The notes under the pieces were generated by a model. The model saw only the letters and a program-made list of their open reading frames with translations, was not told the DNA's origin and ran no database searches. From positions 372,001 to 436,000 of the forward strand of contig NZ_SOQX01000001.1 of the NCBI RefSeq assembly GCF_004366735.1: 64,000 nt of DNA, read 5' to 3'. Made by a program: the position numbers and the translations under genes. Below, piece after piece: positions 1 through 64,000 of the stretch (the stretch's first letter is position 1; every line of letters starts with the position of its first letter). Source of the stretch: Thiohalophilus thiocyanatoxydans (lineage in GTDB: Bacteria > Pseudomonadota > Gammaproteobacteria > UBA6429 > Thiohalophilaceae).

Positions 1-98
1 CGGATCGCGCCGAATACCGGGTCAGCCTGACCGCCAGCGGCCTGATCGCCCGGCCCGACAACGCCGTCGCCGAACAGGCGCTGCGCCGCTGGCGCTGA
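1..98 (+). CDS. C-terminal end of an unidentified protein
   Basis: An open frame enters from the left edge and reads about 31 residues to a TGA at 96-98, ending ALRRWR. The visible stretch (DRAEYRVSLTASG, then a segment ending in RRWR) has normal high-GC coding character but is too short to assign a family. The next gene starts 164 bases downstream beyond an inverted repeat, so the two are probably not translationally coupled. Nothing else can be said from this window. Confidence 0.5.
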   Translation, partial: DRAEYRVSLTASGLIARPDNAVAEQALRRWR

Positions 99-118
99 AC
101 AGGTGCGTTAACGTAAAA

Positions 119-226
119 ACATCACCACCAAGACACCAAGCCACCAAGGGAAATAATGTGGTGAATCGCAATTTCCCAAAATCGAAACAAAGAACTCTTT
201 GTGTCTTGGCGTCTTGGTGGTGAGAT
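119..226. repeat. Inverted repeat of the CCAAGACA type
   Basis: A left arm (119-147) built from loose eight-base units around ACCAAGAC is repeated as reverse complement at 197-226 (CTTTGTGTCTTGGCGTCTTG and onward), with about 50 bases between. The whole can fold into one long imperfect hairpin. It lies between the end of the first gene and the ribosome-binding site of the histidine kinase. No coding potential is seen. Confidence 0.75.
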
Positions 227-262
227 TTTCGTCGAGCCGCCTGACGGACAGGAAGTGAAACC

Positions 263-2233
263 TTGCGTATACGAACCAACATCTTCATCTGGGTATTTTT
301 CGCCACGGTGGTACCGCTGACCGGTCTGATGCTGGGCGCGACCTATTACAGCCAGAACGCCTATCAACAGGCGGTTTCCCATGATGTGTTGTCGAGCCTG
401 GAGAGTATTTCGCGCGAGCTGGAGCGCCATCTGCGGGATAACCAGGAGCTGGTACAGGGGATGGCGCGGGCGCCGGCAGTGCAGGGGTTTGTTCCGGTAC
501 TGGCGGGGCAGGCCTCCGGCCGCTTGCCGGAGCACAGTGCCCGTTTACGTGCGCAGGTCAATCGCTATTTTGAAGGCTTTCAGACTATCTTGCCGGGGAC
601 CTTTTACCTGCGTCTGCTGGACGTCAAAGGCAACTCGCTGGTCAAGGTCAGTCACAATAACCGCAGCGATCCGACGTACGAAAGCCTCTCGGGGCTCGAT
701 TATGTCGAGCAGGAGATCGCTTCGGAAAAGTTTGTCACGCGATTGCGCGAACTGGCACCGGATCAGGCCCATGCGCTGGATCTGCCGCACAACCGGCTCA
801 ATGAGATGCTGGAATTTAACTTCACCTTGCTCGATTATGTGGTCCCGCTCTATCAGGACGATCAATGGGTGGGGGCGCTGGCCGTCACACTGGGTGGCCG
901 GCATCTGGACAGGATTCTGGATAACGCCTCGCGCCTGTATCAGGGCGAATTGTTCGTGGTGGAAAACAATCCCGACAAGCCGCGGCGCCACGGCCGGATT
1001 TTGTATGACAAGAGCAGCGACATCCGTTTTGCCCAGATCCGGGCCGAGACAGTGTTTGCCGGCGACAAATACGATGATCAGATGTTGACCGAAGTGGTGG
1101 ACAGTACCCGCGGCTTATATCGCAGTGAGGACGAACGATTCCACAACTATTATGTCGAGCTGACCCCCTATCCGGATCGGCTGATCAGCTGGGTATTGAC
1201 CTCGCATATCGACTCCAGTGTCATTTTTTCCCCCTATTCCGTCATTCTGATCGGCATCGGGTTGTTCGGTATTGCTGCCCTGATTATCACGCTGTTGTTG
1301 AGCGACATCGGCGTGCGCAAGGTGGCGCAACCGGTCTGTCGACTGGCTGGCCGAATCAAGGCCTATGCCAATGGCGATCATACCCAGCGCGCCGAGGAGA
1401 AGCAGGCGATCGATGAAATCGGGGCGCTGGCCCAGGCTTTCAATTATCTGGCCGACACCCTGGATACCGCGCGCGAGCAGCGTGATCGCGCCGAACACAT
1501 GATGTTGCAGAGTAACAAGCTGGCCAGTATCGGCCAGATGGCGGCGGGCATCGGTCATGAGATCAATAACCCACTCAACAATGTGCTCTCCTATACCAAA
1601 TTATTGCAGCGTACGCTGCAAAAAGTGGAATACGATGAGCCTCAAACCCGTCAACGTGTACAGACGGATCTGGACGCCCTGCGCGACGAGGCCTTGAGAG
1701 CATCGGACATCGTGCGCGGGATTCTCAATTTCGCCCGCCAGGTACCGCCGCAATACAGTCATTTCGATGTTCAGCCCTGGCTGGAAAATACGCTGGCCCT
1801 GGTCAGACAGGCCGCCAGGGGACGGCATGTACAGCTGGATCTGCAGTGTGATTTTGCGGGCGAGCTGGAGGGCGACCGCAGTCAGCTACAGCAGGCGCTA
1901 ATCAATCTGCTGTTGAATGCGATTCAGGCCAGTCCCCCGGATGGCCGGGTCCTGATTCGGTGTCAGCGTCAGGCGACGCGGTTGATACTGACCATTCGCG
2001 ATGAGGGCGAGGGTATCGCGCCGGAGAAACTGGACAATATTTTTGATCCCTTCTTCAGCACCAAGGCTGAAGGCGAGGGCAGCGGACTGGGGTTGTCGAT
2101 CAGCCTGGGGATTATCGAATTCCATAATGGTGCGCTGACGATCGAAAACAACCCCGACGGTGGTGTTACCGCCACAGTTGTACTACCGTTACAGGCCGAC
2201 AGCGCGAACCAGGAACGAGTCGCCAATGACTAA
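263..2233 (+). CDS. Membrane sensor histidine kinase
   Basis: The 656-residue protein is an inner-membrane sensor kinase. It has a first membrane segment near residues 8-30, a periplasmic sensor of about 290 residues (Cache-like by size and position, not identified further), a second membrane segment near 323-345, a HAMP linker, a HisKA domain with the phospho-acceptor His near 432 in GIGHEINNPLNN, and an HATPase domain with N-box (LLLNAIQ), G1 (DEGEGIAP) and G2 (GSGLGLSIS) boxes. The start is TTG, chosen because AGGAAGTG lies just upstream and no better start is in frame. Its stop overlaps the start of the response regulator by 8 bases, so the two form a cognate pair. This kinase type usually partners NtrC-type sigma-54 activators. 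The signal is unknown. Confidence 0.9.
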   Translation: MRIRTNIFIWVFFATVVPLTGLMLGATYYSQNAYQQAVSHDVLSSLESISRELERHLRDNQELVQGMARAPAVQGFVPVLAGQASGRLPEHSARLRAQVNRYFEGFQTILPGTFYLRLLDVKGNSLVKVSHNNRSDPTYESLSGLDYVEQEIASEKFVTRLRELAPDQAHALDLPHNRLNEMLEFNFTLLDYVVPLYQDDQWVGALAVTLGGRHLDRILDNASRLYQGELFVVENNPDKPRRHGRILYDKSSDIRFAQIRAETVFAGDKYDDQMLTEVVDSTRGLYRSEDERFHNYYVELTPYPDRLISWVLTSHIDSSVIFSPYSVILIGIGLFGIAALIITLLLSDIGVRKVAQPVCRLAGRIKAYANGDHTQRAEEKQAIDEIGALAQAFNYLADTLDTAREQRDRAEHMMLQSNKLASIGQMAAGIGHEINNPLNNVLSYTKLLQRTLQKVEYDEPQTRQRVQTDLDALRDEALRASDIVRGILNFARQVPPQYSHFDVQPWLENTLALVRQAARGRHVQLDLQCDFAGELEGDRSQLQQALINLLLNAIQASPPDGRVLIRCQRQATRLILTIRDEGEGIAPEKLDNIFDPFFSTKAEGEGSGLGLSISLGIIEFHNGALTIENNPDGGVTATVVLPLQADSANQERVAND

Positions 2234-3575
2234 CCCGCCCGTCATACTGTTTGTCGACGATGATCCCAAAGCCGGTGAGCTGATGGCCCGCTTTACCGAG
2301 GAGGCGGATTTTGAATGCCGCGTCTACCAGGAACCGCTCGCCGCGCTGGAGTATTTCAAACAGCATCCGGTGCAGCTGATTGTCAGCGACCTGCGCATGC
2401 CCGATATGAGCGGCACCGAACTGTTGCAGGCGGTCCGCGAGCAGGACAGCCGTATTCCTTTTATTATTATCACCGGATACGCCAACGTGGATAATGCCAT
2501 CGAGGCCATGCGTCACGGCGCCACCGACTTTATCAAAAAACCCTATGACATGGATGAGTTGCAGCTGCTGATCGAGCGCAATCTCAAGCTCGACGCCCTG
2601 CGCCAGGAAAACCGGCTGCTCAAGCGTCAGCTCAGCGACGAACGTAACCGTTTCGGCATGGTGGGACACGCCGGGCCGATCATGGAAATCTATAAAATCA
2701 TCAGCAAAATCGCCGACATCCGCTGCAACGTGATTATCGAGGGCGAGTCGGGGACCGGCAAGGAGCTGGCGGCGCGGGCCATTCACTACCAGAGCGAATA
2801 CGCCGATCAGCCGTTTGTGGTCATCGACTGCGGCGCGTTGACCGACACCCTGCTGGAAACCGAGTTGTTTGGCCACGAAAAGGGCGCCTTTACCGGCGCG
2901 CACCAGAGCAAACGCGGTTTGCTGGAGATGGCCTCGGGGGGGACGGTATTTCTGGATGAGATCGGCAACATTTCCGATGCCATGCAAATCAAGCTGATGC
3001 GCGCGATTCAGGAGCAGCAGATTACCCGGGTAGGCGGCCTGCAACCCACGCCTATCGATGTGCGCTTTATCGTGGCAACCAATCAGGATATTGACCAACT
3101 GGTCAGTGAGGGCCAGTTCCGCCACGATCTCTATCATCGCCTGAATGTGGTTAAATTCCGCATGCCGCCGTTACGTGAGCGGCGGGATGATATTCCGATT
3201 CTGGTACGCTACTTTATCGATCATTACGCCAGTCAGTATGGCCGCGAGGTCAGGGAGTTCGATCAGGAGTCGATGCACAAGCTGATGGAACATGATTGGC
3301 CCGGCAACGTCCGCGAACTGCAGAATCTGATCGAACGCACCATCGCGCTGGCCGATAGTCCGGTTTTGCATCTGGATGATATCGACACTATCCGCAGTGG
3401 CGGGGGGATCGACAGTGATCTGCCCAGTCTGGCCGAACTGGAGCAGCGTTACATCTACAAGATCCTGGACCGCTTCAGCGGCAGTCGCGAAAAAACCGCC
3501 GAAATCCTCGGCATCAACAAATCCACCCTGTGGCGAAAACTGCAAAGCTACAAGCAGGAAGAGGGGAGCGAGTAG
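2226..3575 (+). CDS. Sigma-54-dependent response regulator, NtrC type
   Basis: The 449-residue cytoplasmic activator receives phosphate from the overlapping kinase and drives RNA polymerase with sigma-54. The receiver domain spans about residues 5-120 with the phospho-acceptor Asp near 55 in VSDLRMPD. The AAA+ domain follows with Walker A GESGTGKE, the sigma-54 contact loop GAFTGA, and Walker B GGTVFLDEIG. A Fis-type helix-turn-helix ends the protein (REKTAEILGINKSTLWRKL). The ATG at 2226 is preferred over upstream in-frame codons because the receiver domain begins right after it (MTNPPVILFVDDD). Targets cannot be named from the window. Confidence 0.92.
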   Translation: MTNPPVILFVDDDPKAGELMARFTEEADFECRVYQEPLAALEYFKQHPVQLIVSDLRMPDMSGTELLQAVREQDSRIPFIIITGYANVDNAIEAMRHGATDFIKKPYDMDELQLLIERNLKLDALRQENRLLKRQLSDERNRFGMVGHAGPIMEIYKIISKIADIRCNVIIEGESGTGKELAARAIHYQSEYADQPFVVIDCGALTDTLLETELFGHEKGAFTGAHQSKRGLLEMASGGTVFLDEIGNISDAMQIKLMRAIQEQQITRVGGLQPTPIDVRFIVATNQDIDQLVSEGQFRHDLYHRLNVVKFRMPPLRERRDDIPILVRYFIDHYASQYGREVREFDQESMHKLMEHDWPGNVRELQNLIERTIALADSPVLHLDDIDTIRSGGGIDSDLPSLAELEQRYIYKILDRFSGSREKTAEILGINKSTLWRKLQSYKQEEGSE

Positions 3576-3604
3576 TTCGAATCAATTTTTGGGTACTCTG
3601 GAAA

Positions 3605-3746
3605 TTAACGCGGAGGTCGCGGAGGCGCAAAGATGTAATTTTTAATGTTGAATTTTAAATTTTGAATTGCAGCGTCTGCATTTAACTCAAAATTCAACAT
3701 TAAAAGTTGCCTTACGTCCTCTGCGTCTCCGCGACCTCCGCGTTTT
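3605..3746. repeat. 142-bp near-perfect nested palindrome
   Basis: The outer arms are GCGGAGGTCGCGGAGGCGCA-type sequence (3605-3632) and its reverse complement (3718-3746). The inner arms are AT-rich, TTTTTAATGTTGAATTTT (from about 3639) facing AAAATTCAACATTAAAAG (up to 3707). Together they make a hairpin with only a few unpaired bases in the middle. It lies in the 278-base gap between the response regulator and the DUF255 gene. There are no open frames and no transposase. The GC-rich outer and AT-rich inner arms look like one repeat inserted in another. Confidence 0.8.
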
Positions 3747-3853
3747 TTCCAGGGCATTGGATAAGAGGGCAGGGTGTATCCCGCGAGCCGATCCTATGAA
3801 TTTTTTCAAGCTGCCACTGTCTTATTAACAAGCTTTGATCAATATTATCGGTT

Positions 3854-5668
3854 ATGTCATTTCTTTCCAAATGGTTATGTTGCTTCGGTTTGCTGTTACT
3901 GCCGGCAAGCGTCGTCGGTGACGAGTTGCGCAACCAGTTGGCGGATCACGGCTCGGCCTATCTGGCCATGCACGGCGAGGATCCGGTGCACTGGCAGCAG
4001 TGGAATGCCGAGACCGTTGAGCGAGCCAGAAAGCAGAACAAGCTGTTGTATGTCTCCAGTGGCTATTTCGCCTGCCACTGGTGCCATGTCATGCAACGGG
4101 AAAGCTATCAAAACGCACAAATCGCCGGGGTTCTTAACCGTCACTTTATTCCGGTTAAAGTGGACCGTGAACTGAATCCGGCACTGGATAATCGCCTGCT
4201 CGATTTTGTCGAACGCACCCAGGGTTACAGCGGCTGGCCACTGAATGTCTTCATTACGCCGGAAGGCTATCCGCTGGTGGGAATGGTGTATCAGCCGCCG
4301 GAAGAGTTTCAGCAGATTCTGGCGCGGCTTCGGGAACAGTGGCAGTCGGACCCGGCCGAACTCAGGGGGCTGGCCCGGGGTACGACGGCGCAACTTAACG
4401 AGCGCTCACCCGTCACACAGGATGTCGAAGCGGGTGAATTACGCGAGAAGTTCCTCGAAGCCAGCCTCGGCCGGGCCGACGAACTGGAAGGCGGCTTTGG
4501 CGCCGAGAACAAGTTTCCCTCGGTACCGCAGCTGAATGCCTTGCTGACAATCTATCAGCAGGAGAAGCAGGAGAGGCTGGGGGATTTTCTGAATCTGACC
4601 CTGCAGGGCATGGCGAGCCAGGGATTGTATGATCACCTGGCGGGCGGTTTTTTCCGCTATACCGTCGATCCGGGCTGGCAGGAGCCGCATTTTGAAAAGA
4701 TGCTGTACGACAATGCCCTGCTGGCTTCCCTCTATTTGCGTGCGGCCAGGGTGCTGGATGAGCCGGTATACCGCCGGACTGCCCTGGAGACGCTGGAGTT
4801 TATGCGCCGCGACTTCCAGCGCGAGAACGGCGGCTTGCTGTCGAGTTTCTCCGCCATCGACGACAAAGATATCGAGGGTGGCTATTACCTGTGGCGGGAA
4901 GCTGAAGTGAAAGCAGTCCTGAGCGAGACGGAGTTCGAGGTAGCGCGTCGTGTCTGGGATCTGGACGGCCCGCCGGAACTGGAGCATGGCCATCATCTGC
5001 GTATCGTCACCAGTGTGGAGGAGGCGGCCGAGACACTGGAAAAACCGAATGAACAGGTCGAACAGATCCTGGCACGCAGCCGTGCCAAACTGCTGCAGCA
5101 ACGTCGCCAACGCACCCTGCCGGCCGATACCAAGCAGATTGCCGCCTGGAACGGCCTGGCGCTCTCTGCCTTGGTCGCCGGCGCGCGCGAGGACGCCGGA
5201 TTGAAACAGGCCACGGTGGCGTTACAGGGCTTTATTCTCGATGAGCTGTGGGACGGTTCGCAGCTCAAGCGGGCTCACGGCGCGCAGCAACAACTGGGAC
5301 ATGTCGGACTCGAGGATTACGCCTATGTGGCGCGGGGCTTGCTGGATTATGCGCGTTATCGTAACGATGAGGCGACATTGAATGTCGCCAACGACATCAT
5401 CCACCAGGCCTGGGAGGAGTTTTTCAGCCCTGAAGGCTGGTTGTTGCAACGCCGGCCCCTGCTCAAATATGGCGCGCGCCAGCCGGTCCTGGCCGATGGT
5501 CCCATGCCATCGCCTTCCGCGGTATTGATACAGGCCACCCGCGCACTGCTGGAGCAGCGTCCCGATCCGGCACTGGAAAAGTCGCTGCAATTGGCACTGG
5601 GATTGCGCGAGGCGCCCATGCTGGAATCGCCGTTCTGGTATGCCAGCCATAACATGTTGTCACGTTAA
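3854..5668 (+). CDS. DUF255 thioredoxin-domain protein (YyaL/SPATA20-like), exported
   Basis: The 604-residue protein has a Sec signal peptide (MSFLSKWLCCFGLLLLPASVVG), then a thioredoxin-like DUF255 domain (about residues 28-190) with the diagnostic CHWCHVM motif. An alpha-toroid-like C-terminal domain follows, with family motifs GGFFRYTVDPGWQEPHFEKM and AAWNGLALSAL. YyaL-family proteins are usually about 650-700 residues and cytoplasmic, so the signal peptide suggests a periplasmic version. The biochemical role of the family is unsettled, with a thioredoxin-like redox function assumed. The gene stands alone between a palindromic repeat and a long gene-free stretch. Confidence 0.85.
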   Translation: MSFLSKWLCCFGLLLLPASVVGDELRNQLADHGSAYLAMHGEDPVHWQQWNAETVERARKQNKLLYVSSGYFACHWCHVMQRESYQNAQIAGVLNRHFIPVKVDRELNPALDNRLLDFVERTQGYSGWPLNVFITPEGYPLVGMVYQPPEEFQQILARLREQWQSDPAELRGLARGTTAQLNERSPVTQDVEAGELREKFLEASLGRADELEGGFGAENKFPSVPQLNALLTIYQQEKQERLGDFLNLTLQGMASQGLYDHLAGGFFRYTVDPGWQEPHFEKMLYDNALLASLYLRAARVLDEPVYRRTALETLEFMRRDFQRENGGLLSSFSAIDDKDIEGGYYLWREAEVKAVLSETEFEVARRVWDLDGPPELEHGHHLRIVTSVEEAAETLEKPNEQVEQILARSRAKLLQQRRQRTLPADTKQIAAWNGLALSALVAGAREDAGLKQATVALQGFILDELWDGSQLKRAHGAQQQLGHVGLEDYAYVARGLLDYARYRNDEATLNVANDIIHQAWEEFFSPEGWLLQRRPLLKYGARQPVLADGPMPSPSAVLIQATRALLEQRPDPALEKSLQLALGLREAPMLESPFWYASHNMLSR

Positions 5669-6531
5669 GCGGATCGCTATTTGGTGAAACGAGTGGGTCG
5701 GGCAGTGCAAAGCGCTTGACTGGATATAGCAAAGACGCGGGGCCGCTGTTCGAAAGTCCCGGATTGCTGTCAAGGACCGCGCGGGATACGGGCAGACCGC
5801 AACGCTGACTTGTCGAACTCCGTTTGGCAATCAACCGGCCGGTCATCTCGCCCGCAGATAACGCAGTATGAATAGAGTGCTTTGCTCGTTCAGGTTCCGG
5901 CGCGCTTGAGATGTGACTGCAACCATGGTTACAGCTGTTGTTCGAGCTCATGATGGAATTCGATACGCTCCAGCCCGTCTCGGGCAGCCGCCGGATCGTC
6001 CCGCCAAAAAGTAAATGTCATCGGTCTGACCGGGTGTCAGATAACAAGGCTCAACTCGTGACACTTCAATAACGATGATTTTGTACCCTCCCAGGCCTGT
6101 TTTGCACCCCGGCGGAATCTTCGTCTACTTTAGAAGCCACTCCAGTTACCAGCCGCTGGCGCAACCGGGCACAGGGCAGCCACCAGTGGATTCGGAGAAA
6201 GTGTGTAACCCGGTCAAGACGGTTGTATGGTGCAAACCGCAGAGCTCCGTTTTGCATTTCGCAGTCAATGTCGCATCAATCGGCGCTGGTGGCGATGTTT
6301 GTAATCCAGGTTGCGTTTTTCAGGAGGAAAATCCGGGTGTTATGGGGGGCCTTCCATTTGCTTCGTCAGGCCTGGAATTTGCATCACAGGTATTACTTCT
6401 GTGACTGGCCGGGCAGACAATGACAAAAACCGCCGGCAAATAATCACAACAGGTTGTCACGCCGCCAGCCATGGTTTGCCAGTGCTGTCGAGAGAGGGGT
6501 TTGCATAACAGGATAAATAAGGGGAGGCAGA
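5669..6531. other. Gene-poor stretch of 863 bases
   Basis: No complete gene is convincing here. Short open frames on both strands lack ribosome-binding sites and family-like sequence. The only coding-like trace is a frameshifted minus-strand remnant near 5929-6114 (listed separately). A strong ribosome-binding site (GGGGAGGC) for the next gene lies at the right end. Confidence 0.55.
5929..6114 (-). pseudogene. Possible remnant of a small gene with one frameshift
   Basis: Reading the minus strand from about 6114, an open frame gives YKIIVIEVSRVEPCYLTPGQ and TDDIYF. Shifting by one base within a run of five T continues as WRDDPAAARDGLERIEFH and HELEQQL to a TAA at 5929. Both halves look like real protein, and the join falls in a homopolymer, so this is either a decayed gene end or a sequencing indel. 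The upstream side is closed by an in-frame stop. The family is not recognised. Confidence 0.3.
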
Positions 6532-7353
6532 ATGAAAGCACGTATTCTTCTTTTAACATTGGGGATTGCCTGGTTGCAGCCGTTGTTCGCTGCCGAGACA
6601 TTGATCATGACCGCACCGCCACGAGAATCCCAGGCTGCGGGAGAGGAACAGTATGCCGTAACAGCCGAGTATATCAGCGAGGTACTCGACCGACCGGTTG
6701 AATACGAGTATTCCAGGGACTGGTTGCATTACCAGCGTCATATCCGTAACGGGACCTACGATATCGTCTTCGATGGTCCGCACTTTGCCTCATGGCGAGT
6801 GGCGCACGTCGGCCACGAGATGCTGGTCAGACTGCCCGGTAACCTGCAGTTTCATCTGCTCACTGCGGCGGATAACCAGGCGATCGACTCACCCGAAGAT
6901 ATGATTGGTAAAACCTCCTGCGGGATCTCCCCGCCCAATCTCTCCACCCTGAGTGTTCTGGCCCGTTTCCGTAATCCCGTGCGTCAGCCGGTCGTGCATG
7001 GTGTCAAGGGTGGAATGGGGGCTGTTTACAAAGCGTTCAAAAAGAGGGAGTGTGACGCCTTTGTGGTACGTACTTCGTTCTACCAGAATGTCATGAACGA
7101 AGAAGATCGACAGGAACTGAAAATCGTTTACACCTCGGATGCCATGCCCAACCAGTCGATTTCTGCCAGTGATCGGCTGACCCCGGAAGAACGGGCCAAA
7201 CTGCGCGACGCATTGCTGAGCGAGGCCGGTACCGAGGCGCTGAGGCCGGCATTGAATCGCTTTGCCAAAAAAGCCAAAGGCTTCATCGCTACAAATAATG
7301 ACGAATTCGAAGGTTATAACACTCTGCTCGAAGGGGTGATTTTCGGCTGGTAA
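6532..7353 (+). CDS. PhnD-like periplasmic phosphate/phosphonate-binding protein
   Basis: The 273-residue protein has a signal peptide (to about residue 20, ending LFAAE) and is a type 2 periplasmic binding protein of the PhnD/phosphonate-binding family. Family features are the domain beginning TLIMTAPPRESQAAGEEQY, the segment DIVFDGPHFASWR, and GGMGAVYKAFKKRECDAFVV. The usual PhnD is about 300 residues. There is no ABC permease or ATPase nearby. Instead the next two genes encode cyclic-di-GMP enzymes, so it may serve as the sensory subunit of a signalling system rather than for uptake (inference). GGGGAGGC precedes the ATG. Confidence 0.8.
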   Translation: MKARILLLTLGIAWLQPLFAAETLIMTAPPRESQAAGEEQYAVTAEYISEVLDRPVEYEYSRDWLHYQRHIRNGTYDIVFDGPHFASWRVAHVGHEMLVRLPGNLQFHLLTAADNQAIDSPEDMIGKTSCGISPPNLSTLSVLARFRNPVRQPVVHGVKGGMGAVYKAFKKRECDAFVVRTSFYQNVMNEEDRQELKIVYTSDAMPNQSISASDRLTPEERAKLRDALLSEAGTEALRPALNRFAKKAKGFIATNNDEFEGYNTLLEGVIFGW

Positions 7354-7437
7354 ATTGTGCTGGGCGGAGCCCGGGTGACCTTCGCCGGATGAGAGACTGC
7401 TGGTGGGATCGGAAATTCAGTTCTATACTGATTTTCT

Positions 7438-8826
7438 ATGAATCGTGCACGCGGCAGCGTTCTTCTTCCTTTTATCCTTGGCTATCGAGGTACGCTGCTG
7501 GGGCTTCTGGCCGTTACGCCGTTACTGGCCATTTTCTATCTACATTTCAATCAGGACCCCGCCCGGGTTTTCGAGCACCATACTTTTCATTTTACCGCGA
7601 TTACCCTGGCAATCCTGCTTGGTCTGTTTATCGGTTATGTAACCTGGCGTTGCTACCTTGAATCGGGTGAACGTTTCCTGCTGTGGCTGGCACTGGGGTT
7701 TGTCGGTTTTAGTGTGGTTTACGCGCCACATGGATTATTGACACCTCTGGCGCCCCACAATCCATGGTTGTTTCTGCTGTATGGCCCGGCCTCCCGGCTG
7801 GTGATGGCGGTCTGCTTTTTGCTGGCCGTGCTGCAGTATCAGGCGCCGGCCGATACGCCGGGGCACCGTTTAGGCATTGGTGGTTGGCTTCTGGCGTTGG
7901 GAATCTTTGTATTGATCGATGCATTGGTCGCGGTCTGGGCCTATTCCCCCTGGAACTCGAGTTTTGTGCTGCGTGTCGGCATGGAGTCGGCCTCGATTTT
8001 GTTGTTAGGGATCACCCTGGGCTGGATGTTTTTGCGTCGCGCCATGAACCCGTTGATGATTATTTATGCCCTGTCGCTGGCATGGTTTGGGCAGTCTTCC
8101 TTTGCTTTTACTATCGGCTCACCCTGGAACCATCAATGGTGGCTGGCACATCTGATTTTTGCCGGCGGTTTTCTGCTGCTGAGTTTTGGTGTTGTGCAGG
8201 CCTATTTGTCCACGTACTCCTTTGCCCGGGTCTACAGCCAGAGCGAACTGATGGCACGGTTGCGGCAGGAGAAACAGCGCGCCGAGCAGGCGCTGGTCGA
8301 ACTGCAGCATGCAAACCAGGATCTGGAGCGTCTGGCGTCAACCGATTCCCTGACCGGGGCGGCCAATCGTCGGGCATTGATGGCTCGGGCGGAACAGGAA
8401 ATTGCCCGGGCCGAACGGTATAAACTTCCCTTGTCGTTAATCCTGCTGGATCTGGATCACTTCAAGGAAATCAATGATCGCTACGGCCATCCAACCGGGG
8501 ACAGTGTACTCAAGGCATTCGTGGCGAAGGTACAGTCCATGTTGCGCCCCAGTGATCTGCTGGGCCGGCTGGGCGGTGAAGAGTTTGCCATATTGCTTCC
8601 CGAAACCGGCATTGAAGAGGCAAGCCAGGTGGCAGAACGGCTGCAGCAGTCGATGGCCGGGAAACCAATGGAGATCGATAACAAAGCCATACCTCTTACC
8701 TTGAGTGCAGGTGTTGTGGAGTTTCCATTACAGCAAGGGAGCGGGATCAGCGAGGCCTTCAGTCTTGCCGATAAACAGCTCTACCGGGCCAAAAATGCCG
8801 GACGTAACCGGGTGGCATCAGGATGA
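7438..8826 (+). CDS. Membrane diguanylate cyclase with 8 predicted TM helices
   Basis: The 462-residue protein should make cyclic di-GMP from two GTP at the inner membrane. About eight hydrophobic helices fill residues 14-260, followed by a short coiled coil (QEKQRAEQALVELQHANQDL). The GGDEF domain is near 300-460 with active-site GGEEF near residue 380 and an inhibitory I-site RPSD five residues before it. The N-terminal module resembles integral sensor domains of the 7TM/MASE kind, but I do not recognise the exact family. It follows the PhnD-like gene by 84 bases and overlaps the next gene by 4 bases (ATGA), so the three are probably one operon. Confidence 0.88.
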   Translation: MNRARGSVLLPFILGYRGTLLGLLAVTPLLAIFYLHFNQDPARVFEHHTFHFTAITLAILLGLFIGYVTWRCYLESGERFLLWLALGFVGFSVVYAPHGLLTPLAPHNPWLFLLYGPASRLVMAVCFLLAVLQYQAPADTPGHRLGIGGWLLALGIFVLIDALVAVWAYSPWNSSFVLRVGMESASILLLGITLGWMFLRRAMNPLMIIYALSLAWFGQSSFAFTIGSPWNHQWWLAHLIFAGGFLLLSFGVVQAYLSTYSFARVYSQSELMARLRQEKQRAEQALVELQHANQDLERLASTDSLTGAANRRALMARAEQEIARAERYKLPLSLILLDLDHFKEINDRYGHPTGDSVLKAFVAKVQSMLRPSDLLGRLGGEEFAILLPETGIEEASQVAERLQQSMAGKPMEIDNKAIPLTLSAGVVEFPLQQGSGISEAFSLADKQLYRAKNAGRNRVASG

Positions 8827-11414
8827 AGCGTTATCTTAGCCTGATCCTGGTACTGGTTGTCGTGCTTGTGTTGTTGCTGACAGGCGGGTGGTGGCTTAAT
8901 GAAACCGGCTTCACGCGCAGCCAGGAGATTCGGGTCGGCCTGTATGACAACCGGCCCAAAGTCTATCGTGATACGCAGGGTCAGCCCGCCGGCTTGTTTG
9001 TTGAGTTGTTGCAGGGCATAGCCAGGCGGGAAGGCTGGCAGTTACACTTTGTCGACTGTAAATGGCACGATTGTCTGAAGCGACTGGAGAGCGGGGATAT
9101 CGATCTGATGCCGGATGTGGCGCTGAACGAAGCTCGCGATCTGCGTTTCGACTTTCACCGCATTCCGGTTACACATAGCTGGTCGGAGATATGGAGCCAG
9201 TCTGGTCTCAGACTGCTGGCGCTGCCGCACCTCGATGGACGACGTATCGCGGTACTGCGCGGGGCAGTGCAGCAGCGGGCGTTAAAAAAGATGATGGCCG
9301 GCTATGACCTGGAGTATACCCCGGTGCTGGTCGACAGTCTGGCCGAGGGTTTTGAAGCAGTGGCCGAGGGTCGGGCGGATGTCGTGGTCAGTAACAGTTA
9401 TTTTGCCGGCATCAACGGTCCCCGTTACAAGTTGCAGGAAACGCCGATCGTTTTTGATCCCGCAAGTTTGTACTATGCCACGCCCGAGGGGAAAAACAGT
9501 GCATTGCTTGAGCAAATCGATTTTTATCTGGAACGCTGGCGCCAGGACAAGGAGTCCCTCTATTTTACCGCGCTCAAAAACGCGATGGTGCGCTCACATG
9601 AAACCCTGATGCCCGAATCAGTGCGTTGGATACTGGGGCTTGTTATTACCCTTGTCCTGTTGTTGTTGATTATGAGCACATTGATGCGTCGCGAGGTACG
9701 TCGGCGTACGACTGAGCTGGATATGACGAATCGTCGATTCGATCACCTGCTACGCACCAGTCCGGTCGTGCTCTACCAGCTCCAGGTCAGTGAGGCCGGC
9801 ATCGTCAAGCCACTGTGGATCAGCGAAAATCTGCCGCGCCTGTTTGGTTATAAACCGCTGGATGTTTTTCAACCCAACTGGTGGCAACAAACCATACACC
9901 CGGACGATCTTGATGCGGCGCGTAACGGGCTGATCCAGGTACAATATAATGGCCATATGGTGCATGAATACCGCATTTTCGACGCCGGTGGGCAATTACG
10001 GTATATCCGCGATGAAATGCAATATCTGCCAGACAAGAACCGGCAACAGGGTGAAATTGTTGGTTCCTGGAGTGATTTGACCGAGTCACACGAGCAGGCC
10101 GCCAGCCTGCGCTACCTGGCCAATTACGACTCACTTACCGGGCTACCCAATCGCACATTGCTGTATGAGCGGTTAAGCGAGACTCTTCAGCGGTCTTATG
10201 AACCCAAACACCATGCTGCGGTGCTGTATATTGATCTGGACAGTTTCAAAAATATTAATGAAACGATGGGTTTTTCTTTTGGTGATGAACTGTTGATCCT
10301 GGCCAGCGAGCGGATGAAAAATATGTTGCGCCCCGGCGATACACTGGCACGAACCGGCAGCGATGAATTCATTATGGTGGTCGAAAATGCCAGTGCCGAA
10401 CTGGCAGCAGAAACCGCGCATCATTTATTACAACGCTTCTCTGTCCCGCTGGTAGTGGATGACGACGAGCTGGTAGTGACCCTGAGTATTGGTATCAGTC
10501 TGTACCCCGATGACGGCGGGGATCACGAAACCCTGTTGCGCCATGCCGAAATTGCGCTCAACGCGGCCAAAAACGAGGGGCGCAACAGTCTTTATTTCTT
10601 CTCTTCTTCCCTTTCGGAAGGTATTCGGGAACGTCTGTTACTGGAAAATGACCTGCGCCACGCGGTCGAACGGAATCAGCTGGTCCTCCATTACCAACCA
10701 CAGATCGATCTGCACAGCGGCAGACTCGTCGGTGTTGAGGCGTTGCTACGCTGGGAGCATCACCAGCTGGGCATTTTGTCACCGGATCGGTTCATCCCGC
10801 TGGCCGAGCAGACCGGTATTATTGGTGAAGTCGGCTCCTGGGTACTGCAAGAAGCCTGTCGGCAGATAATACAATGGGATCGCGAGGATTGTTATATCCC
10901 GCGGGTAGGGGTCAATCTCGCCGTACAACAGATCGAAAGTGGGCTGCTGGTCCGTCAGGTTAAAGCCGCCATGCAGCAAGCCGGAATACAGGGTGAAAGA
11001 CTGGAACTGGAGGTAACCGAGTCGACCATCATGCGGGAACCGGACAAAGCCACCGAAGCGATGAAGGCATTTCGCAACCTGGGTATCAAGCTCACTATCG
11101 ATGACTTTGGCACCGGCTATTCCAGCCTGGCCTATTTAAAACGGCTGCCGCTGGATCGGCTCAAGATTGATCGCTCATTCGTGATGGATATCGGCGCGCA
11201 TAGCGGTAACGAGGCGATCTGTCGCACTATCATCAACCTGGCTCGTAGTCTGGGTCTGGAGACCGTCGCCGAAGGGGTCGAGGAACAGCACCACGCCGAT
11301 TTCCTGCAGCGCGAAGGCTGCGACATCGCCCAGGGTTATTTCTACAGCAAACCCCTGCCACCGGATGAGCTGGCCGAGCAATGCAAGGCTTGGGTGAAAA
11401 GTTCTGAGTGCTGA
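8823..11414 (+). CDS. Hybrid sensor: solute-binding domain, PAS, degenerate GGDEF, EAL
   Basis: The 863-residue protein has an N-terminal membrane anchor, a periplasmic type 3 solute-binding domain (about 36-255, EIRVGLYDNRPKVYRDTQGQ at its start), a second TM near 268-285, a PAS domain (about 300-420), a GGDEF domain (about 440-595) and an EAL domain (about 610-855). The cyclase motif reads GSDEF instead of GGDEF, so cyclase activity is doubtful, though an RPGD I-site remains. The EAL domain looks active: EALLRW, the DDFGTGYSS loop and ETVAEGVE are intact. The likely activity is cyclic-di-GMP hydrolysis tuned by a periplasmic ligand. The last residues (KSSEC) and the stop codon are contributed by a heptad repeat. 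Confidence 0.88.
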   Translation: MKRYLSLILVLVVVLVLLLTGGWWLNETGFTRSQEIRVGLYDNRPKVYRDTQGQPAGLFVELLQGIARREGWQLHFVDCKWHDCLKRLESGDIDLMPDVALNEARDLRFDFHRIPVTHSWSEIWSQSGLRLLALPHLDGRRIAVLRGAVQQRALKKMMAGYDLEYTPVLVDSLAEGFEAVAEGRADVVVSNSYFAGINGPRYKLQETPIVFDPASLYYATPEGKNSALLEQIDFYLERWRQDKESLYFTALKNAMVRSHETLMPESVRWILGLVITLVLLLLIMSTLMRREVRRRTTELDMTNRRFDHLLRTSPVVLYQLQVSEAGIVKPLWISENLPRLFGYKPLDVFQPNWWQQTIHPDDLDAARNGLIQVQYNGHMVHEYRIFDAGGQLRYIRDEMQYLPDKNRQQGEIVGSWSDLTESHEQAASLRYLANYDSLTGLPNRTLLYERLSETLQRSYEPKHHAAVLYIDLDSFKNINETMGFSFGDELLILASERMKNMLRPGDTLARTGSDEFIMVVENASAELAAETAHHLLQRFSVPLVVDDDELVVTLSIGISLYPDDGGDHETLLRHAEIALNAAKNEGRNSLYFFSSSLSEGIRERLLLENDLRHAVERNQLVLHYQPQIDLHSGRLVGVEALLRWEHHQLGILSPDRFIPLAEQTGIIGEVGSWVLQEACRQIIQWDREDCYIPRVGVNLAVQQIESGLLVRQVKAAMQQAGIQGERLELEVTESTIMREPDKATEAMKAFRNLGIKLTIDDFGTGYSSLAYLKRLPLDRLKIDRSFVMDIGAHSGNEAICRTIINLARSLGLETVAEGVEEQHHADFLQREGCDIAQGYFYSKPLPPDELAEQCKAWVKSSEC

Positions 11415-11747
11415 GTCCTGAGTCCTGAGTTCTTGGTACTTGGTGTCGTAGGTCAGGTTGCGCGAGAGCGCTACCTGACGTCCTCTCGCCAGCAGAACCT
11501 GCACAACCACCGCTGATTTTTACCACGAAGACACGAAGTCTCGAAGTGTATTAATATTTTTCTTCGTGTCTTCGTGGTAATACAAAGTAGTCGGATCTCA
11601 GAACTTAGAACTTAGAACTCAGAACTCAGATCGGTAGGCCCGATATAGCAAAGCGGTATCGGGCATTTCCCCGGGTTGCCGGACACCGCGGAGTTTGTGC
11701 CCGAAGGTGCTATGTCCGGCCTACCTACTCAGCACTCAGAACTATTC
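11402..11747. repeat. Mosaic of nested palindromic and heptad repeats
   Basis: From left to right: CTGAGTN heptads (11402-11435), a GTCAGGT/ACCTGAC hairpin (about 11450-11481), a perfect 18-base inverted repeat TACCACGAAGACACGAAG (11521-11538 and 11562-11579), GAACTNA heptads (about 11599-11630, the complement of the first array), a hairpin beginning GGTAGGCCCGATA and closing near GGCCTACC (about 11633-11725), and a last ACTCAG unit. The outer heptads flank the palindromes symmetrically. No gene is present apart from the extreme 3-prime end of the broken gpmA at the right. Confidence 0.8.
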
Positions 11748-12500
11748 TTAAGCCACCCGGTGTTTCTGCCCGTCAAGGTAATGCCAATCCAGCGGCGAAC
11801 CATCACGCTTGAAGTAATAGACGATCGGCATGGCGGTCGGTATCTCAAAGCGTTCGACCTATTCCTCGCTCATGTTCGCCAGTGCCATGATCAGCGCACG
11901 CAGGGTATTGCCGTGGGCGCTGATCAGCAGCCGTTCACCACGGCGAATGCGTGGTTCGATCTCCGATTGCCAGTAGCGCATCACCCGTGCGCGGGTCTCG
12001 GCCAGGTTCTCCACATCCGGCAGAGCGGGCGGGTCGATATCGTGGCACAGGGGATCGTGGCAGCTGTGACGGGGATCGTCTCGCGTTAATGCCCCGGCGC
12101 GATCGTGATAACCCCGGCGCCAGCGCCAGACCTGTGCTTCGCCGTGGTGTTTGATCGCCTCACCCTTGTCCAGTCCGGTCAGGGTACCGTAATGGCGCTC
12201 GTTCAGCTGCCAGGCCTGTTCGCGCGGAATCTCATTCTGACCCAGCTCTTCGAGCAGGCTATCCAGCGTGGTCACCGCCCGCCGCAGGCGAGAGCTGTAT
12301 GCGGCATCGAAGACGTATCCCTGCTCGTGCAGGCGGTGGCCGGCGGCATGGGCCTTGGCAATCCCGGCGTCGGTCAGTGGGGGATCGGCCCAGCCGGTGA
12401 AGCGGTTCTCCCGGTTCCACTGGCTCTGGGCGTGGCGAATCAGCACCACCGGCACGCGGCCGGTCCTCTGATGGGTGGTTTGGTTGGTATTCGTGTTCAT
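11748..12500 (-). pseudogene. gpmA: 2,3-bisphosphoglycerate-dependent phosphoglycerate mutase, interrupted by an in-frame stop
   Basis: The frame encodes the glycolytic/gluconeogenic mutase interconverting 3- and 2-phosphoglycerate. The first 213 codons look sound: the RH motif (LIRHAQSQWNRENRFTGW), the ERHYGTLTGLDKGE segment and the second catalytic His in SAHGNTLRALI. A TAG at 11859-11861 follows NMSEE. Beyond it the same frame continues with the expected family C-terminus (VERFEIPTAMPIVYYFKRDG and onward) to TAA at 11748. A single GAG or CAG to TAG change explains it. The lost tail is about 36 residues and the family needs it near the active site, so the product is probably impaired. A sequencing error or suppression is possible. 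The gene is divergent from oxyR. Confidence 0.85.
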
Positions 12501-12540
12501 AGCTGCAACATAGGCTCCTCTGCTTTATTTTCAAAATCGT

Positions 12541-12568
12541 TTGTTTATACTGTAATCATCGGTATTAC
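12541..12568 (+). promoter_or_regulatory. Candidate oxyR promoter
   Basis: TTGTTT (12541-12546) and TATTAC (12563-12568) are separated by 16 bases and lie 27 bases before the GTG of oxyR, in the gap shared with the divergent gpmA. AT-rich sequence with ATAG-like elements nearby could hold an autoregulatory OxyR site. Match quality is moderate. Confidence 0.4.
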
Positions 12569-12594
12569 CTATTACAGGGGCGCCCCGAAAAACC

Positions 12595-13515
12595 GTGAAT
12601 CTCAGAGACCTGCAGTACATCATTGCCGTGGCCGAAACCCGCCACTTCGGCAAGGCGGCCGGGCGCTGCTTCGTCAGCCAGCCGACCCTGAGCGGGCAGA
12701 TCAAAAAGCTCGAGGAGTCGCTGGGGGTGGCGATCTTCGAGCGCACCAACCGCTCGGTGGAGGTGACCCCCATCGGCGAGGAAATTCTGCGTCATGCCCG
12801 GCTGATGATGGAGCAGATGAACGCCATCGAGCAGCTGGCGCAGGCTCACCAGGATCCGCTGGCCGGCCCCCTGCGCCTGGGTGCCATTCCCACCATCAGT
12901 CCCTATCTGATGCCGCTGATCCTGATGCCCCTCAAGCAGCAGTATCCGCAGCTCAAGCTGGTTCTCTCCGAGGAGATGACCGACACCCTGATCCGGCGCC
13001 TGCAATACCATGAGATCGACGCCGCCCTGCTGGCCACCCCGGTGGACGAACCCGAGCTGGCGCAGATGCCGTTATATGACGAGCCGTTCTGGCTGGCCCA
13101 TCCGCGCGATCACGCTTTTTATAATAAGGAGACCATCACCCGCGAGGATCTGGAAAACACGGAGCTGCTGTTGCTAGCCGAAGGCCACTGCCTGGCCAAA
13201 CAGGCGATGGAGGTGTGCCGGTTAAAGGAGCGCAGTGAACGCGGCGAGATGGCCGATCTGCGTGCCGCCAGCCTGGAAACCCTGCTGCAACTGGTTGGTG
13301 CCGGTTTTGGTTCCACCCTGGTGCCGGCGCTGGCCATGCGCGGCAGCTGGATCACCGGCAGCGGCATCGTCACCCGCCAGCTCGATCTGCCCGACGCCTA
13401 CCGCCGCGTGTCACTGGTCTACCGCGCCAGCTACCCGCGTATGGAAGCCCTGCATACCCTGGCCAAGGTCATTCTCCAGCAGTTGCCCAACACGGTCACC
13501 CCGTTATCCTCATAA
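12595..13515 (+). CDS. oxyR: Hydrogen peroxide-sensing LysR regulator OxyR
   Basis: The 306-residue cytoplasmic transcription factor has an N-terminal LysR helix-turn-helix (about 1-60, FGKAAGRCFVSQPTLSGQIKKL) and a C-terminal sensing domain. The two redox cysteines that form the peroxide-induced disulfide in OxyR are present in the expected spacing, GHCLAKQAMEVC, at about residues 200 and 209. The signature region SLETLLQLVGAGFG STLVP is also typical. The start is GTG, with the DNA-binding domain beginning immediately. It is divergent from the damaged gpmA. The peroxiredoxin at the right edge of the window is a plausible functional companion but not a neighbour. Confidence 0.93.
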   Translation: MNLRDLQYIIAVAETRHFGKAAGRCFVSQPTLSGQIKKLEESLGVAIFERTNRSVEVTPIGEEILRHARLMMEQMNAIEQLAQAHQDPLAGPLRLGAIPTISPYLMPLILMPLKQQYPQLKLVLSEEMTDTLIRRLQYHEIDAALLATPVDEPELAQMPLYDEPFWLAHPRDHAFYNKETITREDLENTELLLLAEGHCLAKQAMEVCRLKERSERGEMADLRAASLETLLQLVGAGFGSTLVPALAMRGSWITGSGIVTRQLDLPDAYRRVSLVYRASYPRMEALHTLAKVILQQLPNTVTPLSS

Positions 13516-13887
13516 GTCTGTGATAGCGGGCGTCGACAGTGAACCACCTTGTCCCTGTACGAAGGCTTTAAAAAGGAGGGGCTGTGATCGCGGTAGTTTT
13601 GTTCAAATGGCGCAGCTCTTAAGTAACGACACACATTGCACAGCGTGAGTTTAATAGGGGTATTCAGGGGCGACACTACCTTTCCCGTTGCGAGTGTTGT
13701 CGAACAAGAACCGGGTGAGCTTATAAAACTTATTGATAAGAATGACGGGTCTACTACATTATATACGAGGTATCGTTGCCAAATACACAGTGTCAACATA
13801 AAGTGACAGAGAAAATGTTGTATCACTGATACTCAATTAGCTCCGCAACCAGAGCCAGAAAGACGTTGATACTTCTTATCACCGCGC
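13516..13887. other. Gene-free stretch between oxyR and a GGDEF-EAL gene
   Basis: 372 bases with a drop in GC toward the right and no convincing open frame. It presumably holds the promoter of the next gene. I see no clear repeat, terminator or riboswitch. Confidence 0.5.
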
Positions 13888-16257
13888 ATGACCGGTGCCG
13901 ACAGGCAGCAGGTTAATACGTTACCGGAAGAGCCGTTTATCGTGAGTCCTTATCAAGAAACCGACAACCCGGCTGAGTCCGATAATTCCAGGCGGCCTAT
14001 TCTGTGGCTGTTTATTCTGCTGACGGTGATGGCGTTAATCGGTTTTTCCATCTCGGCCTGGCAGCTGTGGGTGGATGCCAAACGCGATGCGCGCGACAAA
14101 CTGGGTTACGTTAACCGGCAGCTCGTGCAGGGAACCCGCGCGACGTTTATCAAGCACGAGACCGTTCTGCGTATCGTGGGCGAAGAGCTGGTGCGTTCCG
14201 GCGCGCTGGAGAACCCGGAACAGGGACGTGACATTATCGAGGATATGCAACGTACTGATCCGGGCATGGTGGGCTTTGGCCTCGCCGCGCCCAATGGCCA
14301 GCTGTTGATCGTCAGCGGTGTGCCTGAGGGCAAATCCCTGCCCAACCTGATGGAACAGGAGGTATCTGTCGACAGTTTCCACCAGGCACTGAACAGTGAC
14401 GGGCTGGTGGCGGGGCGGCCCTATTTCATGCCCCTGCTCGATGACTGGGTGATCCCGATACGAACCACAATCAAAGATGCCAACAGCGAGCCAGTGGCGG
14501 TGATGACCGCCGGTTATCAGATTACCGGAGGCACTACCGCCTGGGGCGGGTTGGAACTGCCTGAAGAGGTCGGCGTTGGCATGATCCGGTCCGATGGGTA
14601 CCTGCAGTACGCGCATTTCATCCAGAACGAGGCTATCTCGCGCCAACATCTGGATGAGATTTACTCTTCGCCAAGTGTTAGTTATATCATCGAGGCCCTT
14701 GAGAAGAACAAAGCACAGGAGGGGTTCATCGCGCTGGAGAAGGGATTCAGCGCCGATGATCTCTTGCTTGCGTATGAATATCTGCCGGATTACAACCTGT
14801 ACGCGATAACCGCCCTGCCGCAGGCCCGTATTGTTAAAGAGTTTTTACATAAGCTTGCTCCCTGGATCGCACTGATGAGCATTTATCTGGCTCTGGGTTT
14901 TATCGGTTATCGTTCGGCACTGACCACGCAACGTAAAAACGAGAATCAGCTGGCGTATCTGGCACATCATGATTCGTTGACCGACCTGCCCAACCGTACA
15001 TTGATGCGTGATCGTCTCGAGCAGGCGTTGAAAATTGCTCACCGCGAACATGAACATGTGGCCCTGTTGTTCATCGACCTTGACCGTTTCAAGGAGATTA
15101 ACGACCAGCATGGTCACGCCCATGGCGATGCATTACTCCAGGTGATTGCCCCGCGCCTGCAGCAGGCAGTGCGCCCCAGCGATACCGTGGCACGCCTCGG
15201 TGGCGACGAGTTTCTGATTATTTTGCCCGACATACATAACGGAAGTTCGCTGGAAAAGCTTCTGATGCGAATACGTGAGCAGCTTGTTCAACCGATTACG
15301 CTCAACCAGATCGAGCATCGGATATCGGCCAGTATTGGCGTGGCTATTTACCCGGACGATGCAGAGAATGCCGATGAACTGTTGCGTTATGGTGACATTG
15401 CTCTGTTCGAGGCCAAGGACCGGGGACGTGACTGCCATGCCTATTACGACTCGCAACTCAACGAACGTGCGCAGCGCCGTTCCGCGTTGCGTGAAGCCCT
15501 GGAACGGGCGCTCAGCGAGCGAGCTCTGTATGTACATTATCAGCCGCAACTCTCTGCCAAAGCCAGTGAAGTCGAATGTGTCGAAGCGCTGGTACGCTGG
15601 GAGAGTGACAAGTTCGGCGCCGTTTCTCCCGAGGAGTTCATTCCACTGGCCGAGGAATCAGGGCTGATCAACGAACTGGGTGAGTTCGTTCTCAATCAGG
15701 CCCTGGCGGATGTGCAGGAACTCAATCGACGTTGCGAGACTGATATCAGGCTGTCGGTCAATATCTCGGCGCAGCAAATGCTGGATTCGAAAATTGTGAG
15801 CAAAATACGCGAGGCACTGGATGCCGCGAACTTTTCTCCCGAGGCACTCACCCTGGAGTTGACCGAAACCGTGCTGATTCAGGAATTCGATCGCATTGCC
15901 AGTGAACTGCGTACCCTGCGTGACATGGGAATCGATATTGCTATCGACGACTTCGGCACCGGCTATTCCTCGCTCTCTTATCTTAACCGGTTACCGATCT
16001 CGGAACTGAAGATCGATCGCAGCTTCGTGCGCGATATCGATCAGAACAAGTATAACCGCAAACTCATTGCCTCGATTATTGCGCTGGGTAAAGGCCATGA
16101 GGTCAGGCTGGTCGCCGAGGGGGTAGAAACTTCCTCCCAGGCAATCTTGTTACGCGAGCTTGGCTGTCATCTTCTACAGGGCTTTCACTTCGCTCGCCCG
16201 ATGTCTATTGACAAGCTGATCGATTTTGTTGGTTATGGCGATCATTCCGATGTCTGA
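13888..16257 (+). CDS. Membrane GGDEF-EAL protein with periplasmic sensor
   Basis: The 789-residue protein has a cytoplasmic tail, TM near 33-55, a periplasmic domain of about 265 residues (CHASE/Cache-like, with VGFGLAAPNGQLLIVSG as in PDC folds), and a second TM near 325-345. The GGDEF domain has the intact motif GGDEF near residue 438 and I-site RPSD. The EAL domain (from about 540) keeps EALVRW near 565, DDFGTGYSS and LVAEGVET. Both synthesis and breakdown of cyclic di-GMP are therefore possible. The ATG at 13888 lacks a clear ribosome-binding site. A GTG at 13942 preceded by GGAAGAG is an alternative that would drop 18 residues. The gene is monocistronic. Confidence 0.88.
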   Translation: MTGADRQQVNTLPEEPFIVSPYQETDNPAESDNSRRPILWLFILLTVMALIGFSISAWQLWVDAKRDARDKLGYVNRQLVQGTRATFIKHETVLRIVGEELVRSGALENPEQGRDIIEDMQRTDPGMVGFGLAAPNGQLLIVSGVPEGKSLPNLMEQEVSVDSFHQALNSDGLVAGRPYFMPLLDDWVIPIRTTIKDANSEPVAVMTAGYQITGGTTAWGGLELPEEVGVGMIRSDGYLQYAHFIQNEAISRQHLDEIYSSPSVSYIIEALEKNKAQEGFIALEKGFSADDLLLAYEYLPDYNLYAITALPQARIVKEFLHKLAPWIALMSIYLALGFIGYRSALTTQRKNENQLAYLAHHDSLTDLPNRTLMRDRLEQALKIAHREHEHVALLFIDLDRFKEINDQHGHAHGDALLQVIAPRLQQAVRPSDTVARLGGDEFLIILPDIHNGSSLEKLLMRIREQLVQPITLNQIEHRISASIGVAIYPDDAENADELLRYGDIALFEAKDRGRDCHAYYDSQLNERAQRRSALREALERALSERALYVHYQPQLSAKASEVECVEALVRWESDKFGAVSPEEFIPLAEESGLINELGEFVLNQALADVQELNRRCETDIRLSVNISAQQMLDSKIVSKIREALDAANFSPEALTLELTETVLIQEFDRIASELRTLRDMGIDIAIDDFGTGYSSLSYLNRLPISELKIDRSFVRDIDQNKYNRKLIASIIALGKGHEVRLVAEGVETSSQAILLRELGCHLLQGFHFARPMSIDKLIDFVGYGDHSDV

Positions 16258-16422
16258 GCGCATACTCACCCGATGTCTGCCCGAAGAGCAGCCATTGTTG
16301 CGAGGTGGAAGGAAAGCTCACAGGCGAGTGGCCGGACCCATGAGCAGTATCGAACACCTGGAACTGGCACCGGGTTTTATATCCGGCTATGATATATTAA
16401 ATAACCACGTTGGAGACGCAAA

Positions 16423-17019
16423 ATGGATATTTCGACAATCGTGACCCTGGTGGTACTGGTCATCATCGTGGTGTACATCATCGCGGTTTACAACCGCCTG
16501 GTGGCGCTGCAGAATCGTTTCAAGAACGCCTTTGCCCAGATCGAGGTACAGCTCAAGCGCCGTTATGATCTGATTCCCAATCTGGTGGAAACCGCCAAGG
16601 GCTATCTCAAGCACGAACGTGAAACCCTCGATGCCGTCGTGCAGGCGCGCAACGCGGCGCAGCAGGGGCTGGATCAGGCGCATGACGATCCCGGCAACCC
16701 GCAGGCAATCGATAACCTCAGCCAGGCTGAAGGCAATCTGGCCGGCGCGCTGGGGCGCTTTAACCTGGTGGTCGAGGCCTATCCCGATCTCAAGGCCAAC
16801 CAGAACATGATGCAGCTTAATGAGGAGCTGACCAGCACCGAAAACAAGGTCGCCTTCGCCCGTCAGGCGTTTAACGATGCCGTGATGGCCTACAACACCT
16901 ACAAGCAGTCCTTCCCGCAGACTGTGTTCGCCGGCCTGTTCGGCCACGGCCAGGATGCCCATCTGCTGGAGTTCGAAGACAGCGCCGAGATCCAGGCCGC
17001 GCCCAGCGTCTCGTTTTGA
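16423..17019 (+). CDS. LemA family protein
   Basis: The 198-residue protein has an N-terminal membrane anchor (about residues 5-25, TIVTLVVLVIIVVYIIAVYN) and the LemA core of long helices, including QNRFKNAFAQIEVQLKRRYD and LIPNLVETAKGY, highly typical of the family. LemA proteins are membrane-anchored helical proteins of unsettled role, commonly encoded next to M48 peptidases or TPM-domain proteins. Here the M48 gene starts 20 bases downstream, so the two are a co-transcribed pair. TGGAGAC precedes the ATG. Confidence 0.9.
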   Translation: MDISTIVTLVVLVIIVVYIIAVYNRLVALQNRFKNAFAQIEVQLKRRYDLIPNLVETAKGYLKHERETLDAVVQARNAAQQGLDQAHDDPGNPQAIDNLSQAEGNLAGALGRFNLVVEAYPDLKANQNMMQLNEELTSTENKVAFARQAFNDAVMAYNTYKQSFPQTVFAGLFGHGQDAHLLEFEDSAEIQAAPSVSF

Positions 17020-17039
17020 TAAAGCTGTTACGCTAGGCC

Positions 17040-18980
17040 ATGGACTTTTTTGAAGCACAGGATCGGGCTCGACGCAAAACCGGCTGGCTGGTGTTGCTGT
17101 TTATGCTGGCGGTGGCGGGGCTGATCCTGCTGACCAATCTGCTGGTACTGGGTGTGCTCGCCTATAACCAGACAGAAGTGGTGACCTTCTCCCCCGCGCT
17201 GCTCGCCGAGCAGTTTCAGTGGGATGTGTTCCTCGGCGTGGCCGCGGTGATCATCGTGCTGGTGTTTCTCGGCAGTGCCTATAAAACGATGTCGCTCTCC
17301 GGCGGTGGCCATAAGGTGGCCGAGATGCTCGGCGGCCGGGCGCTCAGTCCCGACAGCCGCGATCCCGACGAACGTCGCCTGCTGAACGTGGTGGAAGAGA
17401 TGGCCATCGCCGCCGGCATGCCGGTGCCCCGGGTCTATCTGCTGGAGGAGGCGGGCATCAATGCCTTCGCCGCCGGGTCCAATCCCAATAACGCGGTGAT
17501 CGGCATCACCCGCGGTGCGATGGAGACCCTCAACCGCGACGAGTTGCAGGGCGTCATCGCCCACGAGTTCAGCCACATCTTCAACGGCGACATGCGTATG
17601 AACATTCGCCTGATGGGTGTGCTGCACGGCATTTTGTTACTGGCGCTGATCGGCTATTTCCTGGTGCGCTCGTCGTACTTCACGCGCCTCTCCCGCAACC
17701 GGCAATCCGGCGGGCTGATGATCGCGATCATCGGCCTGGGTATCGGCCTGCTGGTGATCGGCTACGTGGGCCACTTCTTCGGTCAATGGATCAAAGCGAT
17801 GGTCAGTCGTCAGCGCGAATACCTGGCCGACGCCTCGGCGGTACAGTTTACCCGTGACAAGCAGGGCATCGCCGGCGCGCTGAAAAAGATCGGCGGCGCC
17901 GCGCACGGCTCGCTGCTGGAAACTCCGTCCGCCTCCGAGTACAGCCACGCCTACCTGGCCCAGGGGGTCAAGGGCTTCATGCAGTCGCTGTTTTCCACCC
18001 ATCCGCCGTTGCCGGATCGGATCAAGCGCCTCGATCCCGCCTGGGACGGCGAATTCGTCGCGCCGGTTAAACAATCCCCTGGCGCCGATACCGGGCCGAC
18101 CGCTGAAGCGGCACCCAAACCGTCACTGGACATTGTCGGCGCGGTGGTCGCCGCCGGGGTGCTCAGCGCCGGCAAGATGGTGGATCAGGTCGGCAACTTC
18201 GACGAACAGCAGGTCGAGGCCGCGCGGGCGATCCTCGATAGCATTCCATCTGAACTGCGCGAGGCCGCCGCCGAACCTTTCGGTGCCCGCGCGGTGATCT
18301 ATGTGTTGTTACTCGATCCCCGCCCCGAGGTCGAACGCGAACAACAACAGCTGCTGGAACAACAGGCCGATCCGCAAGTGCTCAGGGTATGCCAGGCGCT
18401 GGCGCAACGGCGTCGGGATCTGCCCGAAGCGGTGCGCCTGCCGTTGATCGAGCTGACCCTGCCGGCACTGGAAGAATTATCGCCAGCGCAGTACCGCCGT
18501 TTTCGCAGTGTGGTGCAGGCCCTGATTGCCGCAGACAGGCGCGTTGATCTGAAAGAATGGATCCTGCAGCGGCTGGTGATCCGGCAACTCGATCAACAGT
18601 TCGGCCTGCGCAAACCCGCCAGAGCAAAACATGGCAAGTTAATACAGGTCAAAGCCCAGCTGCAGGTGATCCTCTCGCTGGTCGCGCATACCGAATACCC
18701 CGACACGCAACAGGCCGAACAGGCCTTTAATGCCGGCGCGGCCGAAGCCGGTATGAGCGATCTCGCCCTGCTGCCGCGCGATGCACTCGATCTCGAGACG
18801 CTCAACAAGGCGCTCGACACCCTCGAACAACTCAAACCCCTGGCCAAACCCCGCCTGCTCAAAGCCTGCGCCGTCTGTATCCTGTTCGACAACAACACCA
18901 CCGTCCCCGCCCAGGAACTGCTGCGCACCATCGCCAGCTGCCTTGACAGTCCGATGCCATTATTAGTTAAAAGTACTTAG
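17040..18980 (+). CDS. M48 family membrane metalloprotease (HtpX-like) with long C-terminal extension
   Basis: The 646-residue inner-membrane zinc protease has two N-terminal TM segments (about 20-45 and 60-82), the zinc site HEFSH within VIAHEFSHIFNGDMRMN (about residue 180), further TM segments around 195-260, and the distal glutamate in REYLADASAVQFTR. HtpX is about 290 residues. This protein adds about 300 residues after the peptidase domain, helical and without a recognised motif. Proteases of this type degrade damaged membrane proteins. It is paired with lemA. The final KST and TAG stop fall inside a heptad repeat that also holds the stop of the convergent next gene. Confidence 0.88.
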   Translation: MDFFEAQDRARRKTGWLVLLFMLAVAGLILLTNLLVLGVLAYNQTEVVTFSPALLAEQFQWDVFLGVAAVIIVLVFLGSAYKTMSLSGGGHKVAEMLGGRALSPDSRDPDERRLLNVVEEMAIAAGMPVPRVYLLEEAGINAFAAGSNPNNAVIGITRGAMETLNRDELQGVIAHEFSHIFNGDMRMNIRLMGVLHGILLLALIGYFLVRSSYFTRLSRNRQSGGLMIAIIGLGIGLLVIGYVGHFFGQWIKAMVSRQREYLADASAVQFTRDKQGIAGALKKIGGAAHGSLLETPSASEYSHAYLAQGVKGFMQSLFSTHPPLPDRIKRLDPAWDGEFVAPVKQSPGADTGPTAEAAPKPSLDIVGAVVAAGVLSAGKMVDQVGNFDEQQVEAARAILDSIPSELREAAAEPFGARAVIYVLLLDPRPEVEREQQQLLEQQADPQVLRVCQALAQRRRDLPEAVRLPLIELTLPALEELSPAQYRRFRSVVQALIAADRRVDLKEWILQRLVIRQLDQQFGLRKPARAKHGKLIQVKAQLQVILSLVAHTEYPDTQQAEQAFNAGAAEAGMSDLALLPRDALDLETLNKALDTLEQLKPLAKPRLLKACAVCILFDNNTTVPAQELLRTIASCLDSPMPLLVKST

Positions 18981-19018
18981 TACTCAGAACTCAGAACTCA
19001 GAACTCAGTACTCAGAAC
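18974..19018. repeat. ACTCAGA heptad array between two convergent stop codons
   Basis: Five or so copies of a seven-base unit (ACTCAGA, with ACTCAGT and ACTTAGT variants) run from 18974 to about 19018. The TAG of the M48 gene (18978-18980) and the TGA of the minus-strand cyclase (19005-19007) both lie within the array, leaving only 24 bases between the two coding regions. Confidence 0.85.
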
Positions 19019-21311
19019 TGCCCGAAGGGCCCGGTCTGACCCGGTTACGTCCCGCAGTCTTGGCCTGGTACATCGCGTCATCGGCACGCTTGATCAGGCT
19101 GTCGGGTGTGTCGCCGGACTGGTAGGTACTGACGCCGAGACTGACGGTCACCTGGCCGACGGTGGGAAAGCGGGTGTCGGCGACGGCCTGGCGCAGGGCC
19201 CCGGCGGCCTGCAGGGCGCCGTCGAGATCGGTTTCGGGCAACAGGATAATGAACTCCTCGCCACCCCAGCGTGCCAAAACGTCACTGTCGCGCGTCTGTT
19301 CGCGCATGATAACGGCCAGCTGCCGCAGCACTTCGTCGCCGGCGTTGTGGCCGAAACGATCATTGACCGTTTTGAAGTGATCGATATCCAGCAGGATGAG
19401 TGCCAGCTGTCGCCGGTAACGGGTCGCGCGTTCCAGCTCGTGTAAAAGCAGCGCTTCGAAGTTGCGTCGGTTATACAGTCCGGTCAGGCTGTCGTGACTG
19501 GCCTGGCGTTGCAGCTCCTGTTCCAGCTTATGGCGTGCCAGTGTCCCGCCGATCATGTCCGCGGCTACCTGTAACAGCTGGATATCGGTGTGCGGCCAGT
19601 GTCGATACATCTCGGAAAAAGAGAGGATCAGCACCTCTTTCAACCCGCCTTCCCGCAAAATCGGCAGAGCCAGAACCTCACGGATATCAGCATCGGTCGC
19701 GATCAGGGCGTGTTCGAGGATATGGGCATTGTCTTCGTTCGCGCTGACGATAACAGGCTCCCCCTTTAGAAACACCGTATAGTATGGATTCAATACGACA
19801 GCCGGGATATGAAAATCCGCTTCTTTGGGGGGAATGCCCGGCGCGGCCCATTGACTCACCAGATCAAGCCCCCCGGTGTCGTCATTGTAACGGAACAGGG
19901 TGCAGCGCAGGGATTGCATGAACTCGCCAAGACACCCCAGGGTGTAGACGACACAGGGAGGATCGGCTTCATCGGACTGACAGACCAACAGCGTAACCGA
20001 GATCTTCCGTACCACCTCTTCCAGCTCCAGTTGTCGTTGCAGACGGGCCTCTGCTTCTTTGCGAGAAGTAATATCGATCGCGGTGGAGATAATGCGTTGT
20101 TGGCCGCAGACCTGCATCTGTCGCAGAAAGACATCCTCCCAGGTTGGTTGGCCGTCGACGCTGCAGGTCAGCCATTCAAATCGCTGCGGTCCCTGCTCGC
20201 GCACCCGGGTGATCCAGTCGTGCATATCCGCCAGTGAATAGGGCGGCTCGGCCCAGATCGTTGCGCTCCCGAAAGCGACCTGGTTGAGCGTCTCGACATC
20301 CGGGACCCCGTAACTTTCCAGAGCCCGGGCGTTGGCTTCCAGCACGTGTGCTGTCTCCCGATCATGCACCATGATCGAGATCGCGGCATTTTCAAACAGA
20401 ACCTGAAACTGTTCGCTGCGCTCGGCCAGTTCCTGGCGCAAGCGGGTCCGTTGCCGGCGCAGCGCCCGCATGTACAAAAGAATGAAGAGTAAGACCAGCA
20501 GCGCCGTGATCCCGACCAGGGCCGGAAACAGCCAGCGCGGTGTCACCTCGATGGTATCGGTGTGTATCCAGCGGTTAATAATCCGCGACAGTTCATCCTC
20601 CGGCAGGGTTTCGATGGCGGTATTGATCCGCTCGAGCAGGGCCGTCTCGCCTTTTGGCACGGCGGCAACCAGCGGCCGCTCGTAAAGGATCTCGAGTACA
20701 TGGAAATTTTCCGGACGGGAGAACCGGGCCAGCAGATGCTGACCCACGGGATAGTCGGCGACAAAGGCCGAAATCGTGCCGGCGGTGGCGCTGGCGACCA
20801 GCCCCGTATTGTTTTGATACTCGCGAACGGGGAGATCGGGGTAGTGTTCGCGCAGGTATTCCAGTTCGTAACTGCCGGCGATGACCCCCAGCGGGGCAAG
20901 GGCGGGATCAGTCAGGTCGCTGGAGCGATACCTGGTGGATACGAACACGGCCGCTTCCAGCGTCAGAATCTCCCGGGAGAAGTCCAGCGTCCGGGCACGT
21001 TCCGGCGAGGGGATCAGCCCGCCATGCACCGGCACCGCACCACTACGCACCTGCTCGATGGTCTGCGGCCAGTCCACCAGCCGAAACTCGACCGGTTGTC
21101 CCATCTGTTTGCCCAGCACCTGCCACAGATCGACCAGCAGTCCCTGCGGCTCGCCGTCACGATTTTGAAATGCCAGGGGCGGCCAGGCGTGATCCTGCGA
21201 GATTACCAGCGGCGTCTTGCTCCCGGGTTCGGCTACAACAACGAGGGACGTGGCCGACAGAGTCAGCGCCGCCAGCAAACCTGAAAATTTAAGCAAAGTG
21301 ATAGGAGACAT
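19005..21311 (-). CDS. Diguanylate cyclase with solute-binding, PAS and GAF domains (paralogue 1)
   Basis: The 768-residue protein has a signal/anchor segment (1-26), a periplasmic type 3 solute-binding domain (about 34-255, opening TPLVISQDHAWPPLAFQNRD), TM near 265-285, PAS (about 300-420), GAF (about 430-590) and a C-terminal GGDEF domain (605-760) with GGEEF near residue 684 and I-site RDSD. It should synthesise cyclic di-GMP in response to a periplasmic ligand. The next gene on the same strand encodes a paralogue of identical length and domain order, so they arose by tandem duplication. GAGG lies just before the ATG. The last residues, SSEY, and the stop are repeat-encoded. Confidence 0.9.
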   Translation of the reverse strand: MSPITLLKFSGLLAALTLSATSLVVVAEPGSKTPLVISQDHAWPPLAFQNRDGEPQGLLVDLWQVLGKQMGQPVEFRLVDWPQTIEQVRSGAVPVHGGLIPSPERARTLDFSREILTLEAAVFVSTRYRSSDLTDPALAPLGVIAGSYELEYLREHYPDLPVREYQNNTGLVASATAGTISAFVADYPVGQHLLARFSRPENFHVLEILYERPLVAAVPKGETALLERINTAIETLPEDELSRIINRWIHTDTIEVTPRWLFPALVGITALLVLLFILLYMRALRRQRTRLRQELAERSEQFQVLFENAAISIMVHDRETAHVLEANARALESYGVPDVETLNQVAFGSATIWAEPPYSLADMHDWITRVREQGPQRFEWLTCSVDGQPTWEDVFLRQMQVCGQQRIISTAIDITSRKEAEARLQRQLELEEVVRKISVTLLVCQSDEADPPCVVYTLGCLGEFMQSLRCTLFRYNDDTGGLDLVSQWAAPGIPPKEADFHIPAVVLNPYYTVFLKGEPVIVSANEDNAHILEHALIATDADIREVLALPILREGGLKEVLILSFSEMYRHWPHTDIQLLQVAADMIGGTLARHKLEQELQRQASHDSLTGLYNRRNFEALLLHELERATRYRRQLALILLDIDHFKTVNDRFGHNAGDEVLRQLAVIMREQTRDSDVLARWGGEEFIILLPETDLDGALQAAGALRQAVADTRFPTVGQVTVSLGVSTYQSGDTPDSLIKRADDAMYQAKTAGRNRVRPGPSGSSEY

Positions 21312-21343
21312 GGCCTCGGTTCAGTGGTCCTGACAATCGGCCA

Positions 21344-21375
21344 CAAAAACCCGGTCACCGGCAGGGAGACCGGGT
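21344..21375 (-). terminator. Terminator-like hairpin between the two cyclase paralogues
   Basis: On the minus strand a perfect 8-base-pair stem (ACCCGGTC/GACCGGGT, arms at 21368-21375 and 21349-21356) is followed by a run of five T. It lies about 33 bases upstream of the ATG of the gene ending at 19005, so it could stop read-through from the upstream paralogue or act as a leader attenuator. Confidence 0.6.
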
Positions 21376-21582
21376 AGATAAGTCTCGTGTGTTCAGATCA
21401 TTGTTATCGACCGGCTCGAAATAATGTTAAGGCTCCGAACAGAATTATCGTCCCTGCAATCACTACGGTATTACGGGTGAACCGAACGCCGTCCCTGTTT
21501 TTTGTGTGCGCCTGTTCTCGTAGGAGGCTGTTCAAGCGCGACAGGATAATTGGCAAGGCGTCGCTGCTGCGTCACTCTCAGC

Positions 21583-21675
21583 ATCCATGTTTCTCGTGAC
21601 AGAGCCCACCCCGCGAGTAATACGAGTGTTTTGGGTGTTAGTACTTCCCTGTACGTCAAGTACCTCCCACTGGTC
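21583..21675. repeat. Dispersed element of about 90 bp, copy 1
   Basis: This stretch, with the core CGTGACAGAGCCCACCC and TTTGGGTGTTAG, recurs at 62891-62982 with roughly four fifths of bases identical and no large gaps. Both copies sit in intergenic DNA next to heptad repeats. On the minus strand both read without stops as a peptide like REVLTPKALALLTGWALSR, but no start or ribosome-binding site supports a gene. Confidence 0.75.
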
Positions 21676-21681
21676 CTCGAT

Positions 21682-21714
21682 AAACTAAGAACTAAGAACT
21701 CAGCACTCAACACT
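21682..21714. repeat. Heptad array at the 3-prime end of the second cyclase gene
   Basis: Units AACTAAG, AACTAAG, AACTCAG and CACTCAA run across the TGA stop (21700-21702, minus strand). The encoded C-terminus SVEC comes from the array, as SSEY does in the paralogue. Confidence 0.75.
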
Positions 21715-24006
21715 GCCCGAAGGGCCCGGTCTGACCCGATTCCGCCCCGCTTTCTTGGCCTGGTACAGCGCGTCATCGGCACGCTTGATCAGACTGTCGA
21801 GGGTTTCCCCGGGCTGATAGGTACTGACTCCGAGACTGGCGGTCACCTGTCCGACGGTGGGGAACCGGGTGTCGGCGATGGTTTGGCGCAGGGTCTCGGC
21901 GGTTTGCCGGGCGCCGTCGAGATCCGTTTCGGGCAACAGTACGATAAACTCCTCGCCGCCCCAGCGGGCCGGAACGTCGCTGGCGCGCATCCGGGTTTGA
22001 AGGGTGTCGGCCAGTTGACGTAGCACTTCATCACCGGCGTTATGGCCGAAGCGATCATTGACTGTCTTGAAGTGATCGATGTCCAGCAGGATCGCCGCGA
22101 CGTATCGGTGATAGCGGTCTGCGCGTTCTAATTCGTGTAACAGCAGATTTTCGAATTTACGCCGGTTATACAGACCGGTCAGACTGTCGAAGGAGGCCTG
22201 ATGCTGCAGCTCCTGCTCCAGTTCCTGTCGTAGCAGGGCATTGCCGATCAGATCCGCGGCAACATGCAGCAGCTTGATCTCCACCTGTGACCAGCGCTGT
22301 TTCGGCTCAGCGAAGGAGAAGCTCAGAACACCCGTCAGACAACCCTCGCGCAGGATCGGCAGGGCCAGCAGCGAGGCGATGCTCCCCGTCGAGAACAGGA
22401 ACTGTTCCAGAAGAACACCACCTTCGAGATCGACATTAAGCGTCAGTGCCTCGCCACGCACCAGCACGGGCAGATAAGGGCTAATCGCGGCCGCCGGGAT
22501 ATGGAAGTCAGGCTCACGCGGTTTAACCCCCGGCGCGCACCATTGTCGCTGCAGGTCAAAGCGGCAGTGTTCGCTCTCATAGTTGAACAGGGAACAGCGA
22601 CTCGCCTGCATGAACTTGCCGAGTTTCGCCATGGCCCGGGCGACCCCGTCACGCTCGCGGTCCAGCAGGATGACGGAGACCTGGCGCAGCAGCTCTTCGA
22701 GCTCCATCTGCCGTTGCAGCTCGGCCTCGGCCCGCTTGCGCGCGGTAATGTCGATGGTGGAAGAGATAATCCGGGGTATGCCGCCGATTTGTACCGGCTG
22801 TAAAAAAACCTCATCCCAGTGCGCGTCGCCACCACTGTGGTAAGTCAACCACTCAAAATGTTGTGGCCCCTGCTCGCGCACCCGCGCAAACCAGTTTTGC
22901 ATGTCCGCGAGAGAATAGGGCGATTCAGCCCAGAAGTCGGACGCGCCAAAGGTGGCCTGATGCAGTGCCGATACACTCTCAACACCGTATTGTTTCAGCG
23001 CCCGGTTGTTGGCCTGTATAACCTCGCCGGTGTCACGATCATGCACCATTACTGACATGGCGGCGTTGTCAAACAGCGCCTGGAACTGTTCGCTCTGTTC
23101 TTTCAGATCCCGGGTCCGCTCCTGTAGCCGGGTTGACAGGAGACTGCGTTCGCGGCGCAAGGCGCGCAGATACAGGCCGACGAACAACAGCAGCAACAGG
23201 ACCGCGATGGTAAACAGAGTGGGGACAACCCAGCGCGGGGTGACCTCGACGGTTTCGGTATGGGTCCAGCGATTGGTAATACGGGCCAGCTTCTCGGAGT
23301 CCAGTTCGGTGATAGCCCGGTTAATGGTTTTCAGCATTGCCGAGTTGCCGGCGCGCACTGCCGCCACCAGCTGCTGTTTGTACAGTACTTCCAGCACATG
23401 AAACTCGCCCGGGCTGGCATGAACATCCAGCAGATAACGGCCCACCGGGTAGTCAGCGGCAAAGGCGGCCACCTCACCGGCGACCGCCGCGCTTACCAGA
23501 TCGGCATTGTTGGGGTATTCGCGCAGCGGCAGGTCCGGATAACGATTCTGTAAAAACTCCCGCTCGTAACTGCCGGTCACCACCCCGATCGGTGCCAGCG
23601 CCGGATCGCGAACCGACCTGGCGCGCGCATCAGTACTGACAAACAGCACTGTCTCCAGCGGCAGCAAGGGTTGAGAAAAGTCCAGAAATTGTGCGCGCTC
23701 GGGCGAGCGGAACAGGCCGCCATGCACTGCGGCCCGACCGTCACGTACCTGCTCGATACTCTGTGGCCAGTTCACCAGCTCGAACTGCACTGGCCGGCCC
23801 ATCTCCTCACCCAGCGCCCGCCACAGATCCACCAGCAACCCATGCGGCTCCCCGTGACGATCCCGAAACGCCAGCGGCGGCCAGCTGTGATCCTGGGAGA
23901 CCACCAGCGGCGCGTGTGTCTCCTCATTGGCCGCCAGCGCAACCATCGGCAAGACCAGCGTCAGACAGAACAACCCTGTAAATCTGAGAAAAATGGTAGG
24001 GAACAT
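21700..24006 (-). CDS. Diguanylate cyclase with solute-binding, PAS and GAF domains (paralogue 2)
   Basis: Also 768 residues: signal/anchor, solute-binding domain (APLVVSQDHSWPPLAFRDRH near residue 33), TM near 265-285, PAS, GAF, and GGDEF with GGEEF near residue 683 and I-site RASD. Long stretches match paralogue 1, especially the GGDEF domain (QASFDSLTGLYNRRKFENLL against QASHDSLTGLYNRRNFEALL), while the GAF domain is more diverged. The two may answer different ligands while feeding the same second messenger. The solute-binding domain keeps the family fold but its ligand cannot be predicted. A GGCC context rather than a clear ribosome-binding site precedes the ATG. Confidence 0.9.
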   Translation of the reverse strand: MFPTIFLRFTGLFCLTLVLPMVALAANEETHAPLVVSQDHSWPPLAFRDRHGEPHGLLVDLWRALGEEMGRPVQFELVNWPQSIEQVRDGRAAVHGGLFRSPERAQFLDFSQPLLPLETVLFVSTDARARSVRDPALAPIGVVTGSYEREFLQNRYPDLPLREYPNNADLVSAAVAGEVAAFAADYPVGRYLLDVHASPGEFHVLEVLYKQQLVAAVRAGNSAMLKTINRAITELDSEKLARITNRWTHTETVEVTPRWVVPTLFTIAVLLLLLFVGLYLRALRRERSLLSTRLQERTRDLKEQSEQFQALFDNAAMSVMVHDRDTGEVIQANNRALKQYGVESVSALHQATFGASDFWAESPYSLADMQNWFARVREQGPQHFEWLTYHSGGDAHWDEVFLQPVQIGGIPRIISSTIDITARKRAEAELQRQMELEELLRQVSVILLDRERDGVARAMAKLGKFMQASRCSLFNYESEHCRFDLQRQWCAPGVKPREPDFHIPAAAISPYLPVLVRGEALTLNVDLEGGVLLEQFLFSTGSIASLLALPILREGCLTGVLSFSFAEPKQRWSQVEIKLLHVAADLIGNALLRQELEQELQHQASFDSLTGLYNRRKFENLLLHELERADRYHRYVAAILLDIDHFKTVNDRFGHNAGDEVLRQLADTLQTRMRASDVPARWGGEEFIVLLPETDLDGARQTAETLRQTIADTRFPTVGQVTASLGVSTYQPGETLDSLIKRADDALYQAKKAGRNRVRPGPSGSVEC

Positions 24007-24383
24007 GGCCGTATTTTAATTGAAACAATAAAACCGACCAATAGTTGACCAGCCACGGCTGGACGCATTGGGTATAAGGGATCAGAGTCGGGGTCGAGAA
24101 CCCGTCCCCGGGTCGTGCAGGAGGGCTTCACAGGCCGCGACAGGGAGAAGTGTACAAGGCGTCGCCGCTGCAAACTCCCTCATATGCTCGTCATGAACTT
24201 AGCATCTGGCACTCGCTACTCAGAAATGCCCGAAGGACGATGGCGGATTTCGACCGGGGGATATCCCTGCTAGTATTAATAGTAATCGGGGCCCGGATTT
24301 GTGAATCAGACCTGGCCGCTGAAACAGCCAACTAAAGGACTTTGATGCCTTAAATTCGAGGGGCAAGACCCTTATGGAGTAGC
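24007..24383. other. Gene-free stretch upstream of the DUF3883 gene
   Basis: 377 bases without a convincing open frame. A short segment (GCGACAGGGAGAAGTGTACA then AGGCGTCGCCGCTGC, about 24136-24171) resembles sequence near 21538-21571 by the first dispersed element, so older repeat debris is likely. No promoter stands out. Confidence 0.45.
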
Positions 24384-25220
24384 ATGTCTTCCTGGTCAAA
24401 ATTTGAATGCGAGGCGATTGTGCGAGATTACTTCCAGATGTTGATGGAAGAGATCGCCGCTCGTCCGTACTCCAAGACAGGGCATCGCAGGGCATTGCAA
24501 TCGAAACAAGTGAAGCGTTCTGACGGCTCAATTGAATATAAGCATCAGAATATCAGCGCAATCTTGCTGGAGTTAGGTTATCCCTATATTCAGGGCTATA
24601 AACCGGCATTTAACTATCAGAAAATCCTCAAAGACACGGTCCTGATGCATCTGCAAAGTCAGGCAGGCGTGGTCGAATCCAAGGTGGTTGAATTAGCCGA
24701 CCAGGTTCCTGAGCAATCAGGCGAGGTTGACTGGAATAGGGTTCTTGAGACCCCACCCGATCGGCTGCCTGACTCACCAGTGGTTGGAGCCAGAGAATTT
24801 AACCCTGGTCATTATAATTTTGCCGCGCGGGAGGAAAGAAATCGGCGATTAGGTCAACTCGGTGAAGAATTCGTGCTTGAATTCGAGAAATATCGACTTG
24901 AACAGGCAGGCCGATTGGACTTGGCACGTGAGGTTGAATGGACGAGTCAGAAGCTTGGCGATGGGGCTGGGTATGATATTCGTTCGTTCGACGCGCAGTA
25001 TGAAGAAGAGCTGTTCATCGAGGTCAAAACGACCAATTCAGGAAAATACCAGCCGTTTATGATCAGTGACAATGAAGTCGCCTTTTCTGCATCAACCGAA
25101 GACAAATACGCTCTATATCGAGTTTTTGATTTTCGGTGTAATGCAAGAATATTTACCTTGCAGGGAAATATTAACGAGAATGTTAAATTGCAACCTAAGC
25201 TGTACAGAGCGAGTTTCTGA
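24384..25220 (+). CDS. DUF3883 domain protein, putative restriction-like nuclease fold
   Basis: The 278-residue cytoplasmic protein has an N-terminal helical region (WSKFECEAIVRDYFQMLMEE and a segment with HQNISAILLELG, typical of a small DNA- or protein-binding module) and a C-terminal DUF3883 domain (about 150-275). The latter shows a PD-(D/E)XK-like pattern: E in LGEEFVLEFEK, D in GYDIRSFD, and IEVKTT. DUF3883 is usually found fused to helicases or in defence and restriction proteins. Here it stands alone with no methylase or helicase nearby. GC content and codon use are lower than in the neighbours, which points to acquisition. Nuclease activity is inference only. Confidence 0.7.
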   Translation: MSSWSKFECEAIVRDYFQMLMEEIAARPYSKTGHRRALQSKQVKRSDGSIEYKHQNISAILLELGYPYIQGYKPAFNYQKILKDTVLMHLQSQAGVVESKVVELADQVPEQSGEVDWNRVLETPPDRLPDSPVVGAREFNPGHYNFAAREERNRRLGQLGEEFVLEFEKYRLEQAGRLDLAREVEWTSQKLGDGAGYDIRSFDAQYEEELFIEVKTTNSGKYQPFMISDNEVAFSASTEDKYALYRVFDFRCNARIFTLQGNINENVKLQPKLYRASF

Positions 25221-25326
25221 TTGAGTGATATATTAGGGTGAAGACAGGTGACCAGAGGGGGTTGAATTTTAATCCTGTCTACTGTCTCTTATCTCAAATA
25301 TTTGCCTGTCAGGCATACTACGCCAT

Positions 25327-25539
25327 ATGAATTCATTTGAACTCGACAACCTCCCCGATGTGCGTGACGGGCTGACCCGCAAGGAGCGGATCGTGCTGTA
25401 TTGTCTGTATCAGGCACAGGCCGAGCTCGGTGACCGGAATGTCCCGACTGCCATGCTTTACGGCCGTGTCGTCGAACATATGGATATGAGTGAAGGTGAG
25501 TTGCAGGCAATTCTGCAGCATCTTATGGATTCTAAATAA
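25327..25539 (+). CDS. Small hypothetical protein, 70 residues
   Basis: The protein (MNSFELDNLPDVRDGLTRKE at its start) is predicted to be mostly helical and acidic at its ends. The pattern ERIVLYCLYQAQAELG then LYGRVVEHMDMSEGELQAIL could be a small winged-helix or other helical bundle, but I do not recognise a family. The ATG lacks a strong ribosome-binding site. It stands between the DUF3883 and DUF1499 genes, all on the same strand, with 107 and 59 bases of separation. Confidence 0.5.
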   Translation: MNSFELDNLPDVRDGLTRKERIVLYCLYQAQAELGDRNVPTAMLYGRVVEHMDMSEGELQAILQHLMDSK

Positions 25540-25598
25540 TATATAGTTTTACCGTTATTCTATCACTGACCGGGCTGACTACGAATGCTCAGTAATTT

Positions 25599-26063
25599 AT
25601 GAAGCTGCTTGTCTATTCTTCCGTTACGCTAATCGTCATAGTTGTCATGATGCTGATTGCGTTGTCTGTTGCCTCGCGTAAACAGCCGGATCTGGGGCTG
25701 GTTGATGGCCAGTTACCGCCCTGTCCGGCGACACCCAATTGTGTCTGTAGTGAGTACCCGGTGGAGGGTGCTTCTATTGAACCGCTGGGCTATTATACCC
25801 TGACTCCTGATGAGGCATGGGCGAGGCTCAAACGGGTGGTCGCCGAAACCGGCGGTGAGGTGATGGCGGAGCAAGCCGGTTATCTGCACGCCGTTTATAC
25901 AACGCCGTTGCTACGGTTTGTGGATGATGTGGAATTTCGTCTGGATAAAAAACAACAGGTGATTCATATCCGCTCGGCATCGCGGGTCGGGCGCTCGGAT
26001 TTTGGCGCCAATCGCACGCGGGTGGAGAAGATCAGAGCGGCATTTGGCGAACAGGCGGGATAA
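25599..26063 (+). CDS. DUF1499 family membrane-anchored protein
   Basis: The 154-residue protein has an N-terminal hydrophobic anchor (about residues 3-25) and a DUF1499 domain. Its hallmarks are the CPATPNCVCSEY segment (two conserved Cys), AWARLKRVVAETGG, and the C-terminal HIRSASRVGRSDFGANRTRV motif. The family is widespread and of unknown function, commonly attached to the membrane and facing the periplasm. Start evidence is weak (no clear ribosome-binding site). Confidence 0.85.
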   Translation: MKLLVYSSVTLIVIVVMMLIALSVASRKQPDLGLVDGQLPPCPATPNCVCSEYPVEGASIEPLGYYTLTPDEAWARLKRVVAETGGEVMAEQAGYLHAVYTTPLLRFVDDVEFRLDKKQQVIHIRSASRVGRSDFGANRTRVEKIRAAFGEQAG

Positions 26064-26150
26064 AGCCACGCGAGACACAGTAGCCCGGTTGAAATAATTG
26101 TTGAGTCATATATCGTAGTATTTTCAAGTTGTTAATCTGGAGAGAGTGTT

Positions 26151-26756
26151 ATGCAAGTGAGCGAAGCGGTCCGTGCACGACGTGCCATCAAATGGTATGA
26201 CCCGGAACATCAGATGCCGGAGGAGACGTTTAATAAACTGATGGAGCACGCCATACTCTCCCCTACCGCGTTTAATATTCAAAACTGGCGCTTTGTCCGG
26301 GTGCGTGATCCGCAGCAGCGCCAGGCGATTCGTGCCGTTGCCTGGGATCAGGCGCAGGTGACCGAGGCCTCGGAGCTGCTGGTGCTGTGCTTTGACAACA
26401 AGGCCTGGGAACACGAGCCGCAACGTTACTGGCAAAATGCTCCGCAGGAAGTCCAGGATATGCTGGTGCCGGCGATTGATGGCTATTATCGGGACAATCC
26501 CCGGGTGGAACGTGACGAAGGCATGCGTTCCTGCGGGCTGGTCGGGCAGACGATCATGTTAATGGCGCAGGAGCTGGGCTATGAGACCTGTCCCATGGAC
26601 GGTTTTGATTTCGACGCCGTGGGGAAAATTATCAACCTGCCGGCCGATCACGATATTGCCTTTATGATTGCCATCGGCAAGGGCATCAAGGAATCCTGGC
26701 CCAAACCGGGGCAGCTTGATCTGGATGACGTCATGGTGACCGATCGATTCGCATGA
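26151..26756 (+). CDS. Nitroreductase family FMN-dependent oxidoreductase
   Basis: The 201-residue cytoplasmic flavoprotein is of the nitroreductase superfamily, about the usual length. Family motifs are RARRAIKWYDPEHQMPEE at the N-terminus (FMN phosphate-binding Arg), SPTAFNIQNWRFV, and GQTIMLMAQELGYETCPMDG. It should use NAD(P)H to reduce nitro compounds or quinone-like substrates, and the physiological substrate is unknown. GGAGAGAG precedes the ATG. A TTGGCAG heptad repeat begins about ten bases after its stop. Confidence 0.88.
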   Translation: MQVSEAVRARRAIKWYDPEHQMPEETFNKLMEHAILSPTAFNIQNWRFVRVRDPQQRQAIRAVAWDQAQVTEASELLVLCFDNKAWEHEPQRYWQNAPQEVQDMLVPAIDGYYRDNPRVERDEGMRSCGLVGQTIMLMAQELGYETCPMDGFDFDAVGKIINLPADHDIAFMIAIGKGIKESWPKPGQLDLDDVMVTDRFA

Positions 26757-26766
26757 GGAGAGATCG

Positions 26767-26780
26767 TTGGCAGTTGGCAG
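26767..26780. repeat. TTGGCAG heptad repeat, short copy
   Basis: Two exact tandem copies of TTGGCAG just after the nitroreductase stop. The same unit occurs in at least four copies at 35511-35545, just after the stop of an ABC ATPase. Confidence 0.7.
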
Positions 26781-26920
26781 ATAACAGTCGCAGAGAAGGC
26801 CAGGATCAAGTGGCACGGATCCGGTGTATCGAGAATCGCGCCCGTGGGGGCTCCCGCATCACTCGCGCCCTGGCCAGGTGCCGGCAGGTTTTTGAGCGAG
26901 CGGTTTATAAAAAAGCTAAA

Positions 26921-26941
26921 TTGCATAGTCATACTATGTAT
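26921..26941. promoter_or_regulatory. AbiE operator 1
   Basis: TTGCATAG-TCATA-CTATGTAT, an almost perfect inverted repeat with a five-base spacer. It matches operator 2 at 26987-27007 in opposite orientation of the spacer. The centres are 66 bases apart. AbiEi antitoxins are known to repress their own promoters by binding inverted repeats, so these two sites fit that role. Confidence 0.75.
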
Positions 26942-26959
26942 ATTTGAAGTCTGATAAAC

Positions 26960-26987
26960 TTGCATGCAGTTTAAATTCGGCTATTAT
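26960..26987 (+). promoter_or_regulatory. Promoter of the AbiE operon
   Basis: TTGCAT (26960-26965) and TATTAT (26982-26987) separated by 16 bases, lying between the two operators. Transcription would start near 26994, inside operator 2 and within a few bases of the first ATG, implying a leaderless or near-leaderless mRNA. Confidence 0.6.
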
Positions 26988-27007
26988 TGCATAGTATGAC
27001 TATGCAA
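26987..27007. promoter_or_regulatory. AbiE operator 2, overlapping the start codon
   Basis: TTGCATAG-TATGA-CTATGCAA, a perfect 8-base inverted repeat with five-base spacer. It covers the predicted transcription start and the ATG codons at 26996 and 27002, so binding here would block the promoter directly. Confidence 0.8.
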
Positions 27008-27829
27008 ATACGCGAAATGCCAAACCAGTATACGACGTTAGAGCGAAAACCCCTAGGCGCGGTGTTGCCCGAGGGACGACTGGTTGATCGCAAGTGGCTG
27101 AAATCCAGAGAGTTTAATCGTCCCCTGGTGGACTATTATCTGCGTAGCGGGGCGCTGGAAGCGGTCGCCCGCGGCATATACCGGCGGCCGGGCCCGGCGC
27201 TCAAATGGCAGCACGTGGTGTATTCATTACAGGAGCTGGGTTTTGCCATCCACATAGGCGGGCGGACGGCCCTGGACCATCAGGGCATGGCGCATTATCT
27301 GCCCATGGGGGGGCATGAGACGATCCAGCTTTATGCAGCGGGTAAGCTGCCGGCCTGGTTCGCCCAACTCGAGACGCCTGTGGAGTTTGAACGTCATTCC
27401 CGGGCATTGTTCGCTGCCAATGTGACCACGGCGGGCTATACCAGTCTGCCATTTGGTGGCTGGGACTGGCCGCTGAATTATTCGACCCGGGAACGGGCGC
27501 TGCTCGAGTACGTGGATGAGCTGCCCGACAGGGCGGATCTGGATATGGCGGACAAATACATGGAAGGTGCCACCAGCTTTCGTCCCGAACTGTTGATGAG
27601 CCTGCTGCAGGCCTGCAAGCGGATCAAAACCAAACGCCTGTTTCTGTGGCTGGCGGCGCGACATCGGCATGCCTGGTTTGCACAACTGGACGTGAGTGCC
27701 CTGGAGCTGGGGAGCGGCAAGCGCGTGGTTTACCCGGGCGGAGTGTTGGATAAACAGTACAACATCACCGTGCCCCGTGAATATGCCAATGGAGAAAAGC
27801 CGGATGGAACCGGGCAGCCATTATTTTAA
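26996..27829 (+). CDS. AbiEi-type antitoxin of a type IV toxin-antitoxin system
   Basis: The 277-residue cytoplasmic protein has an N-terminal winged-helix DNA-binding region (about 15-70, LVDRKWLKSREFNRPLVDYY then RSGALEAVARGIYRRPG) and an AbiEi C-terminal domain with GGRTALDHQGMAHYLPMGG. AbiEi proteins neutralise the AbiEii nucleotidyltransferase and repress their own operon. Two operators in the upstream region support this. ATG codons at 26996 and 27002 are both possible, and I list the first. The toxin gene starts inside its 3-prime end (26-base overlap), the usual tight coupling. Confidence 0.85.
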   Translation: MTMQIREMPNQYTTLERKPLGAVLPEGRLVDRKWLKSREFNRPLVDYYLRSGALEAVARGIYRRPGPALKWQHVVYSLQELGFAIHIGGRTALDHQGMAHYLPMGGHETIQLYAAGKLPAWFAQLETPVEFERHSRALFAANVTTAGYTSLPFGGWDWPLNYSTRERALLEYVDELPDRADLDMADKYMEGATSFRPELLMSLLQACKRIKTKRLFLWLAARHRHAWFAQLDVSALELGSGKRVVYPGGVLDKQYNITVPREYANGEKPDGTGQPLF

Positions 27830-28721
27830 CCAGGTTGAGTTGCTGGTACGAATACTGCCCCTGGTGGCCAGGCAGGATTGCTTCGCCCTGAAGGGCGGTA
27901 CAGCCATTAACCTGTTTGTGCGGGATTTGCCGAGACTGTCGGTCGACATCGACCTCACCTACCTTCCTGTTCATCTTCGTGATGCGGCTCTGCCCGAGAT
28001 GGATGCAGCGTTGCGTGCCCTGCAGTTGGAACTCGAAAAGCTGCTACCGGGTGTGCGTGTGACAGGTACCGCACTGGCAGGGACCCGTTATTACCACAAG
28101 ATCGTCGCCCAGCTGGATGTGATCCAGGTGAAAATTGAGGTTTCACCGGTAATGCGCGGTATCGTGGAGCCGCCGATTTTGATGGAAACTTCGGCACAAA
28201 CACGACAGACATTCGGTTACGTAAAAGTGCCGGTTGTGGCATTTAACGATTTGTATGCGGGGAAGCTGTGTGCGGCATTGAGCCGTCAGCATCCGCGGGA
28301 TCTGTTTGATGTGGCAATACTGCTGCGTAATGAAGGCCTGACTGACGCGTTGCTGGAGGTGTTTCTGGTTTATCTGGCCTGTGGTAACAAACCAATAGCA
28401 GAGATGCTTGCTCCCATCGAGTATGACCTTGATCGCTATTTTGTCGATGAATTTGCAGGGATGACCCGGGAGCCCGTCAGTGTGGCCATGCTGCACCAAT
28501 CGCGCCAGCAATTAATCACGGAATTAAACCAAAGACTCACCAATACACATAAACAGTTTTTGTTGTCATTGAAGCGAGGGGAGCCCGAGTGGGGGTTGTT
28601 GAACCGACCGGGAATTGAGCAATTACCCGCGATACAGTGGAAATTGCACAACATTCGCAATATGTCCAGGCAAAAACATCAGGCCGCATTGGCCAGGCTG
28701 GAAAAGGTTCTGTATAGCTGA
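27804..28721 (+). CDS. AbiEii-type nucleotidyltransferase toxin
   Basis: The 305-residue protein is of the AbiEii/AbiGii family, with the nucleotidyltransferase signature GGTAINL (near residue 30) followed by DLPRLSVDIDLTY, holding the paired metal-binding Asp residues. AbiEii toxins transfer nucleotides (GTP-dependent in characterised members) and stop growth in phage infection. The ATG at 27804 has GGAG at 27791-27794 and is preferred over in-frame ATG at 27789. Both catalytic motifs look intact, so the system is probably functional. C-terminal helical region follows the family. Confidence 0.85.
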   Translation: MEPGSHYFNQVELLVRILPLVARQDCFALKGGTAINLFVRDLPRLSVDIDLTYLPVHLRDAALPEMDAALRALQLELEKLLPGVRVTGTALAGTRYYHKIVAQLDVIQVKIEVSPVMRGIVEPPILMETSAQTRQTFGYVKVPVVAFNDLYAGKLCAALSRQHPRDLFDVAILLRNEGLTDALLEVFLVYLACGNKPIAEMLAPIEYDLDRYFVDEFAGMTREPVSVAMLHQSRQQLITELNQRLTNTHKQFLLSLKRGEPEWGLLNRPGIEQLPAIQWKLHNIRNMSRQKHQAALARLEKVLYS

Positions 28722-28771
28722 ATTGTATTCCGGATTTCTTGCTCCAGCCGGGTTACGGACTTTATCGGGGC

Positions 28772-29581
28772 CTACCTCGCCCGGTATTCACTGTATAACG
28801 CCACCAGTTGTTTGGCGTGATGGAAGAGCACGCGCAGTTTGCGGCGCTCGGTGCGTGACATCTCGCGCAGGCTATCCCGGGCCCGATCAAGCCGGGCGTT
28901 GGCGCCTTTGAGATTATCGTCCAGCAGGTGATACTGGGCGAGGGTGAGGTTCAGGGCCACCGCCTCACCCCGGCTGGCGGGATTGTCCAGGGCGTTGAGC
29001 AGAAGCTGCTTGCCGGCCTGATCGTTGTCAGCGTCTTTATCCAGCAAATAATAGTCCGCGCGGGCATTGTCCGACAGGGCGGCCAGTTGTTCGGTGGTTT
29101 TGGGTTCCTTGATTCGCTGGTATTTCACCAGTTTGTCGTCGATCAGATAAAAGTAGGTGCCATAGGCATGTTTGGCAGCCTCGCCGGTAACCACGGCCTG
29201 CTCGTCGTGGCTGTAGTTGGAAATCAGCCAGAGGATCGGCCTGTTGTCGTCGGGGAGGACATCAGTGCGCAGGGTCACGCGCAGCGGTTCCGGGCCCGCG
29301 TAGGCGTCGCGGATCTGCAGCTGGCTGAAGCGCCGCTGTTTGAGGTTGTCGAGGGTATCGAAGAGGATCTCGGCAATGGCCTCGTCAGGCAGATGCCGCT
29401 CTACCTTCAGGGCCTGGATGACGTTGAAGTAGAGATAGTAAATCGAATAAAAATCGTTGGCCTGGTAGGCGACCTTCTTGTCGTTCTCCTGGCTGAGCAC
29501 GCGGTATTCCGCCGCCTGCGCCCCGCTGTAGAGCACGCTGGCTGAAAACAGGATCAGGGTGAGCGTTATCAGTCGTCCCAT
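28772..29581 (-). CDS. Hypothetical exported protein, 269 residues
   Basis: A Sec signal peptide (about residues 1-23, cleaved after AQA) is followed by a soluble domain without a family I recognise. The N-terminal half has a mixed pattern (YFNVIQALKVERHLPDEAIA). The C-terminal third is helical and repeat-like (GEAVALNLTLAQYHLLDDNL, then GANARLDRARDSLREM), like TPR-related bundles. It stands alone, convergent with the AbiE operon, whose toxin ends 50 bases away. The role is unknown, and a periplasmic location is inferred from the signal peptide. Confidence 0.75.
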   Translation of the reverse strand: MGRLITLTLILFSASVLYSGAQAAEYRVLSQENDKKVAYQANDFYSIYYLYFNVIQALKVERHLPDEAIAEILFDTLDNLKQRRFSQLQIRDAYAGPEPLRVTLRTDVLPDDNRPILWLISNYSHDEQAVVTGEAAKHAYGTYFYLIDDKLVKYQRIKEPKTTEQLAALSDNARADYYLLDKDADNDQAGKQLLLNALDNPASRGEAVALNLTLAQYHLLDDNLKGANARLDRARDSLREMSRTERRKLRVLFHHAKQLVALYSEYRAR

Positions 29582-30441
29582 GATGAATTGTCTCTGATTG
29601 TTATTATCAGGCTGATTTATAACACGTTTGCCGGCGATGACCGAAGCGGCCGGCGGAGTTTGTGAACGCTGCCGCTGTTTTATCTGGGGGATGTGGCCGG
29701 GGAGTTGGTGGCCGGGAGGCAGACGATGATGGTTGGACCTTGCTCCATGCCTTTTTTGTCCACCCTTGTCCCGTCAACGAAAGCGGGCATGGCGACGCCT
29801 TTGCGTTCATTTTGAGCAAAGGCCTCAAAAGGGACATGCGCCGGGGCATCATCGTTCTTACGCCAAAAAACTGTGAGGCGGGACGCCCGGGCTCGACACA
29901 TGTGCCAGAGTGAAACAGTGCAAAGCATAAAAAATCAGGGGTGACATGGGTGTAACCCGGACCCGGTGCCATTCGGAACGCGGGATGGTGTAAAGAAAAA
30001 TTTTACATTGGGCATGTTTGAGGTCGGTTTTACGGGATCGAACCGATCCCGATCCGTCTTTTGTCATCCGGCCGGGTTGCCGGTCGGTATATTCGGTACG
30101 GTGCAGGGGATCGCTTGCGCTGGTATTGATGATCCGGGTATGGGTAATCGCAAATCGGGTGATGGGTTCGGCGGGTGGTTATCCGGTTCGGGATCGGGAT
30201 GTGTCACTGTGCTACACAAAAATGGGGTATCGGGCCGCGCGCTCTTCGTTGTCGGCCTCTTTCGGGCCCGCTGTCATGGTCATTGATGAAAAGAAAACTT
30301 TTACACAGGCTATAAAGGATTGTCACACAGGGATTTTTTGTCTTTACACAGGCGGGCTGGCACAGAGGAAGTGATGTCCCGGCATGCTGTTTGCTCCTGT
30401 CTGCGTGAAAGCAATCAATTGACGCTTAAGGAGATTGGATT
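29582..30441. other. Gene-poor stretch of 860 bases
   Basis: Several open frames of 70-120 codons exist on both strands (for example around 29662-29913), but none has a ribosome-binding site and family-like sequence together. A short perfect hairpin GGGATCG-AAC-CGATCCC lies near 30034-30050. The right end carries AAGGAGA, the ribosome-binding site of the next gene. The stretch probably contains decayed sequence I cannot identify. Confidence 0.45.
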
Positions 30442-30903
30442 ATGAAGTTCGATAAAAAATCATTACTGGTCGCGCTGTTTGGCATGGGTCTGACGCTTGG
30501 CGCCGGGAGCAGTGCCTATGCACAGGCCGGCGGTGCCCAGCAGCAACAGCAGCAGGGCGGTGGTGCCCCGGGTGGTGCTGGCGGTGCCCAGGGCGGCGCG
30601 CAACAGGGCCAGCCTCCCCAGCAGCAGGGACAGGCCGCCGCGGATGTGGACGACGAGTCCCTGAGCAAGTTCAAGGATGCCTTTGGTGACGTCAACAGCG
30701 TTCGTGAATCTTTCGCGGGCAAGCTGGAGGATGTGGAAGATCCCGAAAAGGCACAGAAAATCCAGCAGCAAGCCCAGCAAGAGATGCAGGGTGCGGTGGA
30801 AGATGCCGGTCTCTCTGTTGAGGAATATAACCAGATCTTTGCCGCTGTCCAGCAGGATCCGGAGCTGCAGGAAGAGGTCCTCGGTGACTCACAGGGCCGG
30901 TAA
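30442..30903 (+). CDS. DUF4168 family exported protein with Gln/Gly-rich linker
   Basis: The 153-residue protein has a signal peptide (about 1-27, ending SSAYAQ), a low-complexity Gln/Gly/Ala/Pro segment (about residues 28-67) and a C-terminal helical DUF4168-like domain (about 70-150, SLSKFKDAFGDVNSVRESFA then SVEEYNQIFAAVQQDPEL). DUF4168 proteins are small periplasmic or secreted proteins of unknown function in many Gram-negatives. AAGGAG precedes the ATG and a strong terminator follows, so it is a single-gene unit and probably well expressed. Confidence 0.75.
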   Translation: MKFDKKSLLVALFGMGLTLGAGSSAYAQAGGAQQQQQQGGGAPGGAGGAQGGAQQGQPPQQQGQAAADVDDESLSKFKDAFGDVNSVRESFAGKLEDVEDPEKAQKIQQQAQQEMQGAVEDAGLSVEEYNQIFAAVQQDPELQEEVLGDSQGR

Positions 30904-30936
30904 TCACGCTGTTACCGATAACCCTGTGTCAGCACA

Positions 30937-30967
30937 ATGCCCCGCCCCAGGCGGGGCATTTCTTTTT
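30937..30967 (+). terminator. Rho-independent terminator
   Basis: The stem ATGCCCCGC/GCGGGGCAT (9 base pairs, five-base loop CCCAG) is followed by TTTCTTTTT. It lies 34 bases after the stop of the DUF4168 gene. The reverse strand lacks a T run, so it serves the plus strand. Confidence 0.9.
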
Positions 30968-31030
30968 GGGCCGGGGGAAATCTATCTGCAGCGGGGCAGC
31001 GGCACCGCTCCTTTACGCAGTACCCGGCTA

Positions 31031-32158
31031 TCAGGGGCGGGAGTCTGTCGCCGGTTTCAGGCGCAGTAACGAACCGTTGGATTCATCAGTGAGGATCCAG
31101 AGCAGTCCGTCCGGTCCCTGGCGCACGTCGCGGATACGCTCGCCGCGTTCTTCGAGCAGTTTTTCCTCTTTAACCACCTTGTTGTCTTCGAGGACCAGCC
31201 GCGCCAGATGTTCGTGGGCCAGGGCGCCGACGAAGAAGTTGCCCTGCCAGTCGGGGAAGGCGTCGCCGGTGTAGACGGCCAGGCCGGAAGGGGCGATGGA
31301 GGGGTCCCAGTAGTGTACGGGTTGTTCCATGCCTTCTTTATGGGTGATGCCTTCGCCGATCTGGCTGCCGCTGTAGTTGATGCCGTAGGTGATCACCGGC
31401 CAGCCGTAGTTGTTGCCGGCTTCGATAATGTTGAGTTCATCGCCGCCGCGCGGGCCGTGTTCGACCTGCCAGATAACCCCGGTGTCGGGATGCACGGTCA
31501 TGCCCTGGGCGTTGCGGTTGCCGTAGGTGTAGAACGAGGGTTTAACGTCATCGCGATCGACAAACGGGTTGTCGTCGGGAATGCGCCCGTCGGCGTGCAG
31601 ACGATGGGTGCCGCCGGCGTGATCGCTCAGGTCCTGGGCGCGGGGCTGCTCGCCGCGATCGCCGACAGTGAGATAGAGATAACCGTCTTGATCAAAGACC
31701 AGGCGTGAACCGAAGTGGCGACCGGTATCGCCGGCCGGCTCGGCGATGAACAGCACTTCCACGTCGCTCAGCCTGGCGTCGCGATAGCGGCCACGCGCGA
31801 CGTGGGTGGTGGCATCGCCTTCATGATTGGCCACGTAGCTGAAGTAGAGCCAGCGGTTGTCGGCAAAGTCCGGATGCAGGGCGAGATCCAGCAGGCCGCC
31901 CTGGCCGGTGGGGTGGATATCGGGCAGGCCACTGACGGTGTTCTCCAGCAGCTTGCCGTCGCGCCAGATCCGCAGGCGTCCGGCCTTTTCGGTAATCAAC
32001 ACCTCGCCACCGGGCAGGAAGGCCATGGACCAGGGATGGCTGAGGCCGTCGGTCAGGACCTCAACCTGATAGGGACGCGGTTCGCTGGCATCGGTGGACG
32101 CATTGCAGGCGCCGAGCAAGAACAGGCTCAGGCTGGCGAAAAACAGGTGTCGGAACAT
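31031..32158 (-). CDS. PQQ-dependent aldose sugar dehydrogenase-like lipoprotein
   Basis: The 375-residue protein is a six-bladed beta-propeller of the soluble aldose/glucose dehydrogenase family (YliI-like), using pyrroloquinoline quinone to oxidise sugars in the periplasm. The start at 32158 is set by AGGAG six bases upstream and by a lipoprotein signal (MFRHLFFASLSLFLLGAC, lipobox LGAC). Family motifs are LSHPWSMAFLPGGEVLITEK, the HFGSRLVFDQDGYLYLTVGD strand with catalytic His, and EHGPRGGDELN. The TonB-dependent receptor gene lies upstream on the same strand, 107 bases away, so they may be co-transcribed. No PQQ biosynthesis genes are in the window. Confidence 0.88.
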   Translation of the reverse strand: MFRHLFFASLSLFLLGACNASTDASEPRPYQVEVLTDGLSHPWSMAFLPGGEVLITEKAGRLRIWRDGKLLENTVSGLPDIHPTGQGGLLDLALHPDFADNRWLYFSYVANHEGDATTHVARGRYRDARLSDVEVLFIAEPAGDTGRHFGSRLVFDQDGYLYLTVGDRGEQPRAQDLSDHAGGTHRLHADGRIPDDNPFVDRDDVKPSFYTYGNRNAQGMTVHPDTGVIWQVEHGPRGGDELNIIEAGNNYGWPVITYGINYSGSQIGEGITHKEGMEQPVHYWDPSIAPSGLAVYTGDAFPDWQGNFFVGALAHEHLARLVLEDNKVVKEEKLLEERGERIRDVRQGPDGLLWILTDESNGSLLRLKPATDSRP

Positions 32159-32265
32159 ACCGGGCTCCTTTAAATAGGCTCTGCGCGGGATATCGAGGGT
32201 GGTGCTTTCAGTGTAGTCAGACCGGCGACGATGTCGATGGTTTCCTTTCAATAACCGTTGCTCAT

Positions 32266-34323
32266 TCAAGGCCAGCTGATTTCGATCCCGGCGTAAAACC
32301 GACGTTCGGCGCCCGGCTCATAGTAACGGTCGTTGCTGGCATTGATGCGCAGGTTACCCAGGTGTTCGGCGTCGAACAGGTTCTCGATGCCGATGACCAG
32401 TCGTGTCGCATGATGCAGTGAATTGAGTTCCCGGCCCAGGCGCAGATCGGTGGCGGTTTGCGACCCGACCCTCTCCGCGTTGGCATCGTCGGCGTAGCGG
32501 GTGCCGATATGTTGTGTCGAGATACCGGCGAACCAGCCGTGTCTGAAGTCGTACTCGGCATCCAGGAAGAGAGTCCAGTCGGGCAGGCCGGGCAGCGTCT
32601 TGTCGCTGGCGTCATCGAACCGGGCGTCCATCCAGGTTAAGGCACCGGACAGTTGCAGGCGGGGCAACGCTTCGGGCCACCAGCGCGCACCCAGTTCAAT
32701 CCCGTCACGGCGGGTGCGATCGGCGTTGCGGTAGAAGGTGCGCTCATCCGACGGGTCGGCGCCCGGATCATCATCGACGATGATCTCATCCTCGACCCGC
32801 ACCGTGAACAGGGTGGCCTCCAGCCGGTAATGGTATTGCCGGGCGCGCAGGCCGACCTCGACACTCTCGCTGTATTGGGGTTCCAGGTTTGGGCGAAAGC
32901 CGCTGCCGTCGGGGTTGGCGAATTCGGTGAAGGTCGGTGCCTCGAAGCTGGTGGCGAACTGGGTGAAGGCGGACCAGTGCTGATTTAACGTGTGACTGTA
33001 GCCCAGGCTGTAGTGGGTTTCGCGATACAGCCGCTCGCCGGAGTTGTCGATGCCGCCGGGTTGCAGCTGATCGGCGATGGACAAAGAGAGGCGATCGTGG
33101 CGCGCGCCGATGATCCAGCGACCCTGATCCCGTTCGCCAAGCGGCCCGGCCAGTTGCAGACCCAGGCCGGTATTGCGTGCCCGCTCGATTTGATCCAGTG
33201 CCAGGTCGGTGCTGATGCCGCTGCGGCACAGATAGGGATCGAGATCGGTATTGCGGCAAAAACGTTGACGATCGTCGCGCTGGGCTTCCAGGCTGAACTG
33301 GCTGTGCAGGGTCAGTTCCCCGATGGGGCGCTGGTAGTGCAGCGTGCCGCCGAGGATGCGTCGATCGTAACGAATCAGACTGTCGCCCGGAAAAGGCAGT
33401 TGTTGTTGAAAGTCGCGTTCGGTCAGCCAGGTTTGCAGGCGCAGTTGATGGTCGCGTTGGTCGAACCGGTGCACCATGCCCAGCGAGGCGATGTTCTGAT
33501 CCACCTGCTGGCCGGCATCCATGTTTGATGCCAGCGGCGCGGCCTGTTCGGGATCGTCTTGCCACTCGTCATAAGTCAGCCCGCCGGGATCGTCGGCCAG
33601 CGGGTTGGACAGATGGTTGAGGATCGCAAACCAGTTGCGTCTGCCCTGCTGATGATCGAGATACAGGCCGGCATTGCGTCGTTCGACTTCGCTCTGATCG
33701 CGGTAGCCCGCTTGTTGTAAGTGGGTGCCCGCTACCCGGTAAGCCAGTGCCTCGTGCTCTCCGGTGAACGCGCCGTGGGCCCGCCGCAGGCCAAAGCCGC
33801 CGAGCTGGGCCTCGGCGCGGGCCCTGTCAGCGCGACGGGGATGCCGGCTGCGGTAATCGAGCAGCCCACCGCTGCCGTTACCGTGCAGTACCGCGTTGGC
33901 TCCGCGCAGCACTTCCACGCTCTCGATGGAACTCGGATCGATGGCGTCGATCTGCGCCTGGCCGTCCACCGTGGTCAGGGGAATGCCGTCCAGACGCACC
34001 CGTACGCCGCGGATCCCGAACGGGGCGCGGGCGCCGAAACCGCGGATCGACACGCGCGGGTTCTGTGCGAAGTTGTCGCGATTTTGTACCAGTACGCCCG
34101 GGGCCAGACTCAGGGCATCGGTCGGTTGCAGGGGCGCACGGCCCTCGCCGATGTCCTCGGCCTCGATCAGGGTGACCCCGCTCGGTGCTTCCTGCCAGCG
34201 GGTTTCGATCAGGGGCGCGGTGATCCGGATGGCTTTCGGTTCGCTCTGTTCTTGCGCGGCGAGCAGCCCGGGCCAGAGTCCCCCGGTGGTGAACAGCACG
34301 AACAGGCAAAGCGGTCTTGGCAT
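32266..34323 (-). CDS. TonB-dependent outer-membrane receptor
   Basis: The 685-residue protein starts with a signal peptide (MPRPLCLFVLFTTGGLWPGL, cleaved near LLAAQ). It has a plug domain (about 35-155, GVTLIEAEDIGEG then NPRVSIRGFGARAPFGIRG and IESVEVLRGANAVLHGNGSG) and a 22-strand beta-barrel ending in a strand with terminal aromatic residues (FYAGIEISWP). It takes up an unidentified ligand, with iron chelates or vitamins typical. Sequence and plug type recall FecA/IroN-like siderophore receptors. The ATG at 34323 is preferred because the signal peptide begins there. It is followed by the sugar dehydrogenase gene. No Fur box or cobalamin riboswitch was recognised upstream. Confidence 0.88.
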   Translation of the reverse strand: MPRPLCLFVLFTTGGLWPGLLAAQEQSEPKAIRITAPLIETRWQEAPSGVTLIEAEDIGEGRAPLQPTDALSLAPGVLVQNRDNFAQNPRVSIRGFGARAPFGIRGVRVRLDGIPLTTVDGQAQIDAIDPSSIESVEVLRGANAVLHGNGSGGLLDYRSRHPRRADRARAEAQLGGFGLRRAHGAFTGEHEALAYRVAGTHLQQAGYRDQSEVERRNAGLYLDHQQGRRNWFAILNHLSNPLADDPGGLTYDEWQDDPEQAAPLASNMDAGQQVDQNIASLGMVHRFDQRDHQLRLQTWLTERDFQQQLPFPGDSLIRYDRRILGGTLHYQRPIGELTLHSQFSLEAQRDDRQRFCRNTDLDPYLCRSGISTDLALDQIERARNTGLGLQLAGPLGERDQGRWIIGARHDRLSLSIADQLQPGGIDNSGERLYRETHYSLGYSHTLNQHWSAFTQFATSFEAPTFTEFANPDGSGFRPNLEPQYSESVEVGLRARQYHYRLEATLFTVRVEDEIIVDDDPGADPSDERTFYRNADRTRRDGIELGARWWPEALPRLQLSGALTWMDARFDDASDKTLPGLPDWTLFLDAEYDFRHGWFAGISTQHIGTRYADDANAERVGSQTATDLRLGRELNSLHHATRLVIGIENLFDAEHLGNLRINASNDRYYEPGAERRFYAGIEISWP

Positions 34324-34574
34324 AATCAATGTAAGGGGATAAACCCGGGGGCGACCGTGGCAGCGTAGCAAGTCTGGCCCGGGGCAGCCAGCATGGACAG
34401 GTCGACAAACAGTGAATTGAGCGGGCAGCACCCATCACGCAATATCGGGCTTTGCGTTTTGTCAGAGTATTCAGGGGACGAGGAAGCCAGTCTGCCGGTA
34501 AGCGGTTTGGCAAGGCTGTCGCAATAAGCGGCTTTTCCTTTTAATATAGCCAGTTCACACGCACGGATGATCCC

Positions 34575-35510
34575 ATGTCGCCCATCGTCTCTATCACCAA
34601 TCTGTCCAAGACCTACGGCAGCGGCTTCAGGGCGCTGAAGAACGTCAGCCTGGATATTCAGCCGGGGGAGATCCTGGCACTGCTGGGGCCCAACGGTGCG
34701 GGCAAGACCACGCTGATCTCGATCATCTGCGGCATTGTCAATGCCAGTGGCGGTTCGGTGACAGTGGACGGGTATGACATCCGGCGTGATTACCGGCAGA
34801 CCCGCAGCCGCATCGGGCTGGTGCCGCAGGAGCTGAGCCTGGGGGCATTCGAGAAAGTCTGGCACACCCTGTGTTTCAGCCGCGGGCTGTTCGGCAAGCC
34901 GCCCAACCCGGCGTATATCGAGCAGGTGCTCAAAGACCTGACCCTGTGGGACAAGCGCAACAACATGCTGATGATGCTCTCCGGCGGGATGAAACGCCGG
35001 GTGCTGATCGGCAAGGCGCTGGCCCACGAGCCGATGGTCCTGTTTCTGGACGAACCAACCGCCGGCGTGGATGTGGAGCTGCGCCAGGAGATGTGGGCCC
35101 TGGTGCGCCGGCTGCGTGCCTCGGGGGTGACCATTATTCTCACGACTCACTATATCGAAGAGGCCGAGGCGATCGCGGACCGGGTCGGGGTAATCAACCA
35201 GGGCGAATTACTGCTGGTGGACGACAAGGATGCGCTGATGCACAAGCTGGGCAAGCGCCAGCTGGTGATCGAACTGGAGACGCCGTTGACAACCTTGCCC
35301 GGGGAACTGGCGGCCTGGAAGCTGGAGTTGTCGGAAGGCGGCGATAAACTGGCCTATACCTATGATCCGCATAAAGCGCATACCGGGATCCACGAACTGC
35401 TGCAGGCCCTCGCCGATAACGGACTGGTGATCAAGGATGTGCAGACCACCCAGACCTCACTGGAAGAGATCTTCGTTAAACTGGTGAAGGGTAAAGATGA
35501 GAAGAGATAG
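34575..35510 (+). CDS. ABC-2 type transporter ATP-binding protein (YadG-like)
   Basis: The 311-residue ATPase has Walker [10 protein letters not shown] (near residue 38), Q-loop VPQE, signature LSGGMKRRV, Walker [13 protein letters not shown] and switch His in [12 protein letters not shown]. It matches the YadG subfamily, which works with the YadH permease. Export substrate is unknown. The permease gene lies downstream on the same strand, but 334 bases of repeats intervene, starting immediately after this stop codon. The C-terminal 80 residues are the usual regulatory tail. Confidence 0.9.
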
Positions 35511-35545
35511 TTGGCAGTTGGCAGTTGGCAGTTGGCAGATGGCAG
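35511..35545. repeat. TTGGCAG heptad array
   Basis: Four to five tandem copies of TTGGCAG (last one ATGGCAG), starting one base after the TAG of the ABC ATPase. The same unit occurs after the nitroreductase gene at 26767. Confidence 0.85.
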
Positions 35546-35723
35546 TCATAAGTGGAAGGCTGGCTCAGGTGCAGCCGAACCATCGGTATTAACAGGCCAT
35601 CGCTCTGGGAAGAGAATGAATACTGAGGTGGGAGCGGGCTGCGACCGCGACAGCCGGGTTCTGTCGAGAGCTGTATCGCGCCCTGGGGCGCACCCATGCG
35701 CAGATTGAGGTGCGATCATCGAA

Positions 35724-35796
35724 AGATTGCTTCGCTTCGCTCGCAAGGACAGTAAACAGCGGTGTCATTGCGAGGAACAACGTGACGAAGCAATCT
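35724..35796. repeat. Inverted repeat of the GATTGCTTCG/CGAAGCAATC type
   Basis: Left arm AGATTGCTTCGCTTCGCTCG (35724-35751 in full) and right arm with CATTGCGAGGAACAACGTGA ending GAAGCAATCT (35763-35796) are reverse complements with mismatches and a short loop. It is part of the repeat block splitting the ABC operon. A GTGGGAGCGGGCTGCGACCG-type unit lies just before it (35630-35649). Confidence 0.8.
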
Positions 35797-35844
35797 GTAG
35801 ACAGAAAGCATTGTTTTGTAATGACGGGCATGTGAGAGAAACGG

Positions 35845-36606
35845 ATGAATTACTACGCCATACGGGTGATCTACAAACACGAAATGCGCCGGGCGTTCGA
35901 GACCGTGGCGCAGAGTTTCGCCTCGCCGATATTGACCACGGTGTTGTATTTCGTGGTGTTCGGCTCGGCGATCGGCTCGCGGATCGAATCGGTGGGCGGT
36001 GTCTCTTACGGATCGTTTATCGTGCCCGGTTTGATGATGCTGGCGATCCTGACCCAGAGCCTGTCCAATGCCTCGTTCGGGATTTTCTTTCCCAAATTCA
36101 CCGGCGCCATCTATGAACTGCTCTCCGCGCCGGTATCGTTCGTGGAGATTCTGATCGGTTACGTGGGCGCAGCGGCCACCAAGTCGCTGATTATCGGTCT
36201 GGTCATCCTCGGTACCGCCGGCTTTTTCGTGCCCATCGAGATCGCGCATCCGTTCTGGATGCTGACGTTTCTGGTGCTGACCTGTATTTCGTTCAGTCTG
36301 TTCGGCTTTATCATCGGTCTGTGGGCGACCGACTTTGAAAAACTGCAACTGATTCCGCTGCTGGTGGTGACCCCGCTGGTGTTTCTCGGCGGCACTTTCT
36401 ATTCCATCGACATGCTGCCCGAGGCCTGGCAGACCGTGACACTGTTCAATCCGGTGGTTTATCTCATCAGCGGTTTTCGCTGGAGCTTTTTCGAAATTGC
36501 CGATGTCAGCGTGGCGGTGAGTATCGGCATGATCCTGGGGTTTTTGATTGTCTGCCTGGGCATTGTCTGGTGGATGTTCAGGACCGGGTATCGGCTGAAG
36601 CAGTAG
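35845..36606 (+). CDS. ABC-2 type transporter permease (YadH-like)
   Basis: The 253-residue inner-membrane protein has six predicted TM helices and the ABC-2 core. It begins with the cytoplasmic helix [18 protein letters not shown], then family motifs [20 protein letters not shown] and [20 protein letters not shown]. It pairs with the YadG-like ATPase upstream. AGAGAAACGG precedes the ATG, giving only a weak ribosome-binding site. The intervening repeats may uncouple translation of the two subunits but both frames are intact. Confidence 0.88.
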
Positions 36607-36619
36607 CCATTTTTCGAAA

Positions 36620-36660
36620 CCCCCTCTCCCTGACCCTCTCCCCCTGAAGGGGGAGAGGGA
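36620..36660. repeat. CCCTCTCCC palindromic repeat, copy 1
   Basis: Architecture: CCCTCTCCC, short spacer, CCCTCTCCC, loop, GGGGGAGAGGG. It starts about 14 bases after the YadH stop. Copy 2 at 36790-36830 is the same element in inverted orientation and lies inside the coding region of the next gene. Confidence 0.85.
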
Positions 36661-36767
36661 AGAAAAGAAAAAGAGACTGCATCAAGTTCAGAAAGAAGTA
36701 ACAGATTGGAATCTATGCTTTACTATGGATCATAAAGCGTAAAAAAGTTGCAGCAAGGAGGCTGACT

Positions 36768-37148
36768 ATGACAAAGAAAAATGAAAAACTCCCCTCTCCC
36801 GCGGGCGGGAGAGGGGTTGGGGGAGAGGGTGCGACGCTACGCCAGCGGGCCAAGCAGCTGCGTTCCAGCCAGACCCCGGCGGAAGAATTACTCTGGCTTT
36901 ATTTACGTGCCCATCGGTTTATGGGGCTCAAATTCAAACGGCAGAAGCCCATCGGGCACTATATCGTCGACTTTGTCTGTCATTCCCCGAAAATCATTAT
37001 CGAGATCGATGGCGGTCAGCATGTCGAACAGGAAGAGTATGATCAGCGGCGGGCTTTGGTTTTAAAGCAGAAAGGATTTACGGTGCTGCGTTTCTGGAAC
37101 AATGAAGTTCTGAAGGAAACTGAACCGGTACTGGAGAAGATACGTTAG
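36768..37148 (+). CDS. DUF559 protein (Vsr-like endonuclease fold) with repeat-encoded N-terminus
   Basis: The 126-residue protein has a DUF559 domain at about residues 22-126: AEELLWLYLRAHRFMGLKFK, then the restriction-like catalytic pattern D in YIVDFVC, IEIDGGQH, and FTVLRFWNNEVL. DUF559 is related to the very-short-patch repair nuclease Vsr (PD-(D/E)XK superfamily), but its activity is uncharacterised. AAGGAGG lies 7 bases before the ATG, so the first 22 codons are translated. Residues 8-21 (LPSPAGGRGVGGEG) are encoded by a CCCTCTCCC palindrome also present 130 bases upstream in opposite orientation. Confidence 0.85.
   Translation: MTKKNEKLPSPAGGRGVGGEGATLRQRAKQLRSSQTPAEELLWLYLRAHRFMGLKFKRQKPIGHYIVDFVCHSPKIIIEIDGGQHVEQEEYDQRRALVLKQKGFTVLRFWNNEVLKETEPVLEKIR
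36790..36830. repeat. CCCTCTCCC palindromic repeat, copy 2, within the DUF559 gene
   Basis: CCCCTCTCCC, GCGGGC loop, GGGAGAGGGG, spacer, GGGAGAGGG. Read on the minus strand it has the same order of parts as copy 1. It encodes residues 8-21 of the DUF559 protein in frame. Confidence 0.85.
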
Positions 37149-37448
37149 ACTGCTATAGCTCTCTCTGGCCAGGAATAGGTCCTGGTTTCTAGCAGCCAGT
37201 GAACGCCCCTTTCTGTTACAGAAGCGGGCGTCGCGTGCTGGTGTGAGGGTGGTGTTCCCGTTTGTTAATGTTGTGTGACGTTGCCTGTCCGATAACCCCG
37301 CTGCGTGGTGATTTGTTTGCGTTTCTTTTAAGATATACCGCGTCTGTCCGATAAAGACCCTGAAGCCATTCCGGCTCCGGGTTTTAATTAGTTGATAAAA
37401 TATGTCTTGTATTGTACTGCTACCGCTCTTGCCTCAGGTGTTCGGCAA
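37149..37448. other. Gene-free stretch before the MASE1 cyclase gene
   Basis: 300 bases. A compound hairpin ACGCCC-CTTTCTGTTACAGAAG-C-GGGCGT (37203-37231) could terminate or stabilise the DUF559 transcript. A terminator-like stem with AGCC/GGCT and flanking ACCC/GGGT followed by TTTTAATT lies near 37358-37390. No gene is seen. Confidence 0.5.
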
Positions 37449-38957
37449 ATGACCGTGAAATTTGATGTCATGGTGTTGATCCGGGCGCTGCTGGTCGGTC
37501 TGGCGTTCTACGCCGGGGCCCGGCTTGGCGTGACCCAGACGATTACGCCGGAAGGGATTGCTATCCTCTGGCCGCCCAACGCGGTGTTGCTCTCGGCCTT
37601 TTTGTTATTTCCTTATCGGCAATGGCCCTGGCTGGGAGTTGCGGCGCTGCTCGCTGAATGCCTGGCCGATGTACCGGCATTTCCACTCTGGGCCGCGCTG
37701 GGGTTCGGCCTGACCAACCTGTTCGAGGTGGCACTGGCCGCCTGGCTGATTCGACGCGCGGTGGGCGAGCAGTTTGACTTCGATCGTCTCAGGTCTGGGG
37801 CCTATTTCCTGTTGTACGGCCCGTTTCTGGCGTCGGCACTGGCGGCGTTGGCGGGCGCGGCGATCTATGTGCTGCTGGATCGGGCCGACAGCGGGTACTG
37901 GGCATTGTGGCGTGTGTGGTGGTTTGGTGATGCGCTCGGGCTGTTATTGTTGACGCCGCTGATCGTGGTGATGTGGCACTGGCTTGAGAAAGGTCTGCCC
38001 CGCATCAACTGGCCGGCGGTGGGCGAGCTGCTCGTACTCTCGTCGTTACTGATCGGGCTGGGGATCATGATTTTCAGCGAGGGCACTCGCGGGGAGCCGG
38101 GATTTCATCTGACCGCGATTGTTCTGTTGCCGTTCAGTGCCTGGGCGGCGTTCCGCTTTGGCGTTCGCGGTGCGGCAATCACGGTCGTCATCATCGCGGT
38201 ACTGGCGGTGGGCTTTATGGTACGTGGCAGTCATCCCTACACGGATTACGCGCCGCAGCTGGCAGTCTGGTTAATGCAGGAGTATCTGGCGGTGGTAGCG
38301 CTGGTTTCTGTCGGTCTGGCGATTCTGTTGGAAGAGATTCGGACGCAGCGTAACCAGCTTGAACAGCGGGTCCGCGAACGTACCCGCAAGCTTGAGGAAG
38401 CCAACCTGCGACTCAAGGAGCAGGCTTCGATAGATTACCTTACCGGGATTGCCAATCGGCGACATTTTTACCACATCGCACAACGTGAATTAAAACGCCG
38501 TACGGTAAGTGGTGGCGCGATCTCGTTGATTTTGTTTGACGTGGATCACTTTAAAGAAGTCAATGACCGCTTTGGGCATGATGTCGGTGACATGGTTCTC
38601 AACCGGATTGTTGATGCCGTGAAAGAGACGATTCGTCCACTGGATATGTTTGGTCGCTTCGGTGGGGAGGAGTTTTTAATCCTGCTGCCGGATGTACCCC
38701 AGGATATAGCCGTCAAGGTTGCCGAGCGGATTCGCAAGGGACTCGAAGCCCTGCAAATCAGCCATGAAGATCAGATTATCGAGGTGACAGTGAGCCTGGG
38801 CGTGGCCCAGTGGGACGGGTGTTCTACGCTGGATGAGTTGATCACTCAGGTTGACAAGGCCCTGTATGAGGCGAAGGCGCTCGGGCGTAATCATGTACAG
38901 GCTGTTTCCCCGGTACTTGATGTGGTTCAGGCACCGGTCAGCCCCGGGAAGGCCTGA
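37449..38957 (+). CDS. Diguanylate cyclase with MASE1 membrane sensor
   Basis: The 502-residue inner-membrane protein has a MASE1 domain (about residues 8-290, eight or more TM helices; ITPEGIAILWPPNAVLLSAF is diagnostic), a short coiled coil (RVRERTRKLEEANLRLKEQA) and a GGDEF domain (325-485) with GGEEF near 406 and I-site RPLD. It should produce cyclic di-GMP. MASE1 is a common sensor of unknown ligand in cyclases and kinases. The ATG at 37449 is chosen, although an in-frame TTG at 37392 would add 19 residues without typical sequence. The gene is monocistronic. Confidence 0.88.
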   Translation: MTVKFDVMVLIRALLVGLAFYAGARLGVTQTITPEGIAILWPPNAVLLSAFLLFPYRQWPWLGVAALLAECLADVPAFPLWAALGFGLTNLFEVALAAWLIRRAVGEQFDFDRLRSGAYFLLYGPFLASALAALAGAAIYVLLDRADSGYWALWRVWWFGDALGLLLLTPLIVVMWHWLEKGLPRINWPAVGELLVLSSLLIGLGIMIFSEGTRGEPGFHLTAIVLLPFSAWAAFRFGVRGAAITVVIIAVLAVGFMVRGSHPYTDYAPQLAVWLMQEYLAVVALVSVGLAILLEEIRTQRNQLEQRVRERTRKLEEANLRLKEQASIDYLTGIANRRHFYHIAQRELKRRTVSGGAISLILFDVDHFKEVNDRFGHDVGDMVLNRIVDAVKETIRPLDMFGRFGGEEFLILLPDVPQDIAVKVAERIRKGLEALQISHEDQIIEVTVSLGVAQWDGCSTLDELITQVDKALYEAKALGRNHVQAVSPVLDVVQAPVSPGKA

Positions 38958-39037
38958 GAATCCGGTGAGAAACGTACAGGAACTGTTACTGACTTCCAGG
39001 GCGCCATTGCCAGCTAGCCGGGCGCGTGAGATCACAT

Positions 39038-39442
39038 CTAGAAGTCATTCGGGTTGCCGTCGATAAACCGCCGGTAGGTCACCACGGGTTTCTTTTGCCC
39101 GTCCTTGCCGACAGCATATTTTTTGTAAACGCTGTCATCCTTCATAATCGGCTGACAGCGCTTTTTCCCGCCGTAGGCGATGCACAGTTCTCCCCGCTCA
39201 TTGACCGACCACTGCAGCTCGCTCATGGGTTCTCCCTCGCGGGTGCCGCGCAGGCTGCCGTCGGGAGCATGGTAGACGACAAATTTGAAGCCCAGTCTTT
39301 CATGCTGGTATTCGACAGTTTTATCGTTAAACAGCGCTCTGACCTGATCGGCATTGAGGGTTTCGGCGGCCGGTGCAGCTTGCGTGAAGAGCAGCAGCAT
39401 CGGTAATGTGACGATGAGGATGGCCCGGGTGAGTCGGTGCAT
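39038..39442 (-). CDS. Small exported hypothetical protein
   Basis: The 134-residue protein has a clear signal peptide (to about residue 26, ending APAAET) and a compact domain with YHAPDGSLRGTREGEPMSEL and WSVNERGELCIAYGGKKRCQ. The pattern (a GxxRG turn, a W, and two Cys about 10 apart near the end) resembles small periplasmic proteins of the DUF995 kind, but I do not claim that family. The two cysteines probably form a disulfide. It is convergent with the MASE1 cyclase gene and divergent from the metallo-beta-lactamase gene. Confidence 0.7.
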   Translation of the reverse strand: MHRLTRAILIVTLPMLLLFTQAAPAAETLNADQVRALFNDKTVEYQHERLGFKFVVYHAPDGSLRGTREGEPMSELQWSVNERGELCIAYGGKKRCQPIMKDDSVYKKYAVGKDGQKKPVVTYRRFIDGNPNDF

Positions 39443-39591
39443 GGCAGAACGGCTCCGCTGTGATAAAAGACCTGAAAACCATAACAGGCGGGCCCGGCAT
39501 TGGCCAGTGGACCCGGATCGGGTATTGATTGATGTTGTGTTGTTTCCAGTTAGAATGGAACACTGTTCACCCCATCCCGGAGTCCGTCATC

Positions 39592-40572
39592 ATGCGCCAT
39601 TTTCTTCGACCGCTTTTACCCTGGTTCATCGGCGGGATCGGCGTTGTGCTTGCCCCGACGGTATTGGCCGCCGAGAAGATGGTCAAGGTCACTCCGCTGG
39701 GCAGTCACGACGGTGAGTTTTGCAGTCGGGACCGGGCGCTGATTTTCGAGGACCCGGATGGCACGCGGATCCTGTATGACGCCGGGCGCACGGTGGCGGG
39801 GCCGGAGGACGAGCGTCTGGGCAAGATCGATGTAGTGCTGGTCTCGCATTTGCACGGCGATCATGTGGGCGACCGGCATATCCGCCAGCGCAATGCCGGC
39901 AGCTGCGCCGAACCCGAGACCCCGGTGAATGTGTTGCCCAACACCAACAGCGTGAACATCGCCCTGGCCAAAAACGCGACCATTATTACAGGCAGCGAGA
40001 TGCCGAAATTTTTTGCCGCCAAGCTCGAGGCGCTGGGCGGGGATCCCGCTGCATCAAAACTGGTGCGCTTTGGCGGATCGCTCAAGGTGGGCGGGGTGTC
40101 GATCACCACCGTTCCAGCGGTGCATTCCAACGGGATCAGCGGGGCGATGATCGGCGGTGAGCTGGGGGCGATGCTCGATGCTGCGGGACTGACGGCCTAT
40201 GCCGGCCCGCCCACCGGTTATGTGCTGACCTTCTCCAATGGCATGGAGGCCTATCTCTCCGGCGATACCGGCATTACCGCCGATCAGGAGTCGGCAGTAC
40301 GCCGCCACTATGATGCCAAGCTGGCGGTCATGAATATCGGCGATACCTTTACCACGGGCCCGACCGAGGCGGCTTATGTGATGAACGATCTGGTCAAACC
40401 CCGTTCCGTGATCGCCTCCCATGCCAACGAGGCGGCGACCGAGGAGGGTGAGGTGATCGCCGGCACGCGCACCGAGACCTTTATCAAGGCGGCCGGGATG
40501 CCGGTGCACGTGCCGCTCAGTGGCCGTACGATCACATTCGGGCCCATGGGGCATTGCCAGTCGGGTTGTTGA
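39592..40572 (+). CDS. Exported metallo-beta-lactamase fold hydrolase
   Basis: The 326-residue protein has a signal peptide (about 1-24, ending TVLAAE) and a metallo-beta-lactamase domain: LVSHLHGDHVGD (HxHxDH, two-metal site), PAVHSNG, AYLSGDTGIT (bridging Asp) and VIASHANEAA. It is probably periplasmic and of the UlaG-like/Zn-dependent hydrolase group. Substrate unknown. The ATG at 39592, preceded by CCGGAG, is chosen because the signal peptide starts there. It stands alone upstream of exonuclease I. Confidence 0.85.
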   Translation: MRHFLRPLLPWFIGGIGVVLAPTVLAAEKMVKVTPLGSHDGEFCSRDRALIFEDPDGTRILYDAGRTVAGPEDERLGKIDVVLVSHLHGDHVGDRHIRQRNAGSCAEPETPVNVLPNTNSVNIALAKNATIITGSEMPKFFAAKLEALGGDPAASKLVRFGGSLKVGGVSITTVPAVHSNGISGAMIGGELGAMLDAAGLTAYAGPPTGYVLTFSNGMEAYLSGDTGITADQESAVRRHYDAKLAVMNIGDTFTTGPTEAAYVMNDLVKPRSVIASHANEAATEEGEVIAGTRTETFIKAAGMPVHVPLSGRTITFGPMGHCQSGC

Positions 40573-40725
40573 TTGCCGGAGACGGGAAAAGCGGGAACGG
40601 TCTGATTCAATCGGGTTAGCCGCTCCGGATATTATTTGTCCGGAAATGACCCTGGTTTATCCCCGGAGTCGTCCCGGCGGGGGCTATATGGTAGGGTGCG
40701 CGCAGCATATCTATAAGGTAGTTCC

Positions 40726-42180
40726 ATGACCCAAAACACCCTCTATTGGCACGATTATGAAACCTTTGGCACGGATCCCCGCCGGGATCGACCGGTGCAG
40801 TTCGCCGGCATCCGCACCGACGAGGATCTCAACATCATCGGCGAGCCGCTCAATATCATGGCCCGGCCCGCGCCGGATAATCTGCCCCATCCCATGTCGA
40901 CCCTGATCACCGGCATCACCCCGCAGCAGGCGCTGGAACAGGGGCTGCCCGAAACCGAGTTTATCAGCCGGATTCTGAGTGAACTGTCGCAACCGGGCAC
41001 CTGCGGCGTGGGCTACAACTCGATCCGTTTTGATGATGAAGTCACGCGCAACACCCTCTATCGCAATCTCTACGATCCGTACGGTCGGGAATGGCAGAAC
41101 AGCAACTCCCGCTGGGACCTGATCGATGTGGTGCGTGCCTGTCACGATCTGCGCCCGGAGGGGATCAACTGGCCACAGCGGGAAGATGCCGATCGGCCCA
41201 GCTATAAACTCGACGAGCTGAGTGTCGCCAACGGCATCGAGCATGGTCAGGCGCATGACGCGCTGGCGGATGTGTATGCCACGCTGGGGATCGCGCGGCT
41301 GCTTAAAACGCATCAGCCGAATCTGTTTGATTTTTTCTATCAGATGCGCCGCAAGCAGGAGGTGTTGAAATATATCGATCTCAAGGAGATGACACCGATC
41401 CTGCATACCTCCGGCATGTACGGCAGCGACCACGGCAATACCCGCATGGTCGTACCGATCGCCGCTCACCCGACCAACAAAAACAGCATCATCGTCTTCG
41501 ATCTGGGCCAGGATCCGTCCCTGCTTCTGGATCACAGCGCCAAGACCCTGGTCGAACGACTCTATACCGCCAACGAGGATCTGCCCGACGGGGTGGAACG
41601 TCCGGCATTGAAGCAATTGTTGATCAACAAATGTCCGGTCATAGCGCCAACCTCCACGCTCACCGGTGAGGCGGCCAAACGGCTCAATATCAATCTCATG
41701 AAGAGCCGGCAACATCGACAGGCCCTGCTTAACCAGCGCAAGGCGATCCAGCAGAAGCTGGCCAAGATCTTCGAGCCGCGCCCCTTCGAGCCGGTGGAGG
41801 ATCCCGATCTGATGATCTACGCCGGCGGGTTTTTCGATGACAAGGACAAGACGTTGATGCAGCGCATTCATGATACCTCGCCCGGGGAGCTGGGCGCGCA
41901 GACCTGGAGTTTTGGCGACAAGCGTTTACCGGAGATGCTGTTCCGCTACCGGGCGCGCAATTATCCCGAAAGTCTGAGTCCCGACGAGCAGGCCCAGTGG
42001 CTGGAACATTGCCGGGCCAGACTGGTCGAAGGAGAATCGGGGTTTTTGAGCTTCAAGGATTTTTACGCCGAGATCGAGGCGTTGCGCAACAGCGAGGAAG
42101 TGGACGCGGGCAAAGCCGGGTTATTGAAAGAGGTGGAAGCTTTCGGGCGCGAGCTGGAGAGTTTTATCAAACAGCAGTGA
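40726..42180 (+). CDS. sbcB: Exodeoxyribonuclease I
   Basis: The 484-residue DnaQ-superfamily 3-prime-to-5-prime exonuclease degrades single-stranded DNA in recombination and mismatch repair. Exo motifs are visible: WHDYETFGTDPRRDRPVQFA (motif I, DYE), the GYNSIRFDDEVTRNTLYRNL segment (motif II) and HDALADVYAT (motif III, HD..D). SH3-like and helical C-terminal domains follow, and length agrees with E. coli ExoI (475). The ATG follows a short AAGGTAG element. A TACGAGG heptad repeat begins about 15 bases after its stop. Confidence 0.95.
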   Translation: MTQNTLYWHDYETFGTDPRRDRPVQFAGIRTDEDLNIIGEPLNIMARPAPDNLPHPMSTLITGITPQQALEQGLPETEFISRILSELSQPGTCGVGYNSIRFDDEVTRNTLYRNLYDPYGREWQNSNSRWDLIDVVRACHDLRPEGINWPQREDADRPSYKLDELSVANGIEHGQAHDALADVYATLGIARLLKTHQPNLFDFFYQMRRKQEVLKYIDLKEMTPILHTSGMYGSDHGNTRMVVPIAAHPTNKNSIIVFDLGQDPSLLLDHSAKTLVERLYTANEDLPDGVERPALKQLLINKCPVIAPTSTLTGEAAKRLNINLMKSRQHRQALLNQRKAIQQKLAKIFEPRPFEPVEDPDLMIYAGGFFDDKDKTLMQRIHDTSPGELGAQTWSFGDKRLPEMLFRYRARNYPESLSPDEQAQWLEHCRARLVEGESGFLSFKDFYAEIEALRNSEEVDAGKAGLLKEVEAFGRELESFIKQQ

Positions 42181-42194
42181 AGGCCCTGCGGGTA

Positions 42195-42285
42195 GGTACG
42201 AGGTACGAGGGACGAGGCAAGTTTGCCGGGGCTGAATTTGTATTACCCCTCCCCCGCATCAAGCCGGTGTCTTGTACCTCGTCCC
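42195..42285. repeat. TACGAGG heptad array with inverted partner
   Basis: Three tandem units (GTACGAG, GTACGAG, GGACGAG) at 42195-42217 and a reverse-complement arm CTTGTACCTCGTCCC at 42271-42285. It fills the gap between exonuclease I and the methyltransferase gene. Confidence 0.75.
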
Positions 42286-42318
42286 AACTCGAAGGGCTTT
42301 GGAGGTCATAGACATAAA

Positions 42319-43029
42319 ATGCAAATCAAACCTGAAAAGATTGAACTGAGCTGTCCGGAGGCGGAAATCTACCAGCGCCTGTTGAGACTGGATAACAGCG
42401 ATATTGTGGAACTGGGTTGCGGCCGTGCCGAGATTACCCGGGATATCGCCAGCAGCGGCAGCGGGCGCCGGGTCTTCGCTTTCGAAGTCGATGAGGCGGC
42501 CCACCAGGCCAATTTGCAGATCACCGATCTGCCGAACGTGACCTTTGATCTGGCCGGGGCCGAGTCGATCCCCCTGGCCGATGCCAGTGTCGATGTCGTA
42601 CTGATGTTCAAGTCCTTGCACCATGTACCGCGGGAGTTGATGAAGCCGGCCATGCACGAGATTCACCGGGTTTTGAAACCGGGTGGTCAGCTCTATGTCT
42701 CCGAACCGATCTTTGCCGGCGATTTCAATGAGATCCTGCGCCTGTTCCACGATGAGCAGCAGGTGCGCGAGGCGGCCTTTAACACCCTGCATCAGGCGGT
42801 CGAGACGGGGCTGTTCGAACTGGTTGAAGAGACCTTCTTCAACTCCCCGATGCGCTTCGATGACTTTGCCGACTTTGACAACAAAGTCATCAACGCCACC
42901 CATAGCGAACATCGCCTGGACGAGGCGCTGTATCAACAGGTCAAGGCCCGCTTTGCCGCTCACCAGGGCGAGGACGGGGCCCACTTTGAGATGCCGATTC
43001 GCGTCGATCTGTTACGTCGTCCCGCCTGA
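42319..43029 (+). CDS. Class I SAM-dependent methyltransferase
   Basis: The 236-residue cytoplasmic enzyme has a methyltransferase-11 fold: motif I VELGCGRAEITRDIA (SAM binding), acidic residue in FAFEVDEAAHQ, motif II region SVDVVLMFKSLHHVP, and RVLKPGGQLYVSEP. The substrate is unknown; small-molecule methylation is typical of this type. GGAGG lies 13 bases before the ATG, slightly far. It sits between exonuclease I and msrA on the same strand, but gaps of about 90-140 bases give no strong operon evidence. Confidence 0.85.
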   Translation: MQIKPEKIELSCPEAEIYQRLLRLDNSDIVELGCGRAEITRDIASSGSGRRVFAFEVDEAAHQANLQITDLPNVTFDLAGAESIPLADASVDVVLMFKSLHHVPRELMKPAMHEIHRVLKPGGQLYVSEPIFAGDFNEILRLFHDEQQVREAAFNTLHQAVETGLFELVEETFFNSPMRFDDFADFDNKVINATHSEHRLDEALYQQVKARFAAHQGEDGAHFEMPIRVDLLRRPA

Positions 43030-43119
43030 CCGGTGTCAGCGCGCTGAACTGTGGCCCATTCCCGGTGTCACAGGAAAGTGGGCCTGACGGCAAGCCCTTC
43101 AATCGACGTGAGGTGCCTG

Positions 43120-43701
43120 ATGAATCGCAAAGCATGGGTGTTGTTGTTGCTGGGGCTGATGCCGTTTTCTCTGGCACAGGCCAGGGAGGCGATCTTCGCC
43201 GGCGGCTGTTTCTGGTGCATGGAAGCGGATTTTGAAAAACTCGACGGTGTCTCGGAGGTCATCTCGGGTTTTACCGGCGGTGAGATCGCGAATCCGACTT
43301 ACGAAGGTAATCACGAAGGCCACTATGAAGCGGTGCGGGTGATCTATGATCCCGGGGTCGTGAGTTACCGGGAGCTGCTGGACCATTACTGGGTGAATAT
43401 CGATCCGTTCGATGATCAGGGCCAGTTTTGCGACAAGGGGCACTCTTATTTGAGTGCTATTTTTGTTGCCAATGACAAACAGCGGCGTCTGGCCGAGGCC
43501 TCGCGGCAGAAAGTGGTCAAACAGTTCCCCGATAAAAAAGTGGTTACGCCGATCCTGGAGGCCAGCACGTTCTGGCCGATCAAAGGCAAGGAGAGTTACC
43601 ACCAGGACTACTACAAGAAGTCGCCTCTGCGTTACAAGTTCTATCGGCTCAGCTGCGGCCGCGACAGTCGCCTGGAAGCGATCTGGGGTGACAGGGACTA
43701 A
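43120..43701 (+). CDS. msrA: Peptide-methionine (S)-S-oxide reductase, exported form
   Basis: The 193-residue enzyme reduces methionine-S-sulfoxide in damaged proteins. The catalytic Cys is in GGCFWCMEADFEKLDGV, and GEIANPTYEGNHEGHYEAV and SYHQDYYKKS are standard family motifs. Unlike ordinary cytoplasmic MsrA it starts with a signal peptide (MNRKAWVLLLLGLMPFSLAQ, cleaved before REAIF), so it likely works in the periplasm. No MsrB or thiol-disulfide partner is adjacent. The ATG has GTGAGG upstream. Confidence 0.92.
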   Translation: MNRKAWVLLLLGLMPFSLAQAREAIFAGGCFWCMEADFEKLDGVSEVISGFTGGEIANPTYEGNHEGHYEAVRVIYDPGVVSYRELLDHYWVNIDPFDDQGQFCDKGHSYLSAIFVANDKQRRLAEASRQKVVKQFPDKKVVTPILEASTFWPIKGKESYHQDYYKKSPLRYKFYRLSCGRDSRLEAIWGDRD

Positions 43702-43706
43702 ATAAA

Positions 43707-43752
43707 CGTTTTGAATACCGATTAACGTCAAAATACTCTGGTATTCGGAACG
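43707..43752. terminator. Hairpin between convergent msrA and dsrE-like genes
   Basis: Arms CGTTTTGAATACC (43707-43719) and GGTATTCGGAACG (43740-43752) pair at 11 of 13 positions with a 20-base loop. Its place just after msrA and before the stop of the minus-strand gene suggests a shared transcription terminator, although T runs are short (CCTGTTTT on the plus strand). Confidence 0.45.
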
Positions 43753-43791
43753 CCTGTTTTAGCCACCCGGTTCCTGGCCCATTGCTCGCGC

Positions 43792-44304
43792 TTATTCGAT
43801 CTTCAGATAGGCGAAATCGTCCTCTTGCAGTTCGGCAATCCGCACAACACCTGACTGGACCATCTCGACACCCTCATAAAGTTCGTCTTTGTCCAGATCG
43901 ATCTCGGCGCGCGTGATATTACACAGCTCGAGCTTGACATCGTGTACGTCAACCAGACTTTGCAGGCGGCCCGACAGATCAGCACGGCGTTCGCGCAATG
44001 CCTCGCCGGCTTCAAACGGCGTGTCTTGCAGATCATTATCGGTCACAAAACGGATCCCGTGGGCGACGAAGACGATGCGAATATCGTACTCCACCAGATC
44101 GCTCTTGTAAGTCGTGATCATATTGTTGATGCTGGTGAGCATGGCGCTGAAGCGACGCGGGTCGGAAAAGTCGGCATGATAGACCACTTTCTTTTCCTCG
44201 GCCTGTGCCTGTGAAGCCGGGATTAGCCAGACGCTGACGGCAAGCAAGGTCATAACGATCCAGAAGGATGGAACACGCATTATAAATAGACTTATTGCGC
44301 GCAT
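43792..44304 (-). CDS. Exported DsrE/DsrF-like protein
   Basis: The 170-residue protein has a signal peptide (about 1-35, ending SQAQAEE) and a DsrE-like alpha/beta domain (VVYHADFSDPRRFSAMLTSI then VEYDIRIVFVAHGIRFV and a conserved Cys in VKLELCNITRAEID). DsrE-family proteins of the cytoplasm relay sulfur, but exported members like this are uncharacterised, often in sulfur bacteria. The ATG at 44304 is supported by AGGAGGT six bases upstream. It is alone on its strand. Confidence 0.8.
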   Translation of the reverse strand: MRAISLFIMRVPSFWIVMTLLAVSVWLIPASQAQAEEKKVVYHADFSDPRRFSAMLTSINNMITTYKSDLVEYDIRIVFVAHGIRFVTDNDLQDTPFEAGEALRERRADLSGRLQSLVDVHDVKLELCNITRAEIDLDKDELYEGVEMVQSGVVRIAELQEDDFAYLKIE

Positions 44305-44502
44305 CGGGGGACCTCCTGATAAATGGAGTATTGGTTCAAGGTTAGTACACGAGAGAGCCGGAAAGTTCGGCAAGATGCTCGTTTCGGGATGACCGTCGTG
44401 ACGGTGATGCGCCTGTTTTGCCCGGGTCAGTTAAGTATTGTGGGACAGAAGCCGGTAACCCGTTCATCCCGATCAATTACCCGCTTCTGTCCCCGGTTTT
44501 GA

Positions 44503-45279
44503 TTATTCTCCCCGGATTCGTGGTAATACTGCGCCGACCTCCTTGCGATAGTGCAGGTATTTCTCGCCGAACCGGGCGAGCAGTTCACGCTCTTCGAGTG
44601 CGATGCCGATCGCGATGTAGACGCTGAATCCTGCTGCCAGCACCAGATGAGTGAACGTCATGTGCGGTGTCGACCAGATACCGATCAGAATGCCGGCCAT
44701 CATCGGGTGGCGACTGTAACGATACATCCAGGCACGGACAAACGGTACCGGGGTGTACGGTTTGCCACGCAGATAGAGCCAGCCCTGGCGCAGTCCGAAC
44801 AGATCGTAATGATTGGTAACATAGGTGGCGGCCACCAGGTACAGCCAGCCGATGACGAACAGGGTCCACAACGCACTGCTGGCCAGCGGCTGCGAGACTG
44901 ACCAGACAACGCCTTCGAGGGGTTGCCACAGCCATACCAGCAGGGCGAGGGCAACGCCCGAGGTGAGCACGAAGGTGCTGCGTTCGGCTGCCGGGACGAT
45001 CCAGCGGGTCCACCAGGCCTTGAAGCCGGGCCGGGCCATGATGCTGTGCTGCAGGGCGAACAGCAGCAACAGCCCGAGATTGATCAGGACGGCTGTCGTG
45101 GTGGAGCGGGCTTCGACAGGCGGTGCGCCAAGCGGAATCCAACCCGTCAGCGCGATCACCAGCCAGGCGATGGCCGCCATGCCGATTGCGTAGGCGATCA
45201 GGCTATAGATAAAGACCGCGATGCGTTCCCCGGGGGATGAGTGGGAAATAAAGTCTGTCCTGGATTGTGACATTGTCAT
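44503..45279 (-). CDS. Integral-membrane methyltransferase, candidate methanethiol S-methyltransferase (MddA-like)
   Basis: The 258-residue protein has five to six TM helices and the C-terminal isoprenylcysteine methyltransferase-like signature RYSRHPMMAGILIGIWSTPH and EERELLARFGEKYLHYRKEV. Length and the ATPHMTFTHL-type segment resemble MddA, which methylates methanethiol to dimethyl sulfide, but NnrU-like and other ICMT-family roles cannot be excluded. It is divergent from a GlxA-type regulator with 138 bases between starts, so that regulator may control it. The ATG is followed by MTMSQSRTDF; alternatives nearby exist. Confidence 0.7.
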   Translation of the reverse strand: MTMSQSRTDFISHSSPGERIAVFIYSLIAYAIGMAAIAWLVIALTGWIPLGAPPVEARSTTTAVLINLGLLLLFALQHSIMARPGFKAWWTRWIVPAAERSTFVLTSGVALALLVWLWQPLEGVVWSVSQPLASSALWTLFVIGWLYLVAATYVTNHYDLFGLRQGWLYLRGKPYTPVPFVRAWMYRYSRHPMMAGILIGIWSTPHMTFTHLVLAAGFSVYIAIGIALEERELLARFGEKYLHYRKEVGAVLPRIRGE

Positions 45280-45417
45280 GGGCTTTTCCTCCTTGATCTA
45301 TCTGATGGGTTTACAGGCACAGGCAGGGCTACTGATTGGTCATCAGGCTAGTGTGAGGTCGGGTCTGGCGACAGTGGCCAGATTGACAATTATCGGGCTT
45401 CAGCTGACACTTTTAGA

Positions 45418-46425
45418 ATGCATCACATCTCGGTCCTCGCCCTGGAAGGTTGCGAGGGGGGCTGCGTCACCGGCGCAATTGACCTCCTCAATGCGGCCAA
45501 CACGGTCTGGCGACAGCAGGCGGGAAAGACGGCCCGGCCCCTGTTTGAATGGTCCCTGGTGACGCCCGACGGCGGGCCGGTCAGCACCGCCACCGGATTT
45601 CAGCTCTCTGCGGATGCCAGCCTGGCTGAGATCGACAGGCCGGATGCCATGCTCATCGGCAGTATTCATTTTTACGATGCCGGGCAATTGCTGGCCGCGG
45701 CGCACGATGCGGCACCCATTCTTCGTCCGCTGACGGCGATCCGTGACGCGGGGTGTCTGCTTGCGGCCAGCTGCACGGCCACGGTGTTGCTGGCCGAGGC
45801 GGGCCTGCTGGACGGTCGCCGCGCCACGACCAGCTGGTGGATCCAGGAGGCCTTCGCCTACCGTTATCCGCGGGTGCGGCTGGTGGCGGAGGACATGGTG
45901 GTCGAGGATCAGGGCGTTGTTACCGGCGGCGCGTCCACCGCGTACATGAGTGTGATGCTCAATCTGATACGCCGCTTTGCCGGCGATGAACTGGCCCTGT
46001 TCTGTGCCAAGGTCTTGCTGGTCGATACCAATCGCCATTCCCAGGCGCCCTACAGCTATCTTGAAAGTGGCATCCGGGTGCGCGATCCGCTGGTCACCCG
46101 GGCGCAGGCCTGGATGCAAACGCATTTGCGCGAGGCGTTTACCTTTGAACAGCTTGCCGGAATCCTGGCGGTCAGCCCGCGGACACTGATCCGCCGCTTC
46201 AGGCAGACGACCGGTTACAATCCGGCCGAGTATTTGACCCGGTTGCGTATCGATGAGGCCAAGCGACTCCTTGAGCGAACCAACCTGCCGCTCGAAGCTG
46301 TGGCCGAGCGGGTGGGTTATCGTGATCCGAGCAGCCTGCGCCGGATCTTTCGCCGCACCACGCATTTGTCGCCCAGCGAGTTTCGCAAGCGTTTCTCGAT
46401 TGCCGATGATCCCGGTATTATTTAA
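45418..46425 (+). CDS. GlxA family transcriptional regulator (DJ-1/PfpI domain plus AraC HTH)
   Basis: The 335-residue regulator has an N-terminal DJ-1/PfpI-like amidotransferase fold (about 3-190) with the nucleophile-elbow region AASCTATVLLAEAGLLDGRR, followed by an AraC-type double helix-turn-helix (about 230-325: TFEQLAGILAVSPRTLIRRF and LEAVAERVGYRDPSSLRRIF). GlxA-type regulators respond to small metabolites such as quaternary amines in known cases. It is divergent from the MddA-like gene, its most probable target. No clear ribosome-binding site precedes the ATG. Confidence 0.88.
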   Translation: MHHISVLALEGCEGGCVTGAIDLLNAANTVWRQQAGKTARPLFEWSLVTPDGGPVSTATGFQLSADASLAEIDRPDAMLIGSIHFYDAGQLLAAAHDAAPILRPLTAIRDAGCLLAASCTATVLLAEAGLLDGRRATTSWWIQEAFAYRYPRVRLVAEDMVVEDQGVVTGGASTAYMSVMLNLIRRFAGDELALFCAKVLLVDTNRHSQAPYSYLESGIRVRDPLVTRAQAWMQTHLREAFTFEQLAGILAVSPRTLIRRFRQTTGYNPAEYLTRLRIDEAKRLLERTNLPLEAVAERVGYRDPSSLRRIFRRTTHLSPSEFRKRFSIADDPGII

Positions 46426-46583
46426 CGGCGCGAACGCCTCGGCCGGACCCGGGTTCTCTTCGGGTTACCGGGATGGTGCCTGCCGCCGGGATTGCCATTT
46501 CATTACTGGTGAAGGCCCTTTAATGATATTTTGTATTGGGCCGGGAATCTGGCAGGTAAATAAAGGGTATAGACGAGTCGATC

Positions 46584-46928
46584 ATGCCGCATCTGATTAT
46601 TGAATACAGTGTCGATTGCATTGATGAACAACAGGCGGTAACGATGGTGGACGCGGTCTTCGATACCGCGAAGGCATCGGGCCTGTTTGAAACACGCAAT
46701 ATCAAATCCCGTGCGATCCCGATTAGCGCATACCGGCTGGGTGTCGAAGGCAGGGGGTTTGTCTGTGTTCGCTGTCGGATCCATGCCGGGCGCAGCAGCG
46801 AACAGAAAAAACAGTTGTCCGGGGAGGTGGTCAGGGCGCTGCGTGAACTGGAACTGGGTGTCGCTGCGATTACCGCCGAGGTGGTGGACATGGATCCGGC
46901 CAGCTATACCCGTTATTACGTCGATTGA
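46584..46928 (+). CDS. 5-carboxymethyl-2-hydroxymuconate isomerase family protein
   Basis: The 114-residue protein is a tautomerase-like fold of the CHMI family: N-terminal catalytic Pro after Met (MPHLIIEYSVDCIDEQQAV), IKSRAIPISAYRLGVEGRGF, and VDMDPASYTRYYVD at the end. In aromatic-acid catabolism it isomerises 5-carboxymethyl-2-hydroxymuconate, but no homoprotocatechuate genes are nearby, so the physiological substrate here is unknown. It is the last gene before the carboxysome island. Confidence 0.88.
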   Translation: MPHLIIEYSVDCIDEQQAVTMVDAVFDTAKASGLFETRNIKSRAIPISAYRLGVEGRGFVCVRCRIHAGRSSEQKKQLSGEVVRALRELELGVAAITAEVVDMDPASYTRYYVD

Positions 46929-47090
46929 ACCCATGGGCAGGCGGTTTCTCGGGGTGTTGTGGGCGGCTGCTTTCAGCAGCGACCTGTTTGCCCGTGCGCA
47001 ATAAAACCTGCTCCGGTACATACTTTATATATAGTTAGCCGCACCAGCCAATTGTCCCGATTGATCGCGCGGATTATATGCATAGAGAAT

Positions 47091-47148
47091 CATCTATCAG
47101 AATCGAAGATATTATCGATTTGTATTGAAGTACCTCGCTTCTTAAGCT
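47091..47148 (+). promoter_or_regulatory. Promoter with CbbR-like site upstream of csoS1D
   Basis: CTATC (47094-47098), 15 bases, ATCGAT (47114-47119) immediately followed by a -35 element TTGTAT (47120-47125), 17-base spacer and -10 TAAGCT (47143-47148). The same layout with identical spacings precedes cbbL at 48533-48587. LysR-type CbbR proteins bind just upstream of and over -35 elements, so these are candidate CbbR sites (inference). Confidence 0.65.
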
Positions 47149-47193
47149 GCTTCCACTTTCTGGCTTTGCAGGGCAGTGGCGAGCGCGCGGTAC

Positions 47194-47820
47194 ATGATCA
47201 CACTACGAACCTACGTCTATATTGACTCCCTGCAGCCCCAGTTGGCGGAATACATGGCGACTGTGTCGCAGGGCTTTCCCACCTCGCCGGGTAATGCCTG
47301 TCTGTGGGTGGAGGTGTCGCCGGGTATGGCGGTGCATCGGCTTACCGATATGGCGCTCAAGGCGACCCGCGTGCATCTGGCCCAGCAGGTGGTGGAGCGT
47401 GCCTATGGCTCGATGGTGATTCATCATCGCGATCACAGCGATGTGGAAGAATCGGGACGGGTGATACTCAGCCACCTGGGTTCGGCCGCGACCGATCCCG
47501 AACCCTGCAAGATCGCCTGGCAGGAAACCATCCGCGGCATGACGCCCGATCACACCGTGGTGATCAACCGCCAGGATCGCAAGGGCTCGATGATTCTGCC
47601 CGATCAGAGCATGTTCATTCTCGAGGCCGAGCCGGCCGGTTACATCATCTATGCCGCCAACCAGGCGGAGAAAGCCGCCAATATCACCTTAATCGATGCG
47701 CGCGCGGTCGGCGCCTTCGGGCGCCTGACCCTCTCCGGGCGCGAGGCGGACGTGGACGAGGCCGCCGCCGCGGCCATCGCCGCCGTGCAGCATCCCTGGC
47801 AATCCTGGGGGGCGCGCTGA
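47194..47820 (+). CDS. csoS1D: Carboxysome tandem-BMC shell protein CsoS1D
   Basis: The 208-residue protein has two fused BMC domains that assemble as pseudohexameric trimers, thought to form a gated pore for larger metabolites in the alpha-carboxysome shell. Diagnostic sequence is [60 protein letters not shown], then the second domain with [20 protein letters not shown] and [20 protein letters not shown]. The ATG at 47194 is chosen because the family core starts there; a GTG at 47176 would add six residues. It has its own promoter 45 bases upstream and overlaps the Nudix gene by one base (TGATG). Confidence 0.93.
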
Positions 47821-48377
47821 TGCATCGCCAGGAACTGCTGCGCCTGCTCGAACAACATAAGACCCGTTTCATGGACGAGGCAGGTTTTGTGCGGCGCGCA
47901 ATCGCGTTCGTTGAACAACATCCGGATTGCTTCAAGCGCGAACTGCTGCCCACGCATGTGACCGGCTCGGCCTGGGTGGTCAGCCCGGATCGTTCGCATG
48001 TGCTGATGCTGCACCATCGCAAGCTGGATCAGTGGTTCCAGCCCGGCGGCCATGCCGACGGCGATGCCGATATTCTGCGCGTGGCCCTGCGCGAGACGGC
48101 CGAGGAGAGCGGCATCGATTTGGCGCAGGTCGAATTGTTGAGCGACGCGATTTTTGATGTGGATATTCACTGGACGCCCGCCACGGCGGATGCGCCGGCC
48201 CACGAACATATCGATATCCGTTTTCTGGTGGCGATCGACGATGGATTACCCATTCCGGGTAATGATGAGTCGCATGCGATTGGCTGGGTCTCTTTGCATG
48301 AGGCGATGCGGTTTAACAACAACCGTTCAACCTACCGGATGGTGGACAAGACCCGGCAATTGCGCCACGCGTTTTAA
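47820..48377 (+). CDS. Nudix hydrolase translationally coupled to csoS1D
   Basis: The 185-residue cytoplasmic hydrolase cleaves a nucleoside diphosphate linked to another moiety. Nudix box: GGHADGDADILRVALRETAE then ESGI, matching REUXEEXGU exactly, with the first Glu of the box replaced by Ala (GDA where family relatives have GDE). The preceding TGSAWVVSPDRSHVLMLHHR strand is typical. The ATG shares its A with the csoS1D stop. Its product could act on a sugar-nucleotide or cofactor linked to the Calvin cycle, but nothing in the sequence tells which. The next gene is cbbL, 272 bases on. Confidence 0.85.
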   Translation: MHRQELLRLLEQHKTRFMDEAGFVRRAIAFVEQHPDCFKRELLPTHVTGSAWVVSPDRSHVLMLHHRKLDQWFQPGGHADGDADILRVALRETAEESGIDLAQVELLSDAIFDVDIHWTPATADAPAHEHIDIRFLVAIDDGLPIPGNDESHAIGWVSLHEAMRFNNNRSTYRMVDKTRQLRHAF

Positions 48378-48532
48378 CAGCACAGTTTGATCAATGAAAG
48401 TGAAATGAACCCTTAACTGGCAAGGTAATACAACAGGCCTCTGTTGGGTGATAGCGGGAGTGTAAGGGAAATGCCAGGGAGAGATAATGCTCTGTCCCTG
48501 TAAAAGGTAGGGTTGATGATATAGAAGATTAT

Positions 48533-48587
48533 CTATCGATAAGGAAGAAAATATCGATTTGTATCAACCAAACCACCTCCCTATGCT
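48533..48587 (+). promoter_or_regulatory. cbbLS promoter with CbbR-like site
   Basis: CTATC (48533-48537), 15 bases, ATCGAT (48553-48558), -35 TTGTAT (48559-48564), 17-base spacer, -10 TATGCT (48582-48587). The layout is the same as the csoS1D promoter. The start point would be near 48594, giving a leader of about 55 bases before cbbL. A further palindrome TTATC-TATC-GATAA lies at 48529-48542. Confidence 0.7.
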
Positions 48588-48649
48588 TTAACTACCCAAA
48601 CAGAATTTGCAGCGAACTGAAACATCAGCAACCGAAGCAGGAGTAGATC

Positions 48650-50065
48650 ATGGCAGCGAATACCTATCAAGCGGGTGTAAAAGAATACCGCGACAAGTAC
48701 TGGACCCCGGACTATGTCCCGCTGGATACCGACCTGTTGGCCTGTTTTAAGGTCACCGGCCAGCCCGACGTGCCACGCGAGGAGGTTGCCGCTGCCGTGG
48801 CCGCCGAATCATCCACCGGGACCTGGAGTACCGTGTGGTCGGAACTGTTGACCGACCTGGAATTCTACAAGGGCCGAGCCTACCGGATCGAAGACGTTCC
48901 CGGTGACTCGGAATCCTTCTATGCCTTTATCGCCTATCCACTCGATCTGTTCGAAGAAGGCTCGATTACCAACGTACTGACCTCGCTGGTGGGGAACGTA
49001 TTTGGTTTCAAGGCGCTCAAGCATCTGCGTCTGGAAGATATTCGCTTCCCCATCGCCTATATCAAGACCTGCATGGGCCCCCCGGGCGGTATTCAGGTCG
49101 AACGCGATCGTCTGAACAAGTATGGTCGTCCGCTGCTGGGCGCCACCATCAAGCCGAAGCTGGGTCTGTCTGCCAAGAACTACGGTCGTGCTGTCTATGA
49201 ATGCCTGCGTGGTGGCCTGGATCTGACCAAGGACGATGAAAACGTCAATTCCCAGCCGTTCATGCGCTGGCGCGATCGCTTCGAGTTCGTTGGTGAAGCC
49301 ATCCAGAAAGCCCAGCAGGAAACCGGCGAACGCAAGGGTCACTACCTGAACGTCACCGCCCCGGATCCGGAGCAGATGTACGAGCGCGCCGAATTCGCCA
49401 AGGAAGTCGGCAGCCCAATCATCATGCACGACTTTTTGACCGGCGGCTTTACCGCCAATACCGGTCTGGCCAAGTGGTGTCGCAAGAACGGTATGCTGCT
49501 GCACATCCATCGTGCCATGCATGCGGTAATCGACCGTCATCCGAAACACGGTATTCACTATCGCGTGCTGGCCAAGTGTCTGCGCCTGTCCGGTGGTGAT
49601 CAGCTGCATACCGGGACTGTGGTCGGCAAGCTCGAGGGCGATCGTAATTCCACTCTGGGTTTTGTCGATCAGCTTCGCGAATCCTTTATACCGGAAGATC
49701 GCTCGCGCGGGAACTTCTTCGACCAGGACTGGGGCTCCATACCCGGTGTCTTTGCGGTCGCTTCCGGCGGTATTCACGTCTGGCACATGCCGGCGCTGGT
49801 GGCCATCTTTGGCGACGACTCCTGCCTGCAGTTCGGTGGTGGTACTCAGGGTCATCCGTGGGGTAACGCAGCCGGTGCCGCGGCCAACCGTGTCGCACTG
49901 GAAGCCTGTGTCAAGGCGCGTAACCAGGGCCGCGAGATCGAAAAAGAAGCGCGCGACATTCTGACGGATGCTTCAAAAACCAGTCCGGAACTGGCGATTG
50001 CGCTGGAAACCTGGAAAGAGATCAAGTTCGAATTCGAAACCGTGGACAAGCTGGACGTGGGCTAA
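48650..50065 (+). CDS. cbbL: RuBisCO large subunit, form IA, carboxysomal
   Basis: The 471-residue catalytic subunit carboxylates ribulose 1,5-bisphosphate. Active-site elements are intact: [17 protein letters not shown] (catalytic Lys), [20 protein letters not shown] (carbamylated Lys plus Asp and Glu metal ligands), [11 protein letters not shown], loop 6 [11 protein letters not shown] and the [12 protein letters not shown] phosphate site. The sequence start [20 protein letters not shown] is typical of alpha-carboxysome form IA enzymes. AGGAG lies 7 bases before the ATG. It leads the operon cbbL-cbbS-csoS2-csoSCA-csoS4AB-csoS1-csoS1-bfr-acRAF-mcdA-mcdB. Confidence 0.98.
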
Positions 50066-50122
50066 GTCCTGTCCGTTCACGACGCAGCAAACAGCTACCG
50101 AATAAATATGAGGTAAATGATT

Positions 50123-50461
50123 ATGAGCATGTATGAAGCGGGTGATTACCAGACCCAACACACCCTCGAAACTTTTGGCTTTCTGCCCAAGCTGACCCCT
50201 GAAGAGATTCAGGAGCAGATCGCCTACATTCTGGCCAATGGCTGGTCACCGGCAATTGAGCATGAAGATCCCCGTCGGGCTACCGATCATTACTGGACGA
50301 TGTGGAAGCTGCCGTTTTTCGGTGAGACCAATCTGCAGAGCGTCCTCGACGAGCTGGAAGCCTGTCGCCGTTCCTACCCGGATCATCATATCCGGTTACT
50401 CGGGTACGACAGCTATGCCCAGACTCAGGGTCATTCCTTCGTGGTCTTCGAAGGGCGTTAA
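50123..50461 (+). CDS. cbbS: RuBisCO small subunit, form IA
   Basis: The 112-residue small subunit caps the L8S8 enzyme and helps bind CsoS2. Family motifs are ETFGFLPKLTPEEIQEQIAY, YWTMWKLPFFGE (near residue 60) and ACRRSYPDHHIRLLGYD. The ATG at 50123 is preferred over 50117 because GAGGT at 50110-50114 gives the right spacing. It follows cbbL by 57 bases. A stable hairpin lies 18 bases after its stop. A divergent homologue is encoded at 60675-61070. Confidence 0.97.
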   Translation: MSMYEAGDYQTQHTLETFGFLPKLTPEEIQEQIAYILANGWSPAIEHEDPRRATDHYWTMWKLPFFGETNLQSVLDELEACRRSYPDHHIRLLGYDSYAQTQGHSFVVFEGR

Positions 50462-50478
50462 ACGGCGCAAGTAAAAAA

Positions 50479-50506
50479 GGGTGCCCGTGAAGAAAAGCGG
50501 GCGCCC
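50479..50506 (+). promoter_or_regulatory. Intercistronic hairpin between cbbS and csoS2
   Basis: GGGTGCCCG/CGGGCGCCC, nine pairs including one G-T, with a ten-base loop (50479-50487 and 50498-50506). No T run follows, so it is not a simple terminator. Its position fits a processing or 3-prime stabilising structure that keeps cbbLS mRNA more abundant than shell mRNA. Confidence 0.6.
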
Positions 50507-50544
50507 CGACACGAATAACCAGTATCGATGTGACGGGGTTTACG

Positions 50545-52506
50545 ATGGCACAGACTGCACAACACAACACAGCACGCGCAGCTTCCAGAGCACGGCGTGA
50601 AGCAATGTCGACCCGGGGCAAGGCCGCACTGCAGGATACCGATCGTACCCGCAGCGCATCGGCCCAGGCCACGACGACGCAAACCGCGCCCGCCAAACCG
50701 GCCGATGCCGGGGTTAAAGCCAAAGGTGATTGCGGTTGTGGGTCCCGGGGTGAGGCCCGTGCCGAGTCGACCCCGCACAGTGATACGCAAACTGCACAAC
50801 CTGCCGGAAAAATGCGGGCAACGGTAAGGACGCGACCACAGAACATCCAGATGAACAGCGCTCGTGCCGCGTCGCTGGCGCGCCGTCAGGCCATGTCCCA
50901 GCGCGGCAAGGCCGGGCTCAATGGTAACGGTATGAGCGAAGCGCAAACCGCACGCGCGGCCAATCCGAAACTGACCGGTCGTGAACTGGCCAGGAAAGTG
51001 CGCGCCGATCGTTGTAAAAACGGCAATACCGGCAAGAAAAAATCCGAGCCGGTCGGTCGCATGCGGCCGAACAAAACCGCCGGTAGTGAAACCGGCGCGG
51101 CCAGCGATGCACCGTGGAAAGTCGGCCAGAGTCTGACCGGTCACGGCCAGACGTTGACCGGCACGATCGTCGGTCGCAGTTCCCAGGTGACCGGCAATGA
51201 GCCCGGTACCTGCAAGTCCGTGACCGGCGTGCAGTACATCGGCGCCGATCAGACCGAAGCGTTCTGCGGCACTTCGGCCAGCGGGGTGCCGAGCAAGATT
51301 ACCAGCTCGCAAACCCGCCAGGGACAGAACGTCAGCGGTACCAATGTGGGTCGATCTTCAAACGTCACCGGCGACGAAACCGGTGCCACGCGTGAGCTGA
51401 CCGGCAGCCAGTACATGCAAAAGGGTAACGGCAAGTCACCGATGAAAGTCGGTACCAGCCAGACCCTGCGTGGCGGCAGCCTGACCGGCACCCAGATCGG
51501 TCGTTCGGAACGGGTGACCGGCGATGAACCGGGCACCTGCAAGTCGGTTACCGGTGACGATTATGTGGGCCAGGAGCAGTACCAGGGTTTTTGTGGCAAG
51601 GCGCCGAAACCGAAGGATCAAAAAGTCGGTATGACCCAGACATTCCACGGCAGGGCGGTCTCGGGCACGATGACCGGTCGTTCCTCGCGCATGACCGGGG
51701 ATGAACCAGGGACCTGCAAATCGGTCACCGGGACACCCTATGCCGGGCTGGAGCAGTACAGCCAGTACTGCAAACCGGAAGAGACCACTTTGGCCAGTGC
51801 CCGTTTTCGTCAGGAGCGTAGCACTCCCGGCTCGGTCATGACCGGCATTCAGCCGGGCCTGAACGGCCATCTGACCGGCGCGGACAAGGGGGCCTGCGAA
51901 CCGCTGAGCGGTACGCCGTATGTGGGTGCGGACCAGTTTGCCGAAGCCTGTCCCTCTGTGCCGGCCGAACCGGGCAGCCCTGATTTTCCGCAGCAACTGG
52001 GCGAGACCCCGTGGGGCCAGTTCAGTGTGCAGAGTCCGGTACATGCCAGTCAGGGCGACGAACATTTTGATGTGACCGGCAACCGCTATGAGCAGGGCAA
52101 GATCACCGGCCCGTTCGGGATGGCCGGTGGCAAAGTCACCGGCACTGAAGAAGCCCGTTTCGGCAAAGGGGGTCACGCGGAGCCGATGACCGCGCCGATC
52201 CCGGAAACGGCTGAACAGGTTCAGGGTCGCGTCAAATCCCGAATCAGCGGCGAAGGCATTGATGTGGGGCTGAAGATCACCGGCGACGACTGGGATCGTG
52301 GTGACCGGGTGACCGGCACCGAAGGCATGACGGCCAGTAAACGCAACCCGACCCGTCAGGGCGGACGTGCGACCGGTGCCATGCAGATGAAGCCGGAGAT
52401 GAAACGTAATGAGGATGTTCCCGAGCCCATCAGTCCGGTGACCGGGGGCAGTGGTAATACAGACAAAGGTTCACTGATTACGTATTCCGGAGGTGCCCGG
52501 GGTTAA
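50545..52506 (+). CDS. csoS2: Carboxysome assembly scaffold CsoS2, short form
   Basis: The 653-residue disordered scaffold links RuBisCO to the shell. N-terminal domain: two clear RuBisCO-binding N-repeats (ARAASRARREAMSTRGKAAL near residue 9, ARAASLARRQAMSQRGKAGL near 100) and a degenerate third (LTGRELARKVRADRCKN). Middle region (about 190-480): about five M-repeats with VTGDEPGTCKSVTG and paired Cys. C-terminal region (about 490-653): KITGPFGMAGGKVTGTEEAR, DVGLKITGDDWDRGDRVTGT, and ending SLITYSGGARG. It is shorter than the roughly 870-residue H. neapolitanus protein by loss of repeats. The ATG at 50545 is preferred to GTG at 50530. I could not identify a frameshift site for a short isoform. 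Confidence 0.95.
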   Translation: MAQTAQHNTARAASRARREAMSTRGKAALQDTDRTRSASAQATTTQTAPAKPADAGVKAKGDCGCGSRGEARAESTPHSDTQTAQPAGKMRATVRTRPQNIQMNSARAASLARRQAMSQRGKAGLNGNGMSEAQTARAANPKLTGRELARKVRADRCKNGNTGKKKSEPVGRMRPNKTAGSETGAASDAPWKVGQSLTGHGQTLTGTIVGRSSQVTGNEPGTCKSVTGVQYIGADQTEAFCGTSASGVPSKITSSQTRQGQNVSGTNVGRSSNVTGDETGATRELTGSQYMQKGNGKSPMKVGTSQTLRGGSLTGTQIGRSERVTGDEPGTCKSVTGDDYVGQEQYQGFCGKAPKPKDQKVGMTQTFHGRAVSGTMTGRSSRMTGDEPGTCKSVTGTPYAGLEQYSQYCKPEETTLASARFRQERSTPGSVMTGIQPGLNGHLTGADKGACEPLSGTPYVGADQFAEACPSVPAEPGSPDFPQQLGETPWGQFSVQSPVHASQGDEHFDVTGNRYEQGKITGPFGMAGGKVTGTEEARFGKGGHAEPMTAPIPETAEQVQGRVKSRISGEGIDVGLKITGDDWDRGDRVTGTEGMTASKRNPTRQGGRATGAMQMKPEMKRNEDVPEPISPVTGGSGNTDKGSLITYSGGARG

Positions 52507-52526
52507 TCACCCGGTAGAGAGCGAGC

Positions 52527-54062
52527 ATGATGAGTTCACGTCGCAAACAAAGCCGTTCGATTGCCTGGGTGCCTACCGCACCTGTCGGGCGTCCCGGCGC
52601 CCGGGGCGTTGACGCTGACAAGCCGGCAACGCAGGGCACTGCGCGCGCGAACCTCGCTTCGGTGCAATCCGGGCGGCATCCGCTGAGCAATGCCACGGAG
52701 AATACCCGGCTGTTTGATTACGAGCAGCGTACCAAAGCGGCCTTTGACGCGATCGTGCCGACGTTGAAACAGATTTCCGGTCTGCAGCATGAAGCGGACT
52801 TTGAACGGCGCGCCCAGGCGCTGGCCCAGGAACAACTCGGGTTCGCGTTGCCGGCGACTATCCTGGCCGATGCCTGGGTAACCCAACTGGATATGCGCCG
52901 GCTGTTTGCCTGGTGTGTATTCCAGACGTACCAACGATTTTGTGATGACTTTTTTACGAACAGTTTCCTAAGTCGTCTGGAAACGGAATTCCAGACTTTT
53001 TTAATCGAGTGCGGCTTTCACACACTGGACATTTCACCGTGTGCGGATGGTCGCCTGGCACACGTAATCAGTTATGTATTGCGTCTGCCGCATAAAGCAG
53101 TGCGTCGCAAGTCCTACGCCGGTGCCATGTTTGATATTGAAGACAGCATCGAAAAGTGGACCGAAACTGAGTTGCAACGGTTCCGCGAAGGGATACCGAC
53201 TACCGCTGATATGCCCACGCGTTATATGAAAACCGTGGTCTATCACTTCAGCTCAAGCGATCCCGAGCATGAAGGTTGCGCGGCGCACGGATCCGATGCG
53301 GGGCGCGCCGCGCAGGGCGGGCTGGAACGGCTGAAAGCGTTTCAGACCGCCGTGGAAAACAGCTTTTGCTGCGGCGCCTCGATCGATCTGATGCTGATCG
53401 GGCTGGATACGGACAACGATACGATTCGCATCCACATGCCGGATCGCCATGGCGAAATCGATCTCAAACGCTATCTGGATGCGGGAGATCTGTATGACGC
53501 TACGCTGTCGATGCAAGCCGCACAGGCACAGGAGTATGTGTCTGAACAGGTCCGGCAGGCCGGCGGTGAGATGAGCAACGGGATGCAGAGATTGATGGGC
53601 TATTTGCTGGTCAACAACTTCTCGCAGATCGAATATGTGCGCCAGTACTACGACGGCCGCTACCGGGATATCGGTCATGCGGAACGGTTTATCGGCGCCG
53701 GTATCGGTTTTGAGGAAGTGCAGTTACGCAACCTGACCTACTTTGCGTATATGCAAACCGTGGAGGAGGCAGCAGCCGATCTGGATGTGGGGATCAAGAT
53801 ATTCAGCAAGCTGAATGTCTCTCATGGTCTGCCGATTCCGCTTGTGGTGCGTTTTGACTACCACGGCCAGGTACCCGGGGCTCGCGAGCGAGCGGTTGGA
53901 CACTGCCAACGCGTCGATGCGGCCCTGAACGACCGTTATGCGGATCTGGCCAGCAACGGACTACTACACACGTTGCAGGTCGTACGTGATTGTCATGCCG
54001 GTGGCCGAATCGAGGTGATTGGGACATCGGTAATGGATGAAGTGACTGAGGAGGCACACTGA
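52527..54062 (+). CDS. csoSCA: Carboxysomal carbonic anhydrase CsoSCA
   Basis: The 511-residue shell-associated enzyme converts bicarbonate to CO2 inside the carboxysome. The diverged beta-class active site is intact: Cys172, Asp174 and Arg176 in SPCADGRLAH, His240 in VVYHFSSSD and Cys251 in HEGCAAHG, with the same H-to-C spacing as the characterised enzyme. The N-terminal 55 residues are disordered and basic (MMSSRRKQSRSIAWVPTAPV), where CsoS2/RuBisCO contacts are known in relatives. It starts 20 bases after csoS2 and its stop shares a base with csoS4A (TGATG). Confidence 0.96.
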   Translation: MMSSRRKQSRSIAWVPTAPVGRPGARGVDADKPATQGTARANLASVQSGRHPLSNATENTRLFDYEQRTKAAFDAIVPTLKQISGLQHEADFERRAQALAQEQLGFALPATILADAWVTQLDMRRLFAWCVFQTYQRFCDDFFTNSFLSRLETEFQTFLIECGFHTLDISPCADGRLAHVISYVLRLPHKAVRRKSYAGAMFDIEDSIEKWTETELQRFREGIPTTADMPTRYMKTVVYHFSSSDPEHEGCAAHGSDAGRAAQGGLERLKAFQTAVENSFCCGASIDLMLIGLDTDNDTIRIHMPDRHGEIDLKRYLDAGDLYDATLSMQAAQAQEYVSEQVRQAGGEMSNGMQRLMGYLLVNNFSQIEYVRQYYDGRYRDIGHAERFIGAGIGFEEVQLRNLTYFAYMQTVEEAAADLDVGIKIFSKLNVSHGLPIPLVVRFDYHGQVPGARERAVGHCQRVDAALNDRYADLASNGLLHTLQVVRDCHAGGRIEVIGTSVMDEVTEEAH

Positions 54063-54319
54063 TGAAGATCTGCCAGGTTGAACGGCCGTTGGTTGCCACC
54101 AATCGTATCCCCGGTCTGGAGCATCGGCACATGCAGGTCGTGCGGGACGGCAGTTCAATGCTGGTTGCCGTGGACGCCGTGGGTTGCATTCCCGGTGACT
54201 GGGTGATCTGTGTCGGCAGTTCCGCGGCGCGGGAAGCAGCAGGCAGCAAGGAGTATCCGAGTGATCTGACGATTGTCGGAATCATTGACCACTGGCCACC
54301 CGAAGAAGAGAGTGCGTAG
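54062..54319 (+). CDS. csoS4A: Carboxysome pentameric vertex protein CsoS4A
   Basis: The 85-residue BMV-fold protein forms pentamers at shell vertices. Signature: MKICQVERPLVATNRIPGLE, LVAVDAVGCIPGDWVICVGS SAAREA, and LTIVGIIDHWPP. The ATG overlaps the csoSCA stop by one base and its own TAG overlaps the GTG of csoS4B, so the three are translationally coupled. Confidence 0.95.
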   Translation: MKICQVERPLVATNRIPGLEHRHMQVVRDGSSMLVAVDAVGCIPGDWVICVGSSAAREAAGSKEYPSDLTIVGIIDHWPPEEESA

Positions 54320-54612
54320 TGGATATTTTGCAGGTCGAGGCACCGCTGGTCTGCACCCGTCGGATTGATGGGCTCAGGCAGAGCAGTTTGCGGGTGTTGC
54401 GCGACAAGAAGGGACAGCGTCATGTGGCGGTGGACCCGGTCGGCGCACGCGAGGGCAACTGGGTGTTTACAGTGAGTGGTTCGGCGGCACGTTATGCCAC
54501 GGGTGATTTCACGATACTTACGGATCTCACCATCGGCGGCATCATCGATTTCTGGGGGGCTGACGAGACTCGGCCAACCGGGAAGGGCGAGACAACGGAA
54601 CAGGCGTTGTAG
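54319..54612 (+). CDS. csoS4B: Carboxysome pentameric vertex protein CsoS4B
   Basis: The 97-residue paralogue of CsoS4A (ILQVEAPLVCTRRIDGLRQS, GAREGNWVFTVSGSAARYAT, LTIGGIIDFWG) starts with GTG at 54319, overlapping the csoS4A stop (TAGTG). CsoS4B is usually the more abundant of the two vertex proteins. The C-terminal 15 residues are a variable tail. Confidence 0.95.
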   Translation: MDILQVEAPLVCTRRIDGLRQSSLRVLRDKKGQRHVAVDPVGAREGNWVFTVSGSAARYATGDFTILTDLTIGGIIDFWGADETRPTGKGETTEQAL

Positions 54613-54660
54613 CGATTTTTACAGTTCAACAACCATGTTAATAGAGTAGGAGATAGAAAG

Positions 54661-54972
54661 ATGGCAAACGATAACTACGGCATTGCACTCGGCATGATCG
54701 AGACACGCGGGCTGGTTCCCGCCATCGAGGCGGCAGATGCCATGACCAAGGCGGCAGAAGTACGCATGATCGGTCGTGAATTCGTTGGTGGCGGTTACGT
54801 CACTGTTCTGGTTCGCGGTGAAACCGGCGCGGTTAACGCAGCAGTTCGCGCTGGTGCCGATGCCTGTGAACGTGTAGGTGACGGTCTGGTTGCAGCACAC
54901 ATCATTGCCCGTCCGCATCGTGAAGTAGAGCCGGTTCTGCCGACAGGTGGTAGCAGTAAAACTGCAGCCTAA
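54661..54972 (+). CDS. csoS1: Carboxysome hexameric shell protein CsoS1 (first copy)
   Basis: The 103-residue single-BMC protein makes the hexagonal facets of the shell. It carries IALGMIETRGLVPAIEAADA and GAVNAAVRAGADACERVGDG and HIIARPHREVE. It differs from the second copy at only about four positions before the tail (Asp4/Glu, Asn5/His, Met36/Leu, Ile37/Leu), with a distinct C-terminal tail (PVLPTGGSSKTAA). The two genes differ mostly at synonymous sites. AGGAGATAG precedes the ATG. Confidence 0.96.
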   Translation: MANDNYGIALGMIETRGLVPAIEAADAMTKAAEVRMIGREFVGGGYVTVLVRGETGAVNAAVRAGADACERVGDGLVAAHIIARPHREVEPVLPTGGSSKTAA

Positions 54973-55013
54973 CAGACAGGCGTTGTATTTAACTGACTAA
55001 GGAGTAACACACC

Positions 55014-55328
55014 ATGGCCAACGAACACTACGGCATAGCACTGGGAATGATTGAAACGCGCGGGCTGGTGCCCGCCATCGAGGCGGCAGATGCCATGACC
55101 AAAGCGGCAGAAGTTCGCCTGCTCGGGCGGGAATTTGTCGGCGGCGGTTATGTCACCGTGCTCGTGCGTGGCGAGACCGGTGCGGTAAATGCAGCCGTGC
55201 GTGCGGGCGCGGATGCGTGTGAGCGCGTAGGCGATGGCCTGGTGGCTGCTCATATCATTGCCCGTCCGCATCGCGAAGTCGAGCAGGTGCTCGGCGATGC
55301 CGGTAACAGTGAAACCGCAGATAAATGA
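55014..55328 (+). CDS. csoS1: Carboxysome hexameric shell protein CsoS1 (second copy)
   Basis: The 104-residue paralogue has the same BMC core and tail EQVLGDAGNSETADK. Pore-lining and edge residues (Lys in AMTKAAEVR, Arg in HIIARPH) are conserved. Only two single-BMC copies are present, where H. neapolitanus has three. AAGGAG lies 10 bases before the ATG. Confidence 0.96.
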   Translation: MANEHYGIALGMIETRGLVPAIEAADAMTKAAEVRLLGREFVGGGYVTVLVRGETGAVNAAVRAGADACERVGDGLVAAHIIARPHREVEQVLGDAGNSETADK

Positions 55329-55355
55329 TTGGTTGACGCTGACTGAGCCGTCGTC

Positions 55356-55832
55356 ATGCTGCACGCCAAAGCTGATCAACGCGTATTGGGTTATCTCGGC
55401 CGGGCTCTGAGTCTTGAACTCTCGGCAGTCCAGCTGTACAGCACCCAGGCACGACTTGTCGCGACCTGGGGGCTGACCGAGGTATCCAAACGGTTGAGCA
55501 ATGAGGCCAGTGAGGAAATGGCGCATGCGGACCGGATTATCGGCCGCATGCTCGCCCTCGGCGTGGCACCCAACGCTTCGCAACTGCGTCCGCCCAAACT
55601 TGGCCGCAGCCTGCAGGAGCTGTTACAGCACAACCATGCATTCGAAAACGAACTGATCCGGTTGTATACCGAGGCGACACAGCACTGTGCACGCAGCGGG
55701 GATCATGACAACCGGTTGTTTTTTGAAGAACTCCTCGGTGAGGAGCAAGGCCATGCCGCTGAACTGGCGAAGTGGCTGAAAGAACTGGAACAACCCGGCG
55801 TTAGGGTCAACAAGACGCGCGCCACTTTTTAA
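55356..55832 (+). CDS. Ferritin-like/bacterioferritin family protein of the cso operon
   Basis: The 158-residue four-helix protein is of the ferritin-like superfamily, commonly found in this place in cso operons. Helix signatures ALSLELSAVQLYSTQARLVA, EASEEMAHADRIIGRML, FENELIRLYTEATQHC and FFEELLGEEQGHAAELAKWL supply two ExxH-type metal motifs (EEMAH, EEQGH), so a di-iron site appears intact. Its role in carboxysome function is unknown; iron or redox protection is suggested. The ATG follows csoS1 by 27 bases without a strong ribosome-binding site. Confidence 0.85.
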   Translation: MLHAKADQRVLGYLGRALSLELSAVQLYSTQARLVATWGLTEVSKRLSNEASEEMAHADRIIGRMLALGVAPNASQLRPPKLGRSLQELLQHNHAFENELIRLYTEATQHCARSGDHDNRLFFEELLGEEQGHAAELAKWLKELEQPGVRVNKTRATF

Positions 55833-55844
55833 CGGAGGCGAACC

Positions 55845-56111
55845 ATGAGTCAACAATGGCAGGAACGTATCCGACCCGCTCGCCTGGAGCGGCGTTATGA
55901 ATTCGCCGATTACCAGAGTTTGCGAGACTTTCTCGATCGCGCCGCGGATATCTCGGAGCGTGAAGGTTTGTATCCCGATATGGGCTTTGGTCGCGACTAT
56001 GTCAATGTGACCATCCATGCGGATGAAGAAAGCAATGAGCTGGGCGATCAACAACGCCGCCTGGCTGCCGAATACGACGCCTTGCTTGATACAGAGCAAG
56101 GGACGCACTAG
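55845..56111 (+). CDS. acRAF, RuBisCO assembly factor (pterin dehydratase-like)
   Basis: The 88-residue protein has the pterin-4a-carbinolamine dehydratase fold of alpha-carboxysome RuBisCO assembly factors: RLERRYEFADYQSLRDFLDR, then GLYPDMGFGRDYVNVTIHAD. True dehydratases have an EHHP-type motif with catalytic His residues, which is absent here (YVNVTIHAD), so it acts as a chaperone rather than an enzyme. AACGGAGGCG precedes the ATG. It lies between the ferritin-like gene and mcdA, the usual order. Confidence 0.9.
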   Translation: MSQQWQERIRPARLERRYEFADYQSLRDFLDRAADISEREGLYPDMGFGRDYVNVTIHADEESNELGDQQRRLAAEYDALLDTEQGTH

Positions 56112-56122
56112 GAGTCAATCGG

Positions 56123-56743
56123 ATGGCCGTCATCGCTCTGGTAGGAAATAAAGGCGGTGCCGGCAAGACCACATTGTCCATCAATCTGGCCGTGGCACTG
56201 GCCGAACAGGCTGACACTGTGTTGATGGATGCCGATCCGCAAGGCTCTTCGGTGCAATGGAAAGTGATAGGTGATAGCCACTTGCCTGTAGTCGTGGCCG
56301 GAGAACCCCTGGATGAGGCAATTGCCACAATGGCGCGTCAACATCAGCATGTGGTTGTGGATTGTCCACCTTCGGTTCAGGCACCACAGACCCATGAAGC
56401 CCTGCAGGCTTGCGATGTGGCTCTGATACCGGTGCAACCCTCGCCAGTCGATCTGTGGGCGACGGTGCATATCGAGCAGGCCATTGAGCGGGCGAAACAG
56501 GCGAATTCGCAACTGTCGCCCTGGTTGATTATCAATCAACTTGAACCGCGCACCACGTTATCACGGCTGGTTCGCGAAGCGGTGGCGGAGATCGATATCC
56601 CGGTAGCCGAGACAGCGATTCGTCGGCGTGCCATTTATCGCAGCAGCGTTCTGGAAGGCAAAAGCGTGTATGACATGGGACGTCGGGGCGCCGATGCAGT
56701 GAGCGAACTCAATCAACTGATTCGGGAGGTAATACCCTCATGA
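56123..56743 (+). CDS. mcdA: Carboxysome-positioning ATPase McdA (ParA family)
   Basis: The 206-residue ParA-type ATPase has a deviant Walker A KGGAGKTTLSIN (residues 10-18 region), switch I DADPQGSSVQW, and Walker B VVVDCPPS. With McdB it spaces carboxysomes along the nucleoid. The McdB gene follows with a 4-base overlap (ATGA), which confirms the assignment. Confidence 0.94.
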   Translation: MAVIALVGNKGGAGKTTLSINLAVALAEQADTVLMDADPQGSSVQWKVIGDSHLPVVVAGEPLDEAIATMARQHQHVVVDCPPSVQAPQTHEALQACDVALIPVQPSPVDLWATVHIEQAIERAKQANSQLSPWLIINQLEPRTTLSRLVREAVAEIDIPVAETAIRRRAIYRSSVLEGKSVYDMGRRGADAVSELNQLIREVIPS

Positions 56744-56982
56744 GCGAGAGTGACAAGACACGTCAGAAGCTGGTGGACTCCATGCGCAAAACCAAGTCAG
56801 ATCCTGCGGACAAGGAACAGGCGAAGGCGTCGACTGGAAAAACAGAGCCGGAAAAAACAGAGCCAGCCGCATCAGATAATAAAGCCGACAAGGCAGTGAA
56901 AAAAAAGACAAAGGCAAAACCGGAAAATACCGTCGATATTGATGCCTATCAGTCAAGGCGAGGGCGTGTTTGGCCGGATTAA
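56740..56982 (+). CDS. mcdB: Carboxysome-positioning adaptor McdB
   Basis: The 80-residue disordered, highly charged protein links McdA to carboxysomes. Sequence features are typical of alpha-McdB: N-terminal MSESDKTRQKLVDSMRKTKS, a Lys/Glu/Pro-rich middle, and a C-terminal RRGRVWPD with the invariant Trp. It overlaps mcdA by 4 bases. A third ATCGAT promoter-like site begins 16 bases after its stop. Confidence 0.92.
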   Translation: MSESDKTRQKLVDSMRKTKSDPADKEQAKASTGKTEPEKTEPAASDNKADKAVKKKTKAKPENTVDIDAYQSRRGRVWPD

Positions 56983-56997
56983 TGTATCGATATTAGT

Positions 56998-57053
56998 CAA
57001 TCATTTGGCCGGGGAATATCGATTAGTCTCATAACTTGAATGCAGCACATACT
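56998..57053 (+). promoter_or_regulatory. Third ATCGAT-type site, upstream of the small gene and SulP
   Basis: CAATC (56998-57002), 15 bases, ATCGAT (57018-57023), then TAGTCT at the -35 place (57024-57029) and CATACT (57048-57053) as -10 with an 18-base spacer. A second TATCGATA lies at 56985-56992. The spacing CWATC-N15-ATCGAT is the same as at csoS1D and cbbL. Confidence 0.55.
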
Positions 57054-57085
57054 TGAAATGAAAGACCAACAAAGAGGGTTAAACG

Positions 57086-57334
57086 ATGTCGGCTCTCAGC
57101 AAGGAGCTCATTTCTTCGGTGCTGCATGTTGTGGTGGGCTTCAATTCCCGGCGTGTCCGCACGACAAGACAAGTTGTCCGTAGACCAAGCGTCTTTGGTA
57201 CAAGCCTGGCGTATATTTTCTCACCTGCGAACCTCCCGGTCGACAGCTTAACCGTGCATGAAGTTTGTTTAGATGCGCCGGTGCGCACTATGGTGCTACT
57301 GCGTGTTGTTAATGATTCCGAAGTGATGGAGTAA
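57086..57334 (+). CDS. Small hypothetical protein in the carboxysome/SulP operon, 82 residues
   Basis: I do not recognise the family. The protein opens with an amphipathic helix-like stretch (MSALSKELISSVLHVVVGFN), has an Arg-rich middle (NSRRVRTTRQVVRRPSVFG) and an acidic, hydrophobic C-terminus. It has no signal peptide or TM. GAGG lies 8 bases before the ATG, and the stop is only 8 bases from the SulP start, so the two are translated together. Its basic middle could bind RuBisCO, RNA or the acidic face of a shell protein (speculation). No other frame in the stretch is better. Confidence 0.65.
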   Translation: MSALSKELISSVLHVVVGFNSRRVRTTRQVVRRPSVFGTSLAYIFSPANLPVDSLTVHEVCLDAPVRTMVLLRVVNDSEVME

Positions 57335-57342
57335 AACCTGTT

Positions 57343-59496
57343 ATGTCGGCATGGTTGACTACGTTGTTTCCCTTCCTTCGCTGGTTCCCCATGAGCCGCG
57401 AGGTGATCCGTGCGGATCTGATCGCGGGGATCACGGTCGCCCTGGTGCTGGTACCGCAGAGCATGGCCTATGCCCAGCTGGCCGGGCTGCCGGTGGTTTA
57501 CGGGTTATATGCATCGTTTGTGCCTGTGATTGTCGCATCCCTGTGGGGATCATCCAGTCAGTTACACACCGGGCCGGTCGCCATGCTCTCCTTGATGTCG
57601 GCCGCGGCATTGATTCCCCTGGCCAGTCCGGGCAGTGCTGAATTTATCGAACTGTCGGTGATGCTGGCCCTGATGGTCGGAATCCTGCGTCTGGCGCTGG
57701 GTTTGTTCCGACTCGGGGCGATTGTCAATCTGCTCTCCAGTCCGGTAATTGTCGGTTTTACCAATGCCGCAGCGTTGATCATCGGTCTGTCGCAACTGAG
57801 CAAGGTCATTGGCGTACCTTTCCCGCGCACGGAATCGTATCTGGCCGATTTGTGGCGTGTCATTGAGCAGCTCCCTTATCTTCACCTGGAAACTGTCCTG
57901 TTTGCTGCCGGGGCGTTTTTGCTGATTTACGGATTGAAAAGAAAACTGCCCTCATTGCCGGGCGTTCTGATCGCAGTGGCGGTGACGACCCTGATCAGTG
58001 CCCTTGTGTCGTACGAGAACAAAATGCAGGTCACCCAGGCGCAGATCCAGAGCGAGAAAGTTGTCTCGGCAATGACGGATTTCGCCCGGGCAAAACAGCT
58101 CATTAACAAACTGACCGAGGAAATTTCCTCGCTCAATCAACAGGCCGGCAAACTGGAGGAACAGGCCGGGCTGGAGAATATTGAGCAGGCCGCCGAATTG
58201 CGCGCCACGGCAGCGGTTCGTAAACATGAGCTGAATATTCTGAAAAAAGAACAGACTCTGAAACGTGTCGCCCTGCACAAGATGACCTTGCAAGGAGTGC
58301 AAACACCGGCCGGGCAATGGCAGTTCTATCCTGAAGAAGCGGTACCCGATAACAGGGAGAGCGACGAAAAAAGCTGGCGTTTTGACAGTATCGAGGACGG
58401 TCAGATTGTTCTGTCGTCTGGCGGCGCCGTGGTGGGAACAATTCCCGAAGGCCTGCCTGACTTCAATGTGCCGACCCTGCAGTGGGATTTGATGCTTGCG
58501 CTGTTGCCGGCCGCGCTGGTCATGGCGTTGATCGGCTTCATGGAAGCCACCTCCATCTCGAAGGCGATTGCCAGCACGACCGGTGAGCGGGTCGATACCA
58601 GCAAGGAACTGGTCGGTCAGGGCCTGGCCAATATTGCCGGCAGCTTCTTCAGTTCCTATACGGTCAGTGGTTCGTTCTCGCGATCCGCCGTCGCGGCCAG
58701 AACCGGTGCGCGAACCGGCATGTTTGCTATTATCAGCGCGGTTGCGGTGGTGCTGGTCCTGCTGTTTTTCACGACATATCTCTATCATTTGCCACAGGCG
58801 GTCCTGGCCGTTATCGTGATGATGGCGGTGTTCAGCCTGATTCGCATCAGGCCGCTGATACAGGCCTGGCGTGTGGACAGAGTCAGCGCCGGAATCGGTG
58901 TGGTAACGTTTCTAGCCACCTTGCTGATGGCTCCTGCCATCGCCAACGGTATCCTGCTGGGGATCAGTCTGACAGTCCTGCATTATCTGATACGGATCAT
59001 GAGGCCGCGCGCGGAAATTGTCAGTCACAAGGAAGATGGCTCCCTGGGAGGTATCAAAGCACATCACCTGAAACCCATCAGTGAACTCTATGTCCCCGTG
59101 CGATTCGATGGGTCGTTGACCTTTATCAATGTGGCTTATTTTGAGGATATAGTTCTGGAAGCATTGAGTGAGTTTCCGCGTGCCAAGGTGATTCTGGTGA
59201 TCGGCAGCAGCATCAATGAAATCGATGCTTCCGGGGAAGAGAAAGTACGGGAGGTCGCCCGTCGTTTACGTGATTCCGGTGTACAGCTTATGTTCAGCGG
59301 GCTCAAGCATCAGGTTATGCAGGTCATGGAAAGCAGCGGCCTGATGGATGAACTGGGCAGAGAGGCGTTTTTTGCTGACAAGCAGACCGCCTTGCAGACC
59401 CTGAAAAACCTTTTCGAAAAAAGGGTCATAGAGCCCCGGGATTCAGACGACCGGACTGTTTACCGTGGTGGCAATGTCACCAGTCATCTTCTTTGA
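57343..59496 (+). CDS. SulP/SLC26-family anion transporter with STAS domain and coiled-coil insertion
   Basis: The 717-residue protein belongs to the family that includes bicarbonate importers. It begins with the SulP core (REVIRADLIAGITVALVLVP then MAYAQLAGLPVVYGLYASFV), has further motifs MALIGFMEATSISKAIASTT and SGSFSRSAVAARTGARTG, and ends in a STAS domain (about 585-700, GSSINEIDASGEEKVREVAR). Location next to carboxysome genes suggests bicarbonate as substrate. An insertion of about 140 residues (about 222-365) breaks the usual core before GTIPEGLPDF, with a heptad-patterned stretch (SEKVVSAMTDFARAKQLINK, then EEISSLNQQAGKLEEQAG). Relatives are about 560-590 residues. By standard topology the insert would face the periplasm. 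Confidence 0.88.
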   Translation: MSAWLTTLFPFLRWFPMSREVIRADLIAGITVALVLVPQSMAYAQLAGLPVVYGLYASFVPVIVASLWGSSSQLHTGPVAMLSLMSAAALIPLASPGSAEFIELSVMLALMVGILRLALGLFRLGAIVNLLSSPVIVGFTNAAALIIGLSQLSKVIGVPFPRTESYLADLWRVIEQLPYLHLETVLFAAGAFLLIYGLKRKLPSLPGVLIAVAVTTLISALVSYENKMQVTQAQIQSEKVVSAMTDFARAKQLINKLTEEISSLNQQAGKLEEQAGLENIEQAAELRATAAVRKHELNILKKEQTLKRVALHKMTLQGVQTPAGQWQFYPEEAVPDNRESDEKSWRFDSIEDGQIVLSSGGAVVGTIPEGLPDFNVPTLQWDLMLALLPAALVMALIGFMEATSISKAIASTTGERVDTSKELVGQGLANIAGSFFSSYTVSGSFSRSAVAARTGARTGMFAIISAVAVVLVLLFFTTYLYHLPQAVLAVIVMMAVFSLIRIRPLIQAWRVDRVSAGIGVVTFLATLLMAPAIANGILLGISLTVLHYLIRIMRPRAEIVSHKEDGSLGGIKAHHLKPISELYVPVRFDGSLTFINVAYFEDIVLEALSEFPRAKVILVIGSSINEIDASGEEKVREVARRLRDSGVQLMFSGLKHQVMQVMESSGLMDELGREAFFADKQTALQTLKNLFEKRVIEPRDSDDRTVYRGGNVTSHLL

Positions 59497-59504
59497 GGAA
59501 AAAA

Positions 59505-60617
59505 ATGCCCAAACGTGTAGACAAAAGCCGGCGGGGGAAATATAAAAACGGGACTATGGATAATTCCTCCGATTATACCTACACCCCACCGGGGGCCATG
59601 CCGGATTTTCTGCTTCGTCACGCAACCCTGCGGCAGCTACAGGTATTCGAAACCATTGTCCGGTTGGGCAGTTTTACCCGTGCGGCTGAAGAGCTGTTTT
59701 TGACCCAGCCGACGGTCTCCATGCAGATCAAGAAACTGTCCGATGTGGTTGGCATCTCTCTCTTTGAACATGTCGGCCGCAACGTCGAGCCTACCGAGGC
59801 GGGGATGGAGGTCTATCAGGCCTGCCGGGATATTTTCAACATTATGGCTAACCTGGAGATGAAGATTTCCGATCTCAAGGGTATGAAACAGGGCCGGTTA
59901 CGCCTGGGGGCAATTACCACGGCCAAGTATTTTGCCCCGGAAGTGCTGGGCGAATTCAGTGTACTTTACCCCGGGATCGATGTGGCCCTGAAAGTGACCA
60001 ATCGGGACCGGATCATTGAGCGTATGCGGGCCAACGAAGATGACCTTTATATCATGGGGCAGGCCCCCTCCGACGAGATGGAAATGGTGGCTTTTCCTAT
60101 CGCGCCAAACCCACTGGTGGTCATGGCACCGCGTAACCATCCCCTGGTCGCTGAAAAGAACATTCCCCTGGAGCGGATTGCAGAGGAGCCTTTCATTCTG
60201 CGTGAGCCGGGCTCGGGAATTCGTGATGCCATGTTGCGCAAGTTCGATGAACACAAGATGCGGCCCAGAGTCAAAATGGAACTGGGCAGTAACGAGGCGA
60301 TCAAACATGCCATCGTGGGCGGGCTGGGTCTGTCGGTGCTGTCGTTACATACATTGACGCTCGAAGGGACCGAGGGGCCGGTGGCGATTCTGGATGTGGA
60401 AGGTTTCCCAATTATGCGTCAATGGTACCTGGTTTATCCGAAGGCCAAGGAATTGTCCCTGGTCTCCAAGGCATTTGTCGATTTTGCCCGGGGACTCGAG
60501 ACACAGATGCGTGATCGCATGCGGAATATCTGGCCCGATCTGGAACAGTATCTGGGCAGCAAAGACGCTGACTCGACCATCGAAAAAGACACTTCGGGCA
60601 AGAAAAAAAGCGCCTGA
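59505..60617 (+). CDS. cbbR: LysR-type regulator of CO2 fixation, CbbR
   Basis: The 370-residue regulator has a LysR helix-turn-helix (about 40-95, RATLRQLQVF then FTRAAEELFLTQPTVSMQIK) and a co-inducer domain with GRLRLGAITTAKYFAPEVLG, typical of CbbR, which senses Calvin-cycle metabolites. The ATG at 59505 is chosen because GAGGAAAAAA precedes it; an in-frame TTG at 59493 overlaps the SulP stop. The first 35 residues are a basic, unusual N-terminal extension. It is the last gene of the operon, in the same direction as cbbL rather than divergent from it. Confidence 0.92.
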   Translation: MPKRVDKSRRGKYKNGTMDNSSDYTYTPPGAMPDFLLRHATLRQLQVFETIVRLGSFTRAAEELFLTQPTVSMQIKKLSDVVGISLFEHVGRNVEPTEAGMEVYQACRDIFNIMANLEMKISDLKGMKQGRLRLGAITTAKYFAPEVLGEFSVLYPGIDVALKVTNRDRIIERMRANEDDLYIMGQAPSDEMEMVAFPIAPNPLVVMAPRNHPLVAEKNIPLERIAEEPFILREPGSGIRDAMLRKFDEHKMRPRVKMELGSNEAIKHAIVGGLGLSVLSLHTLTLEGTEGPVAILDVEGFPIMRQWYLVYPKAKELSLVSKAFVDFARGLETQMRDRMRNIWPDLEQYLGSKDADSTIEKDTSGKKKSA

Positions 60618-60674
60618 GCCCGCTTGCCTTTGATCAAACTGTCAATGCGCTATCAGTAACGGAATCCCGTGAGT

Positions 60675-61070
60675 TCAGGAGGCCTGTGCCTGTTGATAAT
60701 TGGCGATCAGGGTCGGTTGTGTGGAGGTGGGTTCCGGCAGGGGCTCGGCGGGAGGGGGTGTCTGATGGGTGGGGGTATGGATCCAGTAGATAAAACGGGA
60801 TTCGGGGCGAACCTTTTCAGCATACAATCTTACCGGATTCAGGGGGTAATGCAGCCGACACGCCAGGATCGCCTGGTTGAGTGATTTGGCATTTTGCAAA
60901 GCAAAGAACGGGCTTTGCCATTGTTGCCAGCTGAGCGTGAGGTCGGAGGAGGGCACACCATACTGAATACGCACTATCCAGTCTCCTCGCAGACTTTGCT
61001 GTACGAGGTTCTCCACCTTGTTAAACAGGGCCAGGGAAGTCAGTCTGACAAAATATTGTTCCAGCTGCAT
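60675..61070 (-). CDS. RuBisCO small-subunit-like protein with proline-rich tail
   Basis: The 131-residue protein is convergent with cbbR. Its residues 27-82 align without gaps to residues 37-92 of the CbbS encoded at 50123 (constant offset of 10). About 18 of 56 positions are identical, including Trp31/41, Pro40/50, Trp48/58, Trp51/61, Pro-Phe-Phe 54-56/64-66, Ala-Cys-Arg 70-72/80-82, Tyr-Pro 75-76/85-86 and Arg-Leu 81-82/91-92. The usual CbbS N-terminus is replaced, and the C-terminus (about 99-131) is Pro/Thr/Gln-rich (TPTHQTPPPAEPLPEPTSTQ). A perfect TATAAT (61088-61093) lies upstream. Function unknown; a RuBisCO-binding or decoy small subunit is inference. Confidence 0.75.
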   Translation of the reverse strand: MQLEQYFVRLTSLALFNKVENLVQQSLRGDWIVRIQYGVPSSDLTLSWQQWQSPFFALQNAKSLNQAILACRLHYPLNPVRLYAEKVRPESRFIYWIHTPTHQTPPPAEPLPEPTSTQPTLIANYQQAQAS

Positions 61071-61404
61071 AGATTTCGCCCTGTATTATATCCGCGCGCT
61101 TTGCACGGGTATAATGCTCGCTGTATGATAAAGTCGGCTTTTAGAAAAATTCATAATAATTGGACCGGGTTAATCCTCAGTATTATTCTCAGGATTGATA
61201 AAGAGTAGCTTGGTGAAAAAAGAATAGGAAGAGTATCTTGGATTGTTTATTTCTATAAAGTTATCGATATGTATCTATGGGTGTAGTTACCTTTATATTG
61301 TGTATTTGAAATGATTTTTGCAGCGGATAATCGCCACAGAAACAACGGTGTTTAAGCTGGTAGCCAGCAAAAAACATAAAGTGTAAATAGCGACAAAATT
61401 TGTT
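61071..61404. other. Intergenic stretch between the small-subunit-like gene and the MFS gene
   Basis: 334 AT-rich bases. It contains a minus-strand TATAAT for the left gene, a plus-strand TATAAT near 61111, and the fourth ATCGAT-type site at 61263-61297. Minus-strand open frames here are shadows of the MFS gene. No other gene is seen. Confidence 0.5.
61263..61297 (+). promoter_or_regulatory. Fourth ATCGAT-type site, upstream of the MFS gene
   Basis: ATCGAT (61263-61268), ATGTAT at the -35 place (61269-61274), 17-base spacer and TTTATA (61292-61297). The upstream CWATC half-site is not at the 15-base spacing. It suggests, weakly, shared control with the carboxysome genes. Confidence 0.4.
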
Positions 61405-62727
61405 ATGTCCGAAATAACGCGTAAAGAACTCAGTCGAAGTTTGCATGACTTGCTTACCGGCGATGAGGATGCCCGGGTCTGCAAGGATATTCCTGAATCG
61501 GCCTGTCACGATGAGCCGCGCAATTTTTTTGCCTATCTGATCGCCAATCTGCTGGGCAAGATTGCCGATGAAATTGCCAGTGCTCGCCTGATACTGCCCT
61601 GGTTGCTGGCGAGCCTGGGTGCGCCGGCGGCGTTTACCGGCTTTCTGGTGCCGATTCGCGAGGCGGGGGTCTTGCTGCCGCAACTGGTGGTGGCGGCGGT
61701 GATCCGGCGCATGGCGATTCGCAAGAGCGTGTGGTTACTGGGTGCAGGCTTATCCGGTATCGCTCTGGCGTTGATGGCGGTGGTGACGGGCACCTTGTCC
61801 GGCACGACGGCGGGCTGGGCCATCCTGGGATTACTGATTCTCTTTTCGCTGGCGCGCGGGCTCTGTTCGGTCTCGGCCAAGGATGTGCTGGGCAAGACGG
61901 TCTCCAAGGGCAGGCGCGGTACCCTGATGGGCTGGAGTGCCGGGATCGCCAGCCTGGCGGTGCTGGGCATCGGGATCTATGTGGAGTGGTTCTCCGGCGG
62001 GACGCCACTCGCGGTGCTGGCCTGGCTGCTGGTGGGCGGGGCGTTGCTGTGGTTTATCGCAATCGGGTTTTTTGCCGCGATCCGCGAGCAGCCCGGCGCC
62101 ACCGAAGGCGGGGGCAATGCCCTGACGGTAGCGCTGCAGAGTTTCGGGCGCCTGAAAAGCGATCCGCTGTTCCGCGATTTTGTCATCGGCCGGGCGCTGC
62201 TGCTGAGCGTGGCACTGGCGCCCCCGTTTTACGTCCTGCTGGCGCAGCAGAATACGGCCGAGGGGTTGGTCGGGCTGGGGGTGCTGATTATCGCCAGCGG
62301 CATCGCCGGCAGCCTCAGCTCACCGTTCTGGGGACGACTGAGCGATTACTCCAGCCGCTGGGTGATGGTGATCGCCGCGCTGGCTACCGGGGCGCAAGGG
62401 ATCCTGCTCTATGGTCTGGTTGAGGCCGGCTCACCCTGGATCAGCAGCCCCTGGCTGTATGCCGCCCTGTTTTTGACCCTCAGCGTCTTCCACGGCGGCG
62501 TGCGCCTGGGGCGCAAGGTCTACCTGGTGGATATGGCCACCGCCGACACGCGGGCGATCTACGTGGCGCTGAGCAACACCCTGATCGGCATCGCCATGCT
62601 GGCCGGGGGTCTGATCGGGGTGCTGGCCGATGTGCTCGACCTGCAGACGGTGATCCTGTTGCTGGCCTTTTTGAGCCTGCTGGCGGCAATCTGGGCGCTG
62701 GGCCTGCCCGAGGTGACCCGGGAATGA
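61405..62727 (+). CDS. Major facilitator superfamily transporter
   Basis: The 440-residue inner-membrane protein has a soluble N-terminal segment (about 40 residues, SLHDLLTGDEDARVCKDIPE) and twelve predicted TM helices. Loop motifs include AVIRRMAIRKSVWLLG and WGRLSDYSSRWVMVIAALAT. The substrate is unknown and the subfamily is not one I can name. It follows a CbbR-like site and the carboxysome locus but is not in the same transcript as cbbR. Repeats begin immediately after its TGA. Confidence 0.85.
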   Translation: MSEITRKELSRSLHDLLTGDEDARVCKDIPESACHDEPRNFFAYLIANLLGKIADEIASARLILPWLLASLGAPAAFTGFLVPIREAGVLLPQLVVAAVIRRMAIRKSVWLLGAGLSGIALALMAVVTGTLSGTTAGWAILGLLILFSLARGLCSVSAKDVLGKTVSKGRRGTLMGWSAGIASLAVLGIGIYVEWFSGGTPLAVLAWLLVGGALLWFIAIGFFAAIREQPGATEGGGNALTVALQSFGRLKSDPLFRDFVIGRALLLSVALAPPFYVLLAQQNTAEGLVGLGVLIIASGIAGSLSSPFWGRLSDYSSRWVMVIAALATGAQGILLYGLVEAGSPWISSPWLYAALFLTLSVFHGGVRLGRKVYLVDMATADTRAIYVALSNTLIGIAMLAGGLIGVLADVLDLQTVILLLAFLSLLAAIWALGLPEVTRE

Positions 62728-63257
62728 GAGAGCTGAGTGCTGAGTGCTGTGTCACTGCGTGCTAAAGCTGTGAGATCGCCCTACGGGCATGGGCTGGGCT
62801 CGATAAGGTTGCTGTCGCGGTCGAAGTCTCTCTCGGCTCACTGTAGAACCCCTTCGGGTTTCATTCAGTATTTCCTCGCGTTGCTCAGGTCATCCTGTCT
62901 TCCGTGACAGAGCCCACCCTGTGAGCAAAGCGAGTGCTTTGGGTGTTAGCACTTCCCTGTGCGTCGCCCGCTCCCACTCGTTAGTTTCTAAGGGCTAGTT
63001 TCTAGTTACTAGGAACTGAAAATCGTGGGAGCGCCCCACGGGCGCGAACGGGTTAGCCCAGGTTTTCTCTAATTGAACGGTCTGCTGGCAATTGCCCTGC
63101 CTGAAAATATTGATATTTCAATGACTTGGTAAAATACAGGCCACTGATAGGCGTTGACTATCAATGCGATATAAACAAACGATTTTATATATCATCGTCC
63201 GGCCCCGATAATGATTCCCGTAGAGCGCAAACACCCTGTTCGAAGGAGGACACGGCG
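62728..63257. other. Repeat-rich stretch of 530 bases
   Basis: Contents: CTGAGTG heptads starting one base after the MFS stop (62731-62750), copy 2 of the dispersed element (62891-62982), CTAGTTT-like heptads (62985-63019) and a GTGGGAGCGCCCCACGGGCG unit (63025-63044). The right end holds the AAGGAGGA of the DUF2061 gene. No protein gene is convincing. Confidence 0.7.
62891..62982. repeat. Dispersed element of about 90 bp, copy 2
   Basis: Shares CGTGACAGAGCCCACCC, GAGTG, TTTGGGTGTTAG, ACTTCCCTGT and CTCCCACT with the copy at 21583-21675, in the same orientation. It lies between heptad repeats. Confidence 0.75.
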
Positions 63258-63467
63258 ATGAGCAAGACAATGAGTTTCGCAGCGGTGCATTTCACGGTGG
63301 CCTTCACCGTCGGTTATGCCATGACCGGCAGCGTGCTGGTGGGCGGGGCTCTGGCGCTGGTCGAGCCGACCATCAACACCGTCGCCTATCATATCCACGA
63401 ACAGGTGTGGGCGCGGTTCAAACAGGCAGAGCATGACGGTCCCCGTCACGCGCTGCCGCAAGGGTAA
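63258..63467 (+). CDS. DUF2061 family small membrane protein
   Basis: The 69-residue protein (MSKTMSFAAVHFTVAFTVGY, then TGSVLVGGALALVEPTINTV and YHIHEQVW) matches DUF2061, a short membrane domain with two TM helices and conserved His residues at the C-terminal side (AYHIHEQVW). Family function is unknown. AAGGAGGA lies 8 bases before the ATG. The peroxiredoxin gene begins 48 bases downstream and is probably in the same transcript. Confidence 0.85.
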   Translation: MSKTMSFAAVHFTVAFTVGYAMTGSVLVGGALALVEPTINTVAYHIHEQVWARFKQAEHDGPRHALPQG

Positions 63468-63515
63468 CGACAAATTTTTAATCACGACATTCATTTATCA
63501 ACAGGAGCAACAAGC

Positions 63516-64000
63516 ATGTTAGAGAACAAAGAAGGACAGAACATTCCGCAGGTCACTTTCCGGACCCGTCGGGATCATGAATGGGTCGATGTCAGCAGTG
63601 ACGCGATCTTCAAGGGTAAGAGCGTGGTGGTTTTCGCACTGCCGGGCGCCTTTACCCCGACCTGTTCTTCCACCCATGTGCCGCGCTATAACCAGTTAAC
63701 CCCGGCACTGAAGGAAAACGGTGTCGATGAGGTGGTATGCGTATCAGTCAATGATGCCTTCGTGATGAATGAGTGGCAGAAGGAACAGAACGCGTTCAAC
63801 GTCACCTTTCTGCCCGATGGTAACGGCGATTTTACCCGCGGCATGGGTATGCTGGTGCCCAAGAACGATCTGGGTTTCGGTGATCGCTCCTGGCGTTATT
63901 CCATGCTGGTCAAGGACGGTGTGATCGAAAAGATGTTCATCGAGCCGGACGTGCCGGGTGATCCGTTTGAAGTCTCCGATGCCGACACCATGCTCGAATA
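63516..64000 (+). CDS. Peroxiredoxin of the Prx5/hybrid type, truncated by the window edge
   Basis: About 161 residues are visible and the frame runs off the right edge. The Prx5-type catalytic motif [20 protein letters not shown] (peroxidatic Cys) is intact, with [16 protein letters not shown] and [20 protein letters not shown] following. In many gammaproteobacteria this enzyme is fused to a C-terminal glutaredoxin, but the end is not visible here. It reduces peroxides using thiols and would fit a peroxide-stress role with OxyR. CAGGAGC precedes the ATG. Confidence 0.9.

Follow-up and report, generated by a model that had tools for sequence, protein, structure and literature searches.

The window analysed here, a stretch of 64,000 nucleotides from Thiohalophilus thiocyanatoxydans (contig NZ_SOQX01000001.1, positions 372,001 to 436,000), carries a complete alpha-carboxysome locus on its plus strand, beyond which, on the opposite strand, lies a stand-alone gene resembling that of a RuBisCO small subunit. 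We call this gene SSUL, a name that we also use for the small family of RuBisCO-small-subunit-like proteins to which its product belongs. The features on which the argument depends are the following:

47194-47742, plus strand: CsoS1D, located by tblastn
47820-48365, plus strand: a Nudix gene
48650..50065, plus strand: cbbL of the carboxysome operon, an open reading frame with homologues in the loci of relatives
50117..50461, plus strand: cbbS, the ordinary small subunit (PF00101, 132 bits)
50530..52506, plus strand: csoS2 (PF12288)
52527..54062, plus strand: csoSCA, the presumed carboxysomal carbonic anhydrase, an open reading frame with homologues in the cso loci of relatives
57343..59496, plus strand: a SulP-family transporter with a STAS domain (Pfam)
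59493..60617, plus strand: cbbR, a LysR-type regulator, an open reading frame 86% identical in the second species of the genus (G038)
60675..61070, minus strand: SSUL, 131 aa (PF00101, 33.2 bits; a copy 80% identical at the same place in G038; dN/dS 0.19)
60771..61022, minus strand: the small-subunit-like (SSU-like) domain of SSUL, residues 17-100 (AF2 pLDDT; VIA Z up to 10.8 to RuBisCO small subunits)
60813..60815, minus strand: the codon of K86 of SSUL (by alignment, Lys in 8 of 8 intact SSULs and Asp in 18 of 19 CbbS)
60678..60770, minus strand: a Pro-rich tail of low confidence, residues 101-131 (AF2 pLDDT; composition)

After csoSCA the genes follow one another as csoS4A/B, two csoS1 genes, a bacterioferritin-like gene, a pterin-dehydratase-like gene (PF01329), parA, an McdB-like gene, SulP and cbbR. 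The name csoSCA is presumed from sequence and gene order, and the other gene names in the window that stand without a family match are likewise presumed. A short open reading frame without a Pfam match lies between the McdB-like gene and SulP (57086-57334).

The original prediction had placed a gene at this position next to cbbR, and a 131-aa reading frame is indeed present there, with cbbR as its convergent neighbour. Among the genomes compared (numbered with G, the window's own being G000), G038 keeps the SSUL frame in the same place at 80% identity and with a dN/dS of 0.19, while the opposite-strand reading of the region is interrupted by stops in that species, which together argue that SSUL is a real gene. 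A second pair of copies, from G279 and G409, has a dN/dS of 0.25, compared with 0.07 for cbbS, 0.08 for cbbR and 0.06 for csoS4A; SSUL is thus under purifying selection, weaker than that on its neighbours. As it is convergent to cbbR and divergent from an MFS gene, SSUL must be transcribed alone or by read-through. The promoter of its own that had been ascribed to it was not borne out: the sole sigma-70-like site found lies on the plus strand, with none on the minus strand, and a TATAAT just upstream is not conserved in G038. In the interval that separates SSUL from the MFS gene, positions 61222-61279 are strongly conserved with G038, the bases closer to SSUL less so, and this segment may be a control region of either gene.

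SSUL is a true homologue of the RuBisCO small subunit. The profile search that had been proposed as a check returned a significant match (E 5.2e-8; 33.2 bits against a cut-off of 27) of residues 17-84 to positions 13-80 of PF00101 (RuBisCO_small), in one stretch and as the only Pfam domain at E 1 or better; NCBIfam gave no match at that threshold. BLASTP aligns SSUL with the CbbS of its own locus, with 18 of 66 residues identical (E 6e-9, a value for a single comparison) and with the WxxW, PFF, ACR, YP and RL hallmarks common to both, as had been read from the letters. The alignment is ungapped, in agreement with the earlier claim, and the offset of 10 given with it holds only if CbbS starts two codons after 50117, being 12 when counted from 50117 itself. 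Apart from SSUL, PF00101 matches two genes of the genome, the carboxysomal cbbS and a gene that belongs to a second RuBisCO operon. The region of that second operon (L161; G000:C1:615001-635000) also holds another SulP-like gene, along with genes that we take to be CbbQ- and CbbO-like.

Structure prediction of the protein alone, also suggested beforehand, gave a small-subunit fold. The AF2 model runs helix-strand-strand-helix-strand-strand over residues 12-98, with ten-residue mean pLDDT values of 74 for residues 11-20 and 81-94 for residues 21-100, and is to be read with the fact that the AF2 alignment contained CbbS, which leans the model toward this fold. Its best VIA-align match is a RuBisCO small subunit (Z 10.8, rmsd 3.0, 97 residues), and the best 50 matches by Foldseek and by VIA, judged by title and profile match, are RuBisCO entries or the SSU-like domain of RuBisCO activase, the Nostoc example of which (PDB 6HAS) reaches Z 9.1 by VIA.

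What separates SSUL from CbbS is a pattern of losses. For comparison we used 19 hand-picked CbbS sequences, 10 of form IA and 9 of form IC, the forms being presumed from sequence. Over residues 17-84 SSUL is homologous to both forms. Nineteen CbbS positions are conserved in at least 85% of the set; the SSULs keep six (W31, E36, W48, F56, C71 and R81, in SSUL numbering), keep two partly and lose 11, namely the T-F-x-F-L arm, Q22, Y25, Y47, M50, P54 (changed in six of eight), E67 and one Asp, replaced by K86. The absence of the usual N-terminus had been noticed for the window's protein and extends to the family, the T-F-x-F-L-P motif missing from all eight intact members. Ten CbbS residues are described as near-universal in excerpts of PMC9164163 (S9, L11, P12, Y25, E36, W48, L53, P54, F56 and E67). 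Among these W48 is kept in 8/8 SSULs, F56 in 7/8, E36 in 6/8, P54 in 2/8, and L11 and P12 in 1/8 each, while S9, Y25, L53 and E67 are kept in none; the N-terminal columns of this alignment align poorly. Since the arm and most of these residues are gone, SSUL is unlikely to be built into the L8S8 enzyme as CbbS is. Consistent with this, no SSUL sits 3' of cbbL in the loci read, and an ordinary cbbS is present in all nine genomes that carry SSUL, so that service as an ordinary small subunit appears unlikely from sequence and gene place. The family also has invariant residues of its own, D30, A84, K86 and P89, which hold across five families of bacteria.

The exchange at K86 may bear on how carboxysome scaffolds see this fold. 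The Asp it replaces is D98 in the window's CbbS, which by the numbering of 1svd we infer to be D94 of H. neapolitanus. Excerpts of PMC10614612 put the start of the CsoSCA peptide near the CbbS loop D94-S99, whose residue Y96 makes a stacking contact with an arginine of CsoS2. With Lys in place of Asp in all eight SSULs, these contacts suggest that the scaffold-recruiting face is altered throughout the family, a change that as regards function is a correlation. The Asp is conserved in form IC CbbS too; it may have a structural role, and its change need not concern CsoS2.

We found SSUL in nine genomes from five families (coded f1, f128, f37, f132 and f58), with eight copies intact and one broken. 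A single-protein search of the window's own order (40 genomes) recovered it in G000, G038, G029 and G030, with matches in G015 and G001 being ordinary CbbS; only 4 of these 40 genomes were also in the class draws searched by profile, and a diverged copy could have been missed in the other 36. Profile searches of a class draw (369 genomes) added G279, G075, G170 and the broken copy in G336, and a profile search of the order of G279 (11 genomes) added G409; in the orders of G170 (4 genomes), G075 (3) and G336 (8) the profile found no further copy. A phylum draw of 398 genomes held no SSUL apart from the window's own: its other 19 matching genomes score at most 52.2 bits and have ordinary CbbS with the FSFLP arm in their loci, and in the class draw the match in G152 (51.9 bits) is likewise an ordinary CbbS, of 146 aa and with the arm. 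A scan of plasmids gave no match to SSUL, nor did a single-protein scan of genome contig records, among which the profile matched only two.

The family is well delimited from CbbS. In the class draw an eight-row profile gives the four intact SSULs 148-190 bits and ordinary CbbS never more than 52; the broken copy in G336 scores 51 bits, and what distinguishes it from CbbS is that it follows SulP and has an interrupted frame. A tree was built from 89 core columns with the 19 CbbS included, and in it the eight intact SSULs form one side of a branch with support of 100/100. Within the family the branches are long and their order unsure, and the tree is compatible with an origin from either form of CbbS, a topology joining SSUL with form IC not being rejected (AU p 0.445). 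By tblastn, the 20-kb cso stretches of the SSUL-free relatives G001, G015, G037 and G410 contain no broken SSUL, the matches there falling on cbbS. Two weak SSUL-like tblastn matches were seen elsewhere, one upstream of cbbL in G279 (L157:4094-4237; E 0.004, 29% over 48 aa), which is possibly due to chance, and one in G029 (L156:19412-19507; E 0.006).

All nine SSUL genomes carry csoS2 (PF12288). That gene occurs in 71 of the 369 genomes drawn from the class, in 7 of the 40 belonging to the own order and in 6 of the 11 in the order of G279. SSUL occurs in 5/71 csoS2-positive and 0/298 csoS2-negative genomes of the class draw, and in 4/7 and 0/33, respectively, of the own order. Pooled over 413 distinct genomes the counts are 9/80 with csoS2 and 0/333 without it (p 2.6e-7), a value that is only a guide, as the genomes are related and two of the orders were searched because they hold SSUL. 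When the class draw is confined to the 136 genomes with any small-subunit match, the association is weak, with 5/71 against 0/65 (p 0.059), and approximate, since all 71 are counted within the 136 although at least G060 and G091 are csoS2-positive yet outside them. The position of the gene is therefore the stronger argument. Six of the nine copies lie in or beside a cso or CO2-concentrating locus. In the window and G038 SSUL follows cbbR on the opposite strand; in G075 it is flanked by CsoS1D and cbbR; in G030 it comes between SulP and cbbL, on the same strand as cbbL and 354 bp before it; in G170 it follows cbbR and SulP; and in G336 the broken copy stands at the end of one run with cbbR and SulP (L165:973-10646), the shell genes being on another contig. 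We take the run in G336 to read McdB-cbbR-DabB-DabA-P-II-like-SulP, the Dab and Mcd names being presumed. In G075 the genes that follow cbbR and adjoin SSUL (L046:7079-8438) are presumably an SbtA-like sodium-bicarbonate transporter and its P-II-like partner. The copies in G029, G279 and G409 lie away from the cso locus in the stretches read. A survey of cso loci, as had been recommended, thus does find SSUL in other carboxysome genomes, though in a minority only (5/71 in the class draw). The remaining 66 of those 71 do without it, so SSUL is optional and carboxysomes do not need it. A tie between SSUL and the loss of CbbQ/CbbO from the cso locus, looked for by eye, was dropped, as loci with and without SSUL mostly lack both; the SSUL-free G037 is one that, by our reading, has CbbQ/CbbO genes in its cso locus, and the window's genome has its CbbQ- and CbbO-like genes beside the second RuBisCO.

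Downstream of the conserved domain the family is variable. The proline-rich tail seen at the outset is confirmed for the window's protein, with seven Pro in the 31 residues 101-131. The proteins of G279, G409 and G075 have a linker (rich in Pro in G279 and G409) that leads into a terminal hydrophobic segment with a Kyte-Doolittle mean over 19 residues of 2.02, 1.86 and 1.99, respectively, a hydrophobicity attained by 50, 6 and 5 of 2000 shuffled tails. Basic residues precede this segment, as in tail-anchored proteins, and it is possible that it forms a membrane anchor; in the AF2 model of the G279 protein the hydrophobic tail has no helix (block means 49-59). As a feature of the whole family a membrane tail was rejected, as only three of the eight intact copies end in a hydrophobic stretch, unfolded by AF2. 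Elsewhere the tail is basic (G030), polar (G029) or absent (G170, 99 aa).

We propose, with about even confidence, that in some bacteria with alpha-carboxysomes SSUL serves as an accessory protein that docks on RuBisCO and whose tail would modulate packing or placement. The proposal builds directly on homology, predicted fold, membership of one clade, purifying selection, co-occurrence with csoS2, gene neighbourhood and residue losses; that SSUL binds RuBisCO, and where, with what competition and to what target, is what we infer beyond these. SSUL keeps the predicted small-subunit fold and is probably not incorporated into L8S8 as CbbS; it would dock on assembled RuBisCO or on CbbL with vacant CbbS sites, while its variable C-terminal extension would decide the place or partners of RuBisCO, in three genomes perhaps the membrane. 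According to excerpts of PMC10614612, one patch of RuBisCO serves the known carboxysome binders other than CbbQO. This shared patch, together with the SSU-like domains of CcmM and activase as models, suggests docking at that patch or in empty CbbS seats. Should the docking site be the groove between CbbL dimers and CbbS, SSUL would be a competitor of CsoS2 and CsoSCA and would in this way tune the amount of RuBisCO that is packed.

Most likely SSUL works like the SSU-like domains of CcmM and activase, by analogy and without being a member of either group. Those of the beta-carboxysome scaffold CcmM (PDB 6HBC, a complex, and 6MR1) are, like SSUL, arm-less small-subunit homologues linked to carboxysomes, and bind RuBisCO equatorially without displacing RbcS (excerpts of PMC7059596). 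However, CcmM joins a gamma-carbonic-anhydrase-like domain to repeated SSU-like modules, whereas SSUL is one free-standing domain in a protein of 131 aa, and the SSUL family profile gives CcmM (6mr1) 13 bits (E 0.61) against 54 bits for the best RuBisCO small subunit. The activase/ALC domain shares the small-subunit fold and has been proposed to bind either at the equatorial position or by filling an empty RbcS seat (excerpts of PMC7059596), but forms the C-terminal part of an AAA+ protein, whereas in SSUL PF00101 was the only domain found at E 1 or better. The original idea of a small-subunit-like module that acts other than as a subunit fits the loss of the arm and of the near-universal residues; the linker suggested along with it has become less likely, since SSUL has a single domain, no repeats and no second known domain. 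A single-domain protein, tail-less in G170, would not be expected to cross-link RuBisCO by itself.

The best of the alternatives, though an improbable one, is an assembly factor that would occupy the CbbS site of CbbL dimers or octamers during assembly and then give way to CbbS. A small-subunit fold shorn of most near-universal CbbS residues might befit such a releasable place-holder, and the position of SSUL shortly before cbbL on the same strand in G030 would suit it as well. The locus, however, already has the pterin-dehydratase-like gene, of a kind named as a RuBisCO assembly factor in excerpts of PMC4207490, and in G001, G015 and G410 the locus has a largely similar set of genes without SSUL.

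Slightly more improbable still, in our estimate, is a more specific form of the docking proposal, by which SSUL would be an alpha-carboxysome module, arisen separately from the cyanobacterial ones, that docks at the CsoS2/CsoSCA groove. It would keep RuBisCO, or carboxysomes that are still growing, on the membrane close to where bicarbonate is taken up, either through a membrane tail of its own (G279, G409, G075) or through a partner that the adjacent transporter gene encodes (SulP in G170 and G030).

It is unlikely that SSUL is instead a soluble partner of the adjacent SulP inorganic-carbon transporter for which the small-subunit fold has been reused. SulP lies directly 5' of SSUL in G170 (46 bp), G030 (60 bp) and G336, where SSUL is broken, and one gene, cbbR, separates the two in the window and G038; the presumed bicarbonate-transporter-like and P-II-like genes of G075 and the possible membrane tail in three genomes point the same way. 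Against this, BLASTP found no SulP near SSUL in G075, G279, G029 or G409 (about 9-10 kb on each side, with 2.7 kb on one side in G409), and the SulP of the window shares only about 27% identity with its counterparts in G170 and G030. Moreover, in G015 a SulP that is 91% identical to that of G170 follows cbbR with no SSUL behind it (L159:5648-8504), which indicates a gain or a loss of SSUL next to a transporter that was itself conserved.

We regard it as equally unlikely that SSUL is a decaying, functionless duplicate of cbbS. The patchy distribution, the broken copy in G336 and the higher dN/dS than that of cbbS would agree with decay, but the ratios are well below 1, the intact copies form one clade with invariant residues of its own over five families, and the position of the gene is shared by two species of the genus. 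Least likely of all is that SSUL takes the place of CbbS, under certain conditions and in part of the L8S8 population, as an alternative stoichiometric small subunit. Homology and fold would allow this; the absence of the arm in all eight intact copies, the change of most near-universal residues and the ordinary cbbS in each of the nine genomes speak against it.

The stand-alone small-subunit-like protein had been put forward with the remark that no description of such a protein was known from alpha-carboxysome loci, and we too found none described there in the open-licence PMC full texts, as represented by excerpts, including PMC4207490, PMC8262871, PMC9164163, PMC8580825 and PMC4499774. The nearest case in these excerpts is a short second cbbS of Pseudonocardia sp. 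N23, which, like SSUL in G030, lies in a carboxysome locus upstream of cbbL and which lacks L53, P54 and F56. At 63 aa it was judged unlikely to be functional (PMC9164163, in part), and our comparison with SSUL is by description only.

Finally, the handles on RuBisCO known from alpha-carboxysomes are short peptide motifs of CsoS2 and CsoSCA (excerpts of PMC10614612), and SSU-like modules that bind RuBisCO have been described from beta-cyanobacteria, in CcmM and activase. If the proposal is true, the same domain would have been recruited as a handle on RuBisCO in a second carboxysome lineage, and SSUL would be a small natural binder with which RuBisCO could be steered in engineered carboxysomes.
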